Below are positions 1-64,000 of a stretch of 64,000 bases of DNA, piece after piece. The position numbers and the translations under genes are program-made. The notes under the pieces were generated by a model that did not search any database, was not told the origin of the DNA, and saw only the letters and a list, made by a program, of their open reading frames with translations. Numbering within the stretch: the first letter of the stretch is position 1; each line of letters starts with the position of its first letter. Source of the DNA: Chitinispirillum alkaliphilum (GTDB taxonomy: Bacteria; Fibrobacterota; Chitinivibrionia; Chitinivibrionales; Chitinispirillaceae). The stretch lies in contig LDWW01000022.1 in assembly GCA_001045525.1 (NCBI GenBank), forward strand, positions 1 to 64,000, written 5' to 3'.

Positions 1-1
1 C

Positions 2-115
2 GATCCTTTGGGGCTCCTGGATAGATTTGAGGTGAGGTGTTACAGTCATGAGGCCAAGGCCCGTTGGGCCGACACGTTCCGGGAAAACTATAACAAACCC
101 ATAGCCCCGGCATGA
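2..115 (+). CDS. C-terminal tail of an unidentified protein (partial)
   Basis: An open frame enters from the left edge and ends at a TGA, giving 37 residues that end RENYNKPIAPA. The charged composition (HEAKARWADTFREN) looks like real coding sequence. I cannot assign a family. Because an array of short repeats resembling multiple transposase-binding sites starts about 70 bases downstream, a transposase C-terminus is a reasonable guess, but only an inference. Confidence 0.4.
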   Translation, partial: DPLGLLDRFEVRCYSHEAKARWADTFRENYNKPIAPA

Positions 116-183
116 GATCCGGTGAGAATGTTGCCCCTTTGGGGCTCTTGATATCTGGTTTACACAGAACTTTCCGCACTACC

Positions 184-560
184 GTAACATAGCCTGAAAA
201 GTTAGTAACATAGCCTGAAAAGTTAGGAACAAGGCCTGAAAAGTTAGTAACAAGGCCTGATTTTGCTTCCAAAGCACCTGTTTCTAACATTTTTTGGCCT
301 GTTTCAACCGTTTTTGTCCATGTTTCTATGATTTTGGTTATCGTTCCAGAGAGATTGATAGCTGTTTCTTGCTTTTTTGGCCATGTTTCTACCAATTCTG
401 TGGTTGTTCCTAACTTTTATGGTGATGTTCCTAACTTTTTTTGCCTTTCTCAACAGTTTTTGGCCATGTTAGGGGTGATTTTAGTTTCTCCACAAAGATT
501 GTTAGCTGTGCCTTACGGCTTTGTGCCTGTTCAACCGATTTTTTGGTGATGTTCCTAACG
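184..560. repeat. Array of ~21-bp repeats in two opposed orientations
   Basis: Four tandem copies of a 21-bp unit (GTAACATAGCCTGAAAAGTTA and close variants) lie at 184-264. From about 270 to 560 the reverse-complement form recurs in diverged copies (for example TTTTATGGTGATGTTCCTAAC near 416-436 and again near 541-560, and TTTTTTGGCCATGTTTCTAC near 373). The period is a multiple of three, which explains why one frame stays open for 73 codons; I do not regard that frame as a gene. Several short repeats on one side facing inverted ones on the other resemble the transposase-binding arrays at ends of IS21-, Mu- or Tn7-like elements. That role is inferred. Confidence 0.7.
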
Positions 561-969
561 GATTTGCATTAAGAAAGACTCTTTCAGTACTCAATTTATA
601 TATGTAAACACACCCTATGGTTTTCTCCTTCATTCTTTTTCCGGAACACGCAATGTAGGGGAGGTTCTTTTCTTAAAATGTTAGCAGTGTTATTTTAAAA
701 AGCGATATCTGGAACACAAAGCTGAGGAAATTTTTGCTGAACGGGTATTTGCATTCTTAAACAAGTGGGGTTTTTCTGGTTTTCTGCAATGTGTGAAACC
801 AGCATATTCATCGAGCATTTTGGCCCCGCGTAAAAATCGAACCTACGCTCAAGAATGAGGTGTTATCTTTTTATGCACTGCCCGAGAGCTGCCATTTACC
901 TTAATCTCATCATTCTCGATACTGTTTTGATCAAAGTTTTCACTCTATCTGATTCCTGTCCACAGGTTT

Positions 970-1161
970 ATGCAATGTTTACATCCGGTGGTAATTCAAA
1001 CTCGCCAACTACGTACTGAATATTATGTTGTGGCTGCTACGCTGCTTGTTTCCGGTGGAATGACTGCCTTGCGGGTTGCATCACTTACATCAGTTTTATT
1101 AATGGCTGTTTTTTCTGTTTTCCTGTTATGGATTATTAAATGCCTTAGATATCAGGAGTGA
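970..1161 (+). CDS. possible small membrane protein
   Basis: A 63-residue frame with two hydrophobic stretches (roughly residues 20-35 and 40-56) and a short charged tail (KCLRYQE). The upstream CACAGG is only a weak ribosome-binding site. No family is recognised. It sits alone between the repeat array and the next gene, in otherwise featureless sequence (561-969 and 1162-1329 show nothing). It may be a chance frame. Confidence 0.22.
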   Translation: MQCLHPVVIQTRQLRTEYYVVAATLLVSGGMTALRVASLTSVLLMAVFSVFLLWIIKCLRYQE

Positions 1162-1329
1162 AAAACTTTCAAAACGTTAAGGTCTGAAAAAGGGATGTTC
1201 TGTTTTCTGATTTCTGATATCCCGAAACACGTCCAATATTTATTTTACCAATTGTCATCTCGTCAGACAAACAAATTCATCTGATATCAGACAAATCCTA
1301 TTACACCATGTAAACAGAAAGGGCCTTTG

Positions 1330-2553
1330 ATGATGAAATCCCCTCTTCTTTTGTTACCCCTCCTCTCCTTTGCCGTTGTTAGTGCTGACATTTACCAAAG
1401 CTTCTATTCGAGGTATTCTGTATACCTTGAGGATGAGTTTTCTGTGGGGCAGGCGGTTTTGGTTCCTGGACTGAAGAGTTCACGGGAGAGAATCCTTAAT
1501 TTTGGCACACTCGACAATAGCAACATTGGTCGGTACTATGCGTATATGCAGATTCCCCGGGATAGTTTTGTGGCTGGGATACAGGTGCGGAATTTAAACC
1601 GGAGCAGATCCTATGGTGAAAGTGAATACAGAGATAGATTTTTGCCTGACCACTATTACTACTCCCCAGAGGCATTCAGATCAACGAAAACAGATGAAGT
1701 GACAACCAGTTTATGGTTTCACCCTACAAAGGAGAGCTTTTTAGCCGGAATTTCCGCAGACCTTTTCATCTACCGAGATGAAAGCGTTCTTAACGAAATT
1801 GAGTATTGGGGTGGGGAGAGTAACAGATACGAATATGAGGAACAGCAAAAGAGGCGTTTTCTTAGAAGCAATTTAGCCTTTGTTTTCTTTGAAAAGCATT
1901 TCGTAAACTTCAACTACAACGTATCAAATGCCAATTGGCAATATTCTCAATATCATACCATTGCAACACAAGATAATGCTTTATTTGAACAGGAAATAGA
2001 ATCTGATAATGAAAAGAGCAGACATACTGCGAGATTATCATATGTCCTGAAGCTTGATGGTGCCTTGCGCTACGTAGTTGCTTCTTTCGGCTTTTTCGAT
2101 TTAGAAACAAATATGGATGAGGACTACGTAAAAGACTTAATTGCTGACAGAAACTATACCTTTGACTGTCAGTGGAGCTCATGGATCTTTTTTAACGGCC
2201 CGATAAACCTGTCTGCTCACTTTTCGAAGAAAATCGAACCTCTCGATTTTATGCTCTCACCTGAACTGGATTTTTCTTTCGCTAAACACTGTGATTCCTG
2301 GGATTTTAATTTTTTCCTACCAATAATAGCCTTCTGGACTCGTGGGAATTTCAGGGCAGGAATAAAAGCTGAACTTATATACAAACACGAATTCTGTTCT
2401 ATTTTTCAGAAAGTCAGCTATTTAGCTCAGGCTTACCCGGCAAATTCTTTACTTCTGTCCTACTCCTTCAGTGACAGCTTACGCGTTGCTTCGATTCTGG
2501 AGTTTGGGGATTCTTTTAGTTCAAAGGCTTTAAATCTGCAGTTTGTTTTTTGA
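1330..2553 (+). CDS. secreted or outer-membrane protein of unknown function
   Basis: A protein of about 407 residues with an N-terminal signal peptide (MMKSPLLLLPLLSFAVVSA, cleavage after VSA). The rest is rich in aromatic residues with alternating polar and hydrophobic positions (for example KHFVNFNYNVSNANW and SLRVASILEFGDSFSSKALNLQFVF) and ends in phenylalanine, which is typical of outer-membrane beta-barrels. The frame opens at TTG 1327, but the ATG at 1330 or 1333, a few bases after AGAAAGGG, is the better start. No named family is recognised; an outer-membrane beta-barrel is my best inference. Confidence 0.72.
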   Translation: MMKSPLLLLPLLSFAVVSADIYQSFYSRYSVYLEDEFSVGQAVLVPGLKSSRERILNFGTLDNSNIGRYYAYMQIPRDSFVAGIQVRNLNRSRSYGESEYRDRFLPDHYYYSPEAFRSTKTDEVTTSLWFHPTKESFLAGISADLFIYRDESVLNEIEYWGGESNRYEYEEQQKRRFLRSNLAFVFFEKHFVNFNYNVSNANWQYSQYHTIATQDNALFEQEIESDNEKSRHTARLSYVLKLDGALRYVVASFGFFDLETNMDEDYVKDLIADRNYTFDCQWSSWIFFNGPINLSAHFSKKIEPLDFMLSPELDFSFAKHCDSWDFNFFLPIIAFWTRGNFRAGIKAELIYKHEFCSIFQKVSYLAQAYPANSLLLSYSFSDSLRVASILEFGDSFSSKALNLQFVF

Positions 2554-2650
2554 GTTGGCCGAATTGATCTTTAGCGGTATTTGGGTGGGGGGTTGTTATT
2601 GCGGTTTATTCCGATGGTGGGATTTTCATGCACAAACTACTGCAGTCCAA

Positions 2651-2844
2651 TCCTCAAACATTGCGGGGAAGTGAAAAAAAGGGGGTATTGCACGATCACC
2701 ACCTATCCTAAGTACTACCGCAGTTAGTAATGGTTTTCGAAGAATCATGTTTGGATTACAGATTTTGGACCAAAACTGCTTGTGATTCCTGCCACTACTA
2801 CTGGAGCTTACCTTACAAGCCATAGCTCCACAATTACCAATTTT
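2651..2844. repeat. dispersed intergenic repeat, copy A
   Basis: This stretch aligns with 5204-5427 despite many substitutions. Shared blocks include TCCTCA(A/G)ACATTGCGG, CCACCTATCC, AGTACT(A/G)CCGC and a GGA(T/C)TACAG block. It then continues through TGTGATT...GCCACT to GAGC...CCATAG...CAATTACCAA. It fills the gap between two envelope-protein genes. I see no convincing coding frame in it. It may be a decayed mobile element or a duplicated regulatory segment. Confidence 0.55.
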
Positions 2845-2966
2845 GCTAAAAAGAGCTACGGGAGAAAGAACAAACCTCTCAAATTTATTGCTCACGAAGA
2901 GTTTATATTGGTATATTATTCTTGCTTGTATAAATGTTTGATTCCTGTCACCAGTTGGAGAGAGAA

Positions 2967-4118
2967 ATGTTTAAAATGCCTGATAGTCTTGAAGACCTAC
3001 AAATTGCATTCAAGGTGTATTGCAAATTCCGGCAACCGTTTTGTCTGGTCATGCTTGTAATCGGTTTTTTTGTGAATATGTCTGGTGCACAGGTGTTGCA
3101 GGAGGAAATAGCAGAAGAAAGTTCGGGTGATCCAAGGGAGAATGTTTATCAGGAATCAATCTCATATCCGGAAATCACTGCTGCCGATACTATCAGAATG
3201 AACGTATCTTTTGTAGGTTATCGTTTTTACCTGGGAGATAAAAGGCTGACCTTTGGTGAACTTGAGCGCACAGTAAAATCAAACAGACAAGCCTATAGCG
3301 AGATTAATACTGCAGCCAGGACCAATGTTTTAACTGGGATTGTGGGAGGACTTGCATTGATTCCGCTTCTGTTATCTTTCGATGTTTTAACCGGAGAGCC
3401 AAATTGGGTCAGGATAGGGATCGGAACGGCAGGGATAGCTGCTACTATACCACTTAAACGTCGTTTCCTCAGGCAAACGCAAGAGGCTGTTAACACGTAC
3501 AACACCGGGTTGCGGACCGCTTCAGTTTTCAAAAGCGATGAATCAGAAATGGCGCATTTTACTCAACCACTTTCTCCTGAAGACTGTTTGCCAGCCAATG
3601 AGTTCCGAAGCATAAGAACTCTTCACCATGGAGAAAAACAGTTCCATACTTCAATGAATAAATTATCAGAACAGTATAGTTTCATAACACACCCGCAGAT
3701 TTTAAAAAATCTGTTGTACACAGAAGCAATGTCTGATGGTCTTTTTTTGTACAACGGGCTGGACAGTTTGATTCTGGACAAGTGCCTGCTTTCAGGTCGC
3801 TTGGCAGAACATGATTTCAAAGGTGATCTGTTCGAGAGCAGAAACGCTTTGCTCAGAATCAACCGGTATGCCAGAAACGAAGTCACTTTTATGACACTTT
3901 CAGGTGTCAGTTTTGCTTTGGGGTGTGCTGCAACGATCATCGGAGCAATGGTTCTATGGGGCAATGATGATCCCTCCTGGATTCGGGCTGGACTTGTTTC
4001 TATAGGCGCAGGGGGCTTGTTCTCTATTACCCATTTTTATTTTTTAATCAGATCAAGTATTGAAATTGAAAAATTTTTCCGCAATCACAACAGCAGTACT
4101 CTTATGTGTACATATTGA
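2967..4118 (+). CDS. membrane protein with two helical hairpins, unknown function
   Basis: The ATG at 2967 follows GGAGAGAGAA at good spacing, so I prefer it to the in-frame ATG at 2934. The protein is about 383 residues. A hydrophobic N-terminus (PFCLVMLVIGFFVNMSGA) is probably a signal sequence or anchor. Two similar modules follow: a double transmembrane segment interrupted by a (D/E)P.W(V/I)R motif (LTGEPNWVRIGIGTAG, then GNDDPSWIRAGLVSIGAGG), with a soluble region of roughly 150 residues between them. This suggests an internal duplication. No family is recognised. Confidence 0.65.
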   Translation: MFKMPDSLEDLQIAFKVYCKFRQPFCLVMLVIGFFVNMSGAQVLQEEIAEESSGDPRENVYQESISYPEITAADTIRMNVSFVGYRFYLGDKRLTFGELERTVKSNRQAYSEINTAARTNVLTGIVGGLALIPLLLSFDVLTGEPNWVRIGIGTAGIAATIPLKRRFLRQTQEAVNTYNTGLRTASVFKSDESEMAHFTQPLSPEDCLPANEFRSIRTLHHGEKQFHTSMNKLSEQYSFITHPQILKNLLYTEAMSDGLFLYNGLDSLILDKCLLSGRLAEHDFKGDLFESRNALLRINRYARNEVTFMTLSGVSFALGCAATIIGAMVLWGNDDPSWIRAGLVSIGAGGLFSITHFYFLIRSSIEIEKFFRNHNSSTLMCTY

Positions 4119-4450
4119 ACGTATGCGCCTCTTTCCCATAATATAAGGAGTACAATACGAAGATCGTTTTTTATTGCGGAAGACAAGAGAATTAAAATAT
4201 GGTGATACGCTGAAAATGAAGTGTTTCATCAGTAATATCCCGAGAGTGCATAACGGAGTCGCCTGGAGTCGTTTTTAACCTTCTTCTGCAGGTGTGACAA
4301 AGAGAAATCAAACTGTGATGTGTGCAGGGGAGAACCATTGGATTAAACGTATCTACTGAATTATGACTTCTGAGAATTACCCTGCTGTTACATGAATTGA
4401 AACATGACTTTCCAAACTAAACACAGACAAACCGCAAAGGAAAAGAATCT
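4119..4450. other. intergenic, nothing recognised
   Basis: The 330 bases between two plus-strand envelope genes contain no persuasive open frame, repeat or terminator. The promoter of the following lipoprotein gene probably lies here. Confidence 0.5.
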
Positions 4451-5104
4451 ATGGTCAACAATAAGATTACATTTCTTTGTGCTCTTTTAGCAGCAATGCT
4501 CCTTTGCTCGGGCTGCTATTCAGTGCATACTGGTACAAGGCTCAGCTGTCGTCAAAGAAAAGAGTTCAGGGAAAACAGAATGGCACTTGAAAACTTGACC
4601 GTTGGAGTCGTTGCTGGATCGATAATGTCCTGCAGATTCGCTTTCCCACCACCAGGAGCAGATTCTTATCATGTTAGTCCAGAGATTCTGAGTGAATTTG
4701 TCGAGGATGCCCAAAGGACAGGTGTCTTTAAAGAGGTAAATTATCTCGACTCACTTAATTCAAAGCCTGATATAATCATCTCAGTCAAGACGTGCAGAAG
4801 GCGATATTGGTGCGGCCAGGGCGGTATATTAGGTGTATTCACTTTGGGTCTTATTCCTATCCCTGCAGACCCGGTTGACCTCTCATACACCATTCACTTT
4901 TATTCAGTCAAAAGCCCGGCTCAATTATACAAAATAGAAAAAAGGTATATTCACGGAAAGATGATCTGGTGGTTTTCTCCTGTTGTTAACATCCTTTCAC
5001 CCAATCGGTGGTTTGTTTTTAAAAGAGATCGTTTTATCAGAAATCTTGGATATGATCTTTCTCTTATGGCAAACGTTTTGGAAGAGAACTTGAATGCCGA
5101 TTAG
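4451..5104 (+). CDS. predicted lipoprotein of unknown function
   Basis: A 217-residue protein with a clear lipoprotein signal: MVNNKITFLCALLAAMLLCSGC, lipobox LCSGC, so the mature N-terminus would be the acylated cysteine. After a polar region there is a likely globular domain (EILSEFVEDAQRTGVFKEVNYLD, then DIIISVKTCRRRYW) resembling the fold of small envelope lipoproteins that oligomerise at the outer membrane, but no family can be named. AAAGGAAAAG upstream serves as ribosome-binding site. No transcription partner is obvious, since repeats follow. Confidence 0.7.
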   Translation: MVNNKITFLCALLAAMLLCSGCYSVHTGTRLSCRQRKEFRENRMALENLTVGVVAGSIMSCRFAFPPPGADSYHVSPEILSEFVEDAQRTGVFKEVNYLDSLNSKPDIIISVKTCRRRYWCGQGGILGVFTLGLIPIPADPVDLSYTIHFYSVKSPAQLYKIEKRYIHGKMIWWFSPVVNILSPNRWFVFKRDRFIRNLGYDLSLMANVLEENLNAD

Positions 5105-5203
5105 GTGGGATTATACCCCCGGGCATTGTCTGAGTATGATATGTTAAATGCATTGAGGCTATAATCTGTCCAATGTTTTTGAGTAGAAAGATTCCTTTGG
5201 ACT

Positions 5204-5427
5204 TCCTCAGACATTGCGGCAAGTGGAAGGTGGGTATTACAAGATTCCCACCTATTCCCAGTACTGCCGCTGCCGGTAAGGATTGTCGGAGAAATATTTT
5301 TGGACTACAGGTTGTCTCTGCCTATCCCCAATGTTTAGCATGCTTGTGATTCACGCATGTTATTGTAACAGCGTGTGATTTATGCCACTGCTCTGGAATT
5401 TAGAGCCATGGTTCCTCAATTGCCAAA
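5204..5427. repeat. dispersed intergenic repeat, copy B
   Basis: Diverged partner of the 2651-2844 segment, with the same order of conserved blocks. It carries extra sequence of about 40 bases in its middle (around 5310-5355), so the two copies differ by an insertion or deletion as well as by substitutions. Both copies lie downstream of plus-strand genes for envelope proteins. Confidence 0.55.
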
Positions 5428-5466
5428 TAAAAAATCACCTTTCATTTTCCGCTGAATATGTGATAT

Positions 5467-5770
5467 TATTACTTTGGCAATTAAACTTGCAAAAAATTTT
5501 CTCCATCTATTTCACAGGGCGCACGGCAGTAAGCTCCTAAAAAAAACTATCGGGTACAAATCCGCCCCAATCACTGGCGAATATTGGAGCCAGTGTGGGG
5601 CTCCCAAGGCGTTCTTTGCCTACTTTCTTTGGCCTTGGAAAGAAAGTAGGTCGGGGTTTGGGGCTGAAGGCCCCAATTGTTTTTGAAACAGCGCTTCTTA
5701 GCGCTGGACTCTTAAAAAAAGTAATGAAACTCAAACACTCTCTTATGCATATATAATTGCCGGAGTAATA
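5467..5770. mobile_element. MITE-like element, copy 1 (304 bp)
   Basis: Nearly identical to 7287-7598 apart from an 8-base length difference and a few substitutions. Termini are inverted: TATTACTTTGGCAATTA at the left against the complement of AATTGCCGGAGTAATA at the right. The interior is strongly self-complementary: a hairpin at 5619-5650 (CCTACTTTCTTT with AAAGAAAGTAGG), GGGGCTGAAGGCCCC, and AGCGC-GCGCT. It carries no transposase. If TA is a duplicated target, the unit is TTACTCC...GGAGTAA, which would fit mobilisation by an IS630/Tc1-type enzyme (inference). Short frames inside it are stop-free by chance or composition. Confidence 0.8.
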
Positions 5771-5812
5771 TCAGGAGATAAACTACACCTTAGATACAGC
5801 GCTGCTTTAATC

Positions 5813-7063
5813 TCAGTGAAGCCCGACACCAATTCTTCTCTGGTAAATTACTCCCTTTTCACGTGTACTCAGTTGCAGAAGACGCATGCCCGATGCTCCA
5901 GCCCAGTTATTTCTTATTCTGATAGTGTGCTGGTTTGCAGTTTCAATGTTTTTAGAAAAGACAAGTCTTCCCTGAAGGTCATAAACACGGAACATAATGA
6001 CACTTCCAGCATCATTCAATCCTGTAAAGCTTATTTCATTGCGTGTTTCTGTAACCGAAAGATTATTCCGTGGCTTCTGTGAAACGAGCCTGTTAGACGT
6101 GTCATCCAGATAGTAAGCATACTCATATCTTGTGCGCTCCCCACTCACCCAGGCGCCATCAATAAATCTTTGCCTTGATATCATAATCACATTACCCATA
6201 AAGTCATAGCTGTAATCGCTGCGCAGGTCATTTACCCACATATCATCATCCCAAACCTGCCTGAGCCAGCCCGTGGTCAAACCGGAAACATCGGTTGTAT
6301 CGAAAATTCTTCTGAAATTCTCTCTTTGTTCACCAATAACATTTAGTGTGAGCTCTTCGGCAACTGATTTTTTATTAACCGTATAGTAGCGGTAATGGCT
6401 TTCCAAAGACCTCACCCAATCCTCCCTCTCTCTGCTCCAGGAATACGCAAAACTGGTTATGATCTTCCCGTTTTCATAGGTGTTAATTTCTCTGCGAAGA
6501 TTAACCAGCTGCTCATCCCCTAACTGTCTCTGCTGAGTCAAGTGTTCGATCATATTACCCTGTGCATCATATTCGTAGGTATGGCGAACGTGTGCAATCC
6601 ATTCTTCTTCGGTCATTGTATAGCGAATCTCCTCTGTGACCCGCCCTGCTTCATCATAGTTAATGATTTCACGGCCGTAATTTACCAGTTGATCATCAAT
6701 AACATACTGGGAAAGAATTGTATCGCTCTGGGGATGAGAGTAGATACTGTCCCGCTGGACAACTCTCCAGCTAAAATTGAAATCCTCCTCTAAGTACACC
6801 TTTTCAGCCCTGATTCCATCCTCATCATAGTTCCACAGTGTTCTTATATCGTGCTCGAGACCAATAGATTCAAATGACCTGAAAAGTTTTCTGCGCTCAT
6901 CATCATAGCCGATAATCTCCCTGTCAATTATCGACCAGTGTTCATTTGCCAGAAATTCATTTATAGTGGTCACCACAAGAGATGTGTCAGGCCTGAAATG
7001 GCCCTCGGTTCTAATAGTAAAAGTAAACATCAAAGCGGAAGCTAAAAACAGAGACCTTTTCAT
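5813..7063 (-). CDS. secreted YD-repeat-like protein with T9SS-like sorting domain, paralogue A
   Basis: About 416 residues. The start at 7063 is set by GGGAGGTAGCA directly upstream and by a signal peptide (MKRSLFLASALMFTFTIRTEG); longer in-frame starts lack this. The body has repeated Y-(D/E)-x-x-G motifs (WNYDEDG, NYDEAGR, YEYDAQGN, YSYDFMGN), related in style to RHS/YD repeats. The last ~70 residues (VYDLQGRLVFSK, SGMRLLQL, YQRRIGVG) match the pattern of type IX secretion C-terminal sorting domains. The role is unknown, probably a cell-surface or exported protein. Its tandem paralogue lies at 7837-9093. Confidence 0.8.
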   Translation of the reverse strand: MKRSLFLASALMFTFTIRTEGHFRPDTSLVVTTINEFLANEHWSIIDREIIGYDDERRKLFRSFESIGLEHDIRTLWNYDEDGIRAEKVYLEEDFNFSWRVVQRDSIYSHPQSDTILSQYVIDDQLVNYGREIINYDEAGRVTEEIRYTMTEEEWIAHVRHTYEYDAQGNMIEHLTQQRQLGDEQLVNLRREINTYENGKIITSFAYSWSREREDWVRSLESHYRYYTVNKKSVAEELTLNVIGEQRENFRRIFDTTDVSGLTTGWLRQVWDDDMWVNDLRSDYSYDFMGNVIMISRQRFIDGAWVSGERTRYEYAYYLDDTSNRLVSQKPRNNLSVTETRNEISFTGLNDAGSVIMFRVYDLQGRLVFSKNIETANQHTIRIRNNWAGASGMRLLQLSTREKGVIYQRRIGVGLH

Positions 7064-7286
7064 TGCTACCTCCCGAATAGTTATTAAGGGTACATGTACA
7101 GAAAGTGAGATTGTATCAGAAAATCTGTTTGCGTTTTTGAAATTGATAAAAAAGGCATCCACTTTGTAGGCTAATTGGTTATATATAAAGAGCTATTTGC
7201 ATACCAATGCGGACTACTGAATTTCAGCAACCAAATTAACAATGTAAAGGTCTTTATTGGACCACTTATATTTTAAATGTAAATAT

Positions 7287-7598
7287 TATTACTCCGACAA
7301 TTAAACTTGCAAAAAATTTTCTCCATCTATTTCACAGGGCGCACGGCAGTAAGCTCCTAAAAAAAACTATCGGGTACAAATCCGCCCCAATCACTGGCGA
7401 AAGCGCGAATATTGGAGCCAGTGTGGGGCTCCCAAAGCGTTCTTTGCCTACTTTCGTTGGCCTTGGAAAGAAAGTAGGTCGGGGTTTGGGGCTGAAGGCC
7501 CCAATTGTTTTTGAAACAGCGCATCTTAGCGCTGGATTCTTAAAAAAAGTAATGAAACTCAAACACTCTCTTATGCATATATAATTGCCGGAGTAATA
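7287..7598. mobile_element. MITE-like element, copy 2 (312 bp)
   Basis: Second copy of the element at 5467-5770, with better-preserved termini: TATTACTCCGACAATTA at the left is the near-perfect complement of TAATTGCCGGAGTAATA at the right. It contains an 8-base insertion (AAGCGCGA) near 7402. It lies upstream of paralogue A and downstream of paralogue B. The tandem genes are therefore each followed by one copy. Confidence 0.82.
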
Positions 7599-7751
7599 GA
7601 TTGTCTGAGCAAGCCAAGACGAGTACTTTTTTCAGACCGGGAAAGTAAGGCGGCCTTTTTTTTTGTTAACAGGTTCAATTATATTAAGTCATTGTTTACA
7701 TGAACAGTGGTGAGCTGAGGGGTAAGGTACAGTTTGTCCATATTCAGATAA

Positions 7752-7802
7752 TCCCTCCACGTCAGATCTTAGTTAGAATACAGCAGTCTGACGTGAGGGC
7801 TT
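7752..7802. terminator. hairpin downstream of paralogue B
   Basis: The arms CCTCCACGTCAGA and TCTGACGTGAGG form a stem of about 12 pairs with one mismatch or bulge, placed 35 bases past the stop of the minus-strand gene at 7837. There is no U-run, so it may be a transcript-stabilising structure rather than a true intrinsic terminator. Confidence 0.4.
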
Positions 7803-7836
7803 GTTGTGGCTAAATTTACACATGCTTACGTCAATC

Positions 7837-9093
7837 TCAGTTTCTCCCAACACCAAGTCTTCTCTGGTAAATAACCCCGTGTTCCCGGGAACTCAGCTGC
7901 AACAGGCGCATACCTGATGCTCCGGCCCAGTCTTTTCTTATTCTGATAGTATTTTGGTGATTCAACTGTATGGTCTTTGAGAATACAAGCCGCCCCTGCA
8001 AATCATATATCCTGCAGACTACGCTGTTTCCTGCATCCCTGAGACCTGTGAAGGCTATTTCATTTCTGGTTTCGGTTACTGAGAATTTATGGTGTGGCTG
8101 TTGAGTTGCCAGTTGACGGGCAGAAGTTCCGTCCTGGTAATAAGCGTACTCATACCTTATGCGCTCCTGGTCTGTCCAAACCCCATTTTCATAAGTTCGC
8201 AGCAGGTCCTCTGTTACATTGCCCAAAAAGTCGTAACTGAACTGTCTGAGCAGTTGATTTTCCCACTCTCCATCCCTCCAGAACTGAGTGAGTAATCCCG
8301 TAGTTAAACCAGCGACATCGGTTGTGTCGAAAACTCTTCTGGTATTTATTCTTTCTTCCCCGGATATTATCTGAGTAAGTTCTTTGGTAACCCTCTTTTT
8401 ATTAACAGCATAATAGCTGTAATGCCTTTGTGAAATCCTTACCCATTGCAACAAGTCTCTGTTCCAGTCATAAATATTACTGGTAATTATCCTGTCATTT
8501 TCATAGGAGTGTATTTCCCTGCGATCATTAAACAGCTGCTGGTCTTCGGTCTGTCTCTGTTGTGAAATTTCTTCAATCAAATTCCCCCGGGCATCATATA
8601 CATAGGTATTACGAATCTGTGCTACCCACTCATCGTCCATCATAGTATAACGGATTTCCTCTATGATTCGTCCGGCTTGGTCGTAGTTAGTTATTTCACG
8701 GTAAGCATTTTCAAACTGATCATCTGTAAGGTGCTGAATAAGAACCGTATCACTCAGTGGATGAGAGTAAATACTGTCACGTCTGGTAATTCTCCATGAA
8801 TAATCGAATCCTTCCAGTAAATACACCTTCTCAGCCCTGATACCATCCTCATCATAATTCCAGAGAGTTCTTCTGTCCTCCTCAAAAAAAATGGGAGATT
8901 CATGTGCCCTGAAAAGCTCTCTTCGCTGATCATCATAGCCTATAATCTCTCTTTCTATTAATGACCATATGCCATCGGAATAATACTCATTAATTGTGGT
9001 CACTACAAGTGAAGTATCAGGCCTGAAATGGCCATCAACTCTAGATGTAAAAGTAAACAGCAATGCAGAAACTAAAAACAAACCCCTTTTCAT
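7837..9093 (-). CDS. secreted YD-repeat-like protein with T9SS-like sorting domain, paralogue B
   Basis: About 418 residues, colinear with paralogue A and by eye well over half identical, including the GHFRPDTSLVVTTINE start of the mature chain. The start at 9093 follows GGGGAGGTAGTG and opens a signal peptide (MKRGLFLVSALLFTFTSRVDG). It has the same YD-type repeats (WNYDEDG, NYDQAGR, YVYDARGN, FSYDFLGN) and the same C-terminal module (IYDLQGRLVFSK, SGMRLLQL, YQRRLGVG). The upstream regions of A and B also match (GAGCTATTTGCATACCAATG at about 7194 and 9234), so the duplicated unit included the promoter region. Confidence 0.8.
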   Translation of the reverse strand: MKRGLFLVSALLFTFTSRVDGHFRPDTSLVVTTINEYYSDGIWSLIEREIIGYDDQRRELFRAHESPIFFEEDRRTLWNYDEDGIRAEKVYLLEGFDYSWRITRRDSIYSHPLSDTVLIQHLTDDQFENAYREITNYDQAGRIIEEIRYTMMDDEWVAQIRNTYVYDARGNLIEEISQQRQTEDQQLFNDRREIHSYENDRIITSNIYDWNRDLLQWVRISQRHYSYYAVNKKRVTKELTQIISGEERINTRRVFDTTDVAGLTTGLLTQFWRDGEWENQLLRQFSYDFLGNVTEDLLRTYENGVWTDQERIRYEYAYYQDGTSARQLATQQPHHKFSVTETRNEIAFTGLRDAGNSVVCRIYDLQGRLVFSKTIQLNHQNTIRIRKDWAGASGMRLLQLSSREHGVIYQRRLGVGRN

Positions 9094-9643
9094 CACTACC
9101 TCCCCGGATAACATTAAGGATTCACTCACAGAAATTGAGATTGTATATACACAGGAAATCTGCATTCGCTTTATTGACATTGACATTAAAAAAACAGGCA
9201 TCCCACTATAACAAAATCCGATATTTTTAAAGGGAGCTATTTGCATACCAATGTGAACTATTGATGCTTAGTTGAAAAGTGAACAATGTATATGATGCTA
9301 TTTTCCACCACCCCTTCAATGCGGTCGTACATCACAGGGGTACATTTTGGCAAGCGATATCGTAGCCATTTAGATTAAATTTTCCATATAACCCATAGCA
9401 TATGTGAAAACTGTAGTATGAAACACAAAAAGAAGAGCATTGACAAAATATACGCCCGGATAAAACCACACCTACGGTGATGTGGGAGGGAACGGTAACC
9501 GGTCCGCTCTCCGCCCAATTTTCTTTTCAATAAGACAGCGGGGCAGGGCGTCACGGCCAAGAATTGAGTGCGCCCGGAAGAGCACAGTTCTGTACGGTGA
9601 GAAATCGAGCTGGAAAGGTCTGTCTTGCTTTGCCAATCTGAAT
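9094..9643. other. intergenic with a GC-rich islet
   Basis: Apart from the promoter-proximal block shared with paralogue A, 9470-9640 is clearly GC-richer than its surroundings. It is open in several frames on both strands, giving mutually exclusive 68-90-residue frames rich in arginine and proline. None has a recognisable domain. I treat it as non-coding or as a relic of unknown origin. Confidence 0.4.
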
Positions 9644-10186
9644 TCACATGTTCTCATCTGTAGGCACAAATTTTTCAAACGAATCTGAGGCTATGCGGTA
9701 AAATTCGGTTGTTTTTTCCTGATCCGAATAGAGATTATAGATATATCTTGTAATTTTGCCGTCCTCAATAAGCGATTGCACCGCATAGAACCCCTCTGCA
9801 TTATCATACGCAGTAAGCAGCCAGTCTTGTAAGCTCCCGTCCTTAAATATAACTGTCCAGTGTATACTTTCGTTTGTATAATTTCTTTGAATGAATAGTA
9901 ATTTGCCATCTGCTAAATTTTGAAAGCCAACTAATCCATATCGAAAAGAGTTGTATTGGTCTGAAGAATTCACTTCCTTACCTATGAAAAATTCCAGGGA
10001 ATCCAGTCCTAAACGACTCCAGACAATATTGTTTAAGCTGACGGGCATTGATTCATTTCCTGATCCAATTCTGTCAGTATATGGCAACTCCAATTGTGGC
10101 GTTTTTTCGAGAATTTTGCATAAATCAGTCTGAGGAAATGAATTGACCGCAACAAACACCAGAAACACAAATACTAATTTTTCCAT
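9644..10186 (-). CDS. small secreted protein of unknown function
   Basis: 180 residues with a signal peptide (MEKLVFVFLVFVAVNSFPQ). The ATG at 10186 follows GGAAAGGTGAAACT, a good ribosome-binding site. The mature part is acidic and looks globular, with beta-type patterns (YGLVGFQNLADGKLLFIQRNYTNESIHWTVIFKDG). No family is recognised. It stands alone, facing away from the FISUMP gene. Confidence 0.6.
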   Translation of the reverse strand: MEKLVFVFLVFVAVNSFPQTDLCKILEKTPQLELPYTDRIGSGNESMPVSLNNIVWSRLGLDSLEFFIGKEVNSSDQYNSFRYGLVGFQNLADGKLLFIQRNYTNESIHWTVIFKDGSLQDWLLTAYDNAEGFYAVQSLIEDGKITRYIYNLYSDQEKTTEFYRIASDSFEKFVPTDENM

Positions 10187-10862
10187 AGTTTCACCTTTCC
10201 CTTACATATTTACATTAATAACAGATAGTGATAAGTATTTCCTTTACGTTCGTTCATGCATATCCGTTGCTTGCCTTTGCCTGCTAACCCCGGATATGCA
10301 CATTGAGCGCACTGCATCTGCTTTGACCGGGCTCGCAATCTGAGCCACTACTCGTCAAAATGGGTGGTTCAGGATAGAAAGTCAACTATTTCGCGGTTCT
10401 TTGGGCATGGCTCCCACAAGGCGGTGTTTTGATTATGCTATTTCAGCCGTATATACGGATCGCGCTCCTTGCGGCAGTACCTGACTCGGAGCGAAGAGCC
10501 CTGCTTGAGATCCCCGCACTTAACTAACTTGTCGATGAATAAGCATATCCACAGCTCGTCAGTACCCGTAGGTCTTCCGTTAGCGCTCAGGGTAAACCTT
10601 TTCAAAATTGCCGAAGTTCTTCTGCGCAACCTGAAAACAGCGCGCTGTGATGTCTTGTGGTCGCGAGGGTGGTAGAAAGCGGCTGGCCTGGCCTGGGGAC
10701 GTGTGGCCGCATCATCGCAACAGTCGCCCTGTTGGCCTTGCGGTCTTGACGAAATTTCACAATGCATGTAAAGAGAGATTAAATTATATTAAGCAACAAC
10801 ACTTCCCTTGACACTCGGGCTTCAATCCGGTCTGGCAACCACATCCAAAAATTGAGGTTTTA
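10187..10862. other. intergenic with dyad and GC-rich block
   Basis: A perfect 9-bp inverted repeat (GCATATCCG at 10258-10266, CGGATATGC at 10291-10299) lies near the left end. A GC-rich block from about 10380 to 10770 is open on the minus strand for 109 codons (ending DPYIRLK), but it has no recognisable domain or convincing ribosome-binding site. The rest contains the presumed promoter of the FISUMP gene. Confidence 0.4.
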
Positions 10863-13800
10863 ATGCTCTGGTTCAAAAAAATCATTCTCCTCTCAGGTAT
10901 GTTTTATCTTTTGGCCTTTACCTTCTGTTCCCAGGACAACATCGTTTCGGGGGGAAATGCGGTTTCTCTTGCTCCGGTCATAACCTGGTCAAGTGGTGGG
11001 GAAGATATCTTTCCAACGGGCATAGTACAGGTTGAAGCGGAAGTTGCAATTGATAATGACACGACGCTGCGTGCAACCACCTATTTTAGCAGCAGATCCA
11101 TTGAAATCGGTCCCATTCCCAGCAACTCACTGATAGACATAACCATACGAGGCTTTGGCGCTGCTCAGGACACCCTGTTTTTAGGCAGAAAAGCCAATGT
11201 CAGGGTTGGTAGCAGTGATCTGACTGTAAATGTGCAAGCTGAAGAGATAACACCGATTGAGCCGAGCTCTCTAAGTGCAGTCATAACCTCTGAAGGCAGC
11301 ATACGACTGAGCTGGACTGGTGGAGGTTCAAACCTGACAGGGTATTCCCTTTACAGAAAACTTATCGGCAAGGTACCTCATGACAGTCAGGAGCTGCAGG
11401 ATTCTTACGGAGTGCTGGCTCCAATGATCTCTAAAGACCTTACCTCTTATACCGATGACCACAATCTTCGCTCAGGAAGAGTTTTTGCATACCGTGTACA
11501 TTCCAGAAATGCAGCAGGAAAGTCTTTTCTTTACGCCGTGTGCACAGTTGCCATACCGCTTCAGCATTTTACAGTATCCTTCAACAGCAATGGTGAGGAG
11601 ATCGCGCCTCAGGAGGTTTTGGAAGGTGAACTGGCAGAATATCCGAACGTTACAGAGCGAACCGGGTATGTATTCACCGGTTGGTACAGTGATACCACAA
11701 GGTGGGATTTCGAAAGTTCAATTGTGGTGAAAAACACGCAACTCCAAGCCTTGTGGAAAACCGAGTCCTATCAGATCAGGTACAACAATTTGCATGATGG
11801 CACCAACCATCCGCAAAACCCCTCAAAATATACCATAGAAACCCCGGAGATCGAATTTCTGGATCCGTCTCGGGAGAATATGAGCTTCAAGGGTTGGTAT
11901 ACAGATTCATCTTTCTCAGAGAGGATATTTTACATCGAACCAGGCTCTTTTGGTAATATCACGGTATATGCAAAATGGGCTTTGGCAAAAACAGAGGCAT
12001 CCCTGACACTGGATGACCTTACTCATGTTTATGACAACACAGAGAAATCTGTGACGGCAAGAACAGATCCTGAAGGCCTTACGGTCGAAGTGACCTATGA
12101 TGATGAGTCGGCTTTACCAGTTAATGCCGGCAGCTATGAGGTTACCGCAACGGTGAGAGACACGGCACATTTCGGAACGGCATCAGGAACTTTAATCATA
12201 AAAAAAGCCAACCCCATAATCGATGCGCCAACAGCGAGTTCAATCTCCTTTGGAGAGGCCTTGTCCAGCTCAGAGTTAACCGGTGGCTCCGCCTCACTTG
12301 GAGCAAATCCCGTGGAAGGCACCTTCGAATTTACAACACCGACATACATTCCGAGTATTGGAACGGAGTATCATTCTGTTACATTTACCCCGATTGACAC
12401 CACAAACCTTAACAGTGCAACGGTTTCGGTCAGAGTTAATGTGGGCATAGCTGAACCGGTAATCACCAATCATCCCAGCGTAAGCGAGATTGTCTATGGT
12501 CAGAGGCTCAAAGATGTTATCCTTACAGGTGGAGATGCTTCCGTTGAGGGAACATTTGCATTCACCGATCCTCAGACTAAGCCTCACGCAGGTACTGGAA
12601 GTCATTCTGTCACGTTCACCCCACACGATTCAGTCCACTATGCCACATTGACGTTTGAGGTGAGTGTCACTGTGCGGAAAGCTGTTCCGGGAATAACAGA
12701 AGTTCCCTTTTCAGATGATATTGTTTTCGGACAGACGCTGGGCGATGCAACCCTTACTGGTGGCATAGCTTCGACGGAGGGAACATTTGCATTCACCACA
12801 CCGGAAATTGTACCTGTTACCGGTGTCTCGCGCTATGAGATTACATTCACCCCAAACGACAGGGACAATTATGAATACGCAACAGCAGAGGTGAGTGTGA
12901 CAGTACTCAGGGCAACACCAGTCATAAATGTTAAGCCAACAGCAAGCCCAATTGTTTTCGAACAAACCCTGGCTTCGTCCAGTCTTACTGGAGGCTCCGC
13001 ATCCACAGATGGCTCATTTGACTTCGATAACCCTGGCTATTCACCTCAAGGGGCGGGAACTACAGAAATTGACATCATCTTTAGACCAGACGATTCTGAA
13101 AACTTCAACGAGGTTACATTTACTATAAATATAACAGTCAGCAAGGCAGCAATCACGATTGCAACTTTACCCACCGCGAGACCAATACTATTCGGCCAAA
13201 CACTTGAGAAGTCCACCTTATCCGGCGGCATCGCCTCAGTTGAGGGAAAATTTGTATTTACCAGTCCAGAAACTAAGCCAAGTATCGGTACCAGAGACCA
13301 TTCTGTGATTTTCACCCCAAACGACACAAGCAATTACAATGCAACAACATTACTTGTCGAGGTGGAAGTCAGCCCGACGCCTCCACTGACAATTGACGGA
13401 GTTACGTATACTACTGTTGTCATTGGCAATCAACTCTGGACTGTAGAAAATCTCCGCGCAACAGTTTATCATGATGGAACGGAGATCAGCCATATAGCAG
13501 GTTCTGATAACTGGTGGAATGCCGGTAATGACAGCATACCGGCATTTTGTTTTTACGACAATACCACTGATGAATCGGAAATGGCAAAATTCGGTGCGCT
13601 GTATAATTGGTGGGTAGTTGCCGATACTACCAAAACATTTGCCTCTGGAGGCTGGCGTGTACCTAACAATGATGACTGGGATATATTGTTCAATACAGTC
13701 GGCGGACAGTCTAATGCCGGACGTATACTCAAAGCTTCCGGTTCAGTTGACTGGGATTCCGATCCTCAACATGTTGGTACCAACGAGTACGGCTGGACAG

Positions 13801-13994
13801 GCCTTCCCGGTGGTAACCGTACTCGTTTAGGCGCCTTCAGCGAAAAAGGCAAAGCAGGTTTCTGGATTTCAGCATCAGGCCCGGAATACGCCAAGAACAT
13901 GTGGAGCAGGACGAGCGCTGTTACGAACGTTGTGACGCAAAGGGGCATTCCTCCGTACGGTTTCTCGATTCGTCTTGTAAAGGATCTGGACTAA
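10863..13994 (+). CDS. large multidomain surface protein with C-terminal FISUMP domain
   Basis: 1043 residues. The hydrophobic N-terminus ends FTFCSQDN, possibly a non-canonical lipoprotein signal. Then, approximately: a fibronectin-III-like region (130-230); two Listeria-Bacteroides (Flg_new/InlB-B type) repeats marked by YVFTGWY and MSFKGWY (230-375); an MBG-like module (ASLTLDDLTHVYDNTEKSVTA, 376-447); and five ~80-residue repeats of the form I.FGQTL..STLTGG.AS.EGTF.FT.P...P..GT..HSVTFTP.D..NY (450-850). The last ~190 residues are a FISUMP domain (IGNQLWTVENLRATVYHDGTEI, FGALYNWWVV, GGWRVPNNDDWDIL, GFSIRLVKD). It is probably cell-surface; FISUMP function is unknown. The repeats differ enough at DNA level to be old. 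Confidence 0.88.
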   Translation: MLWFKKIILLSGMFYLLAFTFCSQDNIVSGGNAVSLAPVITWSSGGEDIFPTGIVQVEAEVAIDNDTTLRATTYFSSRSIEIGPIPSNSLIDITIRGFGAAQDTLFLGRKANVRVGSSDLTVNVQAEEITPIEPSSLSAVITSEGSIRLSWTGGGSNLTGYSLYRKLIGKVPHDSQELQDSYGVLAPMISKDLTSYTDDHNLRSGRVFAYRVHSRNAAGKSFLYAVCTVAIPLQHFTVSFNSNGEEIAPQEVLEGELAEYPNVTERTGYVFTGWYSDTTRWDFESSIVVKNTQLQALWKTESYQIRYNNLHDGTNHPQNPSKYTIETPEIEFLDPSRENMSFKGWYTDSSFSERIFYIEPGSFGNITVYAKWALAKTEASLTLDDLTHVYDNTEKSVTARTDPEGLTVEVTYDDESALPVNAGSYEVTATVRDTAHFGTASGTLIIKKANPIIDAPTASSISFGEALSSSELTGGSASLGANPVEGTFEFTTPTYIPSIGTEYHSVTFTPIDTTNLNSATVSVRVNVGIAEPVITNHPSVSEIVYGQRLKDVILTGGDASVEGTFAFTDPQTKPHAGTGSHSVTFTPHDSVHYATLTFEVSVTVRKAVPGITEVPFSDDIVFGQTLGDATLTGGIASTEGTFAFTTPEIVPVTGVSRYEITFTPNDRDNYEYATAEVSVTVLRATPVINVKPTASPIVFEQTLASSSLTGGSASTDGSFDFDNPGYSPQGAGTTEIDIIFRPDDSENFNEVTFTINITVSKAAITIATLPTARPILFGQTLEKSTLSGGIASVEGKFVFTSPETKPSIGTRDHSVIFTPNDTSNYNATTLLVEVEVSPTPPLTIDGVTYTTVVIGNQLWTVENLRATVYHDGTEISHIAGSDNWWNAGNDSIPAFCFYDNTTDESEMAKFGALYNWWVVADTTKTFASGGWRVPNNDDWDILFNTVGGQSNAGRILKASGSVDWDSDPQHVGTNEYGWTGLPGGNRTRLGAFSEKGKAGFWISASGPEYAKNMWSRTSAVTNVVTQRGIPPYGFSIRLVKDLD

Positions 13995-14525
13995 TCCGGA
14001 TAATTCTGGGCATTTGCGAGGAAATCCTTGCTGAACTCAATTAGTTGCTCGCAAACTGTACTGTAAGCGTACTACTTGAATTTGGCCCTTCTAATCTCAG
14101 AACTCCTCATTACGGTAGACAAACAGGCGTATTTGTTTTGAAACATAAAGTCATAAGCATCTCTTATATTGTGCACCGGGGAATCGGTCGAGTCAGATTG
14201 TTCGACATCATCAAGTATAATACTTTTATACAGGATAATTCGGCCACCCTTTTTGACTAGAGATAGTCCTGTTTGCCTAATACCCCCATCTATGGTTCTT
14301 TTTACTTTTAAATAGTGTAGGCCCTACAGAGCCTCATGTTATTTGTTTATCTCTTTTCAATAAACATCCCGGGTCTTACGGCAGCACTTCATTTTGATAA
14401 GATTTCAAACAAATACGTTTCCTGAATTCAGCCCCTGTACAAAAAAAAACAGCCCGGATGTGATAAGCGGCATCTTTATTGCAGTTTATTCTTTAGTAGA
14501 AACATTCAGCACAGTAGAGGGCCTG
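13995..14525. other. intergenic, nothing recognised
   Basis: About 530 bases with no convincing frame. A frame at 14045-14260 has no ribosome-binding site and no recognisable content. The region separates the FISUMP gene from the dehydrogenase gene. Confidence 0.4.
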
Positions 14526-15308
14526 ATGAAGATTAAGGGTTCAGTAGTCATAGTTACCGGTGCTTCAAGCGGGATCGGAGCTGCAACAGCAACTCTTTTT
14601 CGCAAACGCGGTGCGAAAGTTGTTTTAGCAGCCCGAAACAGTTTAGCCATAAAGGATCTCCAATCACAGTTTGGATCCAAAGACAGTATCGCAGTGACCT
14701 GTGATATCACCGACAGTTCCGATGTAAAATTGCTGGCCGGTATGGCGATCCACAGGTTTGGCAAAATCGACCTCCTTATCAACAACGCCGGTCAGGGTCT
14801 TTGCTCAAACATTCTCGAGCTGCAACCCCAGCACCTAAAAAGCATTCTCGATACCAACACAATCGGTCCGCTTCTCTGCATCCAAACAGTTGCACCTTTT
14901 ATGATTAAAAACGGTGGAGGCGTTATAATGAATGTCTCCACCATGGCAACCTCTCTGAGCACTCCGGGATCGGGCGGCTACAGAGCAAGCAAACTGGCGT
15001 TAGAGGCATTAACGGAGTCTGCACGTCTGGAGCTTAAAAAAGACAATATCCGGCTGATAACAGTCTACCCCGGCCTAACCAAAACAAACTTTTTCAAAAA
15101 TGCACTCAGATCACATACGGATATAAAACAGCAGACTGGCACCTTCACTCCACGGGGAAGAAGTCCCGAGTATGTAGCCGCACAAATTCTCAGAGGCGCA
15201 CAAAAAGAGCCTCACGATGTCTATATGGGTGTAAAATCAAGAGTACTCGGTCGTTTATCATTGAATTTCCCCAATTTAGCACAATGGATGCAACAGAAAA
15301 GAACGTAA
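14526..15308 (+). CDS. short-chain dehydrogenase/reductase (SDR)
   Basis: A 260-residue classical SDR, an NAD(P)-dependent oxidoreductase acting on an unknown alcohol or ketone. It shows the nucleotide-binding TGASSGIG (from residue 10), the structural NNAG motif, and the catalytic Ser-Tyr-Lys set as NVSTMATSLS...GGYRASK. The PG motif (YPGLTKTNFF) follows. The start at 14526 follows AGAGGG and matches the family N-terminus (MKIKGSVVIVTGASSG); an in-frame extension back to 14394 would add 44 atypical residues. The C-terminal RVLGRLSLNFPNLAQWMQ is like SDRs of lipid metabolism. It has no operon partner. Confidence 0.9.
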   Translation: MKIKGSVVIVTGASSGIGAATATLFRKRGAKVVLAARNSLAIKDLQSQFGSKDSIAVTCDITDSSDVKLLAGMAIHRFGKIDLLINNAGQGLCSNILELQPQHLKSILDTNTIGPLLCIQTVAPFMIKNGGGVIMNVSTMATSLSTPGSGGYRASKLALEALTESARLELKKDNIRLITVYPGLTKTNFFKNALRSHTDIKQQTGTFTPRGRSPEYVAAQILRGAQKEPHDVYMGVKSRVLGRLSLNFPNLAQWMQQKRT

Positions 15309-15684
15309 AGCAAAAATAAATCAAAAGTCCTGCCTGGAATACCCCAATAAGCCGATTTTCTATTATGTTCATCTCCTGTACATTCTCAAGGCTCGGAAAA
15401 AAAACATGACGGGAATATATCCATAACCTGTCCCAATGTAGTAAATTATATCTGGTTGACTTGTTGGTAACAATCCTTGTTTTAATGTTTTTGCTTGAAC
15501 TTGAAACATATCACCTGCCAACCGCCTATATTAATTTTCACTGAATCCCTGTGGGATGGTAGTGAAATCTTTTTATAATTCATCCTAAAACATATTTCAG
15601 TTTTACCAGCAGTGCACAGACGGTACGAAGTGATCTCTTACAATGCCAAATACCTGCAGTTATCATTCTTTTTAAGGAGCTATA
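15309..15684. other. intergenic, nothing recognised
   Basis: About 375 bases between two plus-strand genes without a supported feature. Confidence 0.4.
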
Positions 15685-16302
15685 ATGTCGGTTTCAAGAA
15701 AATTCGTCCACATCTCTTCATTTCTTTTTTTTCTATTTCAATTTACAAACCCGGGACACAGTTCTGCTGAGGTATCCCAAAGAGAGTCAGGTCTATCCAT
15801 AACCAGTAGTGGTATTTCTATACACAATGAATCCGATAACAGCTCCCCTAAAGAATTTGATTCCACCACAGCGGTTGTTTTGGCCATATCCAGCACATCT
15901 GGAAACGAAAACCGTTCCTCCGGTGTTCTCGGAGTTATGTCAGGCAGAACGGCTGTGAGCAATCAAAGCTCCTCAGGTATCGAAAGTTTACTTTCGGGCG
16001 ACAGAAACAGGGCAAGGCCACACTTTCAGAATACCATTTCTCAGAACAATGCTTCCTTGCGAAGCGCCTATATCAGGCGCCTCAGGGAAATGCCCAACCT
16101 TGAAGGTAGTATGGAAGTTGTGTTTGCAATTGACCAAAACGATAGGATAATCGGCTCAGAAATAAGAAATAGCGATCTTGGAGTCGAAGATTTTGATAGT
16201 GAAATATCACAGATCATGAAATCCTGGAACTATGAATCAGAGAACAATAACAAAGTCAAAGAGATCCGTTACCAATTCATATTCACACATAATAGTAATT
16301 AG
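15685..16302 (+). CDS. secreted protein with TonB/AgmX-like C-terminal domain
   Basis: 205 residues; the start ATG follows AAGGAGCTATA. A signal peptide or N-terminal anchor (HISSFLFFLFQFTNPGHSSA) precedes a serine/asparagine-rich low-complexity linker (about 30-105). The last ~95 residues (NNASLRSAYIRRLREMPNLEGSMEVVFAIDQ, then SWNYESENNNKVKEIRYQFIF) fit the AgmX/PglI or TonB-like C-terminal domain, in which a beta-hairpin domain contacts an envelope partner. No ExbB/ExbD genes are adjacent. Function is unknown, probably periplasmic. Confidence 0.72.
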   Translation: MSVSRKFVHISSFLFFLFQFTNPGHSSAEVSQRESGLSITSSGISIHNESDNSSPKEFDSTTAVVLAISSTSGNENRSSGVLGVMSGRTAVSNQSSSGIESLLSGDRNRARPHFQNTISQNNASLRSAYIRRLREMPNLEGSMEVVFAIDQNDRIIGSEIRNSDLGVEDFDSEISQIMKSWNYESENNNKVKEIRYQFIFTHNSN

Positions 16303-16359
16303 ATATAAAGGAGCTATCAAGCTCAAAAATCTGACCTCAGCTCCTCTGCCCCACACCCA

Positions 16360-16396
16360 TCGGCCCGCTATAAACTCGTAATTCTAAAGCGGGCCG
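16360..16396. terminator. strong GC-rich hairpin
   Basis: A perfect 10-bp stem (TCGGCCCGCT with AGCGGGCCGA) and a 17-base loop, 57 bases after the stop of the preceding gene. No U-run follows directly, but the position fits a transcription end. Confidence 0.5.
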
Positions 16397-16696
16397 ACAC
16401 TGCCGTAAAAAAAGAAACCCTGACAGAACTCCCGGTTGTGTAAACGGAGCACAATTCCGACTCACATAATTTCGATACTCCCACCATAAACAGCCTGGAG
16501 TTATCATTTCACACACAACAGAGTTGATATTTCAAATACCGCAATGGTATGTATTTATGTATAAGATTGCATAATTTAAACAGGGCAGACGAAACATGAT
16601 CGATAAAGAACGAACAATCCAAAAAGCAAAATCCAAACATAAAGAGATACGTCCCATTTTGGGCAAAGCAAATTTCAGGGAGTGTTTTTTTTTCCT

Positions 16697-16948
16697 TCAC
16701 GGAGAGTTCTTTTTTCTGTTTCGGACAAAAGACAATAAAACACATACTATGCGAGCTCTTGAGGTAAAGAAAAGTCTGCAAATGCCTTCAATCCAGTGGG
16801 CAATTATAGTGGCACCGGTTAAAAGAATGGTGACCCGACCTGTGAGTAACAGCCCGATTTTAAAATTGATGAACCAACCAGTAAGAATGAGGCCGATAAT
16901 AAACGTAATGACCAGACCAATAAAGGTAAGCGACCTCTTTAAAAACCA
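16697..16948 (-). pseudogene. small hydrophobic protein with a probable frameshift near its start
   Basis: On the minus strand a frame of about 83 codons reads as a convincing two-helix membrane protein (SLTFIGLVITFIIGLILTGWFINFKIGLLLTGRVTILLTGATIIAHWIEGICRLF, given here as a description of positions about 5-60) with a basic tail (VRNRKKNSP). It has no start codon in frame. An ATG at 16949-16947 lies one frame away, before a run of five T, and losing one T would join them (MV-LKRSLTF). Either the gene is frameshifted at that homopolymer or there is an assembly error. The overlapping plus-strand 123-residue frame (16596-16967) looks like its shadow. Confidence 0.35.
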
Positions 16949-17278
16949 TCAGTTTAGCAACAGGTAAAGTGAGCCAGGGATATCATTCCGCGCCCTTATC
17001 ACCCAATCATTTGTTTTGTAAAGAGAGACCTTGCCCAGCCCACACACACAGTCTTCAGACAGTTCCCATAACAGTTTTCTGTAACTTTGCAAAGAAAGCC
17101 TGAGCAGAAGTTTTTTTAGTTTCTAACACATTAAGAATTTCAGGTTATTATTCACCTTGTTTTTTTCACATACCATTTTTCTTTGTTGATTTTTGGCTGT
17201 CTACAGTAACAGGTATCATTATACCTCAGTCAAGGTTCGATAAATACGTACCGGATTTGAGGGCATAAGCCGTTTTTC

Positions 17279-20200
17279 TTATTCTCCTTCCAGTCTCATC
17301 TTTCCACCTAAAAATGATGTTATGTCATCAAGTATACCATATGCACAAGGTATTACAAGAAGAGTACCCATAGTGGAAAATATCAGACCAAACATGATGG
17401 TTGACGCCATAGCGGACCAGAGTTCGTCTCCGTTTCCAAGCGCCATAGCCATTGGAACAAGGCCTCCTATTGTGGTTACAGAAGTCAAAAGTATTGGCCT
17501 GAGCCTTGTCTTTGCGCCCTCAATAACTGCATCCGCAGTATCCATCCCCTGTCTTCGCAGTGAGTTCACAAAGCTGATAAGTACAATAGAATCATTTACC
17601 GCTATACCGATAAGAGCAACTGCAGCAAACAATACCACTATTGAAACGGGGGTAAGTGTAACGAACAGAAAAAGAATACATCCGACAATACCAAAGAAAA
17701 CGGTAAAAATCATGAGAAGTGGCTGGGTGTAGGATTTGAACTGTGCACCCAAAATCATGTAAATCAGAAAGATCCCAATCCACAGTAATCTGAGTAGATC
17801 TTCAATTATCTTATTAAACTCTTCAAATTCTCCCCCGGCCTTCAGTGTGATTCCTCTGAAAGTTTCCTTGTAACGTGTTTCCCAAAGGTCATTAATCCCG
17901 TCCATTATGGAACGGACCCTCCTTTTATCATCTGCATCTGCAGTGACCGTAATTTCTCTTTCCCCGTCAACTCTCCTGATCCCAACGATTCCCACATCAT
18001 AGCTTACCTCACATACGGTGGTAAACGGTATGAGTCTTCCATCATGGGTTGGGATTCTGATAGAGAGTACGTCTTCAACCGACAGTCTGTTGAAATCAGC
18101 CAGTTTGACAATTACATCCACTTCCTCATCCTCATCGAAAAAGGTTGTGGCCTGAATTCCGTCGAAGGCCGTTCTTATGTAAAAGCCAATCTGTGCAACA
18201 CTCAACCCCAGCTCTGCAGCCCGTTCCTCATTGACAGCGATTTTTAATTCCGGAGAGCCGCTTTCGTAATTGTCCTGGATATTATATAGTTCTTCGTATT
18301 GTTCGAGATGATTTCTGAAGATCTCTGCAAGAGCAGCCATATCTTCAAGATTTCTGCCCTGGAGCCGCAATGAGACCGGTTTGTCGACAGGAGGACCGTT
18401 ATTTACCATTCGGAATGCGACGTTTTCCGCCCCGGGTATATCGGAAAGCATACCAGATATATCATCCATTATTACCCGTACAGGTCTTTTCCTCCCATCT
18501 TTTCTTTCCCTGATATCGACAATAATTTGAGCTACACTGTTTTTCTCCAGCTGATCAGTTTCTCCCAGAAGAAAACCTGTCGTGGAAATAACCGATTCGA
18601 TCTCCCCATTACCAATAAGAGGATTCAATCTTTCTTCAAACCTTGTTACCACCCTGTCAGTAGCTGAGCGGGGAGTTCCCTCCGGCATGTGAATATCAAT
18701 ATAGAAGAAGGAAAAACTTTCACCGCCATATAGGTCCTGACGCAGAAAAGGAGTTATTACAAAGGATATCAAAATGACAAATACAGTTATTGTCATGGTT
18801 AGATATTTATGCTTGTATAATTTGGTGATTATTACAGAGAACAGTGCCTGAACTCTCAGAAAGAATTTGTTTCCTCTTTCAATTGCGCTGCCGCCCCATT
18901 CAGCAAAATGTGATGGCAGGAAAAACATCGCCTCGAGCATAGATGCCACAAGTGCAAAACAGACAACCAGTGGAATAATTCTCATGAATTTACCCATAAT
19001 ACCCGGCAGAAGCATCAGTGGCAGGAACGCAGCAACTGTAGTGGCAGTTGCTGCCAATACCGGCTTTATCACCTCATTTGTCCCTGCAATCGCTGCTTCA
19101 TGTTTGCTCTTTCCAAGCTGTTTATGCCTGTAGCAATTTTCAATTATTACTATAGCATGATCGACTATCATCCCAAGAACAAGCACCAGAGCAAAAAGGG
19201 AGTTGCCATTGAGCGTTTCCCCATAAAAATCCATAAACAAAAAGGTTATTGCAAATGTTAAAGGTATTCCTATAGCGGTAAGAATCGCATTCTTCAACCC
19301 CAGGAAAACAAACAGCACCCCTACAAGCAGAAAAAATCCCAGAATGGCATTGGAAGTGAGGGTTTCCAATGAACCACGTATATAAATTGAGATATCATTG
19401 AAAAATGTAACTGTTACATTTTCCGGCAGTTCACCCTCATACTCTTTAACAATCTCTCTGATCTGTTCGACTGCCCTCAAGGAGTTTCCCTCACTTTTCT
19501 TCGACACAAAAAGAGATACTGAAGATTCGAGATTATACCTCGAATCATAACTTGCTTCTGCAAATCCCTCACTTACAGTAGCTATATCGGAAATCCTGAC
19601 AGTCCCCTCCGCCTTGCCCCTTCTTACAATCACCCTTCCCAAATCCCCTGTACGCTCAACTTCCCCAATGGTTCTGAGAAGATATTCCCTTGATGCGGTG
19701 GTGAGTACCCCGCCAGCGATATTTGTGTTACGGTTTTTCAGTGCATCAGCAATCTGGTGAAGTGAAAGGTTGTGTGCTTCCATTTTGTTTTTGTCAACTT
19801 CAACCCAAACCTCCCTTTCCCTGTTGCCCACGATATCAACTTTATTAATATCGGACAGTGCAAGAATTCTGTCTCTCAGGTCATTTGCGGCTTTGTTTAT
19901 CTCTGCGGGGTGTGCATCTCCCTTAATCACTACGGTGATCAGCGGGGAGAAATCTGAACTTGAAAATTCATCAATCCAGGGATCAAGTGTGCCATCAGGA
20001 AGCGGCACTTTGTCAAATTCTGTCCTGAGGTCCTGAAACAATCTAAGAAATTCAGATCTTGATATTCCCTCTTCGAATTCTACATTAAGAAAGCTTATTC
20101 CATCACGCGAAACGGAACTTATCCTTCTAACCCTGTCAAGCCCTTCAAGCCCCTGCTCAATTTTGATTGTGACATTCTTTTCCACTTCTCCCGCCCCTAC

Positions 20201-20359
20201 CCCCGGATACGGCACAGCGATAAAAACCCATGAGAAGTCTACATTGGAAAATGTCTCTCTCGGCAATTTAACATATGAAAATGCCCCCAGCACAAGTATT
20301 GCAACCATCATTATATTCAGCAAAACAGGATTGGAGACAGAAATTTTTCCTATATTCAT
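17279..20359 (-). CDS. RND efflux pump inner-membrane permease (AcrB/MexB-type)
   Basis: 1026 residues, the usual length for an RND permease that exports drugs or lipophilic compounds by proton antiport across both membranes. There is a first transmembrane helix at the N-terminus (VLLNIMMVAILVLGAF), a large periplasmic loop, then helices 2-6 with the TM4 motif GMIVDHAIVIIEN, a second loop, and helices 8-12 (GIAVNDSIVLISFVNSLRRQG). In AcrB the TM4 motif has two aspartates (407, 408); here the second position is histidine. It is the last gene of a three-gene operon after tolC and MFP genes, 12 bases from the MFP stop. Substrate is unknown. Confidence 0.93.
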   Translation of the reverse strand: MNIGKISVSNPVLLNIMMVAILVLGAFSYVKLPRETFSNVDFSWVFIAVPYPGVGAGEVEKNVTIKIEQGLEGLDRVRRISSVSRDGISFLNVEFEEGISRSEFLRLFQDLRTEFDKVPLPDGTLDPWIDEFSSSDFSPLITVVIKGDAHPAEINKAANDLRDRILALSDINKVDIVGNREREVWVEVDKNKMEAHNLSLHQIADALKNRNTNIAGGVLTTASREYLLRTIGEVERTGDLGRVIVRRGKAEGTVRISDIATVSEGFAEASYDSRYNLESSVSLFVSKKSEGNSLRAVEQIREIVKEYEGELPENVTVTFFNDISIYIRGSLETLTSNAILGFFLLVGVLFVFLGLKNAILTAIGIPLTFAITFLFMDFYGETLNGNSLFALVLVLGMIVDHAIVIIENCYRHKQLGKSKHEAAIAGTNEVIKPVLAATATTVAAFLPLMLLPGIMGKFMRIIPLVVCFALVASMLEAMFFLPSHFAEWGGSAIERGNKFFLRVQALFSVIITKLYKHKYLTMTITVFVILISFVITPFLRQDLYGGESFSFFYIDIHMPEGTPRSATDRVVTRFEERLNPLIGNGEIESVISTTGFLLGETDQLEKNSVAQIIVDIRERKDGRKRPVRVIMDDISGMLSDIPGAENVAFRMVNNGPPVDKPVSLRLQGRNLEDMAALAEIFRNHLEQYEELYNIQDNYESGSPELKIAVNEERAAELGLSVAQIGFYIRTAFDGIQATTFFDEDEEVDVIVKLADFNRLSVEDVLSIRIPTHDGRLIPFTTVCEVSYDVGIVGIRRVDGEREITVTADADDKRRVRSIMDGINDLWETRYKETFRGITLKAGGEFEEFNKIIEDLLRLLWIGIFLIYMILGAQFKSYTQPLLMIFTVFFGIVGCILFLFVTLTPVSIVVLFAAVALIGIAVNDSIVLISFVNSLRRQGMDTADAVIEGAKTRLRPILLTSVTTIGGLVPMAMALGNGDELWSAMASTIMFGLIFSTMGTLLVIPCAYGILDDITSFLGGKMRLEGE

Positions 20360-20371
20360 TTTCTCTGTCCT

Positions 20372-21427
20372 TTACTCGACAATAGTGAGGGAAAGTGAAT
20401 CTCCGGCTGAAAGGTTTGTAAGCCCTGTTAAAACCAGAGTCTGCCCCTCTTCAAGCCCTTCAACAATTTCTATATAATCGCCAATTATGCGGCCGGTGTG
20501 TATAAAATTCATCGCAGCCCTGTCATTTACAGCTGTATATACCACCTGTTTCCTTTCCCTTTCAGTTATTGCTGAGAGAGGAACTAAGATGGATCTTTGA
20601 ATTGTTTCTGATTCAATGATAACATTGGCAGCCATTCCAGATTTCACCCTGTGATCTGAAGTGTTTTCAAAGGATACCTCAACGGGAAACGATCCGGTAG
20701 ATGCAAAACTCCCTGCCCCTACACCTGTGACTTTACCGCTGAACAGCGTGTCTCCTAATGCCGGTACCCTCACATATACATCCATCCCCTTTTCTATTAA
20801 ATTCATCTCTGATTCACTCACCGCGACAGTAGCTATCAGACTCCCGAGATTGACAACTCTTGTAATCACCATTCCAGGTGAAACTACATTCCCCCGTTCA
20901 ACCACACTCTCCTTAAAAGCAATATAGCCAGATACAGGTGCTGTGATACGGGTTTTATCGTATGCATTTCTGGCCTGTGCAAGTGAAGCTTTCGCAGCTG
21001 TATAACTGGTACGGGAACCGGTTAGTTCTGCCATGGATGCACCATTCTGTTGATGAAGTTTTTCCACCACATCAAGATTCAATGCAGCAGATTCGTAAGC
21101 AGCCCTTGCCTGTTTGACAGCTGCAGCCTGAACCTGAGATTCAACTTCCACAAGCACGGCTCCCTGACGAACAAATTGACCCAGCCCCAAAGCTGTCCTC
21201 AGAATTTTACCTGAAGTCTGAGAAACCACGGTCACTTCATGCACTCCCCTTATTGTAGAAGAAGTCTGAACAGTTCTCTTTACAGAACTTAGTATGATAT
21301 TCCGTGCTTCTACAGCCCGTGGAGCTTCAGTGATATCCGATGATTCTGCGGTATTTTCCTGTTGCCCTTCACAGCTCATCAAAAACAGGAATATACCAAT
21401 AATAATTGCCACAATAGATCTATTCAT
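20372..21427 (-). CDS. RND periplasmic adaptor (membrane-fusion protein), lipoprotein
   Basis: 351 residues. An acylation signal (IGIFLFLMSCEGQQ, lipobox LMSC) tethers it to the inner membrane. It has the HlyD/AcrA-type order: barrel-sandwich and lipoyl half (SQTSGKILRTALGLGQFVRQGAVLVEVE), an alpha-hairpin coiled coil (KQARAAYESAALNLDVVEKLHQQNGASMAELTGSRTSY, around 110-160), the second lipoyl half (ITAPVSGYIAFKESVVERGNVVSPG), a beta-barrel, and a membrane-proximal domain. Its ATG overlaps the stop of the tolC-type gene by four bases, so the two are translationally coupled. It bridges permease and outer-membrane channel. Confidence 0.92.
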   Translation of the reverse strand: MNRSIVAIIIGIFLFLMSCEGQQENTAESSDITEAPRAVEARNIILSSVKRTVQTSSTIRGVHEVTVVSQTSGKILRTALGLGQFVRQGAVLVEVESQVQAAAVKQARAAYESAALNLDVVEKLHQQNGASMAELTGSRTSYTAAKASLAQARNAYDKTRITAPVSGYIAFKESVVERGNVVSPGMVITRVVNLGSLIATVAVSESEMNLIEKGMDVYVRVPALGDTLFSGKVTGVGAGSFASTGSFPVEVSFENTSDHRVKSGMAANVIIESETIQRSILVPLSAITERERKQVVYTAVNDRAAMNFIHTGRIIGDYIEIVEGLEEGQTLVLTGLTNLSAGDSLSLTIVE

Positions 21428-22824
21428 TGCATGCTCTCCAGATTACCGGTTAAGAGTTTTATTTCTGCCTTATTTATAAGAGTATTGAAAAGATTCTGCG
21501 CGTAAGCTATCTGCACCTGCCGTAATCCAAGCTCTGCTTCCAGAAGCTGCGAAAGGTTTACCAGTCCCCCCTCATACCTCTGCTGCATGAGCTCAAGTTG
21601 TCTCTCCATAAGTCCGATCTGCCTTTGGGCAGTATTTGTGCTTGCTTCCAAGGCTTCCTGATTCCACAAAAGCGCCTGAAGACTATTCTGGAGTTGATTG
21701 CGAAGCTCTTCATAGGAAACAATGTTCTTCAAGTGTTCATATTTTGTTTTCTGATAGTTTGAGGAGTTACGAAATCCACTGAACAGAGGTACTGTCAGAG
21801 AAGCACCGGCACTCCACCCATGATAGGTATCATGAGGTCTCAGCTTCTCCCAGGCATCCCATCTGTATGAAAAAAAGGCGTTAACTTTAGGCAGAAACTG
21901 AGATAGTGCAAGATTCTTTGATTTTCTCGTCAATTCCGTATAGGCTTTTACTGATAGCAGGGTGGGATTGTTCTCGATCGAGTACTCAGTCAACCCCGGA
22001 TTACCTTGGCTCAATCCCTTAAAAAATTCAACGTCCTGAAGATTTACTCTCAAGTCAGCATCTGCACCCTCATAACCCATGACATGATAGAGGCTCAGAA
22101 GAAGTGACCGTTTCCCCACCTCTGCCATCTGCAGTTCACTTTCCTTTTTAGCAACCTCGATTTCCCACCCCAGAAGATCGGTCTGCGGGACAGCTCCGTT
22201 TTGAAAACGTACAGAAGCAATTTTAAGGTTTTCTCTTGCCCAGGAGAGAGACTGTTCACTGAGTTCATGCACCAGCTGAGCTGCAATCACATCAAAATAT
22301 GCCCTGCGGGTTTCCAGTACTACACGTTGCATATCGGCCCTGTGCTGATAGACAAGTGCCTGTTGTTCTGCATTTGTAAGACCTATTGCAAAGAGTTCAG
22401 CACCACCGTTAAACAAAGGTTGAGAAACCATAATCTCATGCGAGAATGAGTTTTCGTAAAGCTGGTTTGGGTTTTGGGTAAATTCCTCTGTTCCCCCCGG
22501 GGGCAATCCGATGATGGGTGCCAGTGATTCAAACAGCATGCCCATACCTTCTGAGGCTGCGTTTGCCCGTTCAACAGTTGCCCTGTCCAGGCGTAAATAG
22601 TTCAAGTTATAATTTACTGAAGGCAGATAGGATGAGACAGCATTCCTTCTTTGCCACTCCATAGCACTGATTTCGCAATGCTGCTTTCTTGAAGTAAAAC
22701 TGTTCTGTAATGCTTTTGCCTCAGCCTGAGGCAGAGTAAGTATCATTTCGGCACTGAAGACAGAACTGCTAACTGCTGCCAGAACCAGTCCTGCAAATGC
22801 GATCATCTTGTAGTCAACTTTCAT
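21424..22824 (-). CDS. TolC-family outer-membrane efflux protein
   Basis: About 466 residues, first gene of the efflux operon. The start at 22824 follows AAAGAAAGG and gives a signal peptide (MKVDYKMIAFAGLVLAAVSSSVFSA); an in-frame upstream ATG (22869) would add 15 unlikely residues. There are two OEP-type repeats with long amphipathic helices (TLPQAEAKALQNSFTSRKQ; TELTRKSKNLALSQFLPKVNAFFSYRW; YEGGLVNLSQLLEAELGLRQVQIAYAQNLFNTLINKAEIKLLTG). It would form the trimeric exit duct. No adjacent regulator is seen. Confidence 0.92.
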   Translation of the reverse strand: MKVDYKMIAFAGLVLAAVSSSVFSAEMILTLPQAEAKALQNSFTSRKQHCEISAMEWQRRNAVSSYLPSVNYNLNYLRLDRATVERANAASEGMGMLFESLAPIIGLPPGGTEEFTQNPNQLYENSFSHEIMVSQPLFNGGAELFAIGLTNAEQQALVYQHRADMQRVVLETRRAYFDVIAAQLVHELSEQSLSWARENLKIASVRFQNGAVPQTDLLGWEIEVAKKESELQMAEVGKRSLLLSLYHVMGYEGADADLRVNLQDVEFFKGLSQGNPGLTEYSIENNPTLLSVKAYTELTRKSKNLALSQFLPKVNAFFSYRWDAWEKLRPHDTYHGWSAGASLTVPLFSGFRNSSNYQKTKYEHLKNIVSYEELRNQLQNSLQALLWNQEALEASTNTAQRQIGLMERQLELMQQRYEGGLVNLSQLLEAELGLRQVQIAYAQNLFNTLINKAEIKLLTGNLESMQ

Positions 22825-23047
22825 ATAAACCTTTCTTTGCAGCAACTCAAAACTTTTATTCCGATTCATTATTTTTTAGTAGGTGTGTTTTGGAAACACA
22901 CCGGGCAATAAGCAATTCATGTACCATTCTTGTATTCCTTTATAAAACAAAGCATTACAAAACCTAAACATCTCAAAGGGATGTGAATAAATTCACCCAG
23001 AAGTGGAAATCCTCACCCCTGTTTCAATTAATAACCAAAACGTCGGG

Positions 23048-23845
23048 TTATTTGGTCTGAGGCTGTGGATGAGTATTCAGCATATCCGCAATGGTAATAT
23101 CAGGATGATGATACCTTCCCCGTGAGCTGGTTTTTTTACTGCCCTGAATAGATCTTTTGGGACACCAGTGAAAACATGCCATGCAGCTTTCACATTTGTG
23201 CTGCCATTGTGGCTTTCCTGAACTGATATCTATATTGTTTACAGGGCATACTTTAGTGCAAATGCCACAGGAGTCACAATTGTTATCAACAAAGAAACAT
23301 TTGTCACTTGTTTGAACACTGCGCATCATTGACGGACCTATGAGTGAAGCAACCCGACCAAGAATGCCAAGATTGGTATCGATGCCGTATGATCCGCGTT
23401 TTTTTATTATTTCTGCGATCTGCTCAATCCGCTCTGATTCCTTTTTATACATCAGCTCACGTTTTTCAGGTTTCACTACATCGTATACAATCGTGGCATT
23501 ACCCGGCATATTAACTGCAAAGCCAGCATTAAGAGTATACCCCCTTTTTTTTATCATCTTTTTAAGTTGACGTCCAGAACTGGTAAGTAATCCTCCATAA
23601 GAGGCGAGGCCGAAAATATAAGCCGAAGAAGAAAACCGGACATTTTTTACGAAATTGGTGACAATGTTGGGCAACACAAAACAGTACACGGGATAGGCTA
23701 TACCAGCCACATCACACTCCCTCTGATCAAAATCCATATCATATGATATCCTGACCGCTTCCAGACCAGAAATTTTATCAGTGAGATCTTTCACCAGTTT
23801 ATGTGTATTTCCTGTTCCGCTGAAATAGAAGATCTTTTGTTTCAT
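23048..23845 (-). CDS. EFR1-type flavodoxin/ferredoxin protein 1
   Basis: About 265 residues. The start at 23845 follows AAAAGGGGAAAAC. The N-terminal flavodoxin-like domain has the phosphate-binding loop FYFSGTGNT. Two C-terminal [4Fe-4S] motifs follow: CDSCGICTKVCP and CESCMACFHWCP. Proteins of this EFR1 type are cytoplasmic electron carriers of unknown partner, common in anaerobes. A second member is encoded at 25750-26610, with a TPR protein gene between them on the opposite strand. The pairing suggests related redox roles; the substrate cannot be read from sequence. Confidence 0.88.
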   Translation of the reverse strand: MKQKIFYFSGTGNTHKLVKDLTDKISGLEAVRISYDMDFDQRECDVAGIAYPVYCFVLPNIVTNFVKNVRFSSSAYIFGLASYGGLLTSSGRQLKKMIKKRGYTLNAGFAVNMPGNATIVYDVVKPEKRELMYKKESERIEQIAEIIKKRGSYGIDTNLGILGRVASLIGPSMMRSVQTSDKCFFVDNNCDSCGICTKVCPVNNIDISSGKPQWQHKCESCMACFHWCPKRSIQGSKKTSSRGRYHHPDITIADMLNTHPQPQTK

Positions 23846-24086
23846 GTTTTCCCCTTTTTTACCTTTATAATTCTGTACCAGCACTACTACACGGCTTTTT
23901 TGGATGATAGAATATAATTTACACCCACGTGTAAACCTGTTTTTAATGCAGGGCTTGCATAGATTGTTTTATCTGCAGGGGTAAATAAATTCTCGTTTTC
24001 CAAAAGAATACACCATCAAAACTCTATATTCTTTATTATTTTACTCTGGTAAATGCTTATGTTCAAAATTTCCAAATGGTGACCTA

Positions 24087-25727
24087 ATGACAGAAATGCC
24101 TCAAAAGCCGCTGAAATCATTTTATGCTAAAGCTGAACTTATTTTCGCCCTAATTTTGATTTCCCAATTGTTTTATCTTCTTGGGTATGAAATAAATCCA
24201 ATAATCAGATTGGTCACTACTCCCTTGCTGGCTTTTCTAATTGGGTATTTCATTTATACTGATGTAAAGCATAGTAAAAAAAACATAATTCCTGTTGTTA
24301 TCATTACCAGCGCAGTTCTGATCTTATTTATAATTTTACCGATACAAAAATATGGTCAGGTATTTTCTTTCCTTTCAGTGGGAGTTGCAATAAGCATGTT
24401 CTATTCAATTGCACTTCGAATACTGGCTTACAGTATCGATAAAGGAACTGTTGATTGCAATTATAATTCTACAAAAAAGAAACTTGATCTGTTCCTCATA
24501 CTTCCTTTTACAAAGAGATACAGACCCTATGCCCTGTATCGCAGAGGTCTCTTTTCTTTAAATCAGAAAAATTTAGGAGAAGCACGAAAGATTCACAGAA
24601 AATTACTCACTCATTATCCCAACTATGAATGGACCTACTTTTTCGAGGGTCAAATTTTGTCAAATGAGAACAAACTTTCAGAAGCAATTGATGCCTATTC
24701 GAAAGCAATTGAACTAAATCCCAAACTATATAAAACTTATATATCCCGTGGTTGCACCCACTCTTGCCTAAAGAACACAGAAGAAGCAATCAGTGATGCA
24801 AAAGAGGCTATAAAACTTAATCCTTCCGACCCTGATGGCTATATACTGCTTATATCAATGCTAAAACAATCAGGACGCAGTAACGAAGCATATGATGAAA
24901 TACAGAGAGCATTTTATGTAGTAGGTAATGATTACCGGCTTTTCAGTTTGAGAGCAAGGCTTTATATTGACACCGAGGATTACGCCTCGGCCTGTAAGGA
25001 TCTGCTTACAGCCGAAAAACTTGGTGCTGATACGGATGATATCTACTTTCATTTGGGTTACTGCCTGACATTTCTTGGTGATACAGATAAAGCTATAGAT
25101 TACTATTCAAAAGCTTTGGAAAAATCCCCAGTACATCAATTTGCCCGCTTGAACCGTGCAGATCTGTATGCCAAAAATGGCTCTGAGGAAAAATTTTTGG
25201 AAGAGTATGAAAGATTAAGAGAGCTGTATCCAAAGTTCATAGAACCCGATTACAGAACCGGAATACACTTTTTTAACAAAAATGACTTGGTTAAAGCTGA
25301 AGAGTACTTTAACCGCGCACTGGATATCGACCCTGACCATTTAAGTTCACTTCAATATCGTGGTTGCATACGACAAAAATTATCTAAGCTTCCCGGTGCG
25401 CAAAAAGACTTTGAACACGCTCTTAAGGTCGCCCCGAAAGATCATTATTCAATGAATGAACTTGCAAATGTTATTCTTGATACAGAAGCGCATTTTCAAA
25501 GAGCTCTTGAGCTTGCCGAAAGTGCGATACTCTTATCAGAGAATACTCCAGATTATTGGGATACTAAGGGTGATATTTTTTTAAAGCTGGATAAAAAGAT
25601 TGAAGCTCTAAGCAGTTTTCATAAGGCGCTTTCTTTGATCCCGGAAGAGGAAAAAAAGGGAGATGAAAAAGAGTTTGTAATTGAATTAGAGGAAAAGATT
25701 AAAACTATTAAGTGTGACCTGGCTTAA
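24087..25727 (+). CDS. membrane-anchored TPR protein
   Basis: 546 residues. The first ~125 hold about four transmembrane segments (LIFALILISQLFYLLGY; LLAFLIGYFIYT; IIPVVIITSAVLILFIILP; and the SVGVAISMFYSIAL stretch). The rest is a chain of about ten tetratricopeptide repeats (for example LSEAIDAYSKAIELNPKLYKTYISRGCTH; TDKAIDYYSKALEKSPVHQFARLNRADLY; LVKAEEYFNRALDIDPDHLSSLQYRG). TPRs mediate protein-protein contacts. Its position between the two EFR1-type genes may be meaningful, but it is divergently oriented from the first and convergent with the second. Confidence 0.82.
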   Translation: MTEMPQKPLKSFYAKAELIFALILISQLFYLLGYEINPIIRLVTTPLLAFLIGYFIYTDVKHSKKNIIPVVIITSAVLILFIILPIQKYGQVFSFLSVGVAISMFYSIALRILAYSIDKGTVDCNYNSTKKKLDLFLILPFTKRYRPYALYRRGLFSLNQKNLGEARKIHRKLLTHYPNYEWTYFFEGQILSNENKLSEAIDAYSKAIELNPKLYKTYISRGCTHSCLKNTEEAISDAKEAIKLNPSDPDGYILLISMLKQSGRSNEAYDEIQRAFYVVGNDYRLFSLRARLYIDTEDYASACKDLLTAEKLGADTDDIYFHLGYCLTFLGDTDKAIDYYSKALEKSPVHQFARLNRADLYAKNGSEEKFLEEYERLRELYPKFIEPDYRTGIHFFNKNDLVKAEEYFNRALDIDPDHLSSLQYRGCIRQKLSKLPGAQKDFEHALKVAPKDHYSMNELANVILDTEAHFQRALELAESAILLSENTPDYWDTKGDIFLKLDKKIEALSSFHKALSLIPEEEKKGDEKEFVIELEEKIKTIKCDLA

Positions 25728-25749
25728 CGGCCGGAATTTAAGCTCCCTA

Positions 25750-26610
25750 CTACTTACTACCTTTCTGCCCCGATATCTCCTTAACACCAATACCGGGATA
25801 AAGATATCTACCCTCTTTTTTCTCATACCTGCGTTTTATCAATATAGCCTGCTCTGGACAAACATTAAAACAGGCGTAACAATAGTAACAGGGTACATTC
25901 ATTTGCCACTCAGGTTTATGGTCCCGCATTTTCACTCTTCCTGATGGACAAATTCTTTCACACTTTTCACACCCGTTACATGTTGAATCGGCAAAGTAGG
26001 GTATAATTGGTTTAATCCCGTTTGCTCTGTTTAAAGGTGTAATAATAAGACTGACTGTGCGTTTTAAAAAAGATTGTAGTGCAGATCTTTCATCTTTATG
26101 CCTTTCACGATTTATAACTTTTTGACTCACTAACTGAAGTCTATCCTGAACAGCGGGTTCGAGAAGATTTACTTTTTCAATTGTGATTTTATTTGTCCAA
26201 TCATTGATCATTTTTTTAAAACCAGGCATACTTTTTGGCGCCAGGCCACATGGTGAATTTGCAGCCATATTGACAACAAAAAAAGAATCAAGTTTTTTAT
26301 TCTGTTTTCGCAAAGCTTTTTCAATATGTATGTCGGCTATATAGAAAGTACTGACTCTTGTGGCTGCAGCGAAAATATACTGTGCAGAACCCGTATCGAC
26401 TTTGTTCAGGAACTGCTTTACAGGAATCGGAAGATCCATCATGTATATGGGGAACACGAATCCAACATTTTCAGCACTCGTCCTGACAGCTCCTTCTTTC
26501 AACACGCTTATAATCGGTATAAGCTTCGTATCGGGCATTCTCTTCTGCAATTCCTTTGCAACATGAAGTGAATTACCGGTACCGGTGAAATAATAGATTT
26601 CAGAATTCAT
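25750..26610 (-). CDS. EFR1-type flavodoxin/ferredoxin protein 2
   Basis: 286 residues. Flavodoxin-like N-terminus (IYYFTGTGNSLHVAKEL), then a C-terminal double cluster: CNGCEKCERICPSGRV and CYYCYACFNVCPEQAI, each CxxCxxCxxxCP. It has the same architecture as the protein at 23048-23845 but is diverged, so the two are unlikely to be a recent duplication. Its stop is 23 bases from the stop of the convergent TPR gene. Likely a cytoplasmic electron carrier; partner unknown. Confidence 0.88.
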   Translation of the reverse strand: MNSEIYYFTGTGNSLHVAKELQKRMPDTKLIPIISVLKEGAVRTSAENVGFVFPIYMMDLPIPVKQFLNKVDTGSAQYIFAAATRVSTFYIADIHIEKALRKQNKKLDSFFVVNMAANSPCGLAPKSMPGFKKMINDWTNKITIEKVNLLEPAVQDRLQLVSQKVINRERHKDERSALQSFLKRTVSLIITPLNRANGIKPIIPYFADSTCNGCEKCERICPSGRVKMRDHKPEWQMNVPCYYCYACFNVCPEQAILIKRRYEKKEGRYLYPGIGVKEISGQKGSK

Positions 26611-26794
26611 GGATTCTATCCTGTCGTATTCCTCAAAGGTGGTTATCTTTGTAAAAGCAGAGTTGATTATCCGAAATATATGTATTGCACAGAGGGATCA
26701 GAATATATTTGTAAACACATTCATGTTAATGGTTCAGCTGCCCAGATTTTGCTCAGTTATGAATTGCGTTTTTTTGGTACCGCTAAACGTGAAC

Positions 26795-26842
26795 AACCAA
26801 CCACCTTCAATAACGACCAATAGTACCGAAGGTGGGGGGTTT
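26795..26842. terminator. hairpin in a 570-base intergenic region
   Basis: Arms ACCACCTTC and GAAGGTGG(G) enclose a ~19-base loop and are followed on the plus strand by GGGGTTTC. This is the only structure seen in the 26611-27183 gap; the rest of that gap holds the presumed promoter of the ParA gene and nothing else I can support. Confidence 0.4.
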
Positions 26843-27183
26843 CTGCAATTATTGTCAGATTTATTGAGTCAAACAAATTTATTATCCCGCAGGCTTTTTT
26901 GAGACTGAAAAAACATAATAGCGAGAGTGTTTTCACTGCTATAAATAACCTTTCACTGATAGCTATTTTATTCTACAATATAGTAACAGAAGCAATGTAT
27001 CCTTAGTACAGTACCCCAGAATGGTTTTGGCAGTATAATATAAGGTTTGTCCTGGCTCCTTTAGTTTAAGACAGCCTTAAGCTATTCCTCATTTTTCACA
27101 CAGTGTATTGCATATACTCATCGTTCACAATTAGTTTTATATGCATAGATTAAGATTTTTTCTCATCCAAACGGTTTATTTTG

Positions 27184-28035
27184 ATGAAAGTCATCTCCAT
27201 TCTCAATCATAAAGGTGGGGTCGGTAAGACCACTTTTACAGGCAGCACCGCTCAGGCACTTGCCCTCACAGGGTTTCGGGTATTGGCTATTGACAATGAC
27301 AGTCAGCACAACCTCTCTTCTCTTCTTGGGGTTGGTACCAAATCGCCCAATATATATGATTTTTATACCAGTGAACGGGCTGACGCACCAAAGGCGCTTT
27401 TAAGATCTGTGCGTAAGACAGATATAAACAATCTGCATATAATAACATCGGGAAAAGATCTCTGTGATGCTTCGGCTAATAATCCCTTCCAATTGAGGGA
27501 AAGTATGGAGCAATGCAGATTTGAAAGATTTTACGATTTTATTCTTATTGACAATGCCCCGGGAATGGATCTTCTGCAGGCCAACGCAGTCAACGCCAGC
27601 CATGAAATCTATGTCCCTACAGAACTGCGTCAGTTCGCAGTTGATGGCCTCCGGGAAATGGAGCAGGTACTTGGTACAAGGTATCCCGATGGTGCAAAGA
27701 TAACCAGAATTATCCCAAATTTTTATAAGGATATCAAAAGGCATAATACATTCATAGCAGTTTTAAACCAGCTGTTTCCGGGCAGAATCACCTCTACATT
27801 CATTCCGGTTGACAATGTGTTTGACGAAGTCGTGACCGAGGGTAAAATCCTCTTTCTTCATCGGCTTTATTCAAAAGGTGCAGCCGTTTACCTCAAACTT
27901 ATTGAAGAACTCTTCTCACTGGATGATGAAACAATATGGGAACAGGTTTCAGGCAAACGCAAAGAACATATAAGCAAGGAGGCCAGAGAGCGCTTCTATC
28001 AAAGGAAGGGAGTGGTCAACAATGGGAACAGTTGA
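27184..28035 (+). CDS. ParA/MinD-family ATPase
   Basis: About 283 residues. Deviant Walker A motif KGGVGKTTF (residues 10-18), Walker A' (VLAIDNDSQHNLSSLLG) and Walker B (DFILIDNAPG) as in ParA. Such proteins form dynamic dimers that position DNA, plasmids or cell-envelope machines. The frame opens at TTG 27181, but the ATG at 27184 is a normal start. No ParB or centromere-like repeat is nearby. Instead the gene overlaps a small single-span membrane protein gene by 14 bases, suggesting an orphan positioning system acting at the membrane. Confidence 0.9.
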   Translation: MKVISILNHKGGVGKTTFTGSTAQALALTGFRVLAIDNDSQHNLSSLLGVGTKSPNIYDFYTSERADAPKALLRSVRKTDINNLHIITSGKDLCDASANNPFQLRESMEQCRFERFYDFILIDNAPGMDLLQANAVNASHEIYVPTELRQFAVDGLREMEQVLGTRYPDGAKITRIIPNFYKDIKRHNTFIAVLNQLFPGRITSTFIPVDNVFDEVVTEGKILFLHRLYSKGAAVYLKLIEELFSLDDETIWEQVSGKRKEHISKEARERFYQRKGVVNNGNS

Positions 28036-28282
28036 TAAGGGTGATGCAGTTTTTACCGATATTGATCAGGTACTTGCGGACAAAATTGTAGAACGATCCG
28101 GTGTAAACAGCGGATCTGTTGCAGAAGAAATCAACACAGAAGAAGAGCAGAAAAAAACTCTTCCGGAAAAAGAGAAAAAGGATACCACCATTTCCAAAAA
28201 GCCACTTCTTGTTATAGGGCTTTTGCTGGTATCATTGTTTCTGATTGGCAGCATGCTTAAGTCGAGACATCCACGCTGCTGA
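28022..28282 (+). CDS. small single-span membrane protein coupled to ParA
   Basis: 86 residues. A charged, glutamate- and lysine-rich N-terminal two-thirds (DIDQVLADKIVERSG...EEEQKKTLPEKEKKD) is followed by one transmembrane helix (PLLVIGLLLVSLFLIGSML) and a short basic tail. It starts inside the end of the ParA gene, so translation is probably coupled. It could be the ATPase's partner or anchor, with the N-terminal region playing the part of a ParB-like stimulator. That is inference; no family is recognised. Confidence 0.65.
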   Translation: MGTVDKGDAVFTDIDQVLADKIVERSGVNSGSVAEEINTEEEQKKTLPEKEKKDTTISKKPLLVIGLLLVSLFLIGSMLKSRHPRC

Positions 28283-28617
28283 TATTAAACATTTGGGTTA
28301 AGTTTGCGCCAGAGCGCGGCGGAACTCAAAGTGAGCGGAATAGGAGTTTTTCTGCATAACGGGGCAATTACACGCCCGAACGTTCTTAATCAGATACCCA
28401 TGCGACGCAGAGTCGGGATATATTATTGTGGTACCGATCTCCACCCCTATGCTCATCTGGTGAAGAACCTGTAAGAGAAAATGGTGTCATTAGCGACTGC
28501 CGCCAAACTCATTCTACTCTTTTGTTTTCAGACGCCTCAGTATGCCCCTATTCGTTCTCTTTTAATTTTTTTTGCTTCATAATAATATACTCTGTTTTCC
28601 GTATACTATTTTAAACT
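28283..28617. other. intergenic, nothing recognised
   Basis: About 335 bases; the AT-rich end next to 28618 (ATACTCTGTTTTCCGTATACTATTTT at 28589-28614, described by position) may be the promoter of the ABC-F gene. Confidence 0.35.
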
Positions 28618-30492
28618 ATGTCACAACTCAGTATTCACTCAATTTCAATAGCTTTTGGAGGCTTCCCTGTACTGGACAAAGTTTCTCTCGATATCCAGAA
28701 GGGGCAGCGTATTTCGATTCTTGGCCGTAATGGTACCGGAAAATCTACCCTGTTAAAAATCCTCTCCGGGGAACTTCAACCCGATAATGGCGAGATCATT
28801 AACTCCACCTCCTCCAGGATTACCCTTCTCCCCCAGGACATACCTCTCACGATTACCGGAACCGCATACGAAGTAGTAGCATCCGGGGCGGGAAACCTTG
28901 GAGCCGATTTTGCCCGGCTTCACAAACTGATTAAGGAAGACAGGGAAAGTGCACAAATCATCGAGCTTCAAAGCAGAATAGAGCAAAATGATGGTTGGGG
29001 GATTGGAACCGTCATAGAGCGGCTGCTTAGTTTTTTTCAAATAGATGAGGATTTTGACTACAGCTCACTTTCCGGCGGAATGAAAAGAAAAGTGTTTCTT
29101 GCAAGAGCGCTTGCAGGTGAACCCGATATACTGCTTCTGGATGAGCCTACCAACCATCTTGACATAGAAACCATATCTAAACTGGAAGATTATATTATCG
29201 GCTCCAATCTAACTGTCATATTTGTCACTCATGACAGACGGCTTCTGCGCAAACTTGCTACAAGAATAATAGAAGTCGACAGAGGGAATATTTTTGACTG
29301 GTCATGTGATTATCAAACATTTCTGGAACGAAAAGATGCACAGCTGGAAGCAGAGCAGAAGGAATGGGAAAGGTTTGACAAAAAGCTGGCTCAGGAAGAG
29401 ATCTGGATAAGAAGAGGCATAAAAGCCAGACGCACGCGTAATGAGGGAAGAGTTCGTGCACTGAAAAAAATGAGAGAGGAACGAAAAAAAAGACGCCAGC
29501 AGAGCGGCAAAGTTTCAATGCAGATCAGTGAAGCTCAGCGCTCCGGCAACAAAGTTATCGAAGCTCAAAACATCTCGTTCTCCTATGATTCAAAAAAGAT
29601 CGTTAATGATTTTTCCTCAACAATCACACGCGGAGACAGAATCGGTATAATCGGCCCCAACGGATGCGGAAAAACCACACTCTTGAATATTCTACTTGGA
29701 AATCTGAAACCACAAAAAGGTATAGTTACAGTTGGAGAATCTGTAGAGGCTACCTATTTTGACCAACTACGGGATATACTCGACCCAGAAAAAACGGTTT
29801 GGGAAAATACAGTTCCAAGCGGTGGAGACACCGTATTTGTAAATGGATCACCCAAACATATCATATCCTATCTTCAGGATTTTCTTTTTACTCCTGACAG
29901 AGCAAAATCTCCTGTCAAACAGCTCTCAGGTGGTGAGAGAAACCGACTCATGCTTGCAAGACTCTTTACAAACCCCTCAAATCTGCTCGTACTCGATGAA
30001 CCAACCAATGATCTTGATACTGAAACTCTGGAGCTACTCGAAGAATTGCTTCTTGAATTCAGGGGAACAGTTCTGGTTGTAAGCCATGACCGGGAATTTC
30101 TTAACAATGTAGTAAGTTCTATTATAGCCTATGAGGGAGAGGGTGGGTTTAAGGAGTATGTGGGAGGGTATGATGACTGGATTCGTCAGACCACTCAATT
30201 GATAAAAAACCAAGCTGCTCCAAAAAAAGCAAAACAACAAAAGCCAAAAACTCCGGACCAGAAAAAACTCTCATATAAAGAGAAAAAAACACTGGAAGAA
30301 CTTCCTAAGCAGATCGAAAAAATGGAAACCGAGTTTGAGAAGCTGAGCTTGGAAATGGCAAATCCGGACAATTTCCAAAAACCCGGGTTCATAACCGAAG
30401 CTCAACAGAGGCTTGAAATATTAGAAACTGAAATCAGCTCTTCATACCTGAAGTGGGAAGAGCTTGAATCCCGGTCTGACAGAAATAATTGA
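28618..30492 (+). CDS. ABC-F family ATPase (Uup/EttA-like)
   Basis: 624 residues, a soluble twin-ATPase without membrane domains. First ABC: Walker A GRNGTGKST, signature LSGGMKRK, Walker B ILLLDEPTNHLD. A charged linker of about 90 residues (WERFDKKLAQEEIWIRRGIKARRTRNEGRVRALKKM) follows. Second ABC: GPNGCGKTT, LSGGERNR, LLVLDEPTNDLD. A C-terminal coiled coil (KEKKTLEELPKQIEKMETEFEKL...) resembles the Uup C-terminal domain, which binds DNA in E. coli. ABC-F proteins act on ribosomes. The gene starts right after AT-rich sequence with no strong Shine-Dalgarno motif. Confidence 0.93.
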   Translation: MSQLSIHSISIAFGGFPVLDKVSLDIQKGQRISILGRNGTGKSTLLKILSGELQPDNGEIINSTSSRITLLPQDIPLTITGTAYEVVASGAGNLGADFARLHKLIKEDRESAQIIELQSRIEQNDGWGIGTVIERLLSFFQIDEDFDYSSLSGGMKRKVFLARALAGEPDILLLDEPTNHLDIETISKLEDYIIGSNLTVIFVTHDRRLLRKLATRIIEVDRGNIFDWSCDYQTFLERKDAQLEAEQKEWERFDKKLAQEEIWIRRGIKARRTRNEGRVRALKKMREERKKRRQQSGKVSMQISEAQRSGNKVIEAQNISFSYDSKKIVNDFSSTITRGDRIGIIGPNGCGKTTLLNILLGNLKPQKGIVTVGESVEATYFDQLRDILDPEKTVWENTVPSGGDTVFVNGSPKHIISYLQDFLFTPDRAKSPVKQLSGGERNRLMLARLFTNPSNLLVLDEPTNDLDTETLELLEELLLEFRGTVLVVSHDREFLNNVVSSIIAYEGEGGFKEYVGGYDDWIRQTTQLIKNQAAPKKAKQQKPKTPDQKKLSYKEKKTLEELPKQIEKMETEFEKLSLEMANPDNFQKPGFITEAQQRLEILETEISSSYLKWEELESRSDRNN

Positions 30493-30581
30493 TATGTAAA
30501 CCTTTCCCTCAGTTTCTGTTCAACAAATATCCCACTCCTAAAAATCTTAAAACCTTGCTAAACCAGTTTTTGCGCACTATT

Positions 30582-30613
30582 TTATGAATGAATATATTTT
30601 GGTTCATTCATAA
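30582..30613. promoter_or_regulatory. perfect palindromic operator upstream of the TetR gene
   Basis: An 11-bp perfect inverted repeat, TTATGAATGAA (30582-30592) and TTCATTCATAA (30603-30613), with a 10-bp spacer. It ends 11 bases before the regulator's ATG and overlaps the likely -10 region. A TetR dimer bound here would repress its own operon, including the ABC transporter. The size and position are typical of TetR operators; binding is inferred. Confidence 0.75.
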
Positions 30614-30624
30614 AGGTGGCTCAC

Positions 30625-31221
30625 ATGTCCACAGATATAAAAGAAACACTCTGGAATGAAGGCCTTGAACTGTTTCGGTGTCAGGGTTTTAAGAAGACAA
30701 GCATTGCACAAATAACAGAAAGATGCGGAATCGCAGTAGGGTCCTTTTACAAATACTATCCATCGAAAGAAAACCTCTTCCTTGACATTTATTTCAAGAT
30801 GAATCTCTCAATGGAAGAGCAGGTTATGGAGAGCTGCGGAAGCGATGAAAACCTGACAATTTACGTAAAGAATGTGATTTTATCTCTTTTGAAAGGTATA
30901 AAGTCAGATCCGATTCTTAGAGAGTGGTACGACCGCGAATCCTGGCACAAAATAATCAGCAAGTGCGATTTCAAGTCTCTTGACATAAGCAGCAACTCTT
31001 TTTCCTACTCACTTTTTCTTAGCATAATAAAGAAATGGAAAGAAAACGGTCGAATCAGACAGGACCTTAGTGAAGAACTGATCCTTGCCATGTTTGACTC
31101 CTTGTTTATTATTGACCTGTATTCCAAAGATATAGGAGAACACTTTTTTCCTGACTTAATAATTAAACTCACAGAATTTATAGTTCAGGGACTAAATCCC
31201 GGAAGGGGGGTAAATGGATAG
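30625..31221 (+). CDS. TetR/AcrR-family transcriptional regulator
   Basis: About 198 residues. The N-terminal helix-turn-helix is clear: GLELFRCQGFKKTSIAQITERCGIAVGSFYKYYPSKENLFLDIY (residues about 12-55). The C-terminal ligand-binding part is not assignable. The start ATG 30625 follows AAAGGTGG; an in-frame GTG at 30616 is less likely. It is the first gene of a three-gene operon and overlaps the ABC ATPase gene by 8 bases, so it probably regulates that exporter through the palindrome at 30582-30613. Confidence 0.92.
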   Translation: MSTDIKETLWNEGLELFRCQGFKKTSIAQITERCGIAVGSFYKYYPSKENLFLDIYFKMNLSMEEQVMESCGSDENLTIYVKNVILSLLKGIKSDPILREWYDRESWHKIISKCDFKSLDISSNSFSYSLFLSIIKKWKENGRIRQDLSEELILAMFDSLFIIDLYSKDIGEHFFPDLIIKLTEFIVQGLNPGRGVNG

Positions 31222-32233
31222 GTATTTAGAGGTTGAAAATTTATACAAGGTTTACAACAAGAATCAAAAAGAGAAAAAAATCACCGCAGTTAAGGGTATT
31301 AGTTTCGGGGGTTATTCCGGTGAGATTCTTGGGATTCTGGGCCCGAATGGTTCAGGTAAGACATCTATCATTAAATCAATTGCCACATTGATTGAATTTG
31401 AAAAGGGTTCAATAGAGGTTTTAGGGACAAATATTCAGAAAAAGAGGAAACAGGTTCTTCAGAATATGGGGGCGGTTCTTGAAGGGGCCCGAAACGTGTA
31501 CTGGAATCTCAGTCCAATAGAAAACATGATCTATTTTGCAGGTTTGAAAGGTTTGGGCAAGCGGGATGTAAACACCCGTATCGAACGATATCTTTCCTTT
31601 TTGGATTTGGAAAAGGTTGCCAATAAACCACTCAGACAGTTTTCCAAAGGGATGCAACAGAAGGTTGCAATAGCCTGCTCCCTCATTGCAGATCCAAAAC
31701 TTGTGCTTTTAGATGAACCGACACTGGGGCTTGATATTGAAACTTCGAGGAATATGCAGGAGTTCATTAAAGCAGAGTCAAAAGAGAACAAGCTTTTTGT
31801 AATAACTTCTCACGACATGAAATTTATTGAAAAGACCTGTTCAAGGGTTTTGGTGATCAGAGAAGGGGAAATCATTGCAGGGGATTCAATTGAGAATCTC
31901 AAGACCTATTTCAAAAAATCTGCTTTCAAAATAACCGTTGAGAATGGTCTTCCCCCCGAGTTTTTCAGAGATCTTTCCCTTATTTCAGATTTTCGAAAAG
32001 AAACACCCAAAGAGGACGAAAATGGTGAAGATGGTGTCGAGCTTTATTTTCTTTTCGACACACCGGAAGTCATCTACTCCATCATCGATGTTCTGAAACA
32101 ACATTCAGCTATTTTGACCAGCATTGATATTGTAAAGGATGATTTTGAAGACATATTCCTGCGCATTCTAAAAGAACAAAACAATGAGAGTGTTTCAGCA
32201 ACCATAAAGGGAAAAATCGATGAAAATATATAA
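31214..32233 (+). CDS. ABC transporter ATP-binding protein
   Basis: 339 residues. Walker A GPNGSGKTS, Q-loop region, signature FSKGMQQKVAIA, Walker B LVLLDEPTLGLD, H-loop TSHDM. The C-terminal ~110 residues beyond the ATPase core (NLKTYFKKSAFKITVENG...) resemble the extension of DrrA/Nod-type exporters. It works with the permease encoded by the overlapping next gene (14 bases), forming an ABC-2 type exporter of unknown substrate. Confidence 0.92.
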   Translation: MDRYLEVENLYKVYNKNQKEKKITAVKGISFGGYSGEILGILGPNGSGKTSIIKSIATLIEFEKGSIEVLGTNIQKKRKQVLQNMGAVLEGARNVYWNLSPIENMIYFAGLKGLGKRDVNTRIERYLSFLDLEKVANKPLRQFSKGMQQKVAIACSLIADPKLVLLDEPTLGLDIETSRNMQEFIKAESKENKLFVITSHDMKFIEKTCSRVLVIREGEIIAGDSIENLKTYFKKSAFKITVENGLPPEFFRDLSLISDFRKETPKEDENGEDGVELYFLFDTPEVIYSIIDVLKQHSAILTSIDIVKDDFEDIFLRILKEQNNESVSATIKGKIDENI

Positions 32234-32984
32234 TCTTTTTATTGCAGAACTGACCCGTTTTTTTGTTGAGATAAAACGGTATTATTTCGAAACTCTTTCC
32301 GGCCTTATAGTATTCTACCTGATATTCATTTCAATGTTTTACGGTATAAGAAGTTTTGGCGGAGCAGATTTTGGAACCGACCGGCTCGATGTGCTTATAG
32401 CAGGGTATATAATGTGGACAGTCGCAGTTATGGGTTTTCAGGTGGTTTCCAACTCTATTTATGAGGAAACACAAAGGGGTACGCTGGAGCAGATATTTTT
32501 GTGTTCTTTAGGAGTAGAGATGCCGCTCATACTGTCCACTGTAATTCATACGTTTTTTGCTGTCATGATAAGTACGCTGATGCTTTTTCTTACCATGCTT
32601 ACCACCGGAAGATGGTTGTATATTGATCCCACTGGAATTTTAGGGGTTCTTGCTCTGAGTTTACCTTCACTTTGGGGCATTGGTCTGATCATCGGAAGTT
32701 TAACAATTGTATACAAAAAAATAGCATCACTGCTGCAGATATTTATATTTCTGCTTATTGCAATTGTCGCGGTAAATGCCTACCCGCTTAACCTTTTTAC
32801 TTTTCTTCCCTTTGCATCAGGTGCTACAACAATACGTTTGATTATGACACAGCAGGTTAACTTTTCTGTAAGCTGGTACCTGACAATTTTTGTTATAAAT
32901 TATGCTTATCTTTTTGCCGGAATCGTAGTTTTTAAAATGATAGAAAAATCAGCAAGAAGGAAAAATTTGCTTTCTCAGTATTAG
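32220..32984 (+). CDS. ABC-2 type transporter permease
   Basis: 254 residues with six predicted membrane helices (for example ETLSGLIVFYLIFISMFYGI, MWTVAVMGFQVVSNSIY, LSTVIHTFFAVMISTLMLFLTML, ILGVLALSLPSLWGIGLIIGSL). An amphipathic segment after helix 2 (NSIYEETQRGTLEQIFLCSLG) is the ABC-2 signature coupling region. It starts within the ATPase gene. Export substrate is unknown; the TetR gene at the operon's head suggests an inducible efflux or lipid/antibiotic export role. Confidence 0.9.
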   Translation: MKIYNLFIAELTRFFVEIKRYYFETLSGLIVFYLIFISMFYGIRSFGGADFGTDRLDVLIAGYIMWTVAVMGFQVVSNSIYEETQRGTLEQIFLCSLGVEMPLILSTVIHTFFAVMISTLMLFLTMLTTGRWLYIDPTGILGVLALSLPSLWGIGLIIGSLTIVYKKIASLLQIFIFLLIAIVAVNAYPLNLFTFLPFASGATTIRLIMTQQVNFSVSWYLTIFVINYAYLFAGIVVFKMIEKSARRKNLLSQY

Positions 32985-33030
32985 GATCAGGCTATAAAGA
33001 CACTTTAATCAGACACCTGTCCCGGTTGAC

Positions 33031-35238
33031 TCAAGGAGGAGTTGCCGGGCTTTCTGATGATACATCGCAATTGCCGATTCCTTTGTCATTTTCCGGCAAA
33101 GTGAAGTAAAACACCGCACCCTTTCCTACCTCAGCGGTAGCCCATATACGCCCCCCGTGCAGGTGAATGATTTTCTCTACAATAGCAAGACCTATTCCGG
33201 TTCCAGCAAATTGTGCATCAGAATGAAGACGATGAAAAGGTTTAAAAAGGTATTTTGCTGAACTCATGTCAAAACCTGCTCCGTTATCGCGAACAAAAAA
33301 GGTTTTTCCCTTTTTTGTTTCGGTTAAACCTACCTCAATGTGAGCCCAGACATTTTTAACGCTGTATTTCCATGCGTTGCTGATAAGGTTTGACATAACT
33401 ATCTCGATCATTCTCGGGTCTGCAAATGCTGGAAGTTTTTTCTGTACAGATATTTCAACCCGCCTTGCCGGATCCATATGTCTAAGTTCTGCAACAACAG
33501 AATCTGCGACCGAATAAAGATTGATTTTCTGTTTGTATACTGACCTTCGGGAAAACTTTGCAAGGTTCAGCAGATCTTCTATCAAAAGATTCATCTTTAC
33601 AGCAGAATCAACGATACGTTGCAGGTATTCTTTACATGTATCATCCAGAAGATCCCGATAGTCTTCCATAATTATTTCGCCAAAACCTTTCATAAGTCTT
33701 AGCGGCGCCCGAAGATCATGAGATACAGAATAGGAGAACGATTCCAGCTCGCGATTTGCAAGTGTGAGCTCCTCTGTTCTTTTCCGTAAGAGTTCTTCGG
33801 CCTTTTTTCGTTCCGTTGTTTCAATTAATGAGAGTACCAGTCCGGTGGTATGGTCAGATTCATCTCTAACCGGCACCAGTGACCAATCCCAATATGTTAT
33901 GCCACGCCAGGGCTGATTGGCGTATTCAAAAGGTTTGTCACGAAAAGAAATTGTGTGTCCGGTATCTCTTGCTTTCCGAAAGATCTCCTCATTTTCCCTA
34001 TGGGGGAACAACGTAAAGTGATTTTTCCCTTCAAGCTCTTCCCAGGTATACCCACACTCCTCCATGTAAGATTTGTTTGCCATTACGACATTGAAATCAC
34101 AGTCCAAAAAGGCAAGCTGTGTTCCGGTATTTGCCATTACTGTATCAAGCATTCTTTTCTGGTCAAACAGTTGCTTTTCAGTTTTCTTACGTTCTGTTAT
34201 ATCACTGAAAACAGTGATCAGAAAACCTCTTTGGGGGCTTGAAGCTGAAACTGAATACCATCTTTTCAGCTTTTTTATATGACATTCAAACCTGAATGTT
34301 TTCCCGACAAACGAAGGATTAATGTATTTGCCTATCCAGTCAGGTTCCTTATCTATACCAGGTATTACATCGGTGATTTTTTTCCCGATTACATCATCTG
34401 GCTTTAAACCTGTTAAGTTCTCAAATGCATCATTTACTTCAAGAAATATATAGTCGCAGGGGAAACCATTTTGATCAGGTACGATCCTGTAACAGGCAAT
34501 ACCTTCCGATATTTCGGAAAAATATTCACGCACCCTTGTTTCACTTCTGTGGCTATCCTTGTAACCTGTTGGATAAGCTTCCTTATTCAGGAATTTCCAA
34601 TTTCTGCAGTCTTTTACGAGTGCTGTTTTGTGCTTATCCAAAATATGCAAACCTAAAGACATATCCATCATTTCGGGATAGGCATAAATTGCAATCGCTG
34701 ATTCTCCATCAATAAATTCTATACCAGACTCAAAACGCTCAGCACTGTTGTCCATCACCTCCTGAGCATTGCAGGCAAACCTAAGATTTTTCAATCCACA
34801 GGCTTGGGCTTTTGAGGTGAAAGTCGAAATTGTCAGTTTTTCACTGCAACCCTCGCTCTTACAAGAATCAGATGATACAACTTGTATCTGTCCACTCTCT
34901 TCGTACCGTTCATAGAAAGCTATCCCTTTTTTCAAAGCGTCCTTCGCGGCTTCTACACTCAAAGGCGGAGAAACAACCCACACACAATATTCACCACCTG
35001 CCAGCCCAGCCTTAAAATAGGAAACGAAAGCATCAAGCATATCCTGAGGAGATTTATAAAAGAGTCCCAACTGTGTGCCCAACATGAGATTTCCGACTCC
35101 CGGAATACCCGATTCCCAAATCGCAAATGTCACATTGAGATCTTTTTCATGCAAACCCAAACCATGGGTTAAACGTGAATATTCCCTCAGAAAGCCAGCT
35201 TTCTTTATATAAGTCTGTATATCATTGCAGTGACACAT
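33031..35238 (-). CDS. sensor histidine kinase with MEDS and PAS domains
   Basis: 735 residues, no transmembrane segment, so probably a cytoplasmic sensor. Order: MEDS-type sensory domain at about 45-215 (GTQLGLFYKSPQDMLDAFVSYFKAGLAGGEYCVWVVS); PAS 1 (about 235-350, NDAFENLTGLKPDDVIGKKI); PAS 2 (about 358-480, NKSYMEECGYTWEELEGKNH); HisKA with the phosphoacceptor in SYSVSHDLRAPLRLMKGFG; HATPase with N box NAWKYSV, G1 DNGAGFDM and G2 GTGIGLAIV. MEDS is known from methanogen/methylotroph DcmR-type regulators. No response regulator is adjacent, so the partner is elsewhere. Confidence 0.92.
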   Translation of the reverse strand: MCHCNDIQTYIKKAGFLREYSRLTHGLGLHEKDLNVTFAIWESGIPGVGNLMLGTQLGLFYKSPQDMLDAFVSYFKAGLAGGEYCVWVVSPPLSVEAAKDALKKGIAFYERYEESGQIQVVSSDSCKSEGCSEKLTISTFTSKAQACGLKNLRFACNAQEVMDNSAERFESGIEFIDGESAIAIYAYPEMMDMSLGLHILDKHKTALVKDCRNWKFLNKEAYPTGYKDSHRSETRVREYFSEISEGIACYRIVPDQNGFPCDYIFLEVNDAFENLTGLKPDDVIGKKITDVIPGIDKEPDWIGKYINPSFVGKTFRFECHIKKLKRWYSVSASSPQRGFLITVFSDITERKKTEKQLFDQKRMLDTVMANTGTQLAFLDCDFNVVMANKSYMEECGYTWEELEGKNHFTLFPHRENEEIFRKARDTGHTISFRDKPFEYANQPWRGITYWDWSLVPVRDESDHTTGLVLSLIETTERKKAEELLRKRTEELTLANRELESFSYSVSHDLRAPLRLMKGFGEIIMEDYRDLLDDTCKEYLQRIVDSAVKMNLLIEDLLNLAKFSRRSVYKQKINLYSVADSVVAELRHMDPARRVEISVQKKLPAFADPRMIEIVMSNLISNAWKYSVKNVWAHIEVGLTETKKGKTFFVRDNGAGFDMSSAKYLFKPFHRLHSDAQFAGTGIGLAIVEKIIHLHGGRIWATAEVGKGAVFYFTLPENDKGIGNCDVSSESPATPP

Positions 35239-36051
35239 TAGAAAACTCCCCTTACCTGAGAGTACAATGCGGTGTTCTTATTGTCAACACAATATGTTCT
35301 TTTTTTTATTACAGGCAAAACATTAATTAATACAGATAATTTTTTTACCCCTTTCCTGCCCCAAACACCCATTGTCATGGGAATAATCTGACGCAGCAGT
35401 TACTACACCCATTCTTACATGCAGTCATTCTGAAGCCTTGCCTTTGGGGCTATTTGTAAACCCGTCATGGCTGTAGCCAAATATCTTTAGATCTGTCCGG
35501 TGGTTTACTCGATAAAAGGATTATCTTACATGGATAAACACCTGAACCTGTATTATGTTCTTTAAAACCAAAAGACCATATACAAGCCATTGCCAACAAA
35601 CAAAAAGGGAATTATTATAGGAAGTTATGTTAGTGATTTCAGAAATGGTCATAATGATTAATGTAACTGTCACACTACAAATTTCTCAAGTCTTTTGGAT
35701 AATGCCTGCCGTAACTTAAAGCTGTCAAACATTAAGTAAGTTGTCATAAAACCGATACACAGGGTGAAATTGGATATGACAAGAAGATGTGCACAGAACA
35801 GTTTACAGTTATTGGATAGTGAAAGTTACCAAACCTCATTCGGCTCTCTGATCAGCGGCCTTAACTACTATATGGAAATGGTATTTTCTGATGAAAGATC
35901 CCATACTATGCGAAAATTAATGTTGAAGATCTGGTGCAAACTGGTGGTGAGGTTTCTCATACACCGATGTCTACCGGTTATTAACCAAAAGTGGTGGGTG
36001 TTTTATCTTTGGCGTCTTTTACCAAATTTGTCCCAAAAGGTGGTTGCCTCC
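35239..36051. other. long intergenic stretch
   Basis: About 800 bases with no supported gene. A plus-strand frame at 35764-36090 gives 108 residues with no recognisable domain and runs 39 bases into the end of the cardiolipin synthase gene. Its composition is not persuasive and it may be a relic. No clear repeat or hairpin is seen. Confidence 0.35.
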
Positions 36052-37602
36052 CTACAGAAGAGGCCCCAGAAGGCGCAAGACGGCCTGTAAAGCGCGCTCT
36101 TTCAAAGGCCGCTTTTGCCAGTAATCCAAAGACATCTCTTCGCTAAGGGAGAATGTTTTGAGCATATCTTTTTTAATATCACCTATCGCCGGTACCCCGC
36201 AAAGCAGCACTGCGTTTTCGAAGTGAAGATAAAAACTTCTGTAATCCATATTGATAGTACCGATAACCGCCACTTCATCATCACTGAGGATAGTTTTGGC
36301 ATGTATATATCCGGGAGTGTATTCGTAAATCCTTACTCCTGCAGCTAAAAGCCTCTTATAATTTGATTGGGTTACTTTATGAACATACCATTTATCGTAG
36401 TTTTTTGGAGTTATGATTCTCACATCTACACCACTGTGGGCCGCAGAGCACAACTCCCTTACCATTGTCTCCTCTATCACCAGGTAAGGAGTCATGATAT
36501 ACACATACTTATTTGCATTTCCAATAATCTGATGATACACACCTTCGGCAGGATTGTGGGGTATGGTAACGGGGCCATCACTGAAAGGCTGATAAAAACC
36601 ATCACCCCTGACAACCGATTGAGGCCGGTATTTTTCATAATCTTCGGAAACTCCACTCTGTGTTTTCCACATCTGCAGGAATATCATACACAAGCTAAAA
36701 ACCGCATCACCCTGGAGCCTGATGCCGGTATCTTTCCAGTGCCCAAACCGCGGATACAGATTAGCATACTCATCTGCCAGATTAACACCACCGGTGTATC
36801 CGATAGTTCCATCAATTACCACGATTTTCTGATGATTTCTGTAATTGAGGTAAGGTCTTGAGAGGAATTTGTGAACCGGATTGAACGCAACAGCATCTAT
36901 CCCATATTTTTTGAGTTCTGTTATAAAGTCCCTGGAGACAGTCATAATACTGCCAAGGTCATCAAACATAACTCTTATCTCCACACCGGCAGCAACTTTT
37001 TCCTTTAGAATATCAAAAAATGAAGACCAGAGCTTTCCCTGCTGAATAATAAAATAGGAGATGAAGATGAAGGATTTTGCATCTCTTATATCCTTAAGCA
37101 TCTCTTCAAACAATAACTCTCCACTGTCAAAATATTTACAACTTGCGTGTTGGTACAGGGGAAAACCTTCATTCTCAAGATAGCGGATAATCCTTTGGGA
37201 TCGGGGATGTGCAGTAAAAACAGTATTGCGTGCACTCTTATCATTGTGATAGGTAGTGAGTTTTTTCATCCCTGACTGTTTTATGTTCCATGAACGCCTG
37301 TATCTGGCCCGGGTTTTTCCCCAGAGCAAATAAAGTAAGTAGCCAAATACAGGTGACACCAGGATTATTACAATCCAAGAAGTGGAAAAGGCCGAGCTTT
37401 GATTTTTGCTTATAATAGAAATCACCTCTATTATTGCCAGAAGTTCGAATATCAGGAAGAGATAGAGATAGTTTTGTCTCAGAAAAACAGATAAAAGAGC
37501 TACCGTTGTCAATTGAAGCACAACCGCAACACCCACCAGAAGCATTCTTAAGAGACCGCTATGATTCTTCGTTTTTTCCATACAGCAATATTTCTGGCCC
37601 AC
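36052..37602 (-). CDS. cls: cardiolipin synthase (phospholipase D family)
   Basis: Up to 516 residues. Two N-terminal membrane helices (VALLSVFLRQNYLYLFLIFELLAIIEVISII; SSAFSTSWIVIILVSPVFGYLLYLLWG), then two phospholipase-D HKD motifs: HQKIVVIDGTIGYTGGVN and HAKTILSDDEVAVIGTINMDYRS. The enzyme joins two phosphatidylglycerol molecules into cardiolipin at the inner membrane. Alternative starts are 37602 and 37581 (MEKTKNHSG); both overlap the 3' end of the upstream VTT gene, so the two genes are probably co-transcribed. Confidence 0.93.
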   Translation of the reverse strand: MGQKYCCMEKTKNHSGLLRMLLVGVAVVLQLTTVALLSVFLRQNYLYLFLIFELLAIIEVISIISKNQSSAFSTSWIVIILVSPVFGYLLYLLWGKTRARYRRSWNIKQSGMKKLTTYHNDKSARNTVFTAHPRSQRIIRYLENEGFPLYQHASCKYFDSGELLFEEMLKDIRDAKSFIFISYFIIQQGKLWSSFFDILKEKVAAGVEIRVMFDDLGSIMTVSRDFITELKKYGIDAVAFNPVHKFLSRPYLNYRNHQKIVVIDGTIGYTGGVNLADEYANLYPRFGHWKDTGIRLQGDAVFSLCMIFLQMWKTQSGVSEDYEKYRPQSVVRGDGFYQPFSDGPVTIPHNPAEGVYHQIIGNANKYVYIMTPYLVIEETMVRELCSAAHSGVDVRIITPKNYDKWYVHKVTQSNYKRLLAAGVRIYEYTPGYIHAKTILSDDEVAVIGTINMDYRSFYLHFENAVLLCGVPAIGDIKKDMLKTFSLSEEMSLDYWQKRPLKERALQAVLRLLGPLL

Positions 37603-38275
37603 TATTGGGCGTGTACAATTTTTTCAGTGTCACAATTACCACAATGACAACCAGCACTATTATTGCCGGTATCAGGAACCGATTCTCCAATGGCCTTACA
37701 GCAAGACTGCCCAGAAGAACAACCAATACCATTCTGGGTACAAGTACCAATAAGGAACCACACATAAACGGCAGGTATCGCGCATTCACAGCACCAAACA
37801 GCATACTGATCAAATCTATGGGCGGCCCGGGGACGACCCTTGCCATAAAACTACTTACCACACCTCTGTCTGCAGCATAGGAGGCAATCTTTTTACCATG
37901 TCTGCTTTTCGCAACAACAGGCATCACGCGTTTACGACCCAGTTTTTTGCCCATGATAAACCCTGTGCTCAGCTCCAGAATCAATCCTACAAAACCAACC
38001 AGAACAGCTGTATAAGGCTGAAACGCAGCACCAATACCCATGTAAAGAACCACAATAGGTATGACCATAGTTGCACCCTTGATGCAAAAGATTATCAAAC
38101 TGGTGATGATACCTATCCAGGCATAGGGATTGAGTAACTGAAGTTCATGAGGGTCAGTTTCTGTACCGCCACTTGCATCCAGCAGCATTACTGCGGCAAA
38201 CAGAAGGAACAGCAGAAACACGCTGCCAAAAATGTATCTTTTGAGAAATCTTCTTCCGGAACTATTTTGCTTCAT
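37559..38275 (-). CDS. VTT-domain (TVP38/DedA-like) membrane protein
   Basis: About 238 residues from the ATG at 38275 (MKQNSSGRRFLKRYIFG); an in-frame start at 38368 would add 31 residues. A first helix (GSVFLLFLLFAAVMLLDASG) is followed by an SNARE-associated/VTT core: IPIVVLYMGIGAAFQPYTAVLVGFVGLILELSTGFIMGKKLGRK, then SFMARVVPGPPIDLISMLFGA. Proteins of this family act in membrane lipid scrambling or homeostasis. It overlaps the start of cls, which fits a shared role in envelope lipids. Confidence 0.88.
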   Translation of the reverse strand: MKQNSSGRRFLKRYIFGSVFLLFLLFAAVMLLDASGGTETDPHELQLLNPYAWIGIITSLIIFCIKGATMVIPIVVLYMGIGAAFQPYTAVLVGFVGLILELSTGFIMGKKLGRKRVMPVVAKSRHGKKIASYAADRGVVSSFMARVVPGPPIDLISMLFGAVNARYLPFMCGSLLVLVPRMVLVVLLGSLAVRPLENRFLIPAIIVLVVIVVIVTLKKLYTPNSGPEILLYGKNEES

Positions 38276-38528
38276 ATACCCCAGATACCAGCAGAAACGA
38301 TCAAACACGCTGTTACAAATTACAGCATGTTCTTCAAACAACCAAAACTTTTGTTCTTTAAACTGCAATCAAATATAATGTACGGCTGTAAAATAGTTCT
38401 ATTTTAGACCAAACCGATATGCGCAGGAATAAAACCCACTGGGAATCAGTACTCTGATGTGGTTATAACCATTTAAAGGCGGGTAATTCATCCCGGAACT
38501 GAATCCGGGATGAATCTATACTATCATA

Positions 38529-38966
38529 CTACAATTTTCTGTAAACACCTCTGTTGAGCCCGTCTCTGATTGCAGAAATCAGCTTTGCGCTCCTGATCGT
38601 TGCGCCGGTTACACCGTCTGCTTCGATCGTGATTATTCCAGAAGGATTAAACAGTTTATCAAGGCTTTCCCGTATATCCCTGTCTATGAGATATTCTGCA
38701 AGCTCTCTATACTGCCGGTATACAATGTTTGTATTTTCTTCATCAGAATCAAGGTAATCAACACCCTTATAATGAAGATACCTGTAGGAGATGTTTGTGA
38801 CGGTATCGGATTTCAGGGTAAACTGAATGTTTATCTCCATTTCACCCCGGTCGAAAAAAGCTCCTCTGTAAACACCGTCAGCGAAGCTGCTTTTGTTTGA
38901 GTCAAAGCAACCTGACACCACCACTGAAACAACTGCTGCAACCAGCAAAATCAAATATCTTTTCAT
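38529..38966 (-). CDS. FMN-binding-domain lipoprotein
   Basis: 145 residues with a lipoprotein signal (LLVAAVVSVVVSGC, lipobox VSGC). The remainder fits an FMN_bind domain: DGVYRGAF at the start of the domain and DGVTGATIRSAKLISAIRDGLNRG near the end, where the threonine in the D-G-x-T-G-A-T motif is the usual covalent flavin attachment site. It follows the TonB-receptor gene by 11 bases on the same strand. This suggests a role in reducing or handling the imported metal or cofactor. Confidence 0.82.
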   Translation of the reverse strand: MKRYLILLVAAVVSVVVSGCFDSNKSSFADGVYRGAFFDRGEMEINIQFTLKSDTVTNISYRYLHYKGVDYLDSDEENTNIVYRQYRELAEYLIDRDIRESLDKLFNPSGIITIEADGVTGATIRSAKLISAIRDGLNRGVYRKL

Positions 38967-38977
38967 ACGACTATTCC

Positions 38978-41089
38978 TTAGAATGAGAAGCTACCACCCA
39001 GATGAACCATTCTTCCTGCTCCGGGAAATATTCCTCTTGGCGCCCTGGAAGATATGTACTTGTGGTCAAAAATGTTTTTCACTGTTCCGTTCAGTTCAAA
39101 CATTCTGTTTATCCTGTACTGTACATCCATGTTCCAAAGGGAGTAGGAAGGTATTGCCCCTTCTCTTCCACGGGCAGATCCGATTTCTGTATTTGCTTCA
39201 TCGGTGTACTGTTTACCTGTGTAGCTATAACTTACACCAGTGGTGACCGGGCCTAAGCGATATCCCACACGTGCATTAACCAGGTGTTCGGGTGCATAGG
39301 GAAGGCGATTACCTTTAAACCTTACCTGGCGGTCATTGGAGTCAAAGAGATCATTTCTGAATTCAGCAACAGGGACCCATGTCCAGTTTGTGCTCAGCTC
39401 CACAGAGTTGAGCAACTCCGCACTCAGGGTCATCTCCATGCCCTGATTCACAGTTTCACCGGCATTGGTATGGGTTGCAGCACTCGCCCCACCGGCTTCA
39501 CTTGCATTAATAACCTGATTGTCAAAATCATATCGGAAACCGGTTACTTCGTAGCGTGCAGGACCAATTCTACCTCTGAGCCCAAGTTCATAGTTGATGC
39601 TGTTTTCTGCATCCAGTTTAACAGCCTGCCCCTGTCCGTCTATCGCATCCTGAACCCTTGGCGGGGCGAATCCGCGATGTACTCCCGCAAACAGGTTTAT
39701 GGAAGGGTTTATCCTCCAGGAATAGCCGACACCCGGAATGAGCACTGTGTTGGAGGCGCTTGTTGTGACATTCACAGAGTCATTGGACATTCGCCTTACT
39801 TCCCTTTTCTGGTTGTAGTATTCCACTCTCAATCCCGGAGTCAGACTATGGTTGACCATACGGAATCTGTTTTGTGCAAAGAACGCCAGAGCGGCTGTGT
39901 ATCTGGAGTCATCCTCTGCGAGATCACCGGAGCGGGCCATAGCACTGTCTGAGCTGTTGATCCTGTTATTGGTCATGAATTCATAATGGGGACGCAATCC
40001 AATTTCAAGTTTGTTTGCAACATCTCCAAACCGATAATTGTATTCCAGACGGCTATCGATTCCCATCACATTGAATTCGCGTAATCTACCTCCCACAGAA
40101 TTTCTCATATAATTGTATCCGGCCTCGATAGTATCACCGTAACCGTCAATTGCCTGATCCGAGGCAAACGCGAAATCTTCACGCCACCAGTTACGCTCAG
40201 CCTTGTTCCAATACGCCAGGGTTCTGATCAAAATATCTTCCGAGATATCATATTCATGGTTTAAATCAAGGGAGAGCCGTCTGACATACATCCGGTCATT
40301 TTCCGCTCTGTTAAGCTGGCAATCCTCTTCAAACTCCCTCTGAGTCAAACCCAGATAGGTGTGGTGTGAAACCTGGTCATAGAAAGTTCCTTTAACTGAA
40401 AAATGGTGAGCACTCCCCGCACTCACACTACCCTTTAAAACCAGGTCATTTACTGTGAATGGCATATCTCTCCACCCATCACCCTGCTTATGCAGAAAAG
40501 AGACAGACCCAAGAAAATCACCCCATTTATCACCATACTCTGCGAGAATCGACCCATATCCGGCATTCCCCCCTTTGAGAGCCACCATACCATGGCGGCG
40601 CGGCTGGGGTTTTCTGGTTATATAGTTTACCGCACCTCCAATTGTTGAAGGCCCGTAGCGCAGACTGCTACTTCCCTTAAGTACTTCTAGACGCTCCATT
40701 CTCTCAACAGGCGGACTGTAGTATGCTGCCGGGTCGATAAAGGGACCGAGCTGCACCGGCGCCCCGTCCTCTAAAAGCAGTACCTTTCTGCTCATATCAG
40801 GGTTAAGCCCTCTGATTCCTATCCTGGGGTAAAACCCAAACCCGTCTGTTTCAACCACATTTACACCAGCAACTCTTTTAAGGGCGTCCTGTGTGCTCAA
40901 AGGTCTGGACTGGGTGAGAATTTCTGGTGAGATAATTTCAAATGCTCCAGGAATATACTGATATTCTTCTTCAACTTCTCCGATAACATCGATCCGTGGC
41001 AGACGAATTTCATCCTCTGCATAGACTACTGTTGCAGCAAATAGTGCAAAAAGTAGCAATTTTGCCGTTTTCATTGCCAAACCTTTCAT
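38978..41089 (-). CDS. TonB-dependent outer-membrane receptor (FecA-like)
   Basis: 703 residues: signal peptide (TAKLLLFALFAATVVYA), plug domain (LSTQDALKRVAGVNVVETDGFGFYPRIGIRGLNPDMSRKVLLLEDGAPVQLGPF, then RLEVLKGSSSLRYGPSTIGGAVNYITRKP), and a 22-strand barrel ending in phenylalanine (HLGGSFSF). Plug features are closest to ferric-siderophore/FecA-type receptors. It is transcribed with the FMN-binding lipoprotein gene. A dyad at 41160-41174 upstream (ATAGTGATTATCACC) is weakly reminiscent of a Fur box. Start could also be the ATG at 41074. Confidence 0.92.
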   Translation of the reverse strand: MKGLAMKTAKLLLFALFAATVVYAEDEIRLPRIDVIGEVEEEYQYIPGAFEIISPEILTQSRPLSTQDALKRVAGVNVVETDGFGFYPRIGIRGLNPDMSRKVLLLEDGAPVQLGPFIDPAAYYSPPVERMERLEVLKGSSSLRYGPSTIGGAVNYITRKPQPRRHGMVALKGGNAGYGSILAEYGDKWGDFLGSVSFLHKQGDGWRDMPFTVNDLVLKGSVSAGSAHHFSVKGTFYDQVSHHTYLGLTQREFEEDCQLNRAENDRMYVRRLSLDLNHEYDISEDILIRTLAYWNKAERNWWREDFAFASDQAIDGYGDTIEAGYNYMRNSVGGRLREFNVMGIDSRLEYNYRFGDVANKLEIGLRPHYEFMTNNRINSSDSAMARSGDLAEDDSRYTAALAFFAQNRFRMVNHSLTPGLRVEYYNQKREVRRMSNDSVNVTTSASNTVLIPGVGYSWRINPSINLFAGVHRGFAPPRVQDAIDGQGQAVKLDAENSINYELGLRGRIGPARYEVTGFRYDFDNQVINASEAGGASAATHTNAGETVNQGMEMTLSAELLNSVELSTNWTWVPVAEFRNDLFDSNDRQVRFKGNRLPYAPEHLVNARVGYRLGPVTTGVSYSYTGKQYTDEANTEIGSARGREGAIPSYSLWNMDVQYRINRMFELNGTVKNIFDHKYISSRAPRGIFPGAGRMVHLGGSFSF

Positions 41090-41492
41090 TGGGTTTTCCT
41101 TTCGATTAAAAAAAAGAAGGTTATTTTGTAGACGAGCTACTGATACTCAGAGCTTTGTTGATAGTGATTATCACCCTTATTAAGATAGTGTCTAATTGTT
41201 CACAAAACAAGTGACATTTATTCAGTTACCACTTCTTTTACAATGTTAAATGAAATGTAAGCTACTGATTTTCCACGGAGTAAATTGTGTCTGCGACTGG
41301 TCATTTTTTTCCAAAAACAGCATACACCATAGTGGGCTTCTGGGATGATGGCAGTGTATGGCAGGGTATTTGAATAGCTGAGTTTAAAAGTATACTCGGG
41401 TTCTGCGGGACAGCTGGGATAAAACACTGAACAGTTCCCCTCTCCCGTGAATCACTGTTACTACCCTACTCTTAGGTGAAAGCTTGAGGGAT
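41090..41492. other. divergent intergenic region with candidate Fur-like dyad
   Basis: About 400 bases between the minus-strand TonB-receptor operon and a plus-strand gene. GTGATTATCAC at 41164-41174 is a near-palindrome placed about 80 bases upstream of the receptor start. Nothing else is supported; a minus-strand frame at 41218-41427 has no recognisable content. Confidence 0.3.
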
Positions 41493-42272
41493 ATGAAAAC
41501 TCTTATCAAACTGCTGCTAAACTCCTTTACCCTGGTTTTGGCGCTTGCCTTTAACTACTTATCAAATACAGATTTGCTGAGCGAGAGAACTGTTGGTGAA
41601 ATAAGCGACAAATATCAGACGGTAATAACCCCCGCCGGGTACGCCTTTTCCATATGGGGGCTTATATACCTTCTGCTGATACTGTTTGTCCTTTACCAGT
41701 GGATTATGTGGCGTAGAAAAGGAGAGATTTTCATAATCGAAAAAACGGGTTATTTTTTTGCGCTGTCGAATGTGGTGAACGCCTTATGGGTGGTCGTCTG
41801 GGTTAATGAACTGATAGTTGTTTCGCTTATCCTGATACTCCTTCTTTTGGTTTTCCTTTATGCTATTGTCAAAAGATTGGATCTTGAGAAGTGGGATGCT
41901 GCAGCTCCGGTTATTCTTTTTGTATGGTGGCCGATAAGCATTTATTTTGGTTGGGTTATCTTAGCCACGGTATTAAATGTATTGATTTTTCTTGTGAGCA
42001 TCGGTTATGATGAATGGCTGCTGGGTGCTAATGGGTGGGGATTTTTGCTTTTGACAATAAGCACTGCAGTTTATCTTTATTTTTTATATTCCAGAAATTT
42101 GCGGGAATCGGCGGTTGTGGGGGTATGGGGATTTTCTGCCATTGCCGTTGCACAATTCCAAACAAACCGGGCCATATCCATTGTTTCAATCATCGGCGCA
42201 ATATTTTTGCTTGTCAATGTAGTTTATCATGCATTCAGGAACAGAGCTTTTTCAGCTATAAGACGCGCCTGA
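41493..42272 (+). CDS. TspO/MBR-like tryptophan-rich membrane protein
   Basis: About 259 residues with eight or so membrane helices and many tryptophans in helix caps (PAGYAFSIWGLIYLLLILFVLYQWIMW; NVVNALWVVVWVN; VILFVWWPISIYFGWVILATVLN; NGWGFLLLTISTAVYLYFLY). The motif PAGYAFSIWGLIY is common in bacterial tryptophan-rich sensory proteins related to TspO, which bind tetrapyrroles, though this one is longer. ATG 41493 follows GAGGG; an in-frame TTG at 41484 also exists. Function is uncertain. Confidence 0.72.
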   Translation: MKTLIKLLLNSFTLVLALAFNYLSNTDLLSERTVGEISDKYQTVITPAGYAFSIWGLIYLLLILFVLYQWIMWRRKGEIFIIEKTGYFFALSNVVNALWVVVWVNELIVVSLILILLLLVFLYAIVKRLDLEKWDAAAPVILFVWWPISIYFGWVILATVLNVLIFLVSIGYDEWLLGANGWGFLLLTISTAVYLYFLYSRNLRESAVVGVWGFSAIAVAQFQTNRAISIVSIIGAIFLLVNVVYHAFRNRAFSAIRRA

Positions 42273-42468
42273 GAGTTTCTCCCCAAAACAAAACAGACTG
42301 TTCAATACGATTCCCGACATGTGCTTTTAGGGTTTACCAGTCTGACTTCCGGGCTCCCCCAATACTCATTCATTGTATGAGTCTGTCTAATTTAGTGTAC
42401 ATTTTGGTGAAAATATATATTTTTACCCCCGTTGTTTAACGTTTTTCACCCTGAAACAGAGGACTGAT

Positions 42469-43479
42469 ATGCTTTTTGATAAACTCACCCAAAGAGGGCG
42501 CGACTTTTTAGGTGTAAAATACCCATTGATAGCAGGAGCTATGACATGGATCAGCGACTATAATCTTGTTGAGGCAGTGAGTGACAACGGAGCATTTCCG
42601 GTACTTGCCGGAGGAAACATGCCACCCGACATTTTCGAAAAGGAAGTCGACAGGTGTGTTGAAAATATAAAAAAACCATTTGCAGTCAATCTCATTACCA
42701 TCGCACCCAATTATAAAGTTCAATATGAGATACTTCAGAGTAAAAATGTCCCATTTGTGGTTTTTGCGGGAAGTTTCCCCAGAAAAGCCGATATCCGGGG
42801 CATGAAAACAAGCGGCAAACGCACTATGTCATTTGCAAGTGATGAGAGTATTGCAAAGCTGCAGATCCAGTTTGGTGTAGATTCGCTTATTCTGGAGGGA
42901 AGTGAAGCGGGGGGGCATATTGGTCATGTATCCCTTACAATTCTTCTTCAGCAGGTTCTTTTTGAATTCAATGAGGTGCCAATTTTTGTCGGAGGTGGAA
43001 TCGGAACAGGGAAAATGATAGCTCACCTGCTGGCGATGGGAGCCTCTGGTTGTCAGCTCGGGACTCGCTTTGTGATGACAGAAGAGTGCACAGCACACAA
43101 AAATTTCAAAGATGTGTTCATTAAATCAAAAGCACGACACGCGATATCCACACCTCAGTACGACTCAAAACTACCGGTTGTAGCTGTACGCTCAATCAAA
43201 AACAGCGGGACCGATCAATTTGGAAAACTTCAGCTCGAGCTTCTTAAGAAACTTGCAAAGGGTGAGCTCACCAGGGAAAAGGCTCAGTATGAAGTGGAGA
43301 AATTCTGGATGGGAGCTCTCAGAGAGGCTGTTATTGAGGGGGATGTTGAAAAGGGGTCATTGATGGCTGGTCAGAGTGTGGGACTTATGCGCGAGGTGCT
43401 TCCGATGAAGGATGTAGTCGAAAATATGATTAAAGAAGCCGAAGATGAACTGCAGAAAATAAGGGAAAGGGTTGGATAG
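42469..43479 (+). CDS. nitronate monooxygenase / FabK-like flavoprotein
   Basis: 336 residues of TIM-barrel fold binding FMN. Motifs: the N-terminal YPLIAGAMTWISD, EGSEAGGHIGH, and GGGIGTGKMIAHLLAMGASGCQLGTRFVMTEEC (phosphate-binding). This family includes nitronate monooxygenases (oxidising propionate 3-nitronate) and enoyl-ACP reductase II (FabK); sequence alone does not choose between them. GAAACAGAGGACTGAT gives the ribosome-binding site. No fatty-acid genes are nearby, so I name it only generically. Confidence 0.85.
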   Translation: MLFDKLTQRGRDFLGVKYPLIAGAMTWISDYNLVEAVSDNGAFPVLAGGNMPPDIFEKEVDRCVENIKKPFAVNLITIAPNYKVQYEILQSKNVPFVVFAGSFPRKADIRGMKTSGKRTMSFASDESIAKLQIQFGVDSLILEGSEAGGHIGHVSLTILLQQVLFEFNEVPIFVGGGIGTGKMIAHLLAMGASGCQLGTRFVMTEECTAHKNFKDVFIKSKARHAISTPQYDSKLPVVAVRSIKNSGTDQFGKLQLELLKKLAKGELTREKAQYEVEKFWMGALREAVIEGDVEKGSLMAGQSVGLMREVLPMKDVVENMIKEAEDELQKIRERVG

Positions 43480-43730
43480 TCAAGGTAAACAGTTAACCAC
43501 CCTTTATAACAACCCCTTCTGTTATATCTAAATTTAACTATGAGATTATGGGCTGAAAACAGATTCGGCCCATATATTTGATCCCCCTCTTCCATACTCC
43601 ACAACAGGGAAGTTTTTTTATTTTGGCTGCAGTTTCTTTCCTGAAGGGAATACTGTTTGCTTCTCCTCTAAAATGATCCCACCTGTTTTTTTTGGTCTTG
43701 TACACAAACATTTTACCGGAGGTGAAAGAA

Positions 43731-44180
43731 ATGGCAGCAGATATCCTTGATCAGATTCATACAGAGCATGAATTGGTACAGAACCTTTTCAAAGAAATTC
43801 TTCAAACCTCAACAGGCTCGGTTAAAACCCGGGAAAAACTTTTCACCGAGCTCAAAAAGAATCTCATCCCTCACATGAAATCAGAAGAAGAATTATTCTA
43901 TCCGTTGCTTAAGGAGCACAGGCATACAAAAGAGATGTCACTTGAGGCTCTTGAGGAGCACCATGTTGCAGAAATGGTGCTCAGTGAGTTAGACAGGATG
44001 GCCCCATCGGATGAAAACTGGAATGCAAAAATCAAGGTCCTCAGCGAACTTATAGAACATCATATCGAAGAGGAAGAAAGTGAAGTTTTTAAGGGAGCAA
44101 GAGACATCATCCCCCAAAAACTGGAACCATTGCTCAATCAGTTCGTTGAAAAAGAGAACGCCCTGAAGTCGCAATTGTAA
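43731..44180 (+). CDS. hemerythrin HHE domain protein
   Basis: 149 residues. ATG 43731 is preceded by GGAGGTGAAAGAA, so the longer in-frame TTG start at 43692 is rejected. A four-helix hemerythrin fold with likely di-iron ligands in IHTEHELVQNLFKEIL, HMKSEEELFYPLLKEH, LEEHHVAEMVLSEL and LIEHHIEEEESEVF. Such proteins bind oxygen, nitric oxide or iron, or act as redox-stress reservoirs. It stands alone, followed by a terminator-like hairpin. Confidence 0.9.
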   Translation: MAADILDQIHTEHELVQNLFKEILQTSTGSVKTREKLFTELKKNLIPHMKSEEELFYPLLKEHRHTKEMSLEALEEHHVAEMVLSELDRMAPSDENWNAKIKVLSELIEHHIEEEESEVFKGARDIIPQKLEPLLNQFVEKENALKSQL

Positions 44181-44204
44181 AGCTTCCATTTTCTTAATAT
44201 GTCA

Positions 44205-44236
44205 GGGGGCGCAGTGTATTTTCGCTGCGCGCCTTT
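44205..44236 (+). terminator. intrinsic terminator after the hemerythrin gene
   Basis: GGGCGCAG...CTGCGCGCC forms a strong GC-rich stem and is followed by TTTTC. It lies 25 bases past the hemerythrin stop and immediately before the stop of the convergent DUF3078 gene, so it may serve both. Confidence 0.7.
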
Positions 44237-45130
44237 TCAGCTTCTGCGTAATGCATATCTTACACCAAGGGTATAGAGATGCTTAAATCTTGGTCTGGAA
44301 TCCAGCTCCCTGTCGTAGAGGAGTTGAAAGTTCACCCCAAGCATAAGATAGCGGGTCAGTGCTACACCCAACATGCTGTCCCAGTTTACATCGGGATATC
44401 GCCATAACCCCTCTTCACCCTCTGCCTCCTCATCTATTCTGAACAAGGCCTTATATATACCCAGACGGCTGGTTATATTTATATACTCATTTTCCGTAGT
44501 GTGTTCGAAATCGGCAACCACATCTACACCCCCGTCAGTAGTGAACACGTTGTCTCTTGTATTATCTTGTAGCAAAACGTCGCGATCGTAGTGGTTTCTT
44601 ACAGCGAATCCAAGTCTTGTGGTCAGAAGTGTCCTCTCTGCTCTGTAAAGATCCCTGATCGCACCAGCACTCCCCTTTATTTCAAGAGGATTGAAATATC
44701 TGGTAAGGAGAGTATCGCGTTCATCAACAAATTGAGATAGTAAACCAGCAGAGATGAAAGGATCTGTAAAAAACCCCAGAGTAAATCTCTGAATTGTCTC
44801 GATATTTATTTGATCGGAAGACTTTTGCAGCGGTGCCCACACTTTTGTTTCCCTGTCCTGCAAGCTTGTTTGTCCAAACATAAGGATCAGATTGGTTCTG
44901 TTTCTGGTCCATTCGGAAAATTCCTTTTCTGCAGATATGTCATTGCGCAAAACCCATGTAAACGCCCCGACATCACGGCCGATCCAGTTATCTGAATAGG
45001 CATTGAGAGAAACAGACAAATTTGACTTAAACGAAACATCCCAACCTCCGGGGGATCCTTCGTTTGCCTGATCTGAATACGATAAAAAGACAACACCAAA
45101 CAAAGTCAGTATAAAAACCATTTTTCTCAT
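44237..45130 (-). CDS. DUF3078 family outer-membrane-like protein
   Basis: About 297 residues with a signal peptide (KMVFILTLFGVVFLSYSDQ). The mature chain resembles DUF3078 proteins: WDVSFKSNLSVSLNAYSDNWIGRDVGAFTWVLRNDISAEKEF, then repeated amphipathic strands (RTNLILMFGQT, RTLLTTRLGFAVRNHY) ending LYTLGVRYALRRS. Probably a beta-barrel at the outer membrane; biological role unknown. The ATG at 45130 is preceded by GGGGTGAGAG; a GTG at 45142 is also in frame. Confidence 0.78.
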   Translation of the reverse strand: MRKMVFILTLFGVVFLSYSDQANEGSPGGWDVSFKSNLSVSLNAYSDNWIGRDVGAFTWVLRNDISAEKEFSEWTRNRTNLILMFGQTSLQDRETKVWAPLQKSSDQINIETIQRFTLGFFTDPFISAGLLSQFVDERDTLLTRYFNPLEIKGSAGAIRDLYRAERTLLTTRLGFAVRNHYDRDVLLQDNTRDNVFTTDGGVDVVADFEHTTENEYINITSRLGIYKALFRIDEEAEGEEGLWRYPDVNWDSMLGVALTRYLMLGVNFQLLYDRELDSRPRFKHLYTLGVRYALRRS

Positions 45131-45204
45131 CAGTTCTCTCACCCCGGATTTTTATATTAAAGGAATGCAGCTGTACAGGAAAACCCAAACAACAATAAAG
45201 CCCT

Positions 45205-45921
45205 ATGAATATACTATTTAAAAAGTTGTTTAAAAAGTCATCAGCTATCCTTGTTCTGCTTATTACGGTATTTGGCCTTGAGGCTCAAAGTGTGCAGCAG
45301 CTCTATTCTATAGCGGCAGAAAACTATGACAGATCTGCACTTTATGATTTAATTGAGGTACTTGAATCTGACAATACCATAGGTGGAGTTATGCTGAAAG
45401 CAAAAAGTTACTGGAGGCTTCAGTTTATTGCCTATTCAGAGGAGAGCAGAAAAGAGGTAAATAAATATGGAAAAAAGGCACTCCAATACTTAGAAAAAGC
45501 CAGGGAAGCGGGAAAAGAGAGTTTATCGGTGATGCGTTATGAGGTTTTTATAATGCAGAAATTGGCAGATGGGGGGATTTTTGCAGGTACAGTTTGGGGG
45601 CCAAGAATCATCTCCGTAAGTTCGCAACTGGAGCGACATATCCCCCAAGACTATGCCACCAGATTCAGCAGAGCAATAACTCTGGTTGGTGCCCCCCCGC
45701 TTTTTGGTGGAAACCGTGAAGCGGGGGTTGATACTCTTTCTTCTCTGATTAAACAGTATCCGGATTCTGTTGATCTCAAAGTACAGAGAGCAAACGGATA
45801 CAGAAAAATGGGTAACATGACTGCAGCATTAACAGATATAGAAAATGTGCTGGAAAGACAACCCAATAATCTTTTAGCATTGAGAATCAAGAGGGAGCTC
45901 GAAAAATACCTTCAAGAGTAA
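45205..45921 (+). CDS. exported TPR-like protein
   Basis: 238 residues with a signal-like N-terminus (SSAILVLLITVFGLEAQ) and helical repeats. The C-terminal part holds recognisable tetratricopeptide repeats (VDTLSSLIKQYPDSVDLKVQRANGYRKMG and NMTAALTDIENVLERQPNNLLALRIKREL). Probably periplasmic. It precedes the phytoene-desaturase-like gene by only 17 bases, so the two may share a transcript, though their functions need not be linked. Confidence 0.72.
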   Translation: MNILFKKLFKKSSAILVLLITVFGLEAQSVQQLYSIAAENYDRSALYDLIEVLESDNTIGGVMLKAKSYWRLQFIAYSEESRKEVNKYGKKALQYLEKAREAGKESLSVMRYEVFIMQKLADGGIFAGTVWGPRIISVSSQLERHIPQDYATRFSRAITLVGAPPLFGGNREAGVDTLSSLIKQYPDSVDLKVQRANGYRKMGNMTAALTDIENVLERQPNNLLALRIKRELEKYLQE

Positions 45922-45938
45922 ACACGGGAAAAACAGTG

Positions 45939-47450
45939 ATGAAAAAACCGCATGTAATTGTCATAGGAGCCGGGCCTGGTGGACTTACTGCATCAATGAC
46001 TCTTGCTCATCAGGGATTCAGGGTTTCTGTCTTTGAAAAAAACAAATATGTGGGGGGGAGAAACGGGCGTCTGAGACAGGGCCCCTATAGTTTTGATATA
46101 GGACCTACATTTCTGATGATGCATCCCATTCTTGAACAGGTATTCAGGGATGTGCAGAGAGATATTCACGATTACATTAAGCTGACAAAGCTGGACCCGA
46201 TGTATACACTCACTTTCAGGGACAAAACTATTCGCCCATCATCGGATCATCAGAAAATGGCTCAGCAGATCAAAGCTTTGTTTCCCGGTAATGAGAAAGG
46301 ATTTGAAAAATTTCTCAGAAGAGAAAAACTGCGGTTTGAGAGAATGTACCCCTGTCTTCAAAAACCATACTCTTCAATAGGATCATACATTTCCAAGCCT
46401 TTTTTCAAAGCGATACCCCATTTTGCTATTGGCAAAACACTTTTCCAAATATTGAACGGCTATTTCGATGACAAAACCCTCTGTACAGCTTTTACATTTC
46501 AGGCAAAATACCTTGGAATGTCACCCTGGCAATGCCCGGGAGCTTTTGCGATAATCCCCTTTATAGAGCACCACTGGGGCATACACCATACAGACGGGGG
46601 CCTTTGTACGATTTCAGAAAAGATGGCAAGTGTTGCTGAGGAGTTTGGGGCTGAATTTCACCTCTCTACACCGGTTAAAAAAATAAGGGTCAGAAATAAA
46701 AAAGCACACGGAGTGATCCTTGAGAGCGGAGAAGTTATAGATGCAGATGCGGTAGTGATAAATGCAGATTTCGGATATGCTATGGAAAATCTGTTCGAAC
46801 AGGGTGTGCTCCGTAAATACACACCTCAGAAGCTTAGAAAAAAGAGATGGTCCTGTTCCACATTTATGATCTATATGGGCCTAAACACTCTGTATGATGA
46901 ACCGTTTCATAATATCATATTCGCAGATGATTACAAAACCAATATTACAGAAATTTCCCGTGGAGAAAAAATTTCTGACGACATGTCTATCTACATACGC
47001 AATGCTTCGGTTATAGACAAGACGCTTGCGCCTAAAGGCCGCTCTGCGCTCTACATCCTTGTGCCTGTACCCAACACGCTTAAAACGGAAAAGTGGGATC
47101 GGCAGCTAATACTATCCTACAGAGAAAAAATTCTTAAACGTGTTATGGATAAAACTGGCATGAAAGATCTAACATCCAGAATAGTGTGTGAAAAAATAGC
47201 CACCCCTGATGATTGGGAACAGAAAAACTCCATCTTTATCGGCTCTACTTTTAACCTTGGGCACAATCTCTCACAAATGCTTCACTTAAGACCACACAAC
47301 AGATTTGAAGAGGTGAAAAACTGCTATATTGTTGGTGGGGGTACACATCCAGGTTCCGGTCTTCCCACAATATACGAATCCGGCAGAATCTCAAGCAGGC
47401 TGGTTTGTAAAGACTTTGGAGTCACCCCAGCTTACGGCATACGGCATTGA
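45939..47450 (+). CDS. phytoene desaturase-like (CrtI family) oxidoreductase
   Basis: About 503 residues. N-terminal FAD-binding Rossmann motif VIGAGPGGLTASMTLAHQGFRVSVFEKN..VGGRNG; C-terminal family motif CYIVGGGTHPGSGLPTIYESGRIS. This is the CrtI type, which introduces double bases of the polyene chain of carotenoids at the membrane (desaturation of phytoene or related substrate). No phytoene synthase gene is in view, so the exact substrate and pathway are unknown. Neighbouring photolyase and YbgA-like genes suggest a light-stress group. GTG 45936 is an alternative start. Confidence 0.88.
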   Translation: MKKPHVIVIGAGPGGLTASMTLAHQGFRVSVFEKNKYVGGRNGRLRQGPYSFDIGPTFLMMHPILEQVFRDVQRDIHDYIKLTKLDPMYTLTFRDKTIRPSSDHQKMAQQIKALFPGNEKGFEKFLRREKLRFERMYPCLQKPYSSIGSYISKPFFKAIPHFAIGKTLFQILNGYFDDKTLCTAFTFQAKYLGMSPWQCPGAFAIIPFIEHHWGIHHTDGGLCTISEKMASVAEEFGAEFHLSTPVKKIRVRNKKAHGVILESGEVIDADAVVINADFGYAMENLFEQGVLRKYTPQKLRKKRWSCSTFMIYMGLNTLYDEPFHNIIFADDYKTNITEISRGEKISDDMSIYIRNASVIDKTLAPKGRSALYILVPVPNTLKTEKWDRQLILSYREKILKRVMDKTGMKDLTSRIVCEKIATPDDWEQKNSIFIGSTFNLGHNLSQMLHLRPHNRFEEVKNCYIVGGGTHPGSGLPTIYESGRISSRLVCKDFGVTPAYGIRH

Positions 47451-47502
47451 GTAACCCCTGAATCAGGCGTGAGTTGTTTTAAACTCCTTTGGAGCAATAC
47501 TG

Positions 47503-48888
47503 ATGATTCAAGAGGAAAGAATCCAACATCTCAACAATACCCGACCCAATCGAAACGGACAATTTGTACTGTACTGGATGCAGCAATCTCAAAGGGTAAA
47601 GTTCAATCAGGCACTGGAGTACGCGGCACAAAGTGCAAATGATGCCTCGGTTCCTTTGGTCGTTTTTTTTGCTGTAACTGAATCCTTCCCCGAAGCAAAT
47701 CTCCGTCATTACCATTTTATGCTTTCAGGTCTTAAACAAACAGAAATGCAGCTTAGGGATCGGGGAATACGGTTTGTGATCAGAATATGCAAAAATATTG
47801 AGGAGTGTGTGGCAGAACTGGCCCAACGGGCTGTTATGGTTGTAACCGATTGGGGTTACCTGAGTATACAGCAGTTGTGGAGAAAACAATTGGTTTCGGT
47901 GTTGAACTGCCCGTTTGTACAGATCGAATCCGATGCAATTGTCCCTGTAATGGTGGCTTCTTCAAAACAGGAAATCGGAGCAAGAACACTTCGCACCAAA
48001 ATACAAAAAAACTTCAACAGGTTTCTTCAACCCCTGAAAGAAGTCAGTATCGGAAAAGATTCACTTCATCTGAAATTCAAATCAGAAAGCCTCTCCGATA
48101 CAGATGCATTTCTTGAATTATTGAAAATAGACAGGACCGTACCAGTGGTAAAATGGCTCAAAGGCGGGCCGGAAGAAGCTGAAACTGTTCTTGGTCGTTT
48201 TTTGAAAAAAAAGCTCTCAGGATTTGGCCAGTATCGCAATGACCCATCGAAAAATCACCTCTCAAACCTCAGCCCCTATCTTCACTTTGGACAGATCTCA
48301 CCAGTGCACGTTGCCCTGAAGGTGAGTGAAGCGGGTTCTGCAGATACAGCCGCTTTCCTTGAAGAGATGGTGGTCAGAAGAGAGCTGGGGTTTAACTTTT
48401 GTATGTATAATGGCAATTACGATTCGTTTTCAGCGATTCCGGGGTGGGCAGCAGAAACTTTACAGAAACACCGAAAGGACAAAAGACCCAGACACTATTC
48501 ACTCCGGGAGCTCGAAAATGCACAAACATACGATTCATACTGGAATGCTGCTCAGCGTGAAATGGTTCACCTGGGCAAAATGCATGGATACATGCGTATG
48601 TACTGGGGTAAAAAGATAATTGAGTGGTCACCCACACCAAATGAGGCTTTTAAAAGAGCTCTGTACCTTAACAACAAATATTCTATCGATGGCCGCGATC
48701 CCAACAGTTTCACCGGTGTGGCCTGGTGTTTCGGATTGCATGACCGGGCCTGGGGGGAGCGGGACATTTTCGGAAAGGTGCGCTATATGAACAGCAAAGG
48801 ACTCGAGAGAAAATTTGATATGAAAAAGTATGTGGAATTAGTTAACAAAAGAGTCGACCGTGAGTTAAACAACGGCAGTCATAGATGA
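47503..48888 (+). CDS. phr: class II deoxyribodipyrimidine photolyase
   Basis: 461 residues. The protein repairs cyclobutane pyrimidine dimers using FADH and blue light. The N-terminus (NRNGQFVLYWMQQSQRVKFNQALEYA) and the C-terminal catalytic part (MYWGKKIIEWSPTPNEAFKRALYLNNKYSIDGRDPNSFTGVAWCFGLHDRAWGERDIFGKVRYM) are characteristic of class II enzymes, including the tryptophan-rich FAD pocket. It follows the CrtI-like gene by about 50 bases and ends 10 bases into the convergent YbgA-like gene. Confidence 0.95.
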   Translation: MIQEERIQHLNNTRPNRNGQFVLYWMQQSQRVKFNQALEYAAQSANDASVPLVVFFAVTESFPEANLRHYHFMLSGLKQTEMQLRDRGIRFVIRICKNIEECVAELAQRAVMVVTDWGYLSIQQLWRKQLVSVLNCPFVQIESDAIVPVMVASSKQEIGARTLRTKIQKNFNRFLQPLKEVSIGKDSLHLKFKSESLSDTDAFLELLKIDRTVPVVKWLKGGPEEAETVLGRFLKKKLSGFGQYRNDPSKNHLSNLSPYLHFGQISPVHVALKVSEAGSADTAAFLEEMVVRRELGFNFCMYNGNYDSFSAIPGWAAETLQKHRKDKRPRHYSLRELENAQTYDSYWNAAQREMVHLGKMHGYMRMYWGKKIIEWSPTPNEAFKRALYLNNKYSIDGRDPNSFTGVAWCFGLHDRAWGERDIFGKVRYMNSKGLERKFDMKKYVELVNKRVDRELNNGSHR

Positions 48889-49835
48889 TTTCTTAGTTTT
48901 AATTCCAGTGGATGGGGGTTAAGATACACCTGCCGTTTAAGATATGTTTTATTGTATTTGCGGACATAGTGATTTAAAAGCGTTATTGGTACGATAAGCG
49001 GCACCAGAGAGGAGTGATAGTTTTCAATCACCTCAACCAGTTCTGCCTTCTCATCCCTTGAGAGGTCTTTTTTGAAATATCCTGCGATATGCTGAAGTAC
49101 GTTTACATTTTTTTTCACTGTAGAGATGGTTTTTACAATCTGCATCAAAGTTGTAAAGTAACCATAGTAAACTCTTCTGATATTTTTCGGATTGGAACTT
49201 AACAGTTGTCCAAGCGCTTTGACTTTTGATGGACTGTGGGCCATTATCAGAAGTTTGTGATCGGTGTGCCAATCAACCAGCGCCTTTATTGACAGAGGCC
49301 CATTGATCAGGTCGCACCAGCGTGCATATACAAAGACCCGTTCGAGAAAATTTTCCCGTATTTCAGGATTGTGAAGTCGGCCATTATCCTCCACCGGTAA
49401 CCACCAGTTTTTTTTTATAAACTCAGAAGCAAAAATCCCGGTTCCTTTACGTTTTACCCCACCGTTTTCATTGTAGATTTTTACATCTTTGAGTCCAGAT
49501 GTCGGGGATTTACTTTTAAAAACAAAACCGCAAAGTCTGATCCTTTTTATCTGGGCAGCCTTTTCTCTGCTGTAATCAGACACTTTGGCAGTCAGATCCA
49601 TACCGCTGTTTATGGTGACAAGGGATATTTTCCCCTCTTTTTCAACAAGGCGCATTGCTTCACGCGGAACCCCAAGACCACTCTCCACTTCCGGGCACAC
49701 TGCAACCCATTGGATGTAGCGTCCCAGAGTTTCGAGCAGAAACCGGTCAAGCTTATGGTTGCCATCATAGCGTACCCTTTCTCCCAGAAGGCACGAACTG
49801 ATACCCAGCCGAACTGGCGGAAATTTTTTTTCCAT
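48879..49835 (-). CDS. DUF523-DUF1722 protein (YbgA-like)
   Basis: 318 residues in two parts. DUF523 at the N-terminus: LGISSCLLGERVRYDGNHK, AVCPEVESGLGVPREAMRLV, KSKSPTSGLKDVKIY. DUF1722 at the C-terminus: KLLIMAHSPSKVKALGQLL...YYGYFTTLMQIVKTISTVKKNVNVLQHIAGYFKKDLSRDEKAELVEVIENYHSSLVPLIVPITLLNHYVRKYN. YbgA of E. coli has this type of composition and lies next to phr, so the neighbourhood is conserved across distant bacteria. The biochemical role is unknown. It is convergent with phr (10-base overlap). Confidence 0.88.
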   Translation of the reverse strand: MEKKFPPVRLGISSCLLGERVRYDGNHKLDRFLLETLGRYIQWVAVCPEVESGLGVPREAMRLVEKEGKISLVTINSGMDLTAKVSDYSREKAAQIKRIRLCGFVFKSKSPTSGLKDVKIYNENGGVKRKGTGIFASEFIKKNWWLPVEDNGRLHNPEIRENFLERVFVYARWCDLINGPLSIKALVDWHTDHKLLIMAHSPSKVKALGQLLSSNPKNIRRVYYGYFTTLMQIVKTISTVKKNVNVLQHIAGYFKKDLSRDEKAELVEVIENYHSSLVPLIVPITLLNHYVRKYNKTYLKRQVYLNPHPLELKLRNHL

Positions 49836-50118
49836 AGATGTGTCTCACAGCGGATGATAAAGGTTAAATTTTAAAAATCTTTGAAAATTCCCGTCATGAT
49901 TACATTTTTAATTAGATATGTTTAGCCAAATATTCTCGGATCATGTGGGATGACTGTTCACCATGTTCTATTTTTTTATTCTGCTATTAGAGAATAGCAT
50001 TTAATGTTCCAAACGGGGCGCACATTTAATTACGACATTGTTCGTTGAGATGAAAAATTATTCTTTGTAAAACTTATGCCAATTTATTCTCTTACGAAAA
50101 AACCAGGAGCTTTGATCA

Positions 50119-53100
50119 ATGTGCCCAAAGAGTAACCCTCTTTTTCTAAACGACCCTCAATGGTACAAAGATGCCATTATTTACCAGTTACACATAAAAG
50201 CTTTCATGGACAGCAATGGTGACGGGATCGGTGATTTTAACGGTTTAACCCAGAAACTGGACTATCTTGAGAGCCTGGGGGTCACCGCCATATGGCTTTT
50301 GCCATTCTACCCCTCTCCGTTCAAGGATGATGGATACGATATAAGTGATTACATGAGTATCCACCCCTCATACGGTACCATGAAAGACTTCAAGGTCTTC
50401 CTCAGAGAAGCTCATAAAAGAGGACTGCGGGTAATAACCGAGCTTGTGCTCAATCATACCAGTGATCAGCATATATGGTTTCAGAAATCACGTCTCGCTG
50501 CACCAGGCTCGCCCTGGAGAGATTTCTATGTGTGGAGTGATACGGCCGATAAGTACACTGATGCCAGGATAATATTCAAAGATTTTGAGCACTCAAACTG
50601 GAGCTGGGATTCGAAGGCAAATGCTTATTACTGGCATCGTTTCTACTCCCATCAGCCCGATCTCAATTATGACAACCCCCTTGTTCACCAGGAGATGTTG
50701 CGTGTGATTGATTTTTGGCTGGATATGGGTGTGGATGGAATGCGCCTGGATGCAGTCCCCTACCTGTATGAAAGAGACGGAACCAATTGCGAAAACCTTC
50801 CCGAGACATTTGAGTTTCTGAAAAAAATCAGAAGTCACATGGATAAAAAGTATAAGGACAGGATGCTTCTGGCGGAAGCGAATCAGTGGCCCGAGGATGC
50901 AGCCAAATACATGGGGGATGGTGATATCTGCCACATGGCGTTTCACTTCCCGATAATGCCACGAATGTTTATGGCTCTTCAGATGGAGGATTGGTTTCCG
51001 CTGGTTGACATTTTAGAGCAAACCAAGCCGATTCCGGAAAGCTGCCAGTGGGCGATATTTCTCCGCAACCACGACGAGCTCACCCTTGAGATGGTAACCG
51101 ATGAAGAGCGGGATTATATGTATCGCTGTTATGCTCACGACCCCACTGCAAGGATAAATCTGGGAATAAGACGCCGTCTTGCTCCACTGCTGCGTAACAG
51201 CCGGAGGCGAATAGAGATAATGAACATTCTTCTCTTCTCCCTGCCCGGCACTCCGATTGTCTATTACGGTGATGAGATAGGGATGGGGGACAACCATTAT
51301 CTTGGAGACAGAAACGGAGTACGCACACCGATGCAGTGGAATGCGGACAGAAATGCCGGATTCTCTCTTGCAAATCCACAAAAACTGTTTTTGCCGGTAA
51401 TAATCGATCCGGAGTATCAGTACGAGGCGCTCAACGTGGAAACACAGGAGCTAAATACCTCTTCTCTTTTGTGGTGGATGCGCAGGGTGATATCAATGCG
51501 TCGCAAATATAAAGCCTTCGCAAGGGGAGGGATCGATTTCATAAAATCTGACAATGGAAATGTCCTTACCTTTGTAAGAAAACATGAAGAAGAAAACATC
51601 CTGGTCATTGTCAACCTCTCGAGGTTCTCACAGGTCGTACACCTGGATCTGAGCGAGTATGCCGGAATGGTTCCAAGAGATATGTTCAGCGATAACCCTT
51701 TTCCCAAAATCGGTGATTCACATTATGTAATTACTATGGGTTTTCATGATTATTTTTGGCTTGTACTGGAGAAAGAGAAAAATTTCGAGCAGCTTGACCA
51801 CAAATACTCGATACCTGAGATCACAGTCAGCGAAAACTGGACCGAAATGTTCTGGGGTTCGCATTCAAAATATCTTGAAAAACAGCTGTTGCCAAAATAT
51901 CTGCAGGCAAGAAAAACTGCCGGCTGCAGACATTTGCCGGTTCTCGAGACAAAGATTTCAGAGCACATACAAACAGAGGTCGAGGGCAAAAAGCTACTTC
52001 TTCTGTTTGTAACTGTAAAATACCCCCGTGGAATACATAACATGATTTTCCTGCCCCTTTCAGTCTGCACCGAAGATGCAGTCAATTCATTGGTAAATGA
52101 AGAGACAGGCATGATCCTTGCCAAGGTAAACGGGACAACAAATGGATATATTTACGACTGTTCCTTTAGTCACGATCTTCATAAGTTGTTTTTAAAAATG
52201 ATGTCCGGGCCGCGAAAACTTCAGGGAAAACATGGGGTTATCACCGGGTACTCCTGTGGGGAAAAAGAGCAAAAACCAATTGCAAAACAGCTCAAAAATG
52301 TCTTCCTCCTCAAAACACGTCAATTCAGTTCATCTTTCAACTACGATGATTCTTTCTATTTCAAGCTGCATCGCCAGCTGGAAGAGGGTATAAGGGCGGA
52401 TGTGGAAATTGGCCGTTATCTCACCGAGCATTCAGACCATATCACACCGACCCCTCCTTTTCTGGGAGCAATTGAATACAGAGATGGCAAGCACTGCATT
52501 GTGCTTGGCACAATGAGCGAGTATGTCAACAACACCGGCACCGCCTGGGGGGTATCCCTCGATGCTGCAGTTAATTACTATGAATCTGTAATTTCAGGGG
52601 ATATAGTGGAAGACGATCCGGGTGAAAATGAATCGGAAGTTTTGGAAAAATCTCAAAAGAGCTTACCCGATATTATGGACAATATGATCGGCACTTTCAG
52701 CGATAAGGTACGCATAATCGGCTCTAAAACGGCTCAGTTCCACTGTGCCCTGGCTTCCGAATCCAGTCATCCCGACTATGCACCCGAGCCTTTTACAACT
52801 CTCTACCAGAGATCACTCTATCAGTCGATGAGAACAAATACCCGAAAGATAATCTCTGAATTACGTAAAAAGCTCCGCTCCCTTCCTGAGGATCTTCAGT
52901 CGCATGCGACCTTCATAATTGAGAGCGAAAAGGAGATTCTTAGAATGTTTGAGGATCTCCTCACGATGAAGCCTTCATCGATTAAAACCAGAATACATGG
53001 CGATTTCCGCCTCAAACAGCTTCTCAATATCGGAAACGATTTTGTGATCAAGGACTTTGGAAATCAGGGTGATGCAGCTCTGAGCGAGGGGAGATTGAAA

Positions 53101-53466
53101 CGCTCACCACTTAAAGATGTTGCAGGGATAATAAATTCTTTCCACTCTGTAGCTCTTACAGCATTATACAGCTCAAAGAAAATGGTGCCGGTGGATCAGA
53201 CCGATATACATCACTGGGCCGATATATGGGTAAATCATGTAGTTAATCTGTTTCTCGATTCCTATATCGAAGGTATTGGGCATACACCGATTCTGCCATC
53301 AGATAAAAAGGATATGAATCGTCTGTTGCGCCTCTTTCTTCTGGAGCAATCTTTTGCCAATCTTAACTCTGCCCTCAACGCAACACCTGAAGAGATCACG
53401 GTAGCCATAAGGGCAATTATATCGACACTGAATACCCTTGAAAATGATACAAAATTTGCTTTGTAG
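50119..53466 (+). CDS. treS: trehalose synthase-maltokinase fusion (TreS-Pep2 type)
   Basis: 1115 residues in two enzymes. The first ~550 are a GH13 trehalose synthase: WYKDAIIYQLHIKAFMDSNGDGIGDF, ITELVLNHTSD, nucleophile GMRLDAVPYL, acid/base LLAEANQWP, and RNHDELTLEM. The last ~450 resemble a maltokinase: NVFLLKTRQFSSSFNYDDSFYFKLHRQLEEG and RIHGDFRLKQLLNIGNDFVIKDFGNQGDAALSEGRLKRSPLKDVAG. Together they could turn trehalose into maltose and then maltose-1-phosphate for alpha-glucan synthesis (GlgE pathway, known from such fusions). In the kinase, the usual HGDYHLGQ reads HGDFRLKQ and DFEGEP reads DFGNQG. The start follows CCAGGAG. Confidence 0.93.
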   Translation: MCPKSNPLFLNDPQWYKDAIIYQLHIKAFMDSNGDGIGDFNGLTQKLDYLESLGVTAIWLLPFYPSPFKDDGYDISDYMSIHPSYGTMKDFKVFLREAHKRGLRVITELVLNHTSDQHIWFQKSRLAAPGSPWRDFYVWSDTADKYTDARIIFKDFEHSNWSWDSKANAYYWHRFYSHQPDLNYDNPLVHQEMLRVIDFWLDMGVDGMRLDAVPYLYERDGTNCENLPETFEFLKKIRSHMDKKYKDRMLLAEANQWPEDAAKYMGDGDICHMAFHFPIMPRMFMALQMEDWFPLVDILEQTKPIPESCQWAIFLRNHDELTLEMVTDEERDYMYRCYAHDPTARINLGIRRRLAPLLRNSRRRIEIMNILLFSLPGTPIVYYGDEIGMGDNHYLGDRNGVRTPMQWNADRNAGFSLANPQKLFLPVIIDPEYQYEALNVETQELNTSSLLWWMRRVISMRRKYKAFARGGIDFIKSDNGNVLTFVRKHEEENILVIVNLSRFSQVVHLDLSEYAGMVPRDMFSDNPFPKIGDSHYVITMGFHDYFWLVLEKEKNFEQLDHKYSIPEITVSENWTEMFWGSHSKYLEKQLLPKYLQARKTAGCRHLPVLETKISEHIQTEVEGKKLLLLFVTVKYPRGIHNMIFLPLSVCTEDAVNSLVNEETGMILAKVNGTTNGYIYDCSFSHDLHKLFLKMMSGPRKLQGKHGVITGYSCGEKEQKPIAKQLKNVFLLKTRQFSSSFNYDDSFYFKLHRQLEEGIRADVEIGRYLTEHSDHITPTPPFLGAIEYRDGKHCIVLGTMSEYVNNTGTAWGVSLDAAVNYYESVISGDIVEDDPGENESEVLEKSQKSLPDIMDNMIGTFSDKVRIIGSKTAQFHCALASESSHPDYAPEPFTTLYQRSLYQSMRTNTRKIISELRKKLRSLPEDLQSHATFIIESEKEILRMFEDLLTMKPSSIKTRIHGDFRLKQLLNIGNDFVIKDFGNQGDAALSEGRLKRSPLKDVAGIINSFHSVALTALYSSKKMVPVDQTDIHHWADIWVNHVVNLFLDSYIEGIGHTPILPSDKKDMNRLLRLFLLEQSFANLNSALNATPEEITVAIRAIISTLNTLENDTKFAL

Positions 53467-53493
53467 TTAATTTTTAGCCAAAAAGGAGTACTC

Positions 53494-54990
53494 ATGTATA
53501 AAAGAGGCAGCGGCATACTGATGCACCTTACATCTCTGCCATCTAACCATGGCATCGGAGATATGGGTTCGAATGCTTACAATTTCGCAGATCTACTCTC
53601 TAAGGCCGGACAAAAATACTGGCAGGTACTGCCTCTCAACCCGGGGAATCCCCAAAATGGTGAAAGTCCCTATTTCAGCAGTTCAGCTTTTGCCGGAAAT
53701 CCATTGCTGGTTAATCTGGAAATGCTTGTAAAGGAGAGACTCCTTGATGAAGATGATGCAAAGCCATTTATTCAACCAGATCAAACGTGTATAGATTTTG
53801 ATCTGGTGCGTCCTTATAAGCTCGCCATACTGAACAAAGCATACAGAAAATGGAAGACAATTAAACCCTCTGATCCAAATTTTCAGGATTTTTGCAGGGC
53901 ACAGGCTCACTGGCTGGATGGCTATGCGCTCTTTATGATCGCCGGGGTAAAACAGGGAACCTATCAGTGGACCCAATGGCCCGAGCCTCTCAGAGACCGT
54001 CATGAAAGCGCACTCAAAGAACTGCTTCAGAACTCCTTCGAGGAAATCGAAAGACAGAAGTTTTTTCAGTACCTGTTTTTCACCCAGTGGCATGCACTTA
54101 AGCAATACTGCTCAAACCTGGGGATCTCAATAGTCGGAGACATCCCTATATATGTAAGCCACGAAAGTGCCGATGTCTGGGAAAACAGAGAGTTGTTCAA
54201 ACTGGATGAAATGGGTAATCCGGTGATGGTTTCAGGGGTTCCGCCGGATTATTTCAGTGCCACAGGCCAGCTTTGGAATAACCCAGTCTATAACTGGGAA
54301 AAATTGCAGAGAACCGGATACAAATGGTGGCTCAACAGAATGAGTGCAATGTTTGAACGTTTTGATATTGTAAGAATCGACCATTTCAGGGGACTTGTGC
54401 AGTACTGGGAAATACCAGCCGGAGAACCAACCGCAATAAACGGCAAATGGATGGATGTTCCGGTACACGATTTTCTTAACACCTTAACAGCTCATTTTAA
54501 ACCATTCCCTGTTATTGCAGAGGATCTGGGCCTTATCACTCCGGATGTTTACGAAATCATGGATCAGTACGGGTTCCCGGGCATGAAAATTCTTCAGTTT
54601 GCGTTCTCCGAGGACAATCCGCAAAACCCCTATCTGCCCCACAACTATCCCCGTAACAGCCTTGTATATACCGGGACTCACGATAACAATGCCACCCAGG
54701 CCTGGCTCAACAACGAGCTGGATGAAGCAGGGTACGGCCGCATATACCGCTATCTTGGCTTTACCCCGCCAAAAGAAGAGGTACTAAAACATCTGATAAG
54801 ACTTGCGCAATCCTCAGTAGCCGATATTGCGGTCATTCCGCTTCAGGATTACCTCGGACTTTCTGAGAAAGCACGAATGAATGATCCATCTACAATTGAA
54901 GGTAACTGGAGATGGCGGGCTACAGCTGAACAGATTAAGTCTGTGGATGCCGGTGCTTTGAAAGAGCTCTCAGAAACTTACAACAGATAA
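53494..54990 (+). CDS. malQ: 4-alpha-glucanotransferase (amylomaltase)
   Basis: 498 residues, GH77. The start follows AAGGAG. Motifs: GSGILMHLTSLPSNHGIGDMG, GDIPIYVSHESADVWENRELF, catalytic nucleophile VRIDHFRGLVQYWEIP, acid/base VIAEDLGLITPDVYEIMDQYGFPGMKILQFAF, and YTGTHDNNATQ. It transfers alpha-1,4-glucan segments between malto-oligosaccharides, in the cytoplasm. It lies 27 bases after treS, so the two form an operon for interconverting maltose, trehalose and glucan. Confidence 0.96.
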   Translation: MYKRGSGILMHLTSLPSNHGIGDMGSNAYNFADLLSKAGQKYWQVLPLNPGNPQNGESPYFSSSAFAGNPLLVNLEMLVKERLLDEDDAKPFIQPDQTCIDFDLVRPYKLAILNKAYRKWKTIKPSDPNFQDFCRAQAHWLDGYALFMIAGVKQGTYQWTQWPEPLRDRHESALKELLQNSFEEIERQKFFQYLFFTQWHALKQYCSNLGISIVGDIPIYVSHESADVWENRELFKLDEMGNPVMVSGVPPDYFSATGQLWNNPVYNWEKLQRTGYKWWLNRMSAMFERFDIVRIDHFRGLVQYWEIPAGEPTAINGKWMDVPVHDFLNTLTAHFKPFPVIAEDLGLITPDVYEIMDQYGFPGMKILQFAFSEDNPQNPYLPHNYPRNSLVYTGTHDNNATQAWLNNELDEAGYGRIYRYLGFTPPKEEVLKHLIRLAQSSVADIAVIPLQDYLGLSEKARMNDPSTIEGNWRWRATAEQIKSVDAGALKELSETYNR

Positions 54991-55010
54991 TCTCGCTTAC
55001 AGAAATTTTC

Positions 55011-55060
55011 TTGACGTCGCCATATCTCATGTAACGTGAGGTATGGTGTCGGGGCGTCAA
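55011..55060. terminator. interrupted hairpin after malQ
   Basis: TTGACG/CGTCAA, CCATA/TATGG and CTCA/TGAG form a stacked, internally bulged stem 21 bases past the malQ stop. No U-run follows. It may end the treS-malQ transcript or be a small structured RNA. Confidence 0.4.
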
Positions 55061-55173
55061 GGGACGGGGAAAGAAGCTCCTGTTTTGCTAACCCTGAGCA
55101 TTCCGATTTTTAAATCTGAACAGTCGAAGGATTTAGATTGTGACCACATAAAATAAAATCGTAAGTGTTAAAC

Positions 55174-55347
55174 GGCTGTGAGGTGTTCCGGGCTTATTTA
55201 TGATTGTAGAGACTAATCTCCGATTTACCAGGTGATTTAGGAGTTTCAACCACGCCAGAAACCTGTTGCTCAGAAACCCAAATCTCTTATTTATGATTTT
55301 TGTAGATACTACATGAAACACTAACCTTTGACAAACCCCTCACAGCC
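55174..55347. repeat. 174-bp segment bounded by 14-bp inverted repeats
   Basis: GGCTGTGAGGTGTT at 55174-55187 pairs with AACCCCTCACAGCC at 55334-55347 (one mismatch). Inside, TTATTTATGATT...TGTAG occurs twice as a direct repeat (about 55193 and 55288). No coding frame is seen. It stands exactly at the border between the core genes and the accessory region, and could be a small MITE-like element or a transcription-end structure. Confidence 0.45.
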
Positions 55348-55416
55348 CAATTCCACCTTCAGACGTTTTCACCTGTCTGATCCTTATGTGTGAATGTAAA
55401 TTACTATCGGATCAAA

Positions 55417-55905
55417 TTACTTTTCATCTCTCATTTCATTACAGCAACCTTTGTAGGCCAAACCCGACTGTTGATGATAAAACAATAATAGATATGTATG
55501 GTCATCATGTTTCATACTATCGCAACAATCTTCCCGGCTAATAAACATTGTAATTTTATCATCATCATCATCGTTTTCTGCGTGTATAGTCCAAATAGTT
55601 CTGTACCCTTCTGCCTTTTTTATTTTAGAGATTTGAGAGACATATACGTCTTCATGGTAATTGTCAAAAAATACTTTGTCTTCAACTATTTTCAATCTCC
55701 ACCATGGTCCAGTTCCAAAACAATCGATATTATAATCAACGAAATTTTCCGATTCAGTTGCCACGTGCCTAACATTGCTATCTTCTTCTCCAAAAACAGA
55801 AATATTAACAACAAAAATCATAATGAATTTTATGTAGCTAACCATAAATATACACCGCTTTAAATTTTGTTGAAACTTCGTTAGAATTAACTGTTTGAAT
55901 GCCAT
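55417..55905 (-). CDS. small secreted protein of unknown function
   Basis: Up to 162 residues. An internal start (residue 21) would give a signal-like N-terminus (MVSYIKFIMIFVVNISVFGEED), which I think more likely than the longer version. The mature part is acidic with a DDDDK stretch and contains FFDNYHEDVYVSQISKI and EDCCDSMKHDDHTYLLLFYHQQSGLAY. No family is recognised. It is AT-rich and minus-strand like the rest of the accessory block. Confidence 0.5.
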   Translation of the reverse strand: MAFKQLILTKFQQNLKRCIFMVSYIKFIMIFVVNISVFGEEDSNVRHVATESENFVDYNIDCFGTGPWWRLKIVEDKVFFDNYHEDVYVSQISKIKKAEGYRTIWTIHAENDDDDDKITMFISREDCCDSMKHDDHTYLLLFYHQQSGLAYKGCCNEMRDEK

Positions 55906-56014
55906 TCCCAGCTCGTTCTATTTCTGTTTGCATAAAACCCAACTCCCATTTAATATGGCTTTCTTTTTTTCCTTTATTTTACTCCGTGCGGATACAAATT
56001 CTTAATTTCCACTC

Positions 56015-56518
56015 TTATTCAGATTTTAAAAAAACTGAAAAATCAGCAAAAGTATCTTTCATCTTGAAACCATTTTTCTCAGCCATTTTCTGCGCTCTTT
56101 TATTGTTGTGTTTTATTCTGGCCTTGAATCTTTGTACTCCAACATTCTCAAACATATGATTACAAATCAAACATATGGCTTCTGAGCCGATTCCGGAATT
56201 CCAATTAAAAGGATCGCCGATTACAATGTCAATCTCACACTCAGCTCTGTTTTTATCAAACGCAAATAATTCTAATTGACCCAGGTATGAATTGTCTTTC
56301 CTTCCTGCAACCACAAGACGAATCCTTTCGGGATCTATTTCTAAAGAGCTCTCCAGAAAGCCTAAAGTTTCTTCTTCTGTATGGTAATGCTCAAAGATTT
56401 CCGAATCCATCAAATCTTTTGTAACGGCTTTATTATTTACCCATAAGCGAATGTTATTAAAGTCCGTCATATCAAATTGTCTTAACTGTGTTTTATCACC
56501 TATTATTGGAAGGTTCAT
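56015..56518 (-). CDS. GNAT family N-acetyltransferase (RimJ/RimL-like) 1
   Basis: 167 residues, an acetyl-CoA-dependent acetyltransferase. The N-terminus (RQFDMTDFNNIRLWVNN) and the acetyl-CoA loop region (GDPFNWNSGIGSEAICLICNHMFENVGVQRFKARIKHNNKRAQKMAEKNGFK) fit the RimJ/RimL type. Target is unknown. It starts 17 bases after the end of the degenerate attC-like site at 56535-56638, as a cassette gene would. Confidence 0.85.
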   Translation of the reverse strand: MNLPIIGDKTQLRQFDMTDFNNIRLWVNNKAVTKDLMDSEIFEHYHTEEETLGFLESSLEIDPERIRLVVAGRKDNSYLGQLELFAFDKNRAECEIDIVIGDPFNWNSGIGSEAICLICNHMFENVGVQRFKARIKHNNKRAQKMAEKNGFKMKDTFADFSVFLKSE

Positions 56519-56534
56519 ATCTTTATTATCCCCC

Positions 56535-56638
56535 GTGCTACTCCTGCGACGCTTCGGAAAAACTTGCTAAATGTCTCATTGCAAATTGGTAATTGCATAC
56601 AGCGTTTTGACATAGGCTGAAGCGCCGCGTTGTTATGT
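56535..56638 (-). other. degenerate attC-like site
   Basis: Read on the minus strand: ACATAAC, then CGGCGCTTC (56627-56619), a loop of 63 bases, GAAGCGTCG (56555-56547), and GTAGCAC. The stem pairs 8 of 9. The first core resembles the R'' cores of the clearer sites (ACACAAC); the last fits GTTRRRY poorly. It lies between two minus-strand GNAT genes, 7 bases from the stop of one. Confidence 0.35.
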
Positions 56639-56644
56639 GTAGTT

Positions 56645-57178
56645 TTATTTTGACAATGTTCTGGCATATTGCAGTTGGTTAAGGAATGCTCCATTTTTGA
56701 TTATTGCATTTTTGAACAGCCCTTCTTTTTCAAATCCGGCTTTAATAAGCGCTTTTTCGGAACCTATGTTTGTTGCGAACAATTTTGCAAATACACGATT
56801 CAGTCCTAAATCAGAGAAAGCATATTCAGTGATTCTTGCAATTGCGGTTGTAATAAAACCATTTCCCCAATATGGTTCAGCTAACCAATATCCAAGTGCT
56901 GCGGAATTTTTTAATATATCTGTTTGATGGTTTAAGTGTATGTCTCCAATTGGTTCGTTTTTATATAGAATACAAAAATGAGTTTTTGAATCTTTAACAT
57001 CTTCAATGTATGATTTGGCATCTTCCAGGGTATAAGGATGCGGGAATTCGTCTCGGGATAAATTCCATATTTTTAAATTGTTTGCATATGTCGAAAATGA
57101 ATCTGCATACCCCAATTTAAATGAAGATAAAACTAAATCTGTAATTTCTGTTTTTAAAACCACGGTGTTTTTCTCCAA
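56645..57178 (-). CDS. GNAT family N-acetyltransferase (RimJ/RimL-like) 2
   Basis: About 172-177 residues. The GNAT core with acetyl-CoA loop is visible as ALGYWLAEPYWGNGFITTAIARITEYAFSDLGLNRVFAKLFATNIGSEKALIKAGFEKEGLF. Two starts are possible: TTG 57178 or GTG 57163, the latter with GGAG upstream. Probable target is a small molecule or protein N-terminus. It is followed, 7 bases after its stop, by the degenerate attC-like site. Confidence 0.87.
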   Translation of the reverse strand: MEKNTVVLKTEITDLVLSSFKLGYADSFSTYANNLKIWNLSRDEFPHPYTLEDAKSYIEDVKDSKTHFCILYKNEPIGDIHLNHQTDILKNSAALGYWLAEPYWGNGFITTAIARITEYAFSDLGLNRVFAKLFATNIGSEKALIKAGFEKEGLFKNAIIKNGAFLNQLQYARTLSK

Positions 57179-57333
57179 ATAGTATTACCTTTTACAGCTG
57201 TACTTTTTTAACCAAAGTTACACTTCGATTGCAACAGCTGCAATACGGAGCAAAGCAAAGCTACTGCTAATTTGCACCTACAGAATTTCTGTCTGTCTTT
57301 CCTGGTAAGGACCACTTATTTTTACTTTAAATC

Positions 57334-57828
57334 TCAAAGCTGTTTTTTTAATGCAACGATATTCGTTCCATCATACCTTTGATTTACATCAATACGATAA
57401 GGTTGAAATCCATTTTTTATTGTTAATACTAGCATCGGTAAATTGTCAGTGTATACAAGTGTTTGAATAGCTCTGTAGTTGCTATTTTTAGCATCCAACA
57501 TCGTCTTTTGAAGAAGCTGATTTCCAATTCCTTGCCTTTTAAAACTTGGTTTAATGCCTAATCCACAGATTTCATAGCCATTCAAAACATTTGCATTTAA
57601 AACTATTATGCCAACGACTTGATGCATTTTAATTGCAGTAAAATATCTCATCTGGCTATCTTTGGTTAATCCATAAACCCAATCCTCCAACATGCTATCA
57701 GTAAAGGTTTGTCCTGTTAAACTGAGATATTTATGGTTTTCCGGGTCATTCCAAATTTCGGTATGTGCTCTTATGTACCTACCCTTGTCTTTATCACTTG
57801 ACTGGTAATTCAGCTCAACTATTTCCAT
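57334..57828 (-). CDS. GNAT family N-acetyltransferase 3
   Basis: 164 residues. The acetyl-CoA loop is explicit: CGLGIKPSFKRQGIGNQLLQKTMLDAKNSNYRAIQTLVYTDNLPMLVLTIKNGFQPYRIDVNQRYDG. The ATG at 57828 follows TGAGGAAAGC. It is 38 bases downstream of the methyltransferase gene on the same strand, so the two may form one cassette or operon. Unlike the other two, it looks closer to the general GNAT type than to RimJ/RimL. Confidence 0.85.
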   Translation of the reverse strand: MEIVELNYQSSDKDKGRYIRAHTEIWNDPENHKYLSLTGQTFTDSMLEDWVYGLTKDSQMRYFTAIKMHQVVGIIVLNANVLNGYEICGLGIKPSFKRQGIGNQLLQKTMLDAKNSNYRAIQTLVYTDNLPMLVLTIKNGFQPYRIDVNQRYDGTNIVALKKQL

Positions 57829-57866
57829 GCTTTCCTCATTGTTTTTGTATTTCTCTTTGCCCCACC

Positions 57867-58481
57867 TTACTCCAGGCGAGTCCTGTTCCGTGCAATTATT
57901 TTATTTGCCGCATGCTCATGAATGATATTACCCGGATGGGTATCAGTAAACTGATATGAATCGAATTGTTCAATTTGCCAATCCTGGTAAATGTTTTTGA
58001 GCTCGCCATCCTTGAAAAGTCCTATACAATGATCCGTCAAATCATTGGGTATAGGCAGAATATCAGTAAAAATAGCTATAATGTTTAAACCATTTTGACT
58101 GGTGTGATTTTTAACTTCCAACAAAAAGTTTTCCCAGACGTTTCGATGCACCAGATGGAGAACACCATGCATGATAATGCAATCATATCTTGATTTGAAA
58201 ACAAACTGATCAATTGAACAAGTATAAGCATTTACTGAAAGAGATTTACTGTCTGCACAACTGGTGAGTTTGCCTATCCCTGCATCTGATATATCAAAAG
58301 CTTCGACATCAAAACCATTTTCAGCCAGATAAATTGCATTTCGCCCTTCTCCGCAACCAACATCTAAAATTTTTGAGTTTTTGTCCAACTCCTGAGATAA
58401 TTGCTTAATTTCTATGCTCGGCTCTCCAAACGTAGAAATATCATCTTCTCTGTAAGTCTTTTCCCAAAATGGTGAATCCAT
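57867..58481 (-). CDS. SAM-dependent methyltransferase (TehB-like)
   Basis: 204 residues, class I Rossmann methyltransferase. SAM-binding motif I is ILDVGCGEGRNAIYLAENGFDVEAFDIS; later motifs include YDCIIMHGVLHLVHR. The overall form (PFWEKTYREDDISTFGEPS at the start) resembles TehB/thiopurine-type small-molecule methyltransferases. The start follows AAAGGTAATTTAG. Substrate unknown. The gene lies just downstream of an IS3-type remnant. Confidence 0.85.
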   Translation of the reverse strand: MDSPFWEKTYREDDISTFGEPSIEIKQLSQELDKNSKILDVGCGEGRNAIYLAENGFDVEAFDISDAGIGKLTSCADSKSLSVNAYTCSIDQFVFKSRYDCIIMHGVLHLVHRNVWENFLLEVKNHTSQNGLNIIAIFTDILPIPNDLTDHCIGLFKDGELKNIYQDWQIEQFDSYQFTDTHPGNIIHEHAANKIIARNRTRLE

Positions 58482-58651
58482 CTAAATTACCTTTATTAAA
58501 AGATTTTTGTGCTTTTTCCCCGCGCTCTTGTGTCCTCTGCAATCTTACTCTTTTTCAGCAGCGGCGAATTCCCGCACTCATAAAAAGGCATAAGAGATTC
58601 CGAAATTCATGCCGCAAGGTCCAATGAGCACTTCTGAAATGGGAGGGCCAC

Positions 58652-58983
58652 TCAAAAAAAATTAGGCAGAACGATTTGAACCGATGCTCGTGATTTACCC
58701 AATGCCTCGCCCAATTCACGGACCCCAATTTCTTTTCCATGTTCTTCTATCATAGTTCTTCTTCTTTGTCGCAGTTCTCTGTCATCCCGATCCCCAGTAC
58801 TATCGAGAATTTTTTTTGGAGATCAACGATAAGCTCGATTTTCCAGAGCTTCTTCTCTACCTGCTCCAGCTTGCGACGAAGCTGTTTGTTTTCCGAAACC
58901 AATGCCTCACGGCTACTTTGCTTCGGCCCTGTTTTCATTTCCTTCAGACTGCTGTTTTTGAGCTCCTGTGCCCATTTGCTCAC
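58652..58983 (-). pseudogene. IS3-family transposase remnant (orfA end and orfB start)
   Basis: The first frame (58983-58750) has the orfA coiled-coil/leucine-zipper type (ALVSENKQLRRKLEQVEKKLWKIELIVDLQKKFSIVLG). Its TGA overlaps an ATG (58753) that opens a second frame of only 33 codons, MIEEHGKEIGVRELGEALGKSRASV..., the N-terminus expected of orfB before its DDE domain. The rest of orfB is gone, and orfA lacks its helix-turn-helix start. It is a dead fragment. Confidence 0.7.
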
Positions 58984-59144
58984 CGCTGAGTTTCCTTTTT
59001 AGCCCTTCTAAAATTACTTAATCTAATACATTGTCTCATTAATATAGTCAGAGAGGGTGGATGTAATGCAATAACAATGGAACCACCCTTTATCGCCCGC
59101 GATCCTATTAACTTTAAAACCGATTATTTTTTGAAAAACCCATA

Positions 59145-59567
59145 TCATTCATTTGGAAAATTTTTGAAAAATAGCCAAGTATGGAATCTGTCTACTGGCT
59201 TAAAAAAATAAAGCCGTCTAATTACCCATTTTGAAAAGTAATGCTTAGCAAATAAGAGCCATAACCAGAGAGATATGTATACTAAAAACCCAAAACCAAG
59301 TACTATAAATAACCCAAAAAGTAAAGTATACGAAGAACTAGTCGGTTTAGCTGTTTCCATATCTATAACGTTTGAAAATGCCATATAGAATATTAATCCA
59401 CCAATTATTAATGTCAGGACCATTGTGGTGTAATAACTAATCCAAGCAAACATTTCTTGAGTCGCATGTGGTCTCTTACTGTCATTTCCAATCAAGTACT
59501 TACAAGCAAAAGAAACAACACCAACTAACCATGATGCTATCATTAAAAGTATTATTGAAAGATCCAA
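59145..59567 (-). CDS. small multi-span membrane protein of unknown function
   Basis: 140 residues with three or four membrane helices (IILLMIASWLVGVVSFACKYL; YYTTMVLTLIIGGLIFYMAFSNVI; YTLLFGLFIVLGFGFLVYISLWLWLLF) and a basic C-terminus. No family is recognised. It is bordered downstream by a short hairpin (AGGGTGG/CCACCCT near 59056-59090) and upstream by the truncated recombinase cassette. Confidence 0.55.
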   Translation of the reverse strand: MDLSIILLMIASWLVGVVSFACKYLIGNDSKRPHATQEMFAWISYYTTMVLTLIIGGLIFYMAFSNVIDMETAKPTSSSYTLLFGLFIVLGFGFLVYISLWLWLLFAKHYFSKWVIRRLYFFKPVDRFHTWLFFKNFPNE

Positions 59568-59656
59568 AATTGCCCCTTATAGTTTTGTTAGAGAGTGTTC
59601 CTTAATAAACTCCATGTTCAAACCTTATCCACGGGTGACGTTGCGTATAGAATCCA

Positions 59657-60186
59657 GTTGAACGAATCCGCATTGATCAAAACCTGTGCTATATGGGTTT
59701 TATATTCAAGAGCCTGGCGACTAATTACTTGATATAATATAGTATAAAAATATTGATAGGTGGTGACAGGAGAATTTCCTAAAGAGAAAATCATGGAAAA
59801 CACAGGTTTTTTTACCTAAAAGTCTGTCGAATACTAATTTTGGAATTTGACAGAGCCAGAGCGGATAAGATTGTAGCATCCGGAAAAATATTTCGAAGTT
59901 TGAAAAACAGCATGGTGCCTAAGCTACATGTTGACAAAAAGGTTCGTTTCCGTTTCGGTATCTTCTTGGTAAGAGTTAACTTTTTGCTTCTACAATGCGG
60001 CGCGGGTGAAGCGATCCTGAAGCTCACACAATTTAACCTCCTGAAATTGTGGTTTGTTGAAATAAAAACGAACTACACATTACAGGAATTTGAAATCAAA
60101 TGCTTAACTGGGAGAAGTGTAATAAGTAGGATTAAGCTTATCAAGAGAGGAGACCAAAGGGCCACCGCGGAGCGGTTTTGTTCAAC
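59657..60186 (-). pseudogene. decayed tyrosine-recombinase cassette, copy 1
   Basis: Shares its 5' ~190 bases (from GTTGAAC at 60186 through an AGGAGG ribosome-binding site and CELQDRFTR) and its 3' ~150 bases with 62288-62922. The middle is replaced by unrelated sequence and the frame stops after a dozen codons, so nothing functional remains. Read on the minus strand, it begins at attC core GTTGAAC and ends with core GTTCAAC (59663-59657) followed by the first arm of its own attC; the second arm is missing. Confidence 0.6.
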
Positions 60187-60265
60187 GCTAAGGATTATAT
60201 CCGCAATTCCCCTAAACCCACATCTTGAACTCAGCCCCTCAATTGCGGATGTAATTCCGTTGAAC
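60180..60265 (-). other. attC-like recombination site A (86 bp)
   Basis: Minus strand: R'' = GTTCAAC (60265-60259), arm GGAATTACATCCGCAATT, loop of ~32 bases, arm AATTGCGGATATAATCC, then R' = GTTGAAC (60186-60180). Both cores match the integron consensus (RYYYAAC and GTTRRRY) perfectly. The arms pair with two mismatches and a 4-base bulge (TTAG) near R', like the unpaired bases of folded attC. Confidence 0.75.
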
Positions 60266-60607
60266 GAAGCCTGGCGGCTGCACACATTACCTTACATATT
60301 GTGTAGGAAATTGAATCCTGCCTGTTACTTGTCAACAGAGGCATATGGATAATTCAGTATCGGCAATAGGAGGGTGGAATATCTGTTCAGAAAGTGATTG
60401 CCCAAAAAAATCTTCTCACCTTATCAAAACAAACACCTTTTATACAGTTTAAGGAATGAAAACCTTGGGGCTCCTAAAAAGCTGCTCTTTAAAAGACAAA
60501 AAATCGGTACTTTTTTATACCTCAAGTACTCCCAAAATGCTCCGTCTTACATCCTGAGATTTAGGGTATTCCCTCCTGAACCAAAATCAGCTGTTTTCTC
60601 CGGCCTG

Positions 60608-60919
60608 TCATTGCGGTAAGTACCATTCTTCCTTTTTGACACTCCTGCAGACAAGCGCCTCGTTGCCGGTAATACACTCAATGATATCATACCAGTGAAC
60701 GAAAGACACCTTTGTATCCGCTTCTGATTTCTCTTCTGATTCAAGAAGCAGCTTTTTGCAAACAGCCAAATGCGTCTTCTGCAGACCATTGCTCAGAAAC
60801 CCAAAATGCCAGATCCGCATAAACCCTGCCGGAACCACAGGAAGCATGAGCCATCTGATAAACTCCTCACAACACTTGATAATGCAATTGCAACAGCATC
60901 GCTCGACAGGTTTCTTCAT
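60608..60919 (-). pseudogene. IS91-family transposase C-terminal fragment
   Basis: A 103-residue frame with EEFIRWLMLPVVPAGFMRIWHFGFLSNGLQKTHLAVCKKLLLES, the pattern of the Y2-type IS91 transposase C-terminal part (…P.GF.RIRHYGFL.N…L..C..LL). The N-terminal catalytic region is absent. It lies inside the cassette that ends with attC A, which has no other recognisable gene. Confidence 0.62.
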
Positions 60920-61494
60920 CAGCCGATGTGGTCATAATGAAAGGAGAAAGCTACAGAATCAAAAACCGGACAAAACTGGGTTTTGTACCCTCAAACCTGA
61001 TATCTTCTGAAAAGAAAAATCGGAAATGTTAAACCGGGGGTGACAACTGCGAATGGAAGATATAGGGGGGACATCCGGAAGGTATATCTCGTAAAAAGCA
61101 CGCAAACCGTAGTAAATTGAGTTAAAGGAGCGTGGAGCAAAAAAGCTCTGATATCATTCTCCGTCAAAGATGTAAAAGTGGTTTATTGAAACTGGTATTG
61201 ATCATGCCTCTGGGCAGGAGGGATGCAATGGTAACATAGGAGATGAATGTGCGGTAAAGGAGTGTGTCATTGCCGATGTCAAATGAGCATTTGTGGATGC
61301 CTGTAGGTTTGCTATGCAAAAAAAGGAGTTTTTAATTTCTGTGGGGGAGTAATTTCAAATAGGAATCGTTAAACAGTATGTATCTTTAAGGGATTAATGT
61401 CTATCTCACAACAGCCTGTCCCGGAATCTGAAGTTAAGCCCTGAATACTTTTTCCTATAAATAATATAGCAGCAGTTGCTTTGATGAGCGCTTC
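60920..61494. other. gene-less part of the IS91-fragment cassette
   Basis: About 575 bases between the IS91 fragment and attC B with no convincing frame on either strand. It was probably filler brought in with the IS91 relic. Confidence 0.35.
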
Positions 61495-61548
61495 GTTCAA
61501 CAGTTTTTTTCTGCATCCTGAATGCAGAAAAAACGCTTGATGTTGTGT
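61495..61548 (-). other. attC-like recombination site B (54 bp)
   Basis: Minus strand: R'' = ACACAAC (61548-61542), ATCAAGC, a near-perfect hairpin (GTTTTTTCTGCAT / ATGCAGAAAAAAAC with a 5-base loop), then R' = GTTGAAC (61501-61495). R' matches GTTRRRY. It lies 20 bases after the methyltransferase stop, and its length is within the attC range. Confidence 0.72.
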
Positions 61549-61567
61549 GTCTGTTTCGGGCACATTT

Positions 61568-62248
61568 TTATTTCAAAGCCAATATAACTCCAAATTTCAT
61601 GTAACTATAAATACACTCAACAGATTTAAAGCCAATCTTTAACAATAGATCTTTTGTGTCGTCTATTGAATTTTCTTTATCTAATTCTCTCCTTTTCAAC
61701 CAAGAATCAAGTTCTGCTCCTGTAATTTTGCTATTATCAATAAATTCATACCAGGACTCGTCATAGTATTGATTCATTATTTCAGATGAGGCGTTAAATT
61801 GATCGAGATTAATTAAGCAACCATTTGCATTTAATTTATCAAATATACCAGAGTACAAATTAACTTTATTTGTATCGTCTATATGATGTATTGATAATGC
61901 TGATGCGATTAAATCAAATTTACTTGAAGGCAACTCTTTTGAATAATCTGAAATCGAAAAGTTAAAATTCGTTAAGCCTTGAAATCGCTGTCGAGCAACC
62001 TCTAACATCTGTTACGATATGTCTACTAAAGTATAATTTGCATTAGGATATTTTTCATATAAACATTTTGTTAACAAACCAGTGCCAGCACCCAAATCAA
62101 GAATATACTTAAAATCATTATTTATTTTAGAAAGAAAAGCGATGCTTGTGCAGTAATAGTCATCAAAACATGGAATAAACAACCTACGTTGTTCATCATA
62201 CTTTTTCGCAACTTCGTCAAATCTTTCTGATATTTCTTTATTTTCCAC
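61568..62248 (-). pseudogene. SAM-dependent methyltransferase with in-frame nonsense codon
   Basis: Two halves of one class I methyltransferase in the same frame. The first: GTG start at 62248 after GGAGAG, ISERFDEVAKKYDEQRRLFIPCFDDYY, motif I YILDLGAGTGLLTKCLYEKYPNANYTLVDIS. Then TAA (62014-62012), CAG, and ATG (62008) opening the second half: MLEVARQRF...FDLIASALSIHHIDD...LKKRELDKENSIDDTKDLLLKIGFKSVECIYSYMKFGVILALK. The stop sits where GAA is expected (VDISEQMLEVA), so one substitution broke the gene, or it is a sequence error. It is a cassette gene: boundary at 62288, own attC B at 61495-61548. Confidence 0.8.
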
Positions 62249-62287
62249 TCTTATCTCTCCACATTTCATCTTGTGCCCGAAAATAGC

Positions 62288-62387
62288 GCACAACATTTAG
62301 GATTCTATCCGTAGCTTCACACAAAATACCAAACTTCACGTTCAAACCTTACCCGCGGGTTACGTTGCGGATAGAATCCAGATGAAC
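62288..62387 (-). other. attC-like recombination site C (100 bp)
   Basis: Minus strand: R'' = GTTCATC (62387-62381), then GGATTCTATCCG (62379-62368), a loop of 56 bases, the perfect complement CGGATAGAATCC (62311-62300), then R' = GTTGTGC (62294-62288). The 12-bp stem is perfect. The related site in the 59.6 kb copy has R'' GTTCAAC, so GTTCATC is a one-base change. Confidence 0.7.
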
Positions 62388-62767
62388 GAATCCGCATTGA
62401 TCAAAACCTGTGCTATATGGGTTTTGTATTGAGAGCCTGACAATCTGATTACTTGATGTAATATAGTAAAAAATAATGATAGGTGGTAACAGGGAGAATT
62501 TTTTTTGACTTTCTTGAGAGCCGGAGACCATGGTGTTGAAAAATGTTTTGAGGGCACCAATGTGTAAATTTATCGATGCCAGAGCAAGCTTTTCCGCTGT
62601 TAGTTCGTGGTGCAAAAACCCGATGATATCGTCGCGGGACAGATCCAGTATTGGTTCACCACTGAAACAGCAAGCTTTTCGAATGCATTTGTATAGTTGC
62701 AAATTGTTTTGGGGGCAAGATTCCTTAATTTTATCTCGCAGGTGAAGCGTTCCTGAAGCTCACACAA
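62349..62767 (-). pseudogene. tyrosine-recombinase N-terminal fragment, copy 2 (frameshifted)
   Basis: Starts at TTG 62767 after AGGAGG: CELQERFTCEIKLRNLAPKTICNYTNAFEKLA, then a +1/-1 shift near 62670 into GEPILDLSRDDIIGFLHHELTAEKLALASINLHIGALKTFFNTMV. This is the SAM-like core-binding N-terminal domain of phage-integrase/XerC-D-type recombinases, of the kind that also accompanies IS91 transposases. The catalytic C-terminal domain (R...H-R..Y) is entirely missing. It is carried by a 628-bp cassette (62922-62294) ending with attC C. Its last third overlaps attC C. Confidence 0.72.
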
Positions 62768-62915
62768 ATTGACCTCCTGAAATTGTGGCTTGTTGAAATA
62801 AAAACAAACTACATATTACAGGAATTTGAAATCAAATGCTTAACTGGGATAAAAGTAATAAGTAGGATTAAGCTTATCAAAAGACGGGATCAAAGGGTCA
62901 CCGCGGAGCGGTTTT

Positions 62916-63010
62916 GTTCAACATGTTGCGGCACACCAGAAGTAATGCGGCTATACATTTTTATCTAACATATATCAACTTCGCATTAATTTGGGTTGCC
63001 ACTGTTGTGT
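62916..63010 (-). other. attC-like recombination site D (95 bp)
   Basis: Minus strand: R'' = ACACAAC (63010-63004), an arm (GGCAACCCAAATTAATGCG) and, after a ~30-base loop, its near-complement (CGCATTACTTCTGGTGTGCC), then R' = GTTGAAC (62922-62916). The innermost 10 base pairs have one mismatch. It lies 39 bases after the stop of the SEC-C gene. Confidence 0.65.
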
Positions 63011-63048
63011 GCTGTGCCTGTTTGCCCCTCTTCTTCACGAGCGCGATC

Positions 63049-63672
63049 TTATTCTTCTTCTCCCCAGTAGTATTGCTCTGGTGCTTTACCTGTCTTAGAA
63101 ATTACTTTATTTCTATTTAATTCCGAAGATTCAGATTCCCTTATATCAACTACCTTGACTTTGTGAAGTATTTGATCTCCATAATCAAATAAATATGTGA
63201 ATTCTCGTCCAAGATAAAGATTTAAATCTCTAATTTGTGTATCACTTGCAGATTTTGTAGGTTCACTAAATGTTGAAATTATATGTTCTCCAAGAGGGTT
63301 GGCAGTGTACTCATTTTCTCTATCGTACTCATCTTTTCCCAGATAAAATGAAAACATATGATTATTATCCCAATCGAACGCCCCTTGAATACTTAAATGT
63401 AATTGGTATAAAGAATTTTTGCCATTTAATTCTATGATGCACGAAATTTCTTCAGTTATTTCTCTATATGGTATCCTAAGTAGTTCAACTTTAAATACGT
63501 AAATTTTCAAAGTTTCAGACAATATGGTTTTGATGTCCTCTGGTTTTTCTGCTAAACGAATCGCTCTTAGCAATTCAAATTTCTTTTTGTCATCCATGAA
63601 ACAACATTTTTTATATTTTTTGCCGCTTCCACAGGGGCAAGATTCATTTCTACTCGGCTCTTTCATTATCAT
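63049..63672 (-). CDS. SEC-C motif / pRiA4b ORF-3-like protein
   Basis: About 207 residues. The N-terminal zinc-binding SEC-C motif (PSRNESCPCGSGKKYKKCC) is followed by a linker of ~55 residues and then a plasmid pRiA4b ORF-3-like domain (LYQLHLSIQGAFDWDNNHMFSFYLG; FTYLFDYGDQILHKVKVVDI; ending PEQYYWGEEE). Both are known from proteins of unknown function often found on mobile DNA. Start is ATG 63672 or 63666 (in-frame TTG 63681). Cassette gene ending in attC D. Confidence 0.82.
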   Translation of the reverse strand: MIMKEPSRNESCPCGSGKKYKKCCFMDDKKKFELLRAIRLAEKPEDIKTILSETLKIYVFKVELLRIPYREITEEISCIIELNGKNSLYQLHLSIQGAFDWDNNHMFSFYLGKDEYDRENEYTANPLGEHIISTFSEPTKSASDTQIRDLNLYLGREFTYLFDYGDQILHKVKVVDIRESESSELNRNKVISKTGKAPEQYYWGEEE

Positions 63673-63728
63673 TATATCCAATTGTTAAAATTAAACTAAC
63701 ACCCCATTTGGTGCAACAATTCATAATC

Positions 63729-63912
63729 TCAATTTTGAAGCAGAGTAATAGGATCAGCATTTTTCTCGTAAAACTCATCCGCTGGAATACCATCAAAAAC
63801 ATATTCTTATAAATTTCTGCTTTCCTCGTACAAAATACAATATATTCGCCTTTATTGTCTTTGCATATTTTCTGTTTTTCTTTTTCTTCATCGTTATTCC
63901 TTGTTTTTTTCC
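63729..63912 (-). pseudogene. small frameshifted frame upstream of the SEC-C gene
   Basis: Minus strand: NNDEEKEKQKICKDNKGEYIVFCTRKAEIYKN, then after a run of five T one frame over FDGIPADEFYEKNADPITLLQN and a TGA at 63729. Both parts look like coherent protein with a usual codon pattern, and joining them needs one shift at the T run. No start codon is visible. Identity is unknown; it may be a decayed short gene in the same cassette. Confidence 0.35.
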
Positions 63913-64000
63913 CTCGCGCCCGTCTTCTGTCTTAGGGGCAAACAGGCATGGCCACCAACGTTTCTCGCCACTCGCACGCTGTACCAGCAGTAATGCTGAG

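Follow-up and report, generated by a model that had tools for sequence, protein, structure and literature searches.

Remnants of an integron-type cassette array in Chitinispirillum alkaliphilum that probably relied on a recombinase other than IntI

We analyzed the first 64,000 nucleotides of contig 22 of Chitinispirillum alkaliphilum (the window). We propose, with a probability of roughly 0.8, that the window holds a decayed stretch of an integron-type array, with cassettes that are joined at G^TTRRRY, a platform that lies elsewhere in the genome, and a recombinase that is not of the IntI type. It also seems probable that a second class of integrons is present in Bacteroidota and in the lineage to which this genome belongs. 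Its integrase would be XerA/XerD-like and would lack the additional domain of IntI, and the integrase gene would lie upstream of a palindromic attI and an attC array with defense genes, in the same direction. The window would then be a decayed member of this class, into which an IS91-family element with attC cores as its targets had inserted. What we find in the genome is a set of hairpin sites, cassettes with boundaries at G^TT, and an attI that serves as a hub, in a layout that is conserved in other genomes, and no IntI.

The original prediction, which was made from the window alone, was of an array with four attC-like sites and no complete integrase. All four sites (A, B, C, and D) are on the minus strand of contig 22, and their positions and cores were confirmed: the R' core is GTTGAAC in A, B, and D and GTTGTGC in C. 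Site A (60180-60265, 86 bp) has its R' at 60180-60186 and R'' GTTCAAC at 60259-60265. Site C (62288-62387) has its R' at 62288-62294, a 12-bp inner stem, and a decayed R'' (GTTCATC, 62381-62387), and site D (62916-63010) has its R' at 62916-62922 and R'' ACACAAC at 63004-63010. Site B (61495-61548) has the R'' core ACACAAC (61542-61548), followed by an IS91-family terminal hairpin with its own GTTGAAC (61495-61501). The sites are real, but four is not the full extent of the array, which continues on contig 22 beyond the end of the window. A fifth attC, at 65301-65399 of the contig, is a sister copy of site C with an intact R''. Also, half of a C-type attC lies on the minus strand at 59607-59663. 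It has R'' GTTCAAC (59657-59663) and one arm and is 92% identical to 62331-62387; the R' half is lost and the second arm is absent from the sequence.

To score these sites, we scanned the entire 68,165-bp contig for hairpins with R'' (RYYYAAC) and R' (GTTRRRY), allowing up to one mismatch in each, plus an inner stem. (We used a wide band of stem offsets; a narrow band misses site A.) The four top hairpins were the fifth site, A, D, and B, with scores of 21.4, 19.9, 14.7, and 12.9, respectively, and these four best sites of the 68-kb contig fall within 5.3 kb. Site C was missed by the scan because its decayed R'' lacks AAC. Across 40 Markov shuffles of the contig, we found 1.15 hits per contig with scores of at least 12 and 0.1 with scores of at least 14, and the maximum was 17.3. 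Because shuffled contigs give about one hit at the score of site B, that site alone is no more than suggestive by score. Single hits as weak as B are what chance hairpins in A+T-rich sequence would produce, but chance is already excluded as an explanation for the array by the clustering of the best sites, by the compensatory changes within conserved families of sites, and by the matching of cores (both described below). The motif GTTGAAC occurs 11 times in the window against an expected 9.2, which is no enrichment, and it does not mark the array by itself, so the evidence for the array is its structure and the logic of its cassettes. Rfam's models had no matches in the window at their curated thresholds.

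In integrons with IntI, the core at the 5' end of a cassette is the reverse complement of that cassette's own R'', and the original prediction had applied this test to the cassettes of the window. We repeated the test and extended it to successive cores across the genome: 10 of 13 matched exactly and all 13 matched at 6 or more of 7 positions. When the cores were permuted, the mean was 3.3, and none of 20,000 permutations reached the observed 10 of 13. The sites also have the form that defines an integron, namely attC hairpins with R'' and R' cores at the ends of cassettes. Together, the hairpin structure and the core matching uphold the proposal that the cassettes are real, are of the integron type, and are bounded at the R' core.

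Site A behaves as an attC. It is present in five copies in the genome, which are alike up to ...CCTTAGCG and diverge from the TT onwards, which is the crossover point of integrons; two of the five copies have an extra TT. As had been anticipated, equivalent sites are present in other parts of the genome. For example, a family of 150-bp attC sites is found at nine places (on contigs 4, 6, 12, 58, 77, and 81). Of its 33 consensus pairs, 15 show compensatory changes, and these attC sites have clear matches in five other genomes from the same taxonomic family. For the three sites that we compared, the bottom strand folds more stably than the top strand, and we suggest that the bottom strands of attC would recombine as folded single strands. 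The contigs with cassettes also hold defense-like genes, including a DUF2326 protein with an ABC-3C CTD11 protein and a metallophosphatase-STAND protein that matches PDC-S60.

Within the window, the cassette genes are on the minus strand. A methyltransferase gene (61568-62296) is now in two frames (62012-62296 and 61568-62008), with methyltransferase domains in both halves. A 210-amino-acid protein with matches to the SEC-C and PRiA4_ORF3 domains is encoded ahead of attC D (63049-63681). The 3' end of a gene for a class III aminotransferase (434 amino acids) is at 63932-64000; the gene runs on to 65236 of the contig and is preceded by the fifth attC. Two other cassettes each contain an N-terminal fragment of a recombinase (59664-60179 and 62388-62915). 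The second copy has a weak match to Phage_int_SAM_4, below the cut-off. These cassettes share two pairs of repeats that end at the core (60001-60186 with 62737-62922 and 59607-59706 with 62331-62430, each 92% identical). Finally, a remnant of an IS91-family element, with a tyrosine recombinase and a Y2 transposase, occupies 60266-61494 on the plus strand, which is opposite to the direction of the cassettes. The recombinase and IS91 segments had been described as separate cassettes; they look like pieces of one family of elements.

An intact copy of this element is found on contig 58 (2806-5460), and its right end is 91% identical to 61163-61556 of the window. The intact copy encodes a tyrosine recombinase, with a frameshift near the start of the gene, and an HUH Y2 transposase with the IS91 zinc-binding domain (PF04986, 206 bits, and PF14319, 104 bits); its proteins match Y2_Tnp, Zn_Tnp_IS91, and Phage_integrase. 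With its Y2 transposase, zinc domain, upstream recombinase gene, and terminal hairpin, it resembles the IS91 elements that have a tyrosine recombinase gene upstream. The hairpin at the right end, AACATCAAGCGTTTTTTCTGCATTCAGGATGCAGAAAAAA, is kept in ten copies across the genome, and all ten adjoin RYNYAAC (with ACAC, GCAC, ATAT, GCCT, or GCAT before the AAC). Beyond this core, the flanks of the ten copies differ. We did not find an empty target site for any of these right ends. Site B is just such a junction: it is a true R'' core joined to the end of an insertion element that brought its own GTTGAAC, and not the ordinary attC that it was taken for. Homologous elements are present in two other members of the family, G006 (with 86% identical proteins) and G005 (41-46%), which also have an attC-like hairpin in this position, next to GTTGTGC and GTTACAC.

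IS91 itself targets the tetranucleotides GAAC or CAAG, while all ten right ends in this genome sit on the R'' core of an attC. Other mobile elements are known to sit at attC sites, namely the IS1111-attC elements and the group IIC-attC introns, and a group II intron adjoins a site on contig 77. In contrast to those systems, the main element here is of the IS91 family and is located at R''. In the papers that we searched, we found no report of an IS91-family element at the R'' of attC. We also considered two other roles for the element on contig 58. Its full-length recombinase, which has no insert and carries a frameshift close to the start, is part of an IS91-family element and is not an IntI. 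Nor is the element a plain cassette, as its conserved part passes its own R' core and reaches an R'' core.

The element raises the question of whether the attC-like sites are just the scars of insertions, since IS91-family HUH transposons insert at hairpins or at YAAC cores and could create look-alikes of attC. Site B is indeed the end of such an element, and several of the apparent cassettes in the window are fragments of it. Nevertheless, the element is absent at A, C, D, the fifth site, and the sites of the 150-bp family, all of which lie next to unrelated genes. In addition, the copies of site A diverge at G^TT, and the Bacteroidota arrays that we describe below do not have such an element at their sites. 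Insertion scars would also leave both the matching of cores and the divergence at attI (see next paragraph) unexplained. We consider this explanation to be very improbable. If the window is instead a decayed integron-type array, then IS91-family elements at the R'' cores of attC would have broken it up at a later stage.

The attI sites are outside of the window. Relics of a tyrosine recombinase are found on contigs 4, 12, and 81, each with an attI downstream, so that the genome contains three near-identical platforms. Their sequences hardly differ across the relic and as far as TTAAAGTGTGACCTAAGAAGTTCACACTTTAAGGAG, after which they diverge immediately (TTGGCT, TTGTGC, and TTGTGC). The point of divergence is exactly ...CTTTAAGGAG^TTG, and it is followed by three different first cassettes. 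On each platform, the core after the junction is the reverse complement of the R'' of the next cassette (AGCCAAC on contig 4 and GCACAAC on contigs 81 and 12). This is the trace that would remain if three different cassettes had been inserted at a single docking site, and first cassettes that are inserted at G^TT identify these sites as attI. In this layout, the attI is a palindrome followed by G^TT, it lies 3' of the recombinase gene, some 200 bases downstream, and the array is co-directional with the gene. The relic is truncated and has lost the middle of the protein, the part that would show whether it had the IntI insert, and we placed it by its C-terminus and by comparison to intact relatives. 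The C-terminus (SSSKTTEI.THV...IKSPL) is more like that of the XerA-like recombinases than that of IntI. The window's own contig has no platform, and the contigs are too short to join the array to one.

To reach relatives of the recombinase, we scanned named genomes with the recombinase from contig 58 as the query. In Cesiribacter sp. SM1, a homologous recombinase lies ahead of at least seven attC-like sites of 125 bp, the stems of which covary. The same arrangement of recombinase, attI, and array is seen in Saonia flava, Tamlana agarivorans, and Mesonia oceanica; in Saonia, the array includes genes for a type II restriction-modification system and for a defense-type reverse transcriptase. In these intact relatives, the order of the parts is recombinase, palindrome, G^TTRRRY, and then cassettes. 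At 20 loci with homologues from Flavobacteriales, we found 18 attC-like sites in 254 kb of downstream sequence versus 1 in 79 kb upstream, and shuffled sequence gave 2 in 352 kb. Some of the homologue loci show no attC-like site. We omitted the locus L138, which has 60-bp attC sites, because its genome has a true IntI. Homologues of the recombinase are also found in Proteobacteria and Firmicutes.

The cassette logic holds in these relatives as well. At the homologue loci, 15 of 22 successive cores matched exactly (the permuted mean was 2.1, and 0 of 5,000 permutations did as well). At six loci, the attI core that is predicted from the first R'' was found within 134 bases of the recombinase's stop codon, as compared to about 0.15 loci expected (calculated for about 18 loci with 150 bases each). 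All 10 close homologues have a palindrome after the stop codon, with GTT following it within a few bases. A palindrome and GTT are also found after the recombinase in a member of the family (G009) and in two members of the order (G033 and G035). A cassette of about 1.1 kb is common to two genomes (78% identity) and starts exactly at ^GTTGGTGG. It lies behind the recombinase, at attI, in one genome and behind a mid-array attC in the other; in these related systems, then, genes do vary between genomes as units that are bounded by cores. Among short segments that are shared between loci, 88 of 192 end at a CGTT core in both loci, as compared to none for random ends.

The original prediction classified the window as a CALIN, and contig 22 does have two or more attC sites with no IntI nearby. 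The lack of a complete integrase extends to the entire genome, whose best match to the IntI model TIGR02249 scores 90.5 bits (the cut-off is 265 bits). Still, the label understates the case, because the genome contains three broken platforms with attI and a recombinase other than IntI: the cluster is orphaned only of IntI. Could the array nonetheless be the remains of an ordinary integron, built by an IntI that was since lost or that acted from other hosts, with the neighboring recombinases as passengers? CALINs are common and are more widely spread than complete integrons (PMC9668308, PMC9024848). Also, an IntI above the cut-off is present in one other member of the family and in five members of the order, one of which has an array of 138-bp attC sites, so IntI could have acted here in the past. 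On the other hand, the IntI array from the order has different cores (GTTAGGC), and attI lies directly behind a non-IntI recombinase in three copies in this genome and at many other loci. Furthermore, the 16 (6 + 10) Bacteroidota genomes with such recombinases have no IntI above the cut-off, and several of these genomes are a single large contig. Thus, an ordinary CALIN seems unlikely to us, and we prefer an array of the non-IntI type.

We then compared the platform recombinases to IntI. In the homologues, the catalytic R, K, H-R-H, and Y positions are retained, but an insert of about 45 residues, present in the IntI of related genomes, is missing. In a maximum-likelihood tree, nine IntI proteins form one clade (100/100) and the platform recombinases lie outside of it. 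The platform recombinases are not a single clade, as the tree has four label changes, and the tree suggests that IntI may have arisen among recombinases of the platform type. The closest family model for the recombinase from Saonia is NF040815 from NCBIfam ("site-specific tyrosine recombinase/integron integrase"), with 233 bits (the cut-off is 220 bits), and the other platform recombinases are near the cut-off. The named function of XerA is the resolution of chromosome dimers, while the XerA-like recombinases here are linked to attI and to attC arrays.

These systems resemble the integrons with IntI, both mobile and sedentary chromosomal, in having an attI, attC hairpins with R'' and R', a crossover at G^TT, and co-directional cassettes. 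They differ in that the integrase lacks the additional domain and is outside of the IntI clade. Furthermore, in the usual layout the integrase gene is divergent from the array and attI is at its 5' end; here, the gene points towards attI and the array, attI is behind its 3' end, and attI consists of a palindrome and a core. The additional domain of IntI has been regarded as a hallmark of integron integrases and described as necessary for integron recombination (in the part of PMC9668308 that cites Messier and Roy 2001). In a classification of the tyrosine recombinases, the insertion is not fully conserved within the integron-like subgroup (PMC8138268). Complete integrons had hardly been known from Bacteroidetes; one, in Salinibacter, was reported with IntegronFinder 2.0 (PMC9024848). 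In the literature that we searched, which mostly does not include subscription papers and preprints (so that an earlier report is possible), we found no account of arrays that are run by a recombinase without the additional domain.

We propose that site-specific recombination at G^TTRRRY joined the cassettes, with the attI docking site and the attC hairpins as partners. The platform-type recombinase is the likely catalyst of the attI x attC reaction, and it would make the crossover between attI and a folded attC. In C. alkaliphilum, the loss of the recombinase would have led to the decay of the array, and the system is presumably dead.

If this is correct, then the function of integrons is older than IntI or has a wider origin, and for many arrays that are now classified as CALINs, an integrase next to the array may have been overlooked. 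Natural proteins could be used to test directly what purpose the additional domain serves. In addition, marine Bacteroidota would be revealed to hold a large pool of cassettes, including defense genes.

The IS91-family element that carries its own tyrosine recombinase (contig 58, 2806-5460) lies directly against an integron-type site: an attC R'' core adjoins the right end of the element in 10 of 10 copies, namely this one and nine other right ends (contigs 4, 22, 31, 53, 58 and 74). In two family-mates, homologues of the element likewise abut an attC R'' core. This is possibly an attC-targeting group of IS91. On contig 77, a group II intron (637-2900; matches to Rfam RF00029 and RF02012), with its reverse transcriptase at 741-2258, apparently interrupts an R' core of an attC (GTTGT...).

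Adjoining the array in the window, the minus strand carries three genes for GNAT acetyltransferases and one for a TehB-like methyltransferase (56015-58481), all of which have the appearance of older cassettes. One of the GNAT genes is followed by an ACATAAC core (56632-56638, within 56560-56639) with arms GCGGCGCTTC and GAAGCGTCGC; lacking an R', it looks like a decayed attC.

Many cassette genes of the arrays on contig 58 (5808-12125) and at two further loci (L008, 9904-12972; L102, 9255-15691) match defence families (ABC-3C, PDC-S60, restriction-modification, and reverse transcriptase). Two other loci, L095 and L255, share the same end of the first cassette behind attI (94% over 109 bases). 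The likeness starts at GTTGTG and runs onward; the attI sequences differ between the two genomes.

In Bacteroidota platforms, a divergent ORF of 133-134 amino acids with the cysteine motif CLYCKKVLIGRTDKKYCNLHC is directly upstream of the recombinase (L154, 5378-5779; L102, 7095-7493; homologues in L242, L244, and L246). No NCBIfam model matches this ORF.

The order and family to which the window's genome belongs also include genomes with true IntI genes that have the additional domain: G031 (contig 30, L172) and G014 (contig 8, L171). In G031, the gene is accompanied by at least four 138-bp attC sites of the GTTAGGC type. A single order holds both kinds of integrase, IntI and non-IntI.
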